A stretch of 35,265 nt of DNA from Lachnospiraceae bacterium. Lineage in GTDB: Bacteria; Bacillota; Clostridia; Lachnospirales; Lachnospiraceae. The notes under the pieces were generated by a model. That model did no database searches. It saw only the letters and a program-made list of their open reading frames with translations, and was not told where the DNA came from. A program made the translations under genes and the position numbers. The stretch's first letter is position 1. Each line of letters begins with the position of its first letter. This document shows, in pieces, positions 1 through 35,265 of this stretch. The stretch lies in assembly GCA_024690265.1 (NCBI GenBank), contig JAILCW010000084.1:1-35265 (forward strand), read 5' to 3'.

Positions 1-2
1 AG

Positions 3-362
3 AATATGGGCGTTACCATGTATGTGGGACGATTGTATACCCAGGCATTGGGGCGTGGATACGATGTAGATGGTTTGAATGACTGGTGTGCACAGATTAA
101 CGCGAATCCAAGCCGTGATAACATCATTCAGGTTGCAGCCAACGGATTTTTCCATTCTGAGGAGTTCCAGAACAAGGGCTTAAGCAACGAAGAATACGTG
201 AAGGTGCTGTATCATACATTCCTCGGAAGAGATTGGGATGACGCGGGATTAGCTGATTGGGTTGGTCAGTTAGACCGTGGCGAGAAGACTCGTGATGAAA
301 TCCTTCCTGGATTTGCAAACTCTCAGGAGTTTACAGATATTATGGCTCAGTATGGGCTGTAA
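3..362 (+). CDS. DUF4214 domain-containing protein, C-terminal part (5' end outside window)
   Basis: Translation YVGRLYTQALGRGYDVDGLNDWCAQI...FFHSEEFQNKGLSNEEYVKVLYHTFLGRDWDDAGLADWVGQL has the repeated LYxxxLGRxxDxxGLxxW pattern typical of DUF4214; frame is open to the window edge. Confidence 0.85.
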   Translation, partial: NMGVTMYVGRLYTQALGRGYDVDGLNDWCAQINANPSRDNIIQVAANGFFHSEEFQNKGLSNEEYVKVLYHTFLGRDWDDAGLADWVGQLDRGEKTRDEILPGFANSQEFTDIMAQYGL

Positions 363-391
363 ATTGTTTTAAAAACTTAACTGTTACTATT

Positions 392-429
392 ACAAGTGCT
401 TGTCCTTGTGACAAGCACTTGTTTTCTTT
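392..429 (+). terminator. Intrinsic terminator after the DUF4214 gene
   Basis: Perfect 13-bp stem ACAAGTGCTTGTC / GACAAGCACTTGT (392-404 / 410-422) with 5-nt loop, followed by a T-rich tract. Confidence 0.85.
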
Positions 430-430
430 A

Positions 431-832
431 AAAATGACTTACTAACCCCGTCCCGGGGAGTTATGCGCCGAAGGCGCAGAAAGCCCGGGGTTCAGTATAA
501 TTTTGAGAATTCCGGAAATATACTGAATGGATGATGGCTCGGGAGCACGGGAGGAAGGGCAATTCTCAGTACAAACCTCAGAAATCGTTCGTAATACTGA
601 AAAATGAACCAGCTTACGAACGCTCGAACCTTCGTTGATTCAGTAGATATGCAGGAATATAGAAATTGTACTGAATCCGGAACGGATTCTAGGTGGGAGA
701 ATACCACGTGGAGAATGTTTTATTCAGTACATTAGTGGATATTTATGGCTTGTACTGAAAATCGCATTTTTCAAACGTTGGAAATCCAACGAATCACGAT
801 GACTCACCGGGACGGGGTTAGCAAGTCATTTT
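431..832. repeat. Element bounded by a 26-bp inverted repeat (25/26 identical)
   Basis: AAAATGACTTACTAACCCCGTCCCGG at 431-456; reverse complement of 807-832 is AAAATGACTTGCTAACCCCGTCCCGG. A third, direct copy of the core (AACCCCGTCCCGG) ends at 1072. Confidence 0.85.
491..759. repeat. Array of four hairpins with TTCAGTA...TACTGAA arms
   Basis: Pairs at 491-527 (TTCAGTATA/TATACTGAA), 566-600 (TCAGTA/TACTGA), 638-676 (ATTCAGTA/TACTGAAT; position 638 unpaired-edge approximate), 722-759 (TTCAGTAC/GTACTGAA); loop sequences all differ. Confidence 0.8.
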
Positions 833-861
833 TTTGATGGTTGCGTAGTGGAATAACGTGA

Positions 862-1048
862 TTTGTAACCTTTGGCCTTAAATGCGGAGATCAAAGTCAC
901 AAATTAGGAGCTTCTAAAGCGTTCGAGCAATTCCAATTGTGACTTTTCATCCTGAAATAGGATAGAAGGTCACAACTGATGCGCATTTAACACTTTTGAA
1001 CAGCCAAATATGTGACCTTGCAAATCGAAAATGGGATACAAGGTCACA
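862..1048. repeat. Array of three hairpins with TTTGTGACCTTTG...CAAAGGTCACAAA-type arms
   Basis: Pairs at 862-903 (TTTGTAACCTTTG/CAAAGTCACAAA), 937-975 (TTGTGACTTTTCATCCT/AGGATAGAAGGTCACAA), 1011-1048 (TGTGACCTTG/CAAGGTCACA); loops differ. Confidence 0.8.
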
Positions 1049-1330
1049 AATGACTCATTAACCCCGTCCCGGAGACTCACGCGCCGAAGACGCTCGGTTG
1101 CTTGTCACACCTCAAGAGATATGCCTTTACCTTTTCGCAGAACCATTCGAAGCGACGAGGCGCAGAATCCGTGCCACAGCCGTTATAATCGAAGCCTAAG
1201 CTGAGATTATTTTACGGATGTGAGCACTAGTCGGAGCCTCCAAAGCGAGGGTTCGAGAAAAGCGTGAAGGTACATTCGAGAGGTGTCAGACAAGCAATCG
1301 ATATGAAAGTAGTCGCGCGTAGGCCCTTGG

Positions 1331-1341
1331 AGTGCTATAAT
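1331..1341 (+). promoter_or_regulatory. Possible extended -10 promoter for the SBP operon
   Basis: TGCTATAAT (TGN-TATAAT) at ~1333-1341, ~75 bp upstream of the likely start codon; no clear -35. Confidence 0.4.
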
Positions 1342-1416
1342 AAATTTGTACAATTATTAGCAAGAGAACGGTATTTGTCGAGGGGAAAACTGAGCAAGAC
1401 CATAGGGAGGACACTT

Positions 1417-2640
1417 ATGAAGAAGTTCCGGGTTTTACTCAGTATCGCGTGTCTATTGTGCTCCATGCTTGGGAGCGTCGGTTGTGGGAAGACCGGCAAT
1501 GAACGAATCACATTGAAGCTCGCTGTGCGCGAAGGCACGTATGGCGAGGTTATCAAGTCATGTCTTGCGGACTTCGAAGAAGAACACCAGGTAAGTTGCG
1601 TGGTGGATGAATATTCGGAGGCCGATCTCAAAGATGCAATCAAGAATAATACAAATAGATATGACGCTTATGACCTGTGTATGGTAGATGGATCCTGGAT
1701 GGCAGAGTTCTGTGAGGAGGATTTGCTGGCGGATTTGTCGGAGTATGGCTATGCCTTGGATAGTGACATTATCGCTGCTACGACCCAGGTGTGCTTCTAT
1801 GAAGGTGATGTTTATCTGGCTCCATTTTATGGGAATGTGACGGTACTGATGTACAACAAGCAGATACTATCGGAGGCGGGATACACCATCAAGGCTGTAA
1901 AAGATCTGACGGATGTGTATAACATTTGCGAATATGCCAAGGAACATGGGAAAAATGGATTTCTATATCGTGGCGATACCAATAATAATCTGGTGGTGGA
2001 TTACTTGCCGATTCTATTGTCCTATGGTGGATGGGTGGTGGATGAGAACTTCCAACCAATATTGACAGAAGACTATGACCTGAGGGCCATGGAGTTCTAT
2101 CAGAAGCTGGTGGCCACCGGAACAGCAATGCCACGAGATGACCTGATGCAGGCCCTTAAGAATGGGGAAGGAGCAATGGCGATTGGTTGGCCGGGATGGT
2201 ATATGGCAGATGATGCGGATACTATTGGTTATTGTGCTCTCAGTGGACGCGCCAATCCTAATGGACCGGCTTATAACTCCAATGTGTATGGTATATGGAC
2301 ATTGGGAGTGCCTAAGAATAGTCCCAATAAAGAGGAAGCAATTGCTTTGTTGGAGCATTTGATGGACCCGCAGAATCAGTTGGAGTCTGTGGCGTACGGC
2401 GGCGTGCCTTGCCGGTATTCGGCATTGTTGAATGAAGACGTGTTAAAAACCAATCCGCATTATGAGGAGATATGTAATGCGTTGGAAAGTGGACAGTATC
2501 GACCGATTATGTCCAATTGGAATGATTTTTCTGAAGTGTTGGGTGGATATATGCGAGAGATTATGGACGGAACTTATGATGTGCCGGAAGGAATGGCTGC
2601 GGCACAAGAGGAACTGTTGGCGCTTACCACGAAGGAATAG
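1417..2640 (+). CDS. Extracellular solute-binding lipoprotein (ABC sugar-binding-protein type)
   Basis: Start chosen at ATG 1417 (RBS GGGAGG at 1405-1410) rather than the longer ORF start at 1264; lipobox-like [18 protein letters not shown]_bac_1-like body ([43 protein letters not shown]). Confidence 0.85.
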
Positions 2641-2648
2641 GCGAATAC

Positions 2649-5600
2649 ATGATCAAACGTATACAAGCAAAAATTGAAAAATGGATGTTTCCGCTGACCC
2701 TGAATAATGCCCTGATTATCGCATTGGCTATTTTTATGGATGTGGTTGGTAGATTGGTTGCGACCAAATACCAGTGGCCGATTTTTGCGGATTCCGTGGG
2801 AACATTTTTGGCAGCGATTTTAACGGGACCATTTGGTGGGGCAGTTACGGCCTTTTTTACATTCGTTATATTGGCAAAGTTTGGCATGCGAACGCTGTTT
2901 TTCTTGCCGGTTGGACTTGCAACAGGCATCTATATTGGCCTGTCTTTCCCACATGGCAGCAAGATGAATTTGTACCGCGTATTTACGGTGGCAAACCGCG
3001 CTGCAGCCTTGGCAGCGGGGATGGCCATGTTGACCAACCTGGTTTTTTTTGACGGAAGTATTGGTAATGCGTGGGGTGATGCGCTCATCGAATGGTTTAA
3101 TACTGTGAGTACAATCCCTGTAATCCCGTTATTCTTAGGATATATGCTTGTGCTGTTTCCGGATCGCGTGGTATCGATATGCGTCGTTATGTCGATGATT
3201 GGAATTGGCATGACACTTGGTAAGAAGCGTGAATTCCCCAAGTATTATTCCATTGCCTTAGTGGGATGTGTTATGGCTGGTATCGCATTTGCATCGCCAA
3301 TGAAGGTAAATGCATCCACCAACGACTACAACTATAACGTGGTATCTGACTATGCGCCAAAGATATATGACAAGTCCGAGCAGTTGTCTACGTTGGAAAT
3401 GAATGCCATTGTACAGACACAGGATAATTATATCTGGGTGGGTGGTAACAATGGATTGTATCGTTTTGACGGAACGAGATTTGAATACATTGATTTGGGA
3501 AACGATATCCATAGTATCAATGCCTTGTGCGTGGATAGCAAGGGGTATTTGTGGATTGGAACCAATGATATGGGTGCGGTCAAATACGATACACAGACAC
3601 AAAAAACTTATATCTATGGTACGAGTCAGGGTATGCCTTCGGAATGCGTTCGCTCCATTTCGGAGGGACCGGAGGGGAACATCTTTGTTGGAACTGTATC
3701 CTATAGTGCTCTGATTCGCCCTTATGGTTTGGTTGGTGTATATAGCCAATTGGATAATCTGACTTACATCAATCGATTTACCATTGATGATTTGGGCAAT
3801 TGTGTGTCCATTAACCAAAGCGGTGAGGCAATTATCACCTCCAATCAGGCGGTGAATTTTGCTAAAACCTGTGATATTCCGGATGCCTATTATGTGTCTG
3901 CGGCATGGGGACATGGCGGCGATTTGTGGTTGGGAACATCGACGAACATCATTGAGCATTATCGTATTTCCGGGGATCGTTTAACCCCACGTGGAAGTGT
4001 CGAAACTGATAATTTGACCTATCATAACCAGCTATACTATTCCTCACGTTATGATGGCGTGTTTGTGTGCGCAGAAAATGGAATTGGCTTTGTCAGCAGC
4101 GGTGCACACTGTTTTGATATGTCGTTGCCGGAATTTAGTAATTCCATTAGTGATGTGCTGGTGGATTACCAGGGCGACGTATGGTTTACTTCCTCCAAAT
4201 TAGGCGTGCTGAAGTTTGCGGCCAGCGTATTTACCAGTGTATCCAGCAAATCAAAAGCAGATATTGGAGTGGTTCAGGCGCTGCTTAAGGATGGACGAGA
4301 ATTATATATCGGAACAGAAAACGGTCTGTTTGTCCAGGATACCTTTACCGGGGAACAGAAGGATTATTTTTGGTTAGCGGATTTTGAGGGAGCCCGCATC
4401 AGCCACATTATGAAGGATTCCAAGGGGAATCTGTGGGTTTGTACTCAAGGGGGATATGGTCTGCTCGAACGCAAGGAAAATGGAGAGGTGGTTACCTATC
4501 TCGGTAGCGATGTGGAGAATCCGGAACGTTTCAATATGACCATTGAAATGAGTGATGGAACCATTGCCGCCGCAGGTATGAACGGTGTGTACTATATTCG
4601 TGATGAGGAAATCATAGACCAATACGACGAAGAGGATGGCTTGAAAATTGCGCAGATTTCCTGCTTGCTAGAGACGGAAGATGGAAAGTTACTAGCTTGC
4701 AGTCAGGGTGATGGTGTTTATGTTATCCGTGACGGCGAGATTATAGAACATATTAACAAGCGAGTGGGAATGAATTCTCAGGTGGTACTTCGGGCGATTC
4801 ATTGTGGATATGGATATATCTATGTTACCAGTAATGCACTGTATTACGATGATAGAGATGTCATCCATCGTTTGTCCAACTTCCCATTTAACAATAACTA
4901 TGATGCTTATGTGACGGAAGATAACAAGCTGTGGGTGGCAGGAAGTGCCGGTGTATGCGTTGTGGATGTGGATGACGCCTTGGCAAATCGGGAATCTTAT
5001 CCATACAAATTATATGATGGCAGTCGCGGTTTAGATTCCAACATTTCTTCTTCCGGTTGGAATTTCTACGATGAAACAGGCATGTACCTATGCTGTACCA
5101 ATGGTGTGCGAAGGCTGGATGTGGCAAGGGATACAACGACCTTGTTGGAATACATTGTTGGTATTGATTCGGCATCGATTGATGGGGTTGCCGGCAAGTT
5201 TGAAAATGGCGTGTATGTGTTGCCCGAAGGCTCCGGAAGATTTGAGCTGAAACCGCAGTTATTGAACTACTCCATGACCAATCCTGTGGTACGATACTAT
5301 ATTGATGGCTTGGAAAATACGGAGGTTTATACGACTCAGGATTCTATGGAGAATATCCTGTTGCCGGAATTAAAATATGGAACCTATGATTTTCATTTTC
5401 AGATTTTAGATCAATACGACGGCAATGTGATTCGCGAGGAAATCGTGCCGATATACAAGGCCCCGCGTATGTATGAGCAGAGCTACTTCCGTGCCTATGT
5501 ATTCCTGGTACTATTTGTATTCGTATTCTCCTTGGCATGGGTATCTTCTGAAATGAGTATGCTAACCACTATTGAGGATCAGTACGAGCAGGCCAGAGTT

Positions 5601-7469
5601 GCCAAGGAAGAGGCGGATGTAGCCAATCAGGCCAAGTCCAACTTCCTGGCGAGTATGTCTCATGAAATCCGAACGCCGATCAATGCAGTCCTTGGTATGG
5701 ATGAAATGATTCTTCGGGAGAGTAAGGACGGCAATATCCTAGAGTATGCTTCCGACATTTATTCGGCGGGACAGACGCTGTTGTCCTTGATTAACGAGAT
5801 TTTGGATCAGTCCAAGATTGAATCCGGCAGGATGGAGATTGTGCCGGTGGAGTATGACTTGGGCGAGATGATTCATAACCTGCATAATCTAATCATCCAG
5901 CGCGCATCCGTGGCAGACTTAAGCCTGGTAATGGATATTGACAAGAACCTCCCGCGCAAGCTGCGAGGTGACGATGTACGTATTCGACAAATCATCACCA
6001 ACATGCTATCCAATGCCGTGAAATACACCGAGGAAGGTGGCGTTTGGTTCAGGATCCATGGAACTGTGGATGGAGATATTGTTCACCTGTTGGTTGAAGT
6101 AGAGGATACCGGTGAAGGTATCAAGGAAGAGGATATTCCACAACTGTTTGCTGCATACCGTCGCATGGATTTGGGCAAGAATCATTACGTAGAAGGAACC
6201 GGACTGGGGCTGAATATTGCGATGCATTTGTTGGAATTAATGGGTAGCAAAATGGAGGTATCCAGTGTTTACGGAAAAGGTTCCAAGTTCTACTTCTCTT
6301 TAGATCAGGAAGTGGTGGATGCCACACCTCTGGGAGAGAATTATGATCCAACCAGATCTAAGATGGTTGAGATCCAGAACTCTGGTGGTAGCTTTATGGC
6401 GCCGGATGCCAAGGTCTTGGTGGTAGATGATAACGCGATGAATCGCCGAGTATTCAAGAGCCTGGTGAAGGATATGCAGATGCAGGTGTCAGAGGCGGCC
6501 AGCGGCCCGGAAGCCATTGAGTTTGCCAAGTCGGAGTACTTTGATGTGATTTTTATGGATCATATGATGCCGGAGATGGATGGTGTGGAAGCTATGCAGT
6601 CTATTCGACAACTACCGGATACGCCATGCCGTAATACACCAATCTACGTCTTGACGGCTAACGCGATTACGGGAGCCAGAGAGAGCTACTTGGCAGCAGG
6701 TTTCGACGGATTTGTATCCAAGCCAATCGTATTCGAGAAGTTAGAGGAAGCACTACGTGAGACCATTCCGGGGGAGAAACAGTTACCGATGCCGGAAAAC
6801 ATGGGCCAGGGCAGTGGCGAAGGCGGACCTTCGGTACCGGATGACCTTCCGAGTGTGGAGGGACTGGACTGGAGCTTTGCCTGGTTGCATTTGCCGGGAC
6901 GGGATCTGTTGGAGGAATCTCTGAAGGAGTTCCATACGCTGATACCGGTTCAGAGCAAAAAACTGGAGGCAATGTATCAATCACTGCTGTCGGATGGTGG
7001 AAGCGACGAGAGCTTAGAAAGCTATCGAATTCTGGTTCATGCCATGAAAGGATTGGCTGCAACCGTGGGTATTATTCCACTTGCGGGGCCTGCTAAGATA
7101 TTGGAGTTTGCGGCAAAAGATGGTAAAATAGACACAATTAAACAACTTCATCCGGTGTTTATTCGGGAGTGGGATTCCTATTCGGAGAAGTTGATGGGTG
7201 TATTTGGTATTGGGGAGGCTTCAACGGAAGAAAAGCAATCCGGCAATCTTGCAGTATTGAAGAAATTGTCCGATATTATAGTAGAAGCATTAAATCGTAT
7301 GGACATCGATCGCGCTGACAAGGCGGTGGCCAAGCTACAGCAATTCACCTTCGGTGAAGCAGCGGATGCCTTGGTTCCGACACTGGTAGGTGCGGTCACT
7401 GATATCGATGAACAATCGGCACGAGATACATTATTACAGATGATGGCTGTGATGAAACGAGAGGGATGA
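2649..7469 (+). CDS. Hybrid two-component sensor kinase: S-component-like multi-TM domain + Reg_prop beta-propeller + TM + HisKA + HATPase_c + REC + HPt
   Basis: N-terminal ~200 aa multi-TM ([28 protein letters not shown]); propeller repeats ([49 protein letters not shown]); H-box [20 protein letters not shown]-box [33 protein letters not shown]...[11 protein letters not shown]; HPt-like [13 protein letters not shown]. Confidence 0.92.
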
Positions 7470-7473
7470 TATT

Positions 7474-7971
7474 ATGAGCGATAAGATGGACTTCGGAATG
7501 GACATGGAAGGGCTGGATGACTTGGATTTGGACCTGGAGGGTCTGGATTTGGATCTGGACATGGACTTTGACCTGGATGGTATGGGGCTGCAGGATTTTC
7601 GCAGTCGCGTGATGGTTGTTGATGATGATGCCGGTACCTTGCGTAATATCAAGAGTTTGCTGGATGGGGCATATGTGGTTTCGGTAGCTAATTCCGGCAA
7701 GAAATGCCTGGATTTATTAGATCAGGAAAAGCCGGATGTTATTCTTTTGGATTATGAGATGCCGATGATGAATGGACCGGAAACCATGGAGCGTATTCGC
7801 GGACGTGCGGCTTATAAGAATACACCGATTATCTTTTTGACCGGTGTCAATGAACGTGCACAAATAGCTAAGGCATTGTCCATGCGACCGGCAGGATATT
7901 TGCTGAAACCGGTGGACCAAAACAAGCTTTTAATGACGATTTTGGACGCGTTAAATGCATCTGCCCAATAA
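7474..7971 (+). CDS. Single-domain response regulator with low-complexity Asp/Leu/Met-rich N-terminus
   Basis: REC signature VMVVDDDAGTLRNI...PDVILLDYEMPMMNG...PIIFLTG...GYLLKPVD, preceded by MDFGMDMEGLDDLDLDLEGLDLDLDMDFDLDGMG. Confidence 0.9.
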   Translation: MSDKMDFGMDMEGLDDLDLDLEGLDLDLDMDFDLDGMGLQDFRSRVMVVDDDAGTLRNIKSLLDGAYVVSVANSGKKCLDLLDQEKPDVILLDYEMPMMNGPETMERIRGRAAYKNTPIIFLTGVNERAQIAKALSMRPAGYLLKPVDQNKLLMTILDALNASAQ

Positions 7972-7977
7972 GCGGGC

Positions 7978-8006
7978 TAGACACTTTTCGAAAGGCAGGT
8001 TATAAT
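7978..8006 (+). promoter_or_regulatory. Sigma-A-type promoter for the downstream ncRNA
   Basis: TAGACA (7978-7983), 17-bp spacer, TATAAT (8001-8006). Confidence 0.75.
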
Positions 8007-8012
8007 ATAGTT

Positions 8013-8260
8013 AACCTGAAATGTTCGATATAGCCTGTAGTTTTTGAACCTACATTTACTTTAAACGGGATCCCAACATTATCTTTCTGATGTCAGGCCA
8101 AGGTAACAGCCTTTGCTGGAGAGCTTAAGCTCCGTTGGAGGACAGAAGACTGAATTGCGGTAACCCACCTAGCTGTTGCTAGGAGTCAAAAATGCAGGTC
8201 CGGCATTTTGGGCGGCGTGATGATTCGAGTCCTGTGTTACGATGATGCAGGACTCTTTTT
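8013..8260 (+). ncRNA. ssrS: Structured non-coding RNA, probably 6S RNA
   Basis: Stand-alone transcription unit with strong promoter and Rho-independent terminator and no ORF. 5' CCTGAAATGTTCGAT..., TGTAGTTTTTGAACCTACA hairpin, CAAGGTAACAGCCTTTGCTGGAGAGC, and CCTAGCTGTTGCTAGG hairpin resemble 6S RNA from memory; not verified with a covariance model. Confidence 0.6.
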
Positions 8261-8264
8261 TTTT
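8227..8264 (+). terminator. Intrinsic terminator of the ncRNA
   Basis: GAGTCCTG ... CAGGACTC stem (8227-8234 / 8248-8255) followed by TTTTTTTTT. Confidence 0.9.
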
Positions 8265-8287
8265 CAGGGGAGTTAAAGGGAAAATAT

Positions 8288-9607
8288 ATGGTTGAAATCA
8301 TATTGTTCTACTGGCCGAAACTGGTGGCCGGAGCATGGTTTGCATTATTTAATTTCCTGATGGGAAGGAAGAACGACAATAAGGGGCGTTTACCGGCAGT
8401 TCTTCATTTCCTGGTTCTTTTCTTGTGCTCAAGTGCAGTAGTATCTCTCATTGCTGAACTTTTTTCTTATGAGGTATATTATTACATCTTCATTACGAAA
8501 TTAAATATGGCTCTACAGCCGCTGGCGTATGTGGTACTACAGATTTTTATTGATGGTATCTTTATCGTGATTGGTGGTTTCGTATTCAGTAAGACTTCCA
8601 ATTTACATTCCTTCAAGGGCGCAGCAATTTATATGCAGTTCGTGTGCATCGAGCGGTTGGCAATCATCATTGCTGTGGAACAGTGGGGTTTATTGGTGCT
8701 TTTGATCCTGTTCCAAAGTGTTGTAATCTTCACCCAGTGGAAGTTCATTCCTTTGGTGGAGTCCGTGGACCGTTATAACTGGCGACGGATGTTTATCTAT
8801 CTTACTTTTTTGTTCTATGTACTAGACGTGTTATACGGGGCATTTTACATATTCCCGGAGCTGAAAACCAATGAGATGGATATAACGAACTTGGTGTGGC
8901 TGGATTCTATTGCTTTTGTAAGTAGTGCCTTCGTATTGGGGTTCATTCACTCTAGTCTCAAGGAGATTCAGCAGGAACATACCAAGCTACAGTATCTGGA
9001 AAAATTGCAGCATAATCAGGAAGATTTGGTTGTGGCTTTAACGGAGATTATGGGCGCAAAGTCTGATGAGACGGGGCAGCATATTCGCCGAGTTGCGGAA
9101 TACAGTTGCTGTATGGCAGAACGGTTGTTGAAGGATGAGATGGAGATTCAGATCCTCCGTACAGCAGCTATGATGCATGATATTGGCAAGCTGATGATTC
9201 CACAGGAGATTCTTTTTAAGCCGGAACGATTGTCTATGAAGGACTATGAAGTGGTAAAAAAGCACGCCCGCTATGGCTGGGATTTGTTGGCAAAGTCCAA
9301 GGAGCCTATGATGAAGATGGCTCGGACCATCGCCTATGAACATCATGAGCATTGGGATGGTAATGGATATCCGAAGGGGTTGAAGGGCAATGAGATTTCT
9401 ATCTATGCCCAGATTGTGGCTGTGGCAGATGTATATGATGCGTTGACTAGCAAGCGTTGTTATCGAGAAGCTTGGAAGTCGGAGGATGCTGCGGCGGAGA
9501 TTGTTCAGAATAAGGGCAAGAAGTTTGCTCCACAGGTGGTGGATGTGTTTGTTTCACGCTTTGATGACATTGAAGCAATTCGTTTGCAATATGCGGATGA
9601 AGCATAG
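8288..9607 (+). CDS. HD-GYP domain protein with N-terminal multi-TM region (putative c-di-GMP phosphodiesterase)
   Basis: TAAMMHDIGKLMIPQEILFKPERL...HHEHWDGNGYPKGLKGNEISIYAQIVAVADVYDALTSKRCYREAW. Confidence 0.92.
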   Translation: MVEIILFYWPKLVAGAWFALFNFLMGRKNDNKGRLPAVLHFLVLFLCSSAVVSLIAELFSYEVYYYIFITKLNMALQPLAYVVLQIFIDGIFIVIGGFVFSKTSNLHSFKGAAIYMQFVCIERLAIIIAVEQWGLLVLLILFQSVVIFTQWKFIPLVESVDRYNWRRMFIYLTFLFYVLDVLYGAFYIFPELKTNEMDITNLVWLDSIAFVSSAFVLGFIHSSLKEIQQEHTKLQYLEKLQHNQEDLVVALTEIMGAKSDETGQHIRRVAEYSCCMAERLLKDEMEIQILRTAAMMHDIGKLMIPQEILFKPERLSMKDYEVVKKHARYGWDLLAKSKEPMMKMARTIAYEHHEHWDGNGYPKGLKGNEISIYAQIVAVADVYDALTSKRCYREAWKSEDAAAEIVQNKGKKFAPQVVDVFVSRFDDIEAIRLQYADEA

Positions 9608-9626
9608 GTTTTTGACGATTTTTTGG

Positions 9627-9655
9627 TTGTGATTTTTGGCCTGCTGTGATACAAT
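9627..9655 (+). promoter_or_regulatory. Promoter upstream of the T-box leader
   Basis: TTGTGA (9627-9632), 17-bp spacer, TACAAT (9650-9655). Confidence 0.6.
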
Positions 9656-9659
9656 CATC

Positions 9660-9923
9660 AGCGAACAAAGACTGTGAATGCGCATAGTAGGTCTGTGAGA
9701 TCTTCCAAAGAGAGAGCGGGTGTCGTCGGCTGGAAGCACCGCAGGAAGCACAGAATGAATTTTCACGCAGGAGTCGCATAGCTGATGGAGGGAATCTCAG
9801 TAGGTTATGACGGGTAGCGCACGTTACGCGTACATGAGTGTCGAGAATAGATGATTCTCGGAATCAGGGTGGTAACGCGGATTTTTCATTCGTCCCTAAT
9901 ATAATTAGGGACGAATTTTTTTT
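9660..9923 (+). promoter_or_regulatory. T-box leader controlling pheST
   Basis: T-box sequence AGGGTGGTAACGCGG (9866-9880) followed by terminator ATTCGTCCCTAAT/ATTAGGGACGAAT + T-run, directly upstream of a phenylalanyl-tRNA synthetase gene. Confidence 0.93.
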
Positions 9924-9943
9924 GTCCCAAAAGGAGTAGAAAG

Positions 9944-10966
9944 ATGAAAGAACAGTTAGAGGCAATCAAAGCAAAAGCTATTGCAGCCATCGAAGCAACG
10001 GATGGCATGGACAAGCTCAATGAAGTTCGTACCGGTATTCTGGGTAAGACCGGCGAGCTGACAGCTGTATTGAAGGGGATGAAGGACGTCTCGCCGGAGG
10101 ATCGCCCGAAGGTTGGCCAGTTAGTGAATGAGACCAGAGAGGCCATTGAGAAGTTACTGGAAGAGAAGAAGGTAGCCTTCGAGGCTGAGGCCCTAAAGCG
10201 CCGTTATGAGTCTGAGAAGGTAGATGTTACAATGCCTGCAGTAAAGCATGAGCAGGGTAACTTACATCCAATTACTCAGGTACGTAATCAGTTGGTTGAT
10301 ATCTTTGGTTCCATGGGATTCGAAGTATACGAGGGTACTGAGATTGAGACCGATTACTATAACTTTACAGCATTGAATACCCCACAAGATCACCCGGCAC
10401 GTGATATGCAGGATACCTTCTACCTGTCTCCAGAGTTCTTGCTTCGTACACAGACTTCTGCAGGTCAGATTCATGTTATGGAGAAGCAGAAGCCACCAAT
10501 CAAGATTATTTCCCCTGGTAAGGTATTCCGTTCTGATGATGATGCCACCCATTCACCAATGTTCTCCCAGATGGAGGGACTGGTTGTAGATAAGGGCATT
10601 ACCCTTTGTGATTTGAAGGGTATGTTGGATGAATTCGTTAAGGAAATCTTTGGTAAGGAGACTACTACACGTCTTCGTCCTTCCTACTTCCCATTTACCG
10701 AGCCATCTGTTGAGGTAGATGTTAGCTGCTTCCAGTGTCACGGCAAGGGTTGCAAGCTTTGCAAGGGTACCGGATGGATTGAGGTTCTTGGTGCCGGTGT
10801 TGTGAACAAGAAGGTATTGGAAGGCTGTGGTATTGATACCAACGAGTACAGCGGTTTTGCATTCGGAATCGGCGTAGAGAGAATCGCTATGTTGAAGTAC
10901 GGCATTAACAACATCAAGTTGTTGTTCGAGTCCGACATGCGTGTCTTAAAGCAGATTAACGACTAA
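9944..10966 (+). CDS. pheS: Phenylalanyl-tRNA synthetase alpha subunit
   Basis: Characteristic [48 protein letters not shown]...[21 protein letters not shown]. Confidence 0.98.
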
Positions 10967-10988
10967 TAAGGTAAGGAGGAGAACCGTT

Positions 10989-13409
10989 ATGTTAGCACCA
11001 TTAAGTTGGTTAAAAGAATACGTTGATATTGATGTAACTCCACAGGAGTTAGAAGATAAGTTATTTTCATGTGGTTTCGAAGTTGAGGAGCGTTACGAAG
11101 TAGGTAAGGATATTTCTAACGTGGTTGTAGGTTTGGTTAAGACCTGCGAGGCAATTCCGGACACCCATTTGCATTTGTGCCAGGTAGACGCTGGTAAGGC
11201 TGGCGTTCTTCAGATTTGCTGCGGCGCTGATAATGTTGAGGCTGGTGGCAAGTACCCATTGGCATTGGTTGGAGCTACTGTTTACGCGACTGCCAAGGAT
11301 CATGTTACTATCGAAGGGGTTATGACCATCGGTCAGGGCAAGCTTCGTGGCTATGATTCCTTTGGTATGCTTTGCTCCGGTACTGAGCTTGGTTTGAATG
11401 AAGACTTGTATCCGGGGGCAGGCTACAATGGGCTTTTAGTTCTTCCGGAAGATGCTGAGGTTGGTGCGGATGTGAAGCCAATCCTTGGTTTGGATGATCA
11501 GATTTTTGATATTGCAATCACTGCAAACCGTCCGGACTGCCAGAGCATCTATGGTATCGCCAGAGAAGTTGCTGCAGTTCTTGGTAAGGAGCTCAAGGTT
11601 CCATCCTTGGAGTACACTGAGCATGAAGCGCTTGCTGATAGCTTTTCTGTTTCTGTAGATGCCAAGGACCTTTGCCCTCGTTACTCTGCACACTATGTAT
11701 ATGATGTTAAGATGGGACCTTCCCCAGCGTGGATGAGACGCCGCTTGGCCCTCACCGGAATTGGCTCCATTTCCAACATTGTTGATATTACCAATTATGT
11801 GTTAAAAGAACTGGGACAGCCAATGCACGCATTTGATTATTCTTATCTTGAGGGTGGCAAGATCAATGTTCGTCGAGCCAATAACGGCGAGAAGATCCAG
11901 ACCTTGGATGAGAAGGAATTTGAGCTTACCGACCAGAATCTGGTAATCTGTGATGGCGTGAAGCCAGTTGCACTTGCAGGTATCATGGGTGGTTTGAACT
12001 CTGAGATTAAGGACAACACCACAGCCGTTATGTTTGAGGCTGCTAAGTTTGCTCGTGACAATATCCGTAAGTCTTCCCGTGCCTTGGGACAGGCTTCCGA
12101 TTCTTCTGCACTTTACTCCAAGGGTGTATATGAGTACACCACAGTAATGGCAATGAAGAGAGCATTACACTTAATCGAGGAGCTTGGTTGCGGTACCGTA
12201 TCTTCTTCTCATTTCGAAGATAATACCGGTAACTCCATTGAACCTCATGAGATGAAGGTTAGCATCAACAAGGTCAATGGTGTTCTTGGTATCAAGGTAC
12301 CGGATGAGGATATCGTACGTATCCTGACCAATCTTCAGATGCAGCCAGTTATCAATGGTGATGAGCTGACCTTACAGATTCCTGCATACCGTGAAGATAT
12401 GGAAGATTATCCGGATGTAGCAGAAGAAGTGATTCGTATGTATGGTTATGACCACGTAGAGGGAACATTCATGCCAACGGCTCGTGTGACTATGGGTGGC
12501 TTGAATCTTCGTCAGAAGAACGAGCTTCGTATTAAGAGAGCGCTTTGTGCAGCGGGTGTATATGAAGGTATGCATTATTCCTTCTTCTCTCCAAGCGACT
12601 TAGACTTGATTCGTTTGCCGGAGGATGCAAAGGAACGTCATGCAATCCAGCTCATCAACCCAATCAACGTTGATTTATCCTTGATGAGAACGACCTTGGC
12701 ACCACAGATGTTACGTGCTATGGCAGGAAACCAGAAGAAGGGCATCCTTGAGGGCCGTATCTTTGAGCTGGGTAACATCTTTATTCCTAAGGATTTGCCG
12801 CTGACAGAGTATCCGGATGAGCGTGAGACCATCTGCATCGGTGCCTTCGGCAAGGAAGAAACTTTCTTCACCATGAAGGGTCTTTGCGATGTGGTTGCTG
12901 ATACTTTAGGCGTTACTTTTGAATATTCTGCAGCAGAGAAGACCTTCCTTCATCCATATCAGACTGCAACGATTACCTGCAACGGTGAGGTTGTAGGTTA
13001 TGTTGGTAAGGTATCCTACGAAGTTGCTGACGACTTGGATATGTCCGTTGGCGCATTCGTAGCAGAGCTTGATCTTCGCGTATTGTCTCAGTACTATGGC
13101 AAGCAACAGGTATTCGTACCAATCTCCAAGCATGATGAGGAGAAGAGAGACTTCGCATTCGTGGTAGACAAGAAGATTACGTGCGGTGAGATTGAGAAGT
13201 TAATCTACAATGCATGTGACTACGTAACATCCGTTAAGTTGTTTGACGTATATGAAGGTGGTCAGTTACCTGAAGATAAGAAGAGTATGGCTTTCTCTGT
13301 AGTGTTCACACCAAGAGATGAAAAGATTAAGGGTGAAAAAGTAGAGGGATTTGTTGCTAACATCCTTAAAGATCTTAAGGATAAGCTTGATGCAACCCTG
13401 AGAGCTTAG
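10989..13409 (+). CDS. pheT: Phenylalanyl-tRNA synthetase beta subunit
   Basis: MLAPLSWLKEYVDI..., tRNA-binding domain, B3/B4, B5 and C-terminal anticodon-binding-like region; follows pheS. Confidence 0.98.
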   Translation: MLAPLSWLKEYVDIDVTPQELEDKLFSCGFEVEERYEVGKDISNVVVGLVKTCEAIPDTHLHLCQVDAGKAGVLQICCGADNVEAGGKYPLALVGATVYATAKDHVTIEGVMTIGQGKLRGYDSFGMLCSGTELGLNEDLYPGAGYNGLLVLPEDAEVGADVKPILGLDDQIFDIAITANRPDCQSIYGIAREVAAVLGKELKVPSLEYTEHEALADSFSVSVDAKDLCPRYSAHYVYDVKMGPSPAWMRRRLALTGIGSISNIVDITNYVLKELGQPMHAFDYSYLEGGKINVRRANNGEKIQTLDEKEFELTDQNLVICDGVKPVALAGIMGGLNSEIKDNTTAVMFEAAKFARDNIRKSSRALGQASDSSALYSKGVYEYTTVMAMKRALHLIEELGCGTVSSSHFEDNTGNSIEPHEMKVSINKVNGVLGIKVPDEDIVRILTNLQMQPVINGDELTLQIPAYREDMEDYPDVAEEVIRMYGYDHVEGTFMPTARVTMGGLNLRQKNELRIKRALCAAGVYEGMHYSFFSPSDLDLIRLPEDAKERHAIQLINPINVDLSLMRTTLAPQMLRAMAGNQKKGILEGRIFELGNIFIPKDLPLTEYPDERETICIGAFGKEETFFTMKGLCDVVADTLGVTFEYSAAEKTFLHPYQTATITCNGEVVGYVGKVSYEVADDLDMSVGAFVAELDLRVLSQYYGKQQVFVPISKHDEEKRDFAFVVDKKITCGEIEKLIYNACDYVTSVKLFDVYEGGQLPEDKKSMAFSVVFTPRDEKIKGEKVEGFVANILKDLKDKLDATLRA

Positions 13410-13426
13410 TTTGCTAACTTAGTGGC

Positions 13427-13580
13427 CCCACCCTTGCGGTGATGCCCGTTCTTTCCCGAGACACGCTCTCGCTCTGCCTCGCACGCAGCGGACACTAAGC
13501 AAGCGAAGCTTGCAAGTGCCGGCGGCTCAACAAGGTCTCTACGGAAAGAAGGACATCCACCTTGCGGGTGGGGATTTTTA
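13427..13580 (+). repeat. Long nested inverted repeat / terminator between pheT and queA
   Basis: Outer arms CCCCACCCTTGCGGTGATGCCCGTTCTTTCCCGAGAC (13427-13462) and GTCTCTACGGAAAGAAGGACATCCACCTTGCGGGTGGGG (13535-13573), imperfectly complementary; inner GCAAGC-GAA-GCTTGC (13499-13513); ATTTTTA follows. Confidence 0.75.
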
Positions 13581-13598
13581 TTAGATTGGAATTAGATT

Positions 13599-14720
13599 AT
13601 GGATCATATTTATGATGTAAAAGATTATGATTACGAGTTACCGGAAGAGTTGATTGCTCAGGATCCGTTGGAGGATAGAACTAGTTCTAGACTTATGGTT
13701 TTGAATAAGAATTCTGGTGAAGTGAGCCACCATCACTTTTATGACATTAAGAATTACCTCAAGCCTGGTGATTGCCTTGTATTGAATAATACAAAGGTAA
13801 TTCCAGCTAGACTATACGGTGTGAAAGAGGATACTGGTGCAGCAATCGAGATTTTGCTCTTAAAGCGTGAAGAGGATGCCGTTTGGGAGTGCTTGGTTCG
13901 TCCTGGTAAGAAGTGCCGCGTTGGTGCGAAGATTTCCTTTGGTGATGGATTGCTTCATGGTGAGATCATTGAAGTATTGGATGATGGCAACCGCAAGATT
14001 CAGTTTACCTATGAGGGTATCTTCGAGGAAATCTTAGATCAGTTGGGTGAGATGCCGTTACCACCTTATATTACTCATAAGCTTCAGGACAAGAATCGTT
14101 ATCAGACGGTCTATGCCAAGTATGATGGTTCTGCGGCTGCGCCTACTGCTGGTTTGCATTTTACCAAGGAACTATTGGAAGAAGTGAAGGCTATGGGCGT
14201 AAAGATTGCAGAAGTAACCTTGCACGTTGGCCTGGGTACCTTCCGTCCGGTGAAGGTGGACAACATCTTAGAACATCACATGCACTCCGAGTATTATCAG
14301 ATTAGTCAGGAGGCTTGTGATATCATCAACGAGACGAGAGCGAATGGTGGTCGCGTCATCTCCGTTGGTACCACCAGTACCAGAACCTTGGAGTCTGTTG
14401 CTAATGCTATCATGGGCAATGCCAAGGGACTGGTGAACTCCGATGCAGAGGCCAAGCCGGCAGAGTTCATTGAGGTGAATGGCAAGAAGTATGTGAAGTT
14501 AATGCCTCAGACCGGTTGGACGGAGATCTTCATCTATCCGGGCTATGAGTTCCGGGTTATTGATGGACTTATTACCAATTTCCATTTGCCGGAGTCTACC
14601 TTGATTATGCTGGTGTCTGCACTGGCTGGTCGCGAGCATGTATTGGCTGCTTACGAGAAGGCTGTAGAAGAGCGATATCGCTTCTTCTCCTTCGGCGATG
14701 CTATGTTTATCGAACCATAA
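13599..14720 (+). CDS. queA: S-adenosylmethionine:tRNA ribosyltransferase-isomerase
   Basis: [27 protein letters not shown]...[18 protein letters not shown]...[10 protein letters not shown]...[13 protein letters not shown]. Confidence 0.98.
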
Positions 14721-14821
14721 TTGTTGGATTTCGAACAATTTAACAATTATGTTTGAATTTGGCCATTTTTCATGTTAACCTACAGAAGTAGCTGAATTTG
14801 ACTGACTAGATGAGGGGAAAC

Positions 14822-16078
14822 ATGGAAAAAGGGATTACTACAAACAAACTTTGGACACACGACTTTACAATCATTACCTTTGGTAGTTTGATTTCTATGC
14901 TGGGAAATGCCATGTCTGGCTTTGCCATGAGCCTGATGGTTCTGGATTTCTCGGGATCGACGTTGCTTTATGCACTTTATTTGGCTTCTTATACAGTACC
15001 ACAGTTGGTGGTACCAATCTTTTCCGGGGCGGTTCTTGACCGCTTTTCTCGGAAGAAGACCATCTATACACTGGATTTCTGCTCGGCGGGACTATATCTG
15101 CTGCTGGCGGTTATCCTGTGGAGAGGTTGGTTTTCCTTCCCATTATTCCTTGCATATTCGGTAATACTTGGCTCCATTCAGAGTACCTATATGGTGGCTT
15201 ATGACAGCTTTTATCCGATGTTAATTACGGAGGGTAACTATCAGAAAGCCTATTCGATTGCCGGTTTTTTGGAGAATATGTCGTTCTTTATGATTCCGAT
15301 AGCGACATTCTTATACAAGATGGTTGGAATTACACCGCTTCTGGTATTTGATGCGGCCAGCTTCCTGATTGTAGCTATTATGGAGACACGTATTCGTGCA
15401 GGAGAGGACTACATTGAGAAACAGAAGGCTACCAGAAGAGAAGATGTCCGTTATGGCAAGCAGGTGCTCATTGATTTAAGAGAAGGATTTGACTACTTGT
15501 TGGGAGAACGGGGGCTGTTGGCCATTACCGCCTACTTCTTCTTTTCTTTTATCTCCACGGGAGTGACGGAAGTGATTGGTCTTCCATACTTTAAGGAAAA
15601 CTATCACAACGGAGAATACGTCTACATGCTGGTGTGGGGCATGTCCGTGGTGGGACGAGGCATTGGAGGACTTATTCATTACAAGTTCAAGCTGCCGGCC
15701 AATATGCGATATACCATAGCGCTGATAGTATATGTCTCTGTTAGTTTGTTAGAAGGCTTCTACCTGTTTGTACCGGTTCCGGTGATGATGTTGTTTTTGT
15801 TTGGCAACGGTATCTTGGGCGTGACCAGTTATACCATTCGTATCTCTGCAACCCAAAGCTACGTTCCGGATGAGAAGAAGGGACGCTATAATGGTGTATT
15901 TAACATGTTAGCCAGCGGCGGAATGTTGCTGGGCCAGCTGGTTGCCGGAGGACTAACGGTGGTGATGCCGGAGCGTATCGTCCTTATGGTTGCAATGCTT
16001 GTTACTGCAACTATGGCAGTGGTGATTATCGGTGGAAACAAGAAGGCGGTATCAGAGATTTATAACCGCAAGATGTAG
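14822..16078 (+). CDS. MFS transporter
   Basis: 12-TM-like hydrophobic profile; FSGAVLDRFSRKKTIYTLDF motif; ATG 14822 preferred over 14810 because of the GAGGGG RBS. Confidence 0.85.
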   Translation: MEKGITTNKLWTHDFTIITFGSLISMLGNAMSGFAMSLMVLDFSGSTLLYALYLASYTVPQLVVPIFSGAVLDRFSRKKTIYTLDFCSAGLYLLLAVILWRGWFSFPLFLAYSVILGSIQSTYMVAYDSFYPMLITEGNYQKAYSIAGFLENMSFFMIPIATFLYKMVGITPLLVFDAASFLIVAIMETRIRAGEDYIEKQKATRREDVRYGKQVLIDLREGFDYLLGERGLLAITAYFFFSFISTGVTEVIGLPYFKENYHNGEYVYMLVWGMSVVGRGIGGLIHYKFKLPANMRYTIALIVYVSVSLLEGFYLFVPVPVMMLFLFGNGILGVTSYTIRISATQSYVPDEKKGRYNGVFNMLASGGMLLGQLVAGGLTVVMPERIVLMVAMLVTATMAVVIIGGNKKAVSEIYNRKM

Positions 16079-16171
16079 TACGAAAAATGTGGAATACTCC
16101 TTTTTATTTCCACTATATTGTGCTAGAATCAAGCTAAACATGTTGTTTTATACATTTCAGGGGGTTTTTCT

Positions 16172-16519
16172 ATGGAGGAGAAGAGAAAGAACAAACGAAC
16201 CGATTTACAAGTAACGGCGGAGTTGTCAGTTATTAGTACCAATGGAGAGACTCGAATCGTCCATGCGGAAGTGACCGATTTGTCCCCGACGGGAATTGGT
16301 TTCACTTGTGACGAAGCCTTGGAAATCGGTGAAGTGTACAAGACAAAACTCAAGATTTGGACCGGCGAGACGATTCCGGCAATCCTTAAGGTTGTCCGTG
16401 CGAATGTTTCCGTAGAATACAACATTTACGGCGGTATCTTTGTCGGTATGGAGAATAGTGATATCCTGCGTATTCAGGTATATCAGATGTTTTCCGGTGA
16501 AACGAATGAGGAGGCATAA
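16172..16519 (+). CDS. PilZ domain protein
   Basis: EEKRKNKRTDLQVTAELSV...VTDLSPTGIGFTCDEALEIGE matches the RxxxR...D/NxSxxG PilZ pattern. Confidence 0.8.
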   Translation: MEEKRKNKRTDLQVTAELSVISTNGETRIVHAEVTDLSPTGIGFTCDEALEIGEVYKTKLKIWTGETIPAILKVVRANVSVEYNIYGGIFVGMENSDILRIQVYQMFSGETNEEA

Positions 16520-16527
16520 TTTCTAGC

Positions 16528-17400
16528 ATGAGCGAGCAGAGTATTCTTTTCCCGAACCTGCACATTACGCTGGAACATGTGGGAAAGAATATTACCATCG
16601 GCGGTTTCTCTATTGCTTTTTATGGCATTATTATCGCTTGCGGAATGATTCTTGCGATGTTCCTGTTGTTGCACGAGGCAAAGCGGGTATCTATTTCGGA
16701 GAATGATATGATGGATGTGTTCCTGTTTGCCATTGTGTTTGGTATTGTGGGAGCGCGGCTTTACTATGTGCTTTTTTCCTGGGAACAGTACCGCAACAAT
16801 CTGATTTCCATTTTCTTCCTGCGTCAGGGCGGATTGGCGATTTATGGTGGCGTCATCGGTGGCGTTCTAGCGATTCTTGGAGTATGCAGATTCAAGAAGC
16901 TCAATTTCTGGAAGGTCATAGACTTGGCGGCTATGGGCGTCTTAGTGGGGCAGATTTGCGGTCGTTGGGGCAATTTCTTTAACCGCGAAGTGTTCGGCGG
17001 CTATACCAACGGCTTATTTGCTATGGGTCTACCTCTTACGGCGATTCGTTCTTTGGATGATGTAACTCCGGAGATGATGCAGAATTTGTTGGAGGTGGAT
17101 GGGGTGCAGTTTATCCTGGTACACCCGACGTTTTTGTATGAATCACTTTGGAATCTTGGGGTACTACTGTTTATTCTTTGGTATCGCAAGCGCCAGAAGT
17201 TCTACGGCGAATTGTTTGCTCTTTACCTGATGCTGTATGGTATTGGCAGATTCTGGATTGAGGGCATTCGTACCGATCAGTTAAAGCTGATTGGAACATC
17301 CATTCCGGTTTCTCAGGTAGTTGCAGTAGCGATGGTTTTATTTGCTATTGTCTATATGGTCTATATGCGCCGTACCCACAAGCAGGATATTGCACACTAA
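16528..17400 (+). CDS. lgt: Prolipoprotein diacylglyceryl transferase
   Basis: ARLYYVLFSWEQY...GGLAIYGGVIGG...ICGRWGNFFNREVFGG...HPTFLYESLWNLG. Confidence 0.97.
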   Translation: MSEQSILFPNLHITLEHVGKNITIGGFSIAFYGIIIACGMILAMFLLLHEAKRVSISENDMMDVFLFAIVFGIVGARLYYVLFSWEQYRNNLISIFFLRQGGLAIYGGVIGGVLAILGVCRFKKLNFWKVIDLAAMGVLVGQICGRWGNFFNREVFGGYTNGLFAMGLPLTAIRSLDDVTPEMMQNLLEVDGVQFILVHPTFLYESLWNLGVLLFILWYRKRQKFYGELFALYLMLYGIGRFWIEGIRTDQLKLIGTSIPVSQVVAVAMVLFAIVYMVYMRRTHKQDIAH

Positions 17401-17414
17401 TATGATGAATGTTA

Positions 17415-17443
17415 GAGTTACGCGTTTTTGCGTAACTCTTTTC
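17415..17443 (+). terminator. Intrinsic terminator after lgt
   Basis: GAGTTACGC/GCGTAACTC stem followed by TTTTC. Confidence 0.8.
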
Positions 17444-17468
17444 TAACTAAGGAAAGATTGAGAGTTTT

Positions 17469-18866
17469 ATGGTTTTTAGTTCAGCGATTTTCTTATTCGG
17501 TTTTTTGCCCATTGTTTTTTTGTTGAACTGGGTAATTCCTTCCAAGTACTCAAATGTTCTTTTGCTCCTTGCCAGTTTATTGTTTTATGCCTGGGGCGAA
17601 CCGGTGATGGTGCTACTGATGGTGGTATCGATTTTACTGAACTGGGGAGTTGGTTTGTTGCTTACAAGATATGAGGGGCGACTGCGTGGCGGGATTCTTG
17701 CAGCCGGTATCGTGGCTGACTTGGGCTTGCTGGGATATTACAAGTATGCGGGATTTTTGGCTCGTAGCTTGAATGCTATTGTGCACCGTGAGTTGATTAC
17801 GGTTCCACAGATTGCGTTGCCTATTGGTATTTCTTTTTTTACGTTCCAGGCCATGTCCTACATTATCGATGTTTACCGAAGAAATACCGAGGCGTCTAAG
17901 TGTCTGGTGAATGTGGCACTTTACATTTCCTTCTTCCCACAGCTGATTGCGGGACCTATTGTAAAGTATCGGGATATTAATGAGCAGATTGTGAATCGTT
18001 CCGTCACGTGGAGAGATACTTCTGCGGGATTCAAACGATTTATCTATGGACTGGGCAAGAAGGTTCTAATTGCTAATGTGCTTGGTAGTTGTGTAGATAC
18101 AGTTTTTGCATACGATGTTTCCATGATTGACTGGAAAACGGCTTGGGTTGCTTCTTTGGCCTACAGTTTGCAGATTTACTTTGACTTTTCCGGTTATTCA
18201 GATATGGCCATTGGTTTGGGCCGGATGTTTGGATTTGTGATTCCGGAGAACTTCCGTTACCCATATCTGTCTCGTTCCATTACGGAGTTTTGGCGCAGAT
18301 GGCATATTTCACTTGGCTCCTGGTTCCGGGAATACGTCTACATTCCTCTTGGCGGTAATCGAAGAGGGGGGATGAGAACCTATGTGAACTTGGGCATAGT
18401 ATTCCTGTTAACCGGCTTGTGGCATGGAGCCAATGTTTCCTTTATTCTATGGGGCATTTATCACGGATTCTTTATAGTACTTGAACGTGCAGGCCTGAAG
18501 AAGTACTTGGAGCGTGTTCCTGTGGTGGCAGTTCTCTATACGGATTTGGTGGTGAACTTTGGCTGGGTGCTGTTTCGTGCCAATGATACGGCCAAGGGCC
18601 TTGGAATGATTGGGCAGATGATTCTTCCATGGCGTCAGCCGGTTGTGCCGATCTTTTCCTGGAATTATATGCAGATGAAGGGATGGTGCATGCTGATTAT
18701 TGGTGCTATTGGCATGGGCTTGCTACAACGTTTTGTTCCGAGCAAGCTTCGGGATAGATGGAATGGATCCGTTATTGAGGCGGTTTATTGCACCATCATT
18801 CTGATATTGAGCATCGCCTCCATTGCCAGCAATACTTACAACCCGTTTATTTATTATCAGTTTTAG
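17469..18866 (+). CDS. MBOAT family O-acyltransferase (AlgI/DltB-like)
   Basis: MVFSSAIFLFGFLPIVFLLNWVIP...LPIGISFFTFQAMSYIIDVYR...SITEFWRRWHISLGSWFREYVYIPLGGNR...LTGLWHGANVSFILWGIYHG. Confidence 0.95.
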   Translation: MVFSSAIFLFGFLPIVFLLNWVIPSKYSNVLLLLASLLFYAWGEPVMVLLMVVSILLNWGVGLLLTRYEGRLRGGILAAGIVADLGLLGYYKYAGFLARSLNAIVHRELITVPQIALPIGISFFTFQAMSYIIDVYRRNTEASKCLVNVALYISFFPQLIAGPIVKYRDINEQIVNRSVTWRDTSAGFKRFIYGLGKKVLIANVLGSCVDTVFAYDVSMIDWKTAWVASLAYSLQIYFDFSGYSDMAIGLGRMFGFVIPENFRYPYLSRSITEFWRRWHISLGSWFREYVYIPLGGNRRGGMRTYVNLGIVFLLTGLWHGANVSFILWGIYHGFFIVLERAGLKKYLERVPVVAVLYTDLVVNFGWVLFRANDTAKGLGMIGQMILPWRQPVVPIFSWNYMQMKGWCMLIIGAIGMGLLQRFVPSKLRDRWNGSVIEAVYCTIILILSIASIASNTYNPFIYYQF

Positions 18867-18876
18867 GAGATAACTT

Positions 18877-20004
18877 TTGAAAAATAAGGAAACCGGTGCA
18901 AAGATTATCTTCGGTGTTTTTCTTGCAGTGATTTGTTTCTCTTGGGTTTGGTGGTTGGTTTTCCAACGTTTTACGGATACCACCAATTACGAAAACAGAG
19001 AACTGGCTGCAGCTCCGAGTCTATCCTTGGAGTCTTACACAACCTTTGCATCCGACTTTACGGACTATTTTAATGATCGCATTCCTTTTCGAAATGCCCT
19101 CATTCGACTAAACAATAGCATTGACTACTTTGTGGCAAATCAATCCTCCAATCCCAATGTAATTAAGGGAGAGGATGGGTGGCTGTTCTATACCGACCCG
19201 GATCAAGGTGATTCCCTTGGGGCATACCAGGGGATGAACCTTTATACGGAAGATGAACTGGCAATCATCGCAGCGAATTGTGTTGCCCAGAAGGACTTTT
19301 TGGCTGCCCAAGGCAAGGAATTCGTCCTTTTTATTGCGCCAAACAAGATGCGAGTCTACAGCGAATATATGCCGCTGATGTATGGTGAGTCGGCAGATTT
19401 ATATCCGGCCTTACAGGTATACGAATATTTGAAATCCAACACCGATGTTAGAGTGGTATACCCGAATGAAGCGTTGATAGATGCTAAGTCCATGGTTTCG
19501 GAAAACCTATATTTTCATACCGACACCCACTGGAATCAGATTGGTGCCTACGTTGGTGCGCGAGAGCTTCTTACAGAGCTGGGTGTGGATATTCCAGCCG
19601 TCAATGATTCGGCATTATCCATCATGCCCTTATCGGATTACTACGGCGATCTGGCCAATATGCTGGGGCTTGGCCATGAGCTGCAGGGCAGTGATTATGT
19701 TTACCACGTGGAAGGCTACGACCTCCACAATTGCGAGATTCTAACCCAGAACCCATTTGGACGCAGTGCGTATCACAGCAGTGGTGGCGATCCCCGTAGC
19801 TGCTATATGATTTGCGATTCCTATGGACCGTACATGTCAGAATACATCGGAAGCCAATTCTCCGACACAGTGGTTCAATACGCTAACAGTTTTGATTATG
19901 CGGACCTATCCTCCGGCAACCCTGACATCGTTGTCTATGAAGTGGTGGAGCGATTCGTGGAGCGACTGGCCACTTTTTCTATTGAAAACTCTAATGTTAA
20001 CTAA
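18877..20004 (+). CDS. DHHW / AlgX-AlgJ-like exported acetylation partner protein (TTG start)
   Basis: Signal-anchor N-terminus; GEDGWLFYTDPDQGDSLGAYQG...FHTDTHWNQIGAYVGARELL...YMICDSYGPYMSEYI; adjacent to the MBOAT gene. Confidence 0.88.
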   Translation: MKNKETGAKIIFGVFLAVICFSWVWWLVFQRFTDTTNYENRELAAAPSLSLESYTTFASDFTDYFNDRIPFRNALIRLNNSIDYFVANQSSNPNVIKGEDGWLFYTDPDQGDSLGAYQGMNLYTEDELAIIAANCVAQKDFLAAQGKEFVLFIAPNKMRVYSEYMPLMYGESADLYPALQVYEYLKSNTDVRVVYPNEALIDAKSMVSENLYFHTDTHWNQIGAYVGARELLTELGVDIPAVNDSALSIMPLSDYYGDLANMLGLGHELQGSDYVYHVEGYDLHNCEILTQNPFGRSAYHSSGGDPRSCYMICDSYGPYMSEYIGSQFSDTVVQYANSFDYADLSSGNPDIVVYEVVERFVERLATFSIENSNVN

Positions 20005-20012
20005 TTTATGAG

Positions 20013-20041
20013 GACACCTCCTGATGGAGGTGTCTTTTTTG
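20013..20041 (+). terminator. Intrinsic terminator after the DHHW gene
   Basis: GACACCTCC/GGAGGTGTC stem followed by TTTTTT. Confidence 0.9.
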
Positions 20042-20148
20042 TGCCATAATTTGTGGGATGACACTCCACCTAGCCCCACCACGAGAAAATGGCGTAAAAT
20101 CAACGAAAAGTCCTTGCAATTAGCGCAAAAGGGGGGTAAAATGTAATC

Positions 20149-20189
20149 AAAGGTGGGGGAAAGTGGTTAATAATGGAGCAAAGTGGTAC
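20149..20189 (+). promoter_or_regulatory. Putative MraZ-binding repeat array upstream of mraZ
   Basis: [G/A]TGG cores begin at 20153, 20163, 20173 and 20183, exactly 10 bp apart (AAAGGTGGGGG, AAAGTGGTTA, ATAATGGAGC, AAAGTGGTAC). Confidence 0.7.
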
Positions 20190-20224
20190 GATATATACCA
20201 CAGGAGAAAGGAGGTGTTCTGCAG

Positions 20225-20656
20225 ATGTTCATGGGCGAGTACAGCCACAGCATAGATGCCAAGGGCAGATTGATTATGCCGGCAAAGTATCGTGAGCAGT
20301 TGGGAAGCGAGTTTGTCGTGACCAAGGGCTTGGATGGATGCTTGTTTGTATATCCCCAGGAAGAGTGGCAGAGCATCGAGACAAAGTTCCGTGAGGTACC
20401 GCTGACCACCAAGGACGCACGTAAGTTTTCACGATTCTTCTTTGCAGGCGCAGCAAGTTGCGAGCTTGATAAGCAGGGACGAATCTTACTGCCTTCAGTG
20501 TTGCGTGAGTTCGCTGGATTAGAAAAGGATGTAGTTTTGGTTGGTGTGCTGAATCGAATCGAGATTTGGGACAAGACCAAGTGGGAAGAGACCAGTGGCT
20601 ATGACGACATGGATGAGATTGCAGAACATATGGCAGATCTGGGACTGAGCATTTAA
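20225..20656 (+). CDS. mraZ: Transcriptional regulator MraZ
   Basis: [27 protein letters not shown]...[24 protein letters not shown] 20225 behind GAAAGGAGGTG RBS preferred over ORF start 20183. Confidence 0.97.
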
Positions 20657-20672
20657 TAGGAACGGATTTTAG

Positions 20673-21617
20673 ATGGAAGAATTCAATCATTACTCTGTGT
20701 TATTACAGGAAACAATAGACGAACTACATATTAAGCCGAATGGGATATATTGCGATGGAACATTGGGCGGGGGCGGTCATTCCTTCCAGATTGCTTCTCG
20801 CCTAGAGGACGGACGTCTCATCGGCTTTGATCAAGATCAGGATGCCATCGCTGCAGCAAGCAAGCGACTGGAACCTGTTAGCGATAGAGTCACCATAGTA
20901 AAGAGCAATTACGAGAACATGGTAACGAAGGTTCATGAGCTTGGTATCCAGGGCGTGGACGGTATCGTACTGGATTTGGGTGTTTCATCCTATCAGTTGG
21001 ATGATAAGAATCGCGGATTCTCCTATATGCAAGAGGATGCGCCGTTGGATATGCGTATGGACCAAGATGGTGGCATGACAGCAGCAGATATTCTGAATAC
21101 TTATCCAGAGGAGGAGTTGGTACGAATCCTGAGGGAGTACGGCGAAGAGAAGTTCGCAGTTAATATTGCTAAGAATATTTGCAAGGTAAGAGAGACGGAA
21201 CCTTTTGCAACGGCAGGACAGCTGAATGCAGTGGTTCGGGATTCCATTCCGAAGAAGGCACAAGTGACGGGAGGACATCCTTCCAAGAGAACCTATCAAG
21301 CCCTTCGGATTGAGCTGAATCGAGAGCTTACCGTATTAGAAGACAGTTTGAATGGTATGATTGATTTGCTGAATGAAGATGGTCGTATTTGTATTATTAC
21401 GTTCCATTCATTAGAAGATCGTATCGTTAAGAACATATTTAAGAAGGCAGAGGACCCATGTACATGCCCGAAATCATTTCCGGTTTGTGTTTGTGGGAAC
21501 AAGTCTAAGGGTAAGGTAATTACCAGAAAACCAATCCTTCCAAGTGAGGAAGAGTTAGAACAAAATTCAAGATCAAAGAGTGCGAAGCTTCGAGTATTTG
21601 AAAAGCATATCTCTTAA
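20673..21617 (+). CDS. rsmH: 16S rRNA (cytosine1402-N4)-methyltransferase
   Basis: [32 protein letters not shown]...[35 protein letters not shown]. Confidence 0.98.
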
Positions 21618-21726
21618 TCGGTCACAGTGGTGTGTGCAGCCGAGATGTGGGTGGGGACCCTAGAGATTTTTCGATGCTTGGGGTAGTAGCTTTTAGTGTT
21701 ACATATAGTAATGCGGGGAGAGTCAC

Positions 21727-22206
21727 ATGCAGGAATATAGAACTTTTGATATACAATCTTTTAACTATCAGTATAGCGCAGCAGCTCCACAGGTGGTTCC
21801 GGGGTTTGACCGTGAACAGCGACTTCGTGAGAAGCAGGAGCGTGAGCGTAGACTGAGACAGAAGCGCTTACAGCAGCATAAGAAGGAATTGCGTCGCCAT
21901 CGTTTGCACGCATTTTATCTGACCCTGGGCCTCATTATTTTTGGCTCCTTGTGCACCAGCTACATTCATTTGCAGAATAGTATCACAACCAGCATGCATA
22001 ATATTGCTGATTTAGAGAGCCAGATTACAGACTTGAAGGCACAGAATGCAGCAACAGAGAGCCGTATTCATACATCCACCAATCTAAGCGCAGTGAAGAG
22101 CCGCGCGGTTAACGATTTGGGAATGGTCTATGCAACGAGTGACCAAATAGTGTATTATGATATGCAGGATGAGGACTACATGAATCAGTATGACAGCGTT
22201 CCGTAG
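21727..22206 (+). CDS. ftsL: FtsL/DivIC-like cell division protein
   Basis: Small protein with basic N-terminus, one TM segment, coiled coil (ADLESQITDLKAQNAATESRI) and DLGMVYATSDQIVYYD end; position between rsmH and the PBP gene. Confidence 0.75.
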   Translation: MQEYRTFDIQSFNYQYSAAAPQVVPGFDREQRLREKQERERRLRQKRLQQHKKELRRHRLHAFYLTLGLIIFGSLCTSYIHLQNSITTSMHNIADLESQITDLKAQNAATESRIHTSTNLSAVKSRAVNDLGMVYATSDQIVYYDMQDEDYMNQYDSVP

Positions 22207-22222
22207 GAAGCGTGGATGAACA

Positions 22223-24091
22223 TTGGTTAGAAATAGAAACAACAAAAAGCGAATAACGAAAATGACAAGAAGAATGCAGGGTAGACTATGGATCGTATTC
22301 AGTCTCATCTGCGTTCTTTTTGTGGTTCTGATTGGTCGTCTGATGTATATTCAGTACACCAGTGGTAAAAGATATGAGAAAATTGTGCTGTCTCAGCAGG
22401 AATACGACAGCTCCATTATTCCCTTCCAACGTGGTAATATAACCGACTCTAAGGGAACGGTGTTAGCAACCAGTATTGATGTTTACAATGTTATTTTGGA
22501 TTGTAGCGTTCTTACTGCCAAGGAGAAGCACGTGGATTCCACCATTGCATTGGTGACTACATGTTTTCCGGAGATTACCGGCGAGACAATTCGCAAGCAG
22601 TTATCAGAGCATCCGGATAGTCGTTATGTGAAGCTGGCGAAGCGTGTGAGTTACGAAGCTAAGAGTAATTTTGTGACATTAGCAGATTCTGAAGAATACG
22701 AGGACAAGATTTCTGGTATCTGGTTTGAGAAGGAATATATCCGTAGCTATCCATATGGCTCTTTGGCTTCAGCTGTGATTGGATTCTCTACTTCCGGTAA
22801 TCTGGGTGTCATTGGTTTGGAGAATGAGTATAACAGTTACCTGAATGGTGTGAATGGTCGTTCCTATGGTTATCTCAATGATGACAGCAACATGGAGCAG
22901 ACCGTTATCGAGCCTGAGAATGGATACACGCTGGTTACTTCCATTGATGTGAATATCCAGAGCATTGTGGAGCAGGAGATTCTGAATTGGAACAATAGTT
23001 GCTTGGATGAGGAACATGTTATCGGTAGTGAACACACGGCTGTATTGGTGATGAATCCGCAGACCGGTGAGATTCTTGCTATGGCAACATACCCATTCTT
23101 CGATTTAAATAATCCAAGGGATTTGGTGGCTTCCGGCCTTTACAAGCAGGAGGAAGTGGATGCCATGACAGAGGATGAGAAGCTGGAGAAGCTGAACCAG
23201 TTATGGCAGAACTATCCAGTAACTTATACCTATGAGCCGGGTTCTACTTTTAAGCCTTTTACCTTAGCAACCGGATTAGAGACCGGAACATTGTTGGATG
23301 GAGATACCTTCTTCTGCGATGGTGGCGAAGAGGTAAGCGGTTACTTCGTTCGTTGTACCGGTATTACCAAGGGTGGACATGGTGAGGAGTCCCTGCAGAA
23401 GGCTTTGGAGGATTCCTGTAATGATGCGTTGATGCAGATGTCTTTCCGTATCGGTGGGGATAATTTTGCGAAGTTCCAGCACATCTTCGGATTTGGTCAG
23501 CGTACCAACGTTGATTTGCCGGGCGAAGCTCGTACTGATAGCTTGCTCTATGGTGCAGAGGATTTGAACCGAACAGCAGTCAACCTTGCAACCAACTCTT
23601 TTGGACAGAACTTTAACACCACAATGGTTCAGCTAGGCGCAGCGTTTTGTTCCTTGATTAACGGTGGTGATTTGTATCAGCCTCATGTGGTAACAACCAT
23701 TACGGATAGAACGGGTCATATCGTTAAGAATATTGATCCGGTGGTTGAGAAAAAGACTATTTCCAAAGAGGTTTCCGATCAGTTGAAGACCTTTATGCGA
23801 GGTGTTGTTGTGGAAGGGACCGGTAAGTCTGTTGAAATCGAAGGCTATGATATCGGCGGTAAGACTGGTACAGCGGAGAAACAGCCGCGTGGTACCAACA
23901 ATTATTTGGTTTCTTTTATCGGTTATGCACCGCAGGAGAATCCGCAGGTTATGGTATATACCATAGTGGATGTTCCAAATGTAGAGGACCAGGAGCATTG
24001 CCAGGGACCGAAAGAGATTACACGTAATGTTTTCAATCAGGTATTGCCGTACTTGGGAATCGAGCGCGCGGCAGTTGAGCCTGCAGAGTAA
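22223..24091 (+). CDS. ftsI: Penicillin-binding protein transpeptidase (FtsI/SpoVD-like); start codon uncertain (TTG 22223 or ATG 22262)
   Basis: RGNITDSKGTVLATSIDVYNV...YEPGSTFKPFTLATGLE...KTGTAEKQPRGTNNYLVSFIGYAP. Confidence 0.93.
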   Translation: MVRNRNNKKRITKMTRRMQGRLWIVFSLICVLFVVLIGRLMYIQYTSGKRYEKIVLSQQEYDSSIIPFQRGNITDSKGTVLATSIDVYNVILDCSVLTAKEKHVDSTIALVTTCFPEITGETIRKQLSEHPDSRYVKLAKRVSYEAKSNFVTLADSEEYEDKISGIWFEKEYIRSYPYGSLASAVIGFSTSGNLGVIGLENEYNSYLNGVNGRSYGYLNDDSNMEQTVIEPENGYTLVTSIDVNIQSIVEQEILNWNNSCLDEEHVIGSEHTAVLVMNPQTGEILAMATYPFFDLNNPRDLVASGLYKQEEVDAMTEDEKLEKLNQLWQNYPVTYTYEPGSTFKPFTLATGLETGTLLDGDTFFCDGGEEVSGYFVRCTGITKGGHGEESLQKALEDSCNDALMQMSFRIGGDNFAKFQHIFGFGQRTNVDLPGEARTDSLLYGAEDLNRTAVNLATNSFGQNFNTTMVQLGAAFCSLINGGDLYQPHVVTTITDRTGHIVKNIDPVVEKKTISKEVSDQLKTFMRGVVVEGTGKSVEIEGYDIGGKTGTAEKQPRGTNNYLVSFIGYAPQENPQVMVYTIVDVPNVEDQEHCQGPKEITRNVFNQVLPYLGIERAAVEPAE

Positions 24092-24109
24092 GAGAGAAGA
24101 GGTAGTCGT

Positions 24110-25075
24110 ATGTTTATATATGGAAGCGTAGTAGATATTATTGCATTGGCTGTTAGCTTTGTGTTGGCAGTATTGTTGGGACATCAGGTAATTCCTGTAT
24201 TGCAGCGCTTGAAGGCTAGCCAGACGGAGCGTAATATTATGGAGTCTCATGTGGCCAAGACCGGAACACCTACCATGGGTGGCGTTATTTTCTTAATCTC
24301 TATGCTGATTACCGGCTTGGCGCTTGTACGTGTACAGCCTGCCATGATTCCGGTTATGATTCTTACCATGGGATTTGGTTTGATTGGATTCTTGGATGAT
24401 TATCTCAAAGTTGTATTAAAGCGAAGCGACGGATTGATTGCATGGCAGAAGATGTTGCTGCAAATCGCAGTAACTACCGTATTTGCAGTTTACATTGTAA
24501 AGCAGTCCGGAATTGAACTGACCATGCGCCTTCCTTTTACCGGTGGCAAGATGTGGGATTTGGGATGGCTTGCAATTCCGCTTTTGTACTTTGCAGTAAT
24601 TGGAACCGTGAATGGAACCAACTTTACAGATGGCTTGGATGGCCTAGCTACCAGTGTGACCATCGTCGTTGTAGCGTTCTTTACCGTAGCAGCATTCAAA
24701 CTTGGAGTTCCGGTAGATATCTTGGGATTCATCATGATTGGTGCACTTCTTGGATTTTTAGTGTATAATCGTCATCCGGCGAAGGTATTCATGGGAGATA
24801 CCGGTTCGTTGGCACTTGGCGGATTCGTTGCCGGTATGGCATATATGCTTCAGATGCCATTGTACATTATTGTTGTTGGCATTATTTATCTGGTGGAGGT
24901 GTTGTCTGTTATCCTTCAGGTTGGCTCCTTTAAGTTAAGACATGGCAAGCGAATTTTCCGTATGGCTCCAATTCATCATCACTTTGAGTTGGGTGGATGG
25001 AGTGAAGTTAAGATTGTAATTGTATTTACCATTGTAACTTTGGTAGCTAGTATCATAATGTTTTTTGGAATTTAA
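24110..25075 (+). CDS. mraY: Phospho-N-acetylmuramoyl-pentapeptide-transferase
   Basis: KTGTPTMGGVIFL...GFLDDYLKV...NGTNFTDGLDGLATSV...FMGDTGSLALGG...APIHHHFELGGWSEVKIV. Confidence 0.98.
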   Translation: MFIYGSVVDIIALAVSFVLAVLLGHQVIPVLQRLKASQTERNIMESHVAKTGTPTMGGVIFLISMLITGLALVRVQPAMIPVMILTMGFGLIGFLDDYLKVVLKRSDGLIAWQKMLLQIAVTTVFAVYIVKQSGIELTMRLPFTGGKMWDLGWLAIPLLYFAVIGTVNGTNFTDGLDGLATSVTIVVVAFFTVAAFKLGVPVDILGFIMIGALLGFLVYNRHPAKVFMGDTGSLALGGFVAGMAYMLQMPLYIIVVGIIYLVEVLSVILQVGSFKLRHGKRIFRMAPIHHHFELGGWSEVKIVIVFTIVTLVASIIMFFGI

Positions 25076-25081
25076 GAAAGC

Positions 25082-26443
25082 GTGACAAGAGTGGCAGAGA
25101 AGTATTTAGTTATTGGAACCGGAATCAGTGGAATTGCAGCATGTAATCTATTGCAGAAGCATCAGGAGAAGGTGGTTCTTTTTGATGGTAATGAGCAGTT
25201 GGATATGGTTGCTTTCAAGTCCAAGAACCCGTCATTGGCGGATGTGGAAATGTATGTGGGACAGTTGCCGGAAACGGTATTAAAGAGTGTTACCACTGCT
25301 GTACTTAGCCCGGGAGTTCCAACGGACTTGCCAATGATTAACGACATGCGTGCTCGTGGAGTTAAGATTTCCGGCGAGATTCAGTTGGCTTATGAAATGG
25401 GCGCCGGTCAGGTGGTTGCCATTACGGGAACCAATGGCAAGACCACAACGACAGCATTAACCGGTGAGATTATGCGTCGCCATTTTGCGGATGTGCGTGT
25501 AGTTGGTAACATTGGTATTCCATACACCAAGGAAGCCGAGACTATGACAGTGGAGACCGTAACCGTTGCTGAGATTTCCAGCTTCCAGTTAGAGACCATT
25601 TCTACTTTTGCGCCACATGTCAGCGCGATTTTGAACATTACTCCGGACCATTTGAATCGTCATCATACCATGGAGAATTACATTCAGGCCAAGGAAGATA
25701 TTACCAAGTATCAGGGCGTGAATGATGTGACGGTATTGAATTATGAGGATCAGGTGTTGCGTGAGTTTGGCAAGACCCTGAAGCACAAGGTGGTATTTTT
25801 CTCCAGTGCACAGAAGTTAGAGAATGGTCTGTATTATCAGGATGGACATATCTATTGGAACAGAGACGGCCAGACAGAAGAAATCATCGCTGTTGATCAG
25901 TTGCAGATTTTAGGCTTACACAATTACGAGAATGTTATGGCTGCTGTTGCTATGGCTGATGCCATGGGCGTATCTATGGATGAGATTCGTGAGGCACTTC
26001 GTGCATTCACCGCAGTTGAGCATCGTATCGAGTATGTTTGTGAGAAGCGTGGCGTGCGTTTCTACAATGATTCCAAAGGTACTAACCCGGATGCAGCAAT
26101 CAAAGGCATCCAGGCGATGGACCGCAAGACTTGCCTCATTGGTGGTGGATATGATAAGGAATCTACCTACGATGAGTGGATTGAGAGTTTTGATGGCAAA
26201 GTCAAGCTTTTGGTTCTGATTGGACAGACCAGAGAGAAGATTGCAGAATGTTGTAAAAACCACGGATTTACCAATTATGTTTTTGCTGAGACATTCGAAG
26301 AAGCTATTGATAAATGCTATGCCAAAGCTGAGAAAGGTGATGCGGTTCTGTTGTCGCCGGCATGTGCTAGCTGGGGTATGTTCCCGAACTATGAGGAGCG
26401 TGGACGTATTTTCAAAGAATATGTTCGCAATCTCCCAGAATAA
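25082..26443 (+). CDS. murD: UDP-N-acetylmuramoylalanine--D-glutamate ligase
   Basis: AITGTNGKTTTTALTGEIM...VGNIGIP...AEISSFQLETISTFAPHVSAILNITPDHLNRH...FYNDSKGTNPDAAIKGIQ. Confidence 0.97.
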   Translation: MTRVAEKYLVIGTGISGIAACNLLQKHQEKVVLFDGNEQLDMVAFKSKNPSLADVEMYVGQLPETVLKSVTTAVLSPGVPTDLPMINDMRARGVKISGEIQLAYEMGAGQVVAITGTNGKTTTTALTGEIMRRHFADVRVVGNIGIPYTKEAETMTVETVTVAEISSFQLETISTFAPHVSAILNITPDHLNRHHTMENYIQAKEDITKYQGVNDVTVLNYEDQVLREFGKTLKHKVVFFSSAQKLENGLYYQDGHIYWNRDGQTEEIIAVDQLQILGLHNYENVMAAVAMADAMGVSMDEIREALRAFTAVEHRIEYVCEKRGVRFYNDSKGTNPDAAIKGIQAMDRKTCLIGGGYDKESTYDEWIESFDGKVKLLVLIGQTREKIAECCKNHGFTNYVFAETFEEAIDKCYAKAEKGDAVLLSPACASWGMFPNYEERGRIFKEYVRNLPE

Positions 26444-26476
26444 TTACGACGATTTATTATAAGAAAGGAGGAGCCT

Positions 26477-27589
26477 ATGGCGCGTAAGAGTAAGAATAAA
26501 GCACCGAGCAAACCGCATATTCAATATTTTGATTACAATTTATTGGCCATTGTGGTCCTCCTTCTGATTTTTGGTATGGTTATGATGTATAGCGCCAGTG
26601 CCTATATGTCTACTGTTAAGTTCAATAATCCGGTTTATTGGCTCCGCAAGCAGGCATTTGCTGCAGGATTAGGTATGGCGGCGTTGATTGTTGCGATTCG
26701 TTTGGATTATCACATTGTACGTCCTTTGGCCTTTCCGTTTTACTGTGCGTCCTTAGTGCTTTGCATATACGTATTGTTTACGGAATCTATTAACGGTTCC
26801 AGCCGTTGGATTTACATCGGCAAGGTTTCCGTTCAGCCTTCTGAGCTTGCCAAGGTGGCGGTTATTGTGTTAGTGGCACATTTGATTGCCAAGATTCCTC
26901 GTGAGCTTAGGGATACCAAGCAGGTCATTAAGTGCTTTTTGATTGTTTCTCCGATTCTAGGGGCAGTTGCTCTGGCGAATCTTAGTACCGCAGTCATTAT
27001 TGCGGGAATTGCATTTATCATGTTGTTTATTGCCAGCCCGGATAAGAAGGCCTTCGCCGGACTTATGGCTTTGGGTGCTGTGGCATTGTTTGTTTTCGTT
27101 ACAGCATTTAGTTATCGAAGTGAGCGTATCAGTGTGTGGTTGCACCCGGAGGATTACGATAAGGGATTCCAGACATTGCAGGGTTTGTATGCCATTGGAT
27201 CCGGGGGCTTGTTTGGCCGTGGTTTGGGTGAGAGCATCCAGAAGATGGGATATGTTCCTGAGGCGCAGAATGATATGATTTTCTCCATTATCTGTGAGGA
27301 GCTAGGTATCTTTGGCGCCGTATGTATTCTGGTTCTGTATTTGCTTTTGATTTGGAGATTAATGATTATTGCGATGAATGCCAAGGATTTGTTTGGCAGC
27401 TATATTGCTATTGGAATACTTAGCCATATTGCATTGCAGGTCATTTTAAATATCGCAGTTGTTACCAACACCATTCCTAATACCGGTGTTATTTTGCCGT
27501 TTATTAGCTATGGTGGAACATCTATGTCCATTCTTGTAGCAGAGATGGGACTGGCACTGAGTGTGTCCAAGGGTATCGAACTGACTTAG
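26477..27589 (+). CDS. ftsW: SEDS-family cell division protein FtsW
   Basis: YSASAYMS..., NGSSRWIYIGKVSVQPSELAKVAVIV..., GLYAIGSGGLFGRGLGESIQKMGYVPEAQNDMIFSIICEELG..., LPFISYGGTSMS. Confidence 0.96.
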   Translation: MARKSKNKAPSKPHIQYFDYNLLAIVVLLLIFGMVMMYSASAYMSTVKFNNPVYWLRKQAFAAGLGMAALIVAIRLDYHIVRPLAFPFYCASLVLCIYVLFTESINGSSRWIYIGKVSVQPSELAKVAVIVLVAHLIAKIPRELRDTKQVIKCFLIVSPILGAVALANLSTAVIIAGIAFIMLFIASPDKKAFAGLMALGAVALFVFVTAFSYRSERISVWLHPEDYDKGFQTLQGLYAIGSGGLFGRGLGESIQKMGYVPEAQNDMIFSIICEELGIFGAVCILVLYLLLIWRLMIIAMNAKDLFGSYIAIGILSHIALQVILNIAVVTNTIPNTGVILPFISYGGTSMSILVAEMGLALSVSKGIELT

Positions 27590-27603
27590 AGATTGAGGAT
27601 ACT

Positions 27604-28386
27604 ATGAGCAAAACCAAGAAAAAAGCTAAGGCGGATTTGGCCAGGGTCGCCAAGGAAAAGCGAACCTCCAAATTCCGTTTTTATTTGTTGAATATTATAT
27701 TGGGACTCATCATACTAATTGTTTTTGCGGCCTTGTTTATCTATTTTTTCTGCCGTGTGGAAAAGGTGACGGTTGAAGGTAGTGTGGTCAATGATGATGC
27801 GATTATTCAGGCATACATTATGAATGATGAGTACTCGGTGAATGCAGTATATGATGTGTTTATTAACACAATTAAGCCTAAGAAGAATATTCCCTTTGTA
27901 GAGTCGTACAAAGTTCGGATGACGGGACTTAACGACCTTCTGATTACCGTTAAGGAAAAGGAGAGAGTGGGCGTTATCCCGGATGAGGCCAATGGACGAT
28001 ATGTTTACTACAATGAGAGTGGCGTGGTGACGGAATTGTCCGAGATGCTGCTAGATAATTTGGTGATGATTAATGGCGTCACCCTGGAGGATTCGGCTAT
28101 TGGAGAGCGTTTGCCGATGGATAGTACCCAGCGGCGAAATCTGTTGTCTATTCAGAAACAGCTGCGTCAAGTGGACGTGGAGGTTTCTGCGATTAATTTC
28201 CAGGAGGATGGTTCTGTTAATATGAACTATCAGAATGTGATTATTAGCCTGGGAACCACTACGAATCTGGCACAGAAAGTGAAGCGTTTGCCGTACATAT
28301 TACCTAAGCTGGAAGGTATGAGCGGAACACTACATCTTGAGGAGTGGACAGAAGAAAACACAGATATTGTATTTGAAAAAACGTAA
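27604..28386 (+). CDS. divIB: FtsQ/DivIB-type cell division protein
   Basis: One N-terminal TM, POTRA-like VEKVTVEGSVVNDDAII, position between ftsW and ftsZ. Confidence 0.8.
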   Translation: MSKTKKKAKADLARVAKEKRTSKFRFYLLNIILGLIILIVFAALFIYFFCRVEKVTVEGSVVNDDAIIQAYIMNDEYSVNAVYDVFINTIKPKKNIPFVESYKVRMTGLNDLLITVKEKERVGVIPDEANGRYVYYNESGVVTELSEMLLDNLVMINGVTLEDSAIGERLPMDSTQRRNLLSIQKQLRQVDVEVSAINFQEDGSVNMNYQNVIISLGTTTNLAQKVKRLPYILPKLEGMSGTLHLEEWTEENTDIVFEKT

Positions 28387-28537
28387 CACTTCATGTTGAA
28401 AAATCCTCATTTTTTTGGAAAATGGGTTGATAAATACCTTGAAAAACTATATCATATGGTAGTATGAATGGAAAAAGAGAGATTAACTGTACACGATTTG
28501 TGCAAGCAGTTTCGAGATAGAAGAGGAGGAGCGAACC

Positions 28538-29752
28538 GTGCTTGAACTTAATAGAAATGAAGTAGATGCCGGAGCAAAAATCATTGTCATCGGAGTCGGC
28601 GGCGGTGGAAACAACGCCATCAACCGAATGATTGATGAGAACATCGGGGGCGTTGAGTTTATCGGCATCAACACAGATAAGCAGGCTTTGACTCTGTGCA
28701 AGGCACCGACCTTGTTACAGATTGGCGATAAATTGACCAAGGGACTTGGAGCTGGCGCTAAGCCAGAGATTGGTCAGAAAGCAGCGGAGGAAAACGCAGA
28801 GGATATCTCAGCAGCCATCAAGGGTGCTGACATGGTTTTCGTAACCTGTGGTATGGGTGGCGGAACCGGTACAGGTGCTGCACCTGTCGTAGCTCAGATT
28901 GCGAAGGAGCAGGGCATTCTTACTGTTGGTGTTGTAACCAAGCCTTTCAAGTTCGAAGCTAAGACACGTATGAACAATGCATTGGCTGGTATTGAGAACC
29001 TGAAGGAGTTCGTTGATACTCTGATTGTTATTCCAAATGATCGTCTGTTAGAATTAGTTGATCGCAGAACCTCTATCGAGGATAGCTTGAAGAAGGCTGA
29101 TGAAGTTCTTCAGCAGTCTGTTCAGGGTATTACTGATTTGATTAACGTTCCTGGATTGATTAACCTTGACTTTGCAGATATTCAGACCGTTATGCGTGAT
29201 AAGGGTATGGCTCATATCGGTATTGGTGCTGCTAAGGGTGATGATAAGGCTATGGAGGCTGTTCAGCAGGCAGTATCCTCTCCATTGTTGGAGACTACCA
29301 TCAATGGTGCAAGCGATGTTATTGTTAACATCTCTGGTGATATTTCCTTGATGGATGCCAACGAAGCAGTTGGATATGTTGAGAGTCTTGTTGGTGAGTC
29401 TTCTAACGTTATCTTCGGTGCGAAGTTTGATGAGAAGATGACGGATGAGGTTACCATCACTGTTATTGCTACCGGATTGGAAGAGACTTCTGTTGCTGGT
29501 GGTGTATTAGGCGGTATGCGTTATGCATCTACTCCTCGTGTAACACCTACTTTTAACGCAACTCGTCCTGTAGCACCTACTCCTCAGCAGGTTCGTCCTA
29601 CCGAGGTTAGCATCAATGTTCCTACACAGCCAGTTGGTTCTGCAGCAACCGCTCCTGCATTCGCCGGAATCCAGAAGCCACAGCAGCCAGCTAGCACAAT
29701 CAAGGAGCAGGACATCAAGATTCCTGATTTCTTGAAGAACACACATAAGTAA
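28538..29752 (+). CDS. ftsZ: Cell division protein FtsZ (GTG start)
   Basis: [19 protein letters not shown]...[25 protein letters not shown]...; C-terminal [13 protein letters not shown] peptide. Confidence 0.99.
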
Positions 29753-29759
29753 TTATTAG

Positions 29760-29790
29760 GCCCCACGCGATTGCGTGGGGCTTATTTTTT
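29760..29790 (+). terminator. Intrinsic terminator of ftsZ
   Basis: GCCCCACGC-GATT-GCGTGGGGC followed by TTATTTTTT. Confidence 0.92.
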
Positions 29791-29836
29791 ATGAGGATAC
29801 TACCTGCTAGTGTTGCCTATTTAATTTTCATTGAGC

Positions 29837-29970
29837 TTGTGTGGATGTATATTTCCCGCGAGATCGCTCTCGCTGCCGCTACGGACGTAGCAGATACTAC
29901 AAAGCCTGCTTCGCAGCCTTTTAGTACTGACGTCCGCAGAGGCTCGCTACAGAAATACACATCTACACAA
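29837..29970. repeat. Nested inverted repeat downstream of ftsZ, same architecture as 13427-13580
   Basis: Outer arms TTGTGTGGATGTATATTTC / GAAATACACATCTACACAA (17/19 complementary); middle CGGACGT/ACGTCCG; inner CTGC-TTC-GCAG; shares CGCTCTCGCT with the pheT-queA element. Confidence 0.75.
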
Positions 29971-30162
29971 ACTCTGGACTTTAGATTGATGATGGCAACA
30001 CTAGCGGGTAGTTTCGTATTAAAAGCACCGCGAATCGCGTGTGTACAATGTGTTTTTTTGAAATCAGGGAGACCTTTTGGTCCTTTTGCCTTTCAATTAC
30101 TACACAGTTATTATAAGATGGTAATTGTTAGACTTTTCTTTAGGGGAGAGCGGGTTTGAAGA

Positions 30163-30966
30163 ATGACAATGCATAAAAATGGATGTGTGAAGGTTGGCAA
30201 TACAGACATGTATTATGCGGCCTTCGGTGAAGGAAAAAAGAATCTGATTGTATTGCCGGGATTATCAGATGGTCTATGGACGGTGAAGGGGAAAGCATGG
30301 CTGTTGGCAGGCTCCTACAAGCCGTTTTTCGAGGATTACACGGTGTATATGTTCAGTCGAAAGAACGAGCTGCCGGAGGGTTATTCCATCGAGGATATGG
30401 CGGATGACCAAGCAGAAGCGTTGAAGAATCTTAGTATCGAGAAAACCATGGTTATGGGTGTATCGCAAGGTGGTATGATTGCGCAATACCTAGCTGCGAA
30501 GTATCCGGAGCTGGTGGAGAAGCTGATTCTTGTGGTAACGGCGCCCTACGCCAATGAGACGATTCGTTCTGTTGTTACCAAGTGGATTGAGATGACGAAA
30601 TCCGGTACCCACACAGAGCTTATGCTAGATACAGCAGAAAAGGTATATACGAAGAAGTTTCTTGAGAAGAATAAGCGATATCTTTCTTATGTTGCCGGAC
30701 TTACGAAACCGTCGAACTACGATAGATTCTGCAAGAATGCTCATGCGATTCTTGGTTTCGATGCAAGAGACGAGTTAAGTAAGATTCAATGTCCGACCTA
30801 TATCTTATCCGGTAATTGTGACAATACGGTAGGCAATGATGCTCCTTATGAATTACAGCAGGGCATCACGCAGAGCGAAGTCATGATATTCGATGGATTA
30901 GGGCACGGACTGTTTGAAGAAGATCGGGATTTCTATAAAAAAGTGTACGAGATTTGTGAACGCTGA
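30163..30966 (+). CDS. Alpha/beta hydrolase
   Basis: Nucleophile elbow VMGVSQGGMIAQYLAAKYPELVEKLILV; late Asp and GHGLFEE His region. Confidence 0.9.
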   Translation: MTMHKNGCVKVGNTDMYYAAFGEGKKNLIVLPGLSDGLWTVKGKAWLLAGSYKPFFEDYTVYMFSRKNELPEGYSIEDMADDQAEALKNLSIEKTMVMGVSQGGMIAQYLAAKYPELVEKLILVVTAPYANETIRSVVTKWIEMTKSGTHTELMLDTAEKVYTKKFLEKNKRYLSYVAGLTKPSNYDRFCKNAHAILGFDARDELSKIQCPTYILSGNCDNTVGNDAPYELQQGITQSEVMIFDGLGHGLFEEDRDFYKKVYEICER

Positions 30967-31017
30967 ATGACAAGGCGAAGATTACTTGGACTTGAAATCA
31001 CGACATGGAGGAATCAA

Positions 31018-31190
31018 ATGACAGAAAAGATTTATGAAACATCCCATGGAAATATCCATTATTGGGTGAATGATGGGTTGGCAAAGACATCGGTTCAGTT
31101 GGTGTTCTTGCCGGCCTTAATTCTAATACCGATGCTCTGGAAGTAGTGAATGCTGTGATTGAGCGCATGGTTGGGATGGTAGAAGGATAA
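31018..31190 (+). pseudogene. Remnant of a second alpha/beta hydrolase with internal deletion
   Basis: N-terminal MTEKIYETSHGNIHYWVNDGLAKTSVQLVFLP joined, in another frame, to a C-terminal-like GLNSNTDALEVVNAVIERMVGMVEG*; the first frame stops after ~42 codons. Confidence 0.6.
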
Positions 31191-31219
31191 GAGAATCGGG
31201 AATTATTAAGAGGAAAACT

Positions 31220-32302
31220 ATGAATAAGAAATTAAAAACAGGACTACTCTATGCCGCGCTTACAATCATTGGCGCCATCGGAGGTGGAATCTTAGGAAAA
31301 TATATTATGCAGAATGAGCATTCCATTATGGAACTCATCTATGCGCTTGTATGGCTTTTTGTAGCGAACTTGGTAGGCGTTGTTGTACACGAAAGTGGGC
31401 ACCTGGTGTGTGGGCGTAAGACGGGATACGAGTTCGTGTCTTTTCGTATCGGATCGATGACTTGGATTCGTGAGAATGGGAAGCTTGTGCGAAAGAAATT
31501 CAGCATTCATGGAACAGCCGGTCAATGTATTTTAATGCCACCGGAAGTGGAGCATCCGGAGGATATGCCTTTTGCTTTGTATTTTCTGGGTGGTGGATTG
31601 TTTAATCTGATTTCAGCCGCAATCTTTCTACCAATTGGAATTCTGATACCGAACTACTATGTCTCTATACCGGTAGTTTTCTTCGGAGGATTTTCGCTGC
31701 TGCAAGGAATCATCAACTTGGTGCCGCTTCAGTTGACAGTACCGAATGACGGATATCAGATTCTAAATCTTTGTCGCCATAAGGAAGAGCGTGTGTTGAT
31801 TTATAAGCAGCTTCGCTTCAATGGTTTGTTATATCAGGGTTTGACACCGTCTGAGATTCCGGAAGAATTATATGATTTCGGCGAAGATAGTCGCGGACTT
31901 AGTGAGCTGATACAGGCAACTCGTTATCTGGATTGCAAGGATTTCCAGACAGCAGAGCGGCTAGTTGCTTCTTCTATCGATAGTGGCAAGATGATCAGTC
32001 TACACGAATTGGAAGCGAAGTCAGAATTACTATTCTGCAAAATCATGAATGGAGCATCCGAGTCCGAAATTAATGCTTTGTATGACAAGGAACTGAAAAA
32101 ATACATCGCAGCTTCGGCAAAAACGCAGATTGCAAAACGCCGCACCATGTATGCGTATGACTTAATGATTACCAAAGATATGGAAGCTGCTGGGAAGGAA
32201 TACGATGCAGCCATGGCCATGAAACAGACCTATCCATGTGCAGGTGAATTAAAGTCTGAGTTGGCCCTTATTGAGTACGTTGGAACGAAGTGTGCAGCAT
32301 AG
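31220..32302 (+). CDS. Membrane metalloprotease-like protein (M50/site-2-protease type HExxH)
   Basis: Multi-TM N-terminal half with VGVVVHESGHLVCGRKTGYEF; C-terminal cytosolic-looking helical region. Confidence 0.65.
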   Translation: MNKKLKTGLLYAALTIIGAIGGGILGKYIMQNEHSIMELIYALVWLFVANLVGVVVHESGHLVCGRKTGYEFVSFRIGSMTWIRENGKLVRKKFSIHGTAGQCILMPPEVEHPEDMPFALYFLGGGLFNLISAAIFLPIGILIPNYYVSIPVVFFGGFSLLQGIINLVPLQLTVPNDGYQILNLCRHKEERVLIYKQLRFNGLLYQGLTPSEIPEELYDFGEDSRGLSELIQATRYLDCKDFQTAERLVASSIDSGKMISLHELEAKSELLFCKIMNGASESEINALYDKELKKYIAASAKTQIAKRRTMYAYDLMITKDMEAAGKEYDAAMAMKQTYPCAGELKSELALIEYVGTKCAA

Positions 32303-32332
32303 AGAAACGGGATGTTATTTGGAGGCGAAGAA

Positions 32333-33697
32333 GTGAAGGCAGAAGAGTTATGGGCAGAGTTTTGCTCCAAAAGAGGAATTGATAAAGATACGCCTTATGA
32401 GGCGTGGGGCTTCGGCAGAGATGGAGAGGAATCAGACCAGTTGGCGAAGTTGGTGGTAGAAGGAAAGAAGTTCGGTACAGCTAGTCTGTATGATGTGTAT
32501 GAAGCTGAGGATGCGCTGGATGAACTTCCGAAGGTTGGCGGGTACAGCGTGATTTTGGATAGTCATGAAGAGGCGGTATGTATCATTCGAGATTATGATG
32601 TGTATATTCGACCGTTTCGTGAGGTTTCACCCTTTCACGCATATTCTGAAGGCGAAGGAGACCGTTCATTAGAACACTGGAGGGGCGTTCACAAAGAGTT
32701 CTTCGAAGGAGAAGCCAAAGAATGCGGAGTAACTTTTAGTGAAGAATCCAAAGTTGTATGTGAGAAGTTTACGCTGGAATATGTTGCAGGATGCGATGTT
32801 CCGGAGGGCGAACTGCTTTTCGTGGAACCTACCATGAACTATGCAGATGAGATTGTGGCATACCGACAGGAGATGCTGGATGTGAACTCGTCCTTTGATG
32901 GATGCTTCTCCATGAAGCGGATGCCGGATCCACAGGAATACGTGGATTATTGTATCGGATGGGCAAATCCAAGCCGTGAGGCGGATGTACATGGAGCATG
33001 GGGCAACGTACTTCTGGTAATCCGAAAAGCAGATAACAAGATGGTGGGATGCATGCAAGTGCATAACGTACTTACTCAGCGAATGAAAGATTGCACCGGA
33101 CATGTGGGATACTCGGTACGTCCGGCTGAACGTAGACGTGGATATGCTACGAAGATGTTGGCCAAGGGCTTAGATTTCTTATCTTCCTTTGGGTTCAAAG
33201 AAGTGGTAGCGAGTTGCTTGCCAGAGAATACGGGAAGCAAGAAAACGATTCTGGCGAACGGTGGAGAGTATATTGATATCAGGTATCTCGAGAGTGATGA
33301 TGTGAATCTGGAGAGGAATCTGATGCGTAACGTGATAAGACCACACCATGGTATGTGCTTTCAGTTCTATGAGGGCAAGGGGTATGATGAGAATTTTACG
33401 GACCACATGGGCCAAATCATTCATAAGATGGAAGCGAATCCATCCGGTAAGATTGTTGTATCTGCAACAACGGATATGGTATGTGCCAACTGTCCGAACA
33501 ACCAGGGCGGTGTTTGCGAGTCCCAGGAGAAGGTTCTACGGTATGATACTGCCGTACTAGAGGCTTGTGAAATAGAGGATGGAGCAACTATAAACTACGA
33601 AGATTTTATCAGCTTAGTTCGTCATCGCGTGATAGATGCTGGACTACGCGAGCAAATCTGTGGTGACTGCGAGTGGAATGAATTGTGCAGGAGATAG
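32333..33697 (+). CDS. ASCH - GNAT acetyltransferase - DUF1284 multidomain fusion protein
   Basis: ASCH-like AWGFGRDGEESDQLAKLVVEGKKFGTASLYDVY; GNAT VGYSVRPAERRRGYATKMLAKGLDFL; DUF1284-like RPHHGMCFQFYEGKGYDENFTDHMGQII...C..CPNN...C. Start GTG 32333 behind GGAGG preferred to ATG 32312. Confidence 0.8.
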   Translation: MKAEELWAEFCSKRGIDKDTPYEAWGFGRDGEESDQLAKLVVEGKKFGTASLYDVYEAEDALDELPKVGGYSVILDSHEEAVCIIRDYDVYIRPFREVSPFHAYSEGEGDRSLEHWRGVHKEFFEGEAKECGVTFSEESKVVCEKFTLEYVAGCDVPEGELLFVEPTMNYADEIVAYRQEMLDVNSSFDGCFSMKRMPDPQEYVDYCIGWANPSREADVHGAWGNVLLVIRKADNKMVGCMQVHNVLTQRMKDCTGHVGYSVRPAERRRGYATKMLAKGLDFLSSFGFKEVVASCLPENTGSKKTILANGGEYIDIRYLESDDVNLERNLMRNVIRPHHGMCFQFYEGKGYDENFTDHMGQIIHKMEANPSGKIVVSATTDMVCANCPNNQGGVCESQEKVLRYDTAVLEACEIEDGATINYEDFISLVRHRVIDAGLREQICGDCEWNELCRR

Positions 33698-33700
33698 CAT

Positions 33701-34234
33701 ATGATTTTATTAGTAATCGACATACAAAAAGGAATTACAGATAGCAGACTCTACAATTTCGAAGAGTTTGTTGATAACACAACAAAAATCATAGATACAG
33801 CAAGAGCGAATGGCGTAGAAGTCATCTATGTACAGCACGATGATGGCCCTGGAACCGGATTCTCTGTTGGCGATGTAGATTTTGAAATCGCAGATGAGGT
33901 TGCACCGCAGGATGGGGAGAAGATTTACTATAAGACAATCAACACCTGCTTTGGCAACGCAGAACTTGTAGATTACTTGAATCAGCATGCGAATAAGCAG
34001 TTGATGATAGTTGGGCTGCAGACAAACTTCTGTATTGATGCAACGGTGAAGTCAGCGTTTGAGCGAGGATATGAGGTCATCATTCCTGAGGGGACCAACT
34101 CAACCTTCGATAATGACTACATGGATGCCAAGACTACTTACGAGTACTATAACCACATGATGTGGCCGGAGCGGTTTGCAAAGTGTGTCTCTATGGATGA
34201 GGCAATTGCGATACTGGGGCAAAAGGACAAATAA
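33701..34234 (+). CDS. Isochorismatase-family cysteine hydrolase
   Basis: MILLVIDIQKGITD...YYKTINTCFGNAELVDYL...LMIVGLQTNFCIDATVKSAFERGYEVIIPEG. Confidence 0.92.
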   Translation: MILLVIDIQKGITDSRLYNFEEFVDNTTKIIDTARANGVEVIYVQHDDGPGTGFSVGDVDFEIADEVAPQDGEKIYYKTINTCFGNAELVDYLNQHANKQLMIVGLQTNFCIDATVKSAFERGYEVIIPEGTNSTFDNDYMDAKTTYEYYNHMMWPERFAKCVSMDEAIAILGQKDK

Positions 34235-34262
34235 GAAAGACAAGAGGATTAAGGAAAAAGAT

Positions 34263-34700
34263 ATGGATATTTGGCAAAAAATGTATGAACAAGCAAAGGC
34301 GCAGTACCACCCGGAGGAGGTATCGCCTTTTATATATGCACACAATGTAGTGGCAGCAGTAGAGGCCGAGAATGGCGACATCTACACAGGATTCTGCATT
34401 GAGAGCTGCAGTGGTGTGATGAACATGTGCGCGGATCGTATGGCAGCTTTGAACATGTATATGAATAGTGGTCAGACTAAGATAAAACGTTTTATTGCTT
34501 TTCGAGATGAGGCACCATCCGGCGGTGGTAGTGGCATGCCATGTGGGGCTTGCCGGGAGTTCTTTTACCAGTTGAATGAAGAGAACGAAGATATGGAGAT
34601 TATGGTGGATTTTGCAACCCGTGAGACCATCACACTGAAGGAACTGATGCCGAACTGGTGGGGCAAAGAACGCTATGCGGAGGCTAAAAATGAGACTTGA
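34263..34700 (+). CDS. Cytidine deaminase-family protein
   Basis: GDIYTGFCIESCSGVMNMCADRMAALNMY...GGGSGMPCGACREFFYQL; start ATG 34263 inside the longer ORF track call. Confidence 0.82.
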   Translation: MDIWQKMYEQAKAQYHPEEVSPFIYAHNVVAAVEAENGDIYTGFCIESCSGVMNMCADRMAALNMYMNSGQTKIKRFIAFRDEAPSGGGSGMPCGACREFFYQLNEENEDMEIMVDFATRETITLKELMPNWWGKERYAEAKNET

Positions 34701-35199
34701 GACAGAACGATTACTGATTACAGAGATGACGATGGATATGGCAATGGATGTCCATAAGAATTCTCTAGATGACGATATTCGGAGATTTGTTCCGGATGAA
34801 GTGTTTGAAACACTGGAAGAAGCACAGGAGACAATTGATTTTATCATGTCTCAATATGGAGCCACGGAGGGACCGCTTATTTACGCTGTACTTACGAAGG
34901 AGAATAATACCAACATCGGTTACGTACAGCTAGTGCCGATTGGCGATGGTAAGTGGGAGATTGGTTATCACGTAGCAAAGGCATATACCTGCAAGGGATA
35001 TGCAACGGAGGCTGTGAAAGCGTTCTTGCCGGTGATTACAGAGCTGGTTGGCGTGACTGAAGTGTATGGAATTCGCCTTCTTGAGAATGTGGCTTCCGGT
35101 CGCGTACTTGAGAAGTGTGGATTTGAGACGTTCTTCACAGGAGAAGGATCATATCATGACGGTGTATATGAAATCAGCAAAAGTGTTTGGAAGAGATAA
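34690..35199 (+). CDS. GNAT family N-acetyltransferase
   Basis: MRLETERLLITEMTMDMAMDVHKNS...GYVQLVPIGDGKWEIGYHVAKAYTCKGYATEAVKAFLPVI...GRVLEKCGFE; overlaps the end of the upstream gene. Confidence 0.92.
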   Translation: MRLETERLLITEMTMDMAMDVHKNSLDDDIRRFVPDEVFETLEEAQETIDFIMSQYGATEGPLIYAVLTKENNTNIGYVQLVPIGDGKWEIGYHVAKAYTCKGYATEAVKAFLPVITELVGVTEVYGIRLLENVASGRVLEKCGFETFFTGEGSYHDGVYEISKSVWKR

Positions 35200-35265
35200 G
35201 TAGCGAATAATGGAAAAAGAATATACGAAATCATGAATAGGAATTGACAGAGGGTATTGTATGGA

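Follow-up and report, generated by a model that had tools for sequence, protein, structure and literature searches.

A permease-free solute-binding lipoprotein, an S-component–propeller hybrid kinase and a stand-alone receiver: a candidate three-component phosphorelay in Lachnospiraceae

Results

Genes and flanks of the locus

The window, i.e., the whole stretch of DNA that was analysed (35,265 bp), is the entire contig JAILCW010000084.1 of a Lachnospiraceae bacterium whose genome is 77% complete; context further upstream than the contig was taken from the loci of relatives. Three genes on the same strand encode a solute-binding protein (SBP), a hybrid histidine kinase, and a stand-alone receiver (Table 1), and their gaps of 8 and 4 bp reproduce the near-contiguous three-gene sensory operon proposed in the sequence-only reading. 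The same reading had claimed that the SBP has no ABC permease or ATPase genes alongside, and Pfam indeed revealed no ABC genes in the flanks, which hold a DUF4214 gene and repeats upstream, and a 6S RNA, an HD-GYP gene, a T-box, and pheST downstream. The SBP gene starts at an ATG (1417) preceded by AGGGAGG, and a longer GTG frame from 1264 is also open.

The HD-GYP gene (8288-9607) was considered as a fourth operon member and excluded, because the 6S RNA gene and a terminator precede it and make it a separate unit; it is also absent from this place in the related genome G002. The 6S RNA gene (RF00013) occupies 8010-8218, in the interval that parts the receiver gene from the HD-GYP gene, and a promoter-like site precedes it at 7978-8006. 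A T-box leader (RF00230) lies at 9665-9900, upstream of pheST. On the other side of the operon, a non-coding element of about 400 bp (434-832) has inverted ends of ~35 bp (CTAACCCCGTCCCGG...) and is MITE-like. Most of its length has a 90% copy at G000:C13:464-745, its ends are scattered over other contigs, and another end-like piece is found at 1048-1093.

Table 1. Positions of the operon genes, the kinase and receiver domains, and the downstream hairpin in the window
Feature	Position	Strand	Residues	Basis and remarks
Solute-binding lipoprotein, CUT1/MalE type, SBP_bac_8	1417..2640	+	407 aa	lipobox Cys23; without cognate permease genes
Hybrid histidine kinase	2649..7469	+	1606 aa	S-component domain - TM - propeller/stalk - TM - HisKA - HATPase - REC - HPt
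S-component-like membrane domain, relative of CD3073-type ECF S components	2649..3218	+	aa 1-190	alignment, Pfam of relatives, AlphaFold model, Foldseek, NCBIfam
Hydrophobic segment, taken to carry the chain outside	3243..3308	+	aa 199-220	hydropathy; low model confidence
Extracytoplasmic beta-propeller region, Reg_prop repeats	3336..5183	+	aa 230-845	Pfam, model
Beta-sandwich stalk, counterpart of Y_Y_Y in HTCS sensors	5196..5468	+	aa 850-940	model, alignment to 3v9f/4a2l
Transmembrane helix, back to the cytoplasm	5478..5567	+	aa 944-973	hydropathy, model
HisKA, phospho-acceptor H1005	5631..5828	+	aa 995-1060	Pfam
HATPase_c with N and G boxes	5967..6308	+	aa 1107-1220	Pfam
Receiver domain (REC), D1304	6414..6755	+	aa 1256-1369	Pfam
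HPt domain, H1464	6960..7130	+		weak Pfam match, residue conservation
Stand-alone response regulator, receiver only, D93	7474..7971	+	165 aa	Pfam Response_reg
Rho-independent terminator-like hairpin, 13 pairs	8227..8255	+		together with the 6S RNA, separates the operon from the HD-GYP gene

The kinase and its receiver

The kinase had been described from the sequence as an S-component-like membrane domain, an extracytoplasmic propeller, and a full HisKA-HATPase-REC-HPt relay, and each of these parts was recovered. Judged by hydropathy, its chain would run from the S domain through helix 199-220 to the outer domain, and through helix 944-973 to the cytoplasmic kinase; the segment 192-229 was modelled with low confidence.

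The S-component identity of aa 1-190 is sound, as it is based on alignment, the Pfam matches of relatives, and the AlphaFold model with its Foldseek matches. The domain of the window protein has no Pfam match of its own; it aligns with 20 relatives, among them two stand-alone S components encoded in ECF operons (G036 and G027), and PF12822 (ECF_trnsprt) is matched at E <= 0.1 by 13 of the 21 rows. An ECF relative matches NCBIfam ECF_S_CD3073, below the cut-off of that model. Receptors and transporters share residues P44, D48, G51, G60, N130, G136, N140, G143, and D172 without exception. Searching PDB sequences with the S-domain profile yielded no useful match, and the fold was therefore examined by structural comparison: the model (pLDDT 87, pTM 0.81) has the six-helix S-component fold, and Foldseek against the PDB returned RibU and ThiT first, with TM (target) of 0.56-0.68 and probability of 0.99-1.0 and E-values of only 0.09-0.2. 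The 5TMR-LYT family (PF07694) matches 7 of the 21 rows weakly, the window row being unmatched. The EcfT-docking AXXXA motif of helix 1 is present as A21xxxA25 in the window, and the same columns are not kept in the relatives, including the two from ECF operons. In these two operons, the neighbours of the S component are EcfT and a nucleoside-phosphorylase gene, and the one operon that was scanned also has a double EcfA.

The outer domain matches Reg_prop in Pfam at 1e-23, and its model (aa about 230-940) aligns along its entire extent with BT3049 and BT4663, two HTCS sensors of Bacteroides; the match to 3v9f has an E-value of 2.5e-38 and a TM of 0.74 on target length, and 3v9f was also matched by sequence. 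The stalk has no Pfam Y_Y_Y match. On the cytoplasmic side, the four relay domains carry all phospho-residues (H1005, D1304, and H1464 in the kinase, D93 in the receiver protein). The Pfam match of the HPt domain is weak (E 0.001, below cut-off), and H1464 is conserved in 10 of 10 aligned relatives. An AraC-type HTH output is absent from the C-terminus of the kinase according to Pfam.

The stand-alone receiver matches Response_reg alone in Pfam, with no output domain. Its N-terminus (7474-7600) is an acidic LD-repeat tail (DLDLEGLDLDLDMDFDLD), conserved in five aligned members of the SBP-linked clade described below. In most sister systems, the receiver is replaced by a protein of ~255 residues whose N-terminal half reads as receiver-like in the alignment, and it is in the place of this half that the SBP-linked clade has the acidic tail. 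The conserved tail, together with the lack of an output domain, indicates that output is likely to occur by protein contact.

The SBP and its relatives

The SBP has the lipobox GSVGC and matches PF13416 (SBP_bac_8) and PF01547 (SBP_bac_1) at 6e-31 and 2e-28, respectively. At a threshold of E <= 1e-40, relatives were detected in 13 of 299 family genomes. Six of these relatives sit with MalF/MalG-type permease genes (G249, G227, G084, G293, G191, and G106), while the remaining ones with readable context adjoin histidine kinase, GGDEF, or receiver genes and have no adjacent permeases. The linked MalF/MalG-type permeases that mark the SBP of a CUT1 importer are thus present in cousins and missing at the window locus. 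The tree was rebuilt without the distant SBP of G000:C186, whose long branch had dominated the first one; permease-linked and permease-free members fall on opposite sides of one branch with moderate support (79/82). The genome also encodes a paralogue (C65, 44%), whose gene overlaps one for a dCache-GGDEF protein and has no permease directly beside it.

Across 16 SBP members, 43 residues are invariant, including the lipobox Cys and several Trp/Tyr, and in this alignment no fixed difference sets the signal SBPs apart from the four closest permease-linked members. Ligand binding is therefore probably retained, and the alignment is consistent with an SBP taken from a transporter and re-used for sensing with its pocket kept. 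Inferred from the family, the ligand is probably carbohydrate-like, i.e., of the same class as that of the transporter-linked cousins; NCBIfam names of these cousins, tried for the ligand, gave only sub-threshold matches. The CUT1-type transporters of this subfamily at L070, L071, L073, and L078 carry an MBL-fold protein (ComEC/Rec2-like where scanned), and some also have a PfkB-family kinase; this combination is unusual, and no sugar is assigned to it.

Recurrence of the gene set

A gene-neighbourhood check found homologous kinases near SBP genes at six loci, namely in four species of the genus (window, G001, G002, and G003), in another genus (G061:C43), and at a MAG locus from an independent collection (L127). 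The six kinases form one clade (SH-aLRT 100). Two marks of an SBP-dependent three-component system were found, i.e., a conserved operon of SBP, histidine kinase, and response regulator, and a cluster free of permease and ATPase genes. The kinase directly follows the SBP, with no cyclase, in the window, G001, G002, G061:C43, and L127; a dCache-HAMP-GGDEF gene lies between the two in G003, and the set is split over contigs in G001, where the link to the receiver was read on the second contig. Cognate ABC permeases just outside the window might have been the missing neighbours, but in G002 (91% complete) the flanks are PEPCK upstream and pheST downstream, and the nearest PF00528 match is about 25 kb away. 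Neither of the two outcomes that would have contradicted the sequence-only reading was thus obtained.

A wider family of S-propeller receptors

The propeller has relatives in 98 of 397 family genomes. A separate scan of named genomes revealed 80 propeller loci, nearly all in Lachnospiraceae and other Clostridia, many from the rumen, and one in a Treponema MAG. These loci were found by an alignment-based scan; the sensor half of the kinase, used as a single-protein query against genome contigs, returned none. In the tree set, the S-propeller module is fused to a histidine kinase at 41 loci, to HD-GYP at 23, and to GGDEF at 19.

The 35 other S-propeller kinases, about a third of which lie near a contig end, have no adjacent SBP of the window SBP's family, so that the architecture needs none and the SBP has been added in a single clade. 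Other SBP classes were looked for upstream of the sister receptors that lack an SBP, and the genes scanned there were mostly housekeeping. HD-GYP receptors are accompanied by an SBP of another kind: in 21 of the 23 (L184:11732-12928 and 20 sister loci), a BMP/PnrA-type SBP, unrelated to the class of the window SBP, is encoded immediately downstream, and most of these gene pairs overlap by 4 nt. No PF02653 permease was found anywhere in G005 (94% complete) or G011 (99% complete), or near the BMP-SBP/HD-GYP loci in four other genomes. None of the 19 GGDEF-fused receptors has an SBP of either class. Orphan SBPs of two unrelated classes are thus linked to this type of receptor, CUT1-type ones to kinases and BMP-type ones to HD-GYP receptors.

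The S-propeller-HD-GYP receptor in the Treponema MAG (L187) suggests transfer or misbinning. At L042:9944-12106, L045:7380-9491, and L120:13106-15232, proteins with a partial S-domain match and HD-GYP are encoded separately beside propeller kinases, which indicates that the S-like domain and the propeller can reside in separate, paired genes.

Discussion

The locus is best read as a three-component phosphorelay that resembles CuaDSR and is assisted by its SBP. This interpretation is reasonably probable and bears out the suggestion of the sequence-only reading that the SBP may be a ligand receptor for the kinase and not for transport. It is supported by the permease-free recurrence of the set, the split in the SBP tree, the parallel of BMP-type SBPs with HD-GYP receptors, the intact relay, and the precedent of CuaDSR. 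Its support is limited by the kinases that lack an SBP, the cyclase in G003, the moderate strength of the SBP-tree split, and the unlinked permeases in the genome.

Gene order and its conservation, the lack of permease genes, the domain homologies, and the intact relay residues are observed, whereas the contact of SBP and kinase, the nature of the ligand, the way in which the signal runs, and the output are inferred. The SBP, anchored outside the membrane, would capture a solute without delivering it to an ABC permease, and would dock on the outer part of the kinase, which comprises the propeller/stalk and the side of the S-component domain that faces outward. This contact, perhaps in combination with a ligand bound by the S-component pocket, may alter the kinase dimer, and phosphate would pass from H1005 to D1304, to H1464 of the HPt domain, and to D93 of the stand-alone receiver, which would act on a partner protein rather than on DNA through its receiver face and acidic tail.

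Alternatively, the SBP might serve a distant ABC permease, with the kinase sensing through its own propeller and S domain and controlling SBP expression, so that the two genes are merely co-regulated. The genome of the window has 30 PF00528 matches, the closest SBP cousins work beside MalF/MalG-type permeases, and most sister kinases need no SBP. However, the permease-free placement is kept at every SBP-linked kinase locus and beside diguanylate cyclases, and orphan BMP-type SBPs accompany the HD-GYP sister branch even in genomes that lack that permease class, which makes co-regulation rather unlikely.

The dCache-GGDEF gene between SBP and kinase in G003 could encode the real partner of the SBP there, and SBP-GGDEF pairs also occur at G000:C65 and G061:C38. 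By extension, the SBP would act on a diguanylate cyclase in the manner of NspS-MbaA, the kinase would be an independent neighbour, and the window operon would have lost its cyclase. We regard this as decidedly unlikely, because five of the six loci have the kinase directly after the SBP, and the SBP paralogues beside cyclases form a branch of their own. That the S-component domain still transports, docking on the shared ECF module so that the kinase both imports and senses, is extremely improbable: the close homology to S components of ECF operons and A21xxxA25 would fit, but the AXXXA pair is not kept in relatives, receptors of S-component fold are reported without AXXXA (PMC11109136), and a domain burdened with a 750-residue outer part and a kinase seems unlikely to topple.

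Beyond the preferred SBP-assisted phosphorelay, a more general proposal can be made, which we put forward as speculative and quite unlikely to hold. Lachnospiraceae might possess a receptor class that pairs the capture devices of two known kinds of importer, a lipoprotein SBP (ABC) and an S component (ECF), without an ATPase, in which the SBP would pass its solute via or onto the propeller to the S pocket, and occupancy would drive a kinase, diguanylate cyclase, or HD-GYP output. Its ligand in the HD-GYP branch would be a nucleoside, as suggested by the BMP/PnrA-type SBP and the uridine-phosphorylase-like gene next to ECF relatives of the S domain. For the S domain itself, the BMP-type SBPs and the neighbouring phosphorylase gene are a circumstantial hint of a nucleoside ligand.

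The preferred SBP-assisted reading would extend this kind of signalling to receptors with an ECF S component and an HTCS-like propeller, which are common in Lachnospiraceae, many of them from the rumen, and have three interchangeable outputs. Their recurrence with two unrelated SBP classes, including in genomes without the matching permease class, makes the role of orphan SBPs directly testable, and the SBP offers a handle for the ligands of receptors that have so far been unassigned.

Besides CuaDSR, XylFII-LytS is another close known SBP-linked three-component system. In CuaDSR of Ruminiclostridium cellulolyticum, an SBP-histidine kinase-response regulator system, the SBP binds the kinase (PMC10384115). 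As in that system, a lipoprotein SBP gene lies here beside kinase and regulator genes in a set without a permease. The components are different: CuaS, a HAMP kinase, has two TM segments and an outer domain of no assigned class, in place of the S-component domain, propeller, REC, and HPt of the window kinase, and CuaR binds DNA as a regulator of the AraC type, whereas the window regulator has no output domain. NspS-MbaA, in which an orphan SBP controls a membrane c-di-GMP enzyme (a GGDEF/EAL receptor), parallels the SBP-GGDEF and BMP-HD-GYP pairs, but its SBP class and receptor architecture differ from those found here.

Sensor kinases of S-component fold are known from the 5TMR-LYT group (YpdA, BtsS, and KinB; Partipilo & Slotboom 2024, PMC11109136), and the text of that paper mentions neither propellers nor solute-binding proteins. 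As in YpdA, BtsS, and KinB, the S-component fold serves here as the membrane sensor of a histidine kinase; unlike in 5TMR-LYT kinases, the S domain of the window is nearest to S components of the PF12822/CD3073 type, can be recognised from its sequence, and precedes a large extracytoplasmic propeller. The kinase shares with the Bacteroides HTCS (BT3049, BT4663) a double propeller and stalk and one TM leading to HisKA-HATPase-REC. HTCS have no N-terminal S-component domain and end in an AraC-type HTH, whereas the window system has REC-HPt with a separate receiver, belongs to a Gram-positive lineage, and includes an SBP gene. A literature search, with most subscription papers outside its coverage, found no combination of SBP, S component, and propeller. 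SBP-histidine kinase-response regulator systems in Clostridia, kinases of S-component fold, and HTCS propellers are already known singly; the receptor architecture found here appears to be new.
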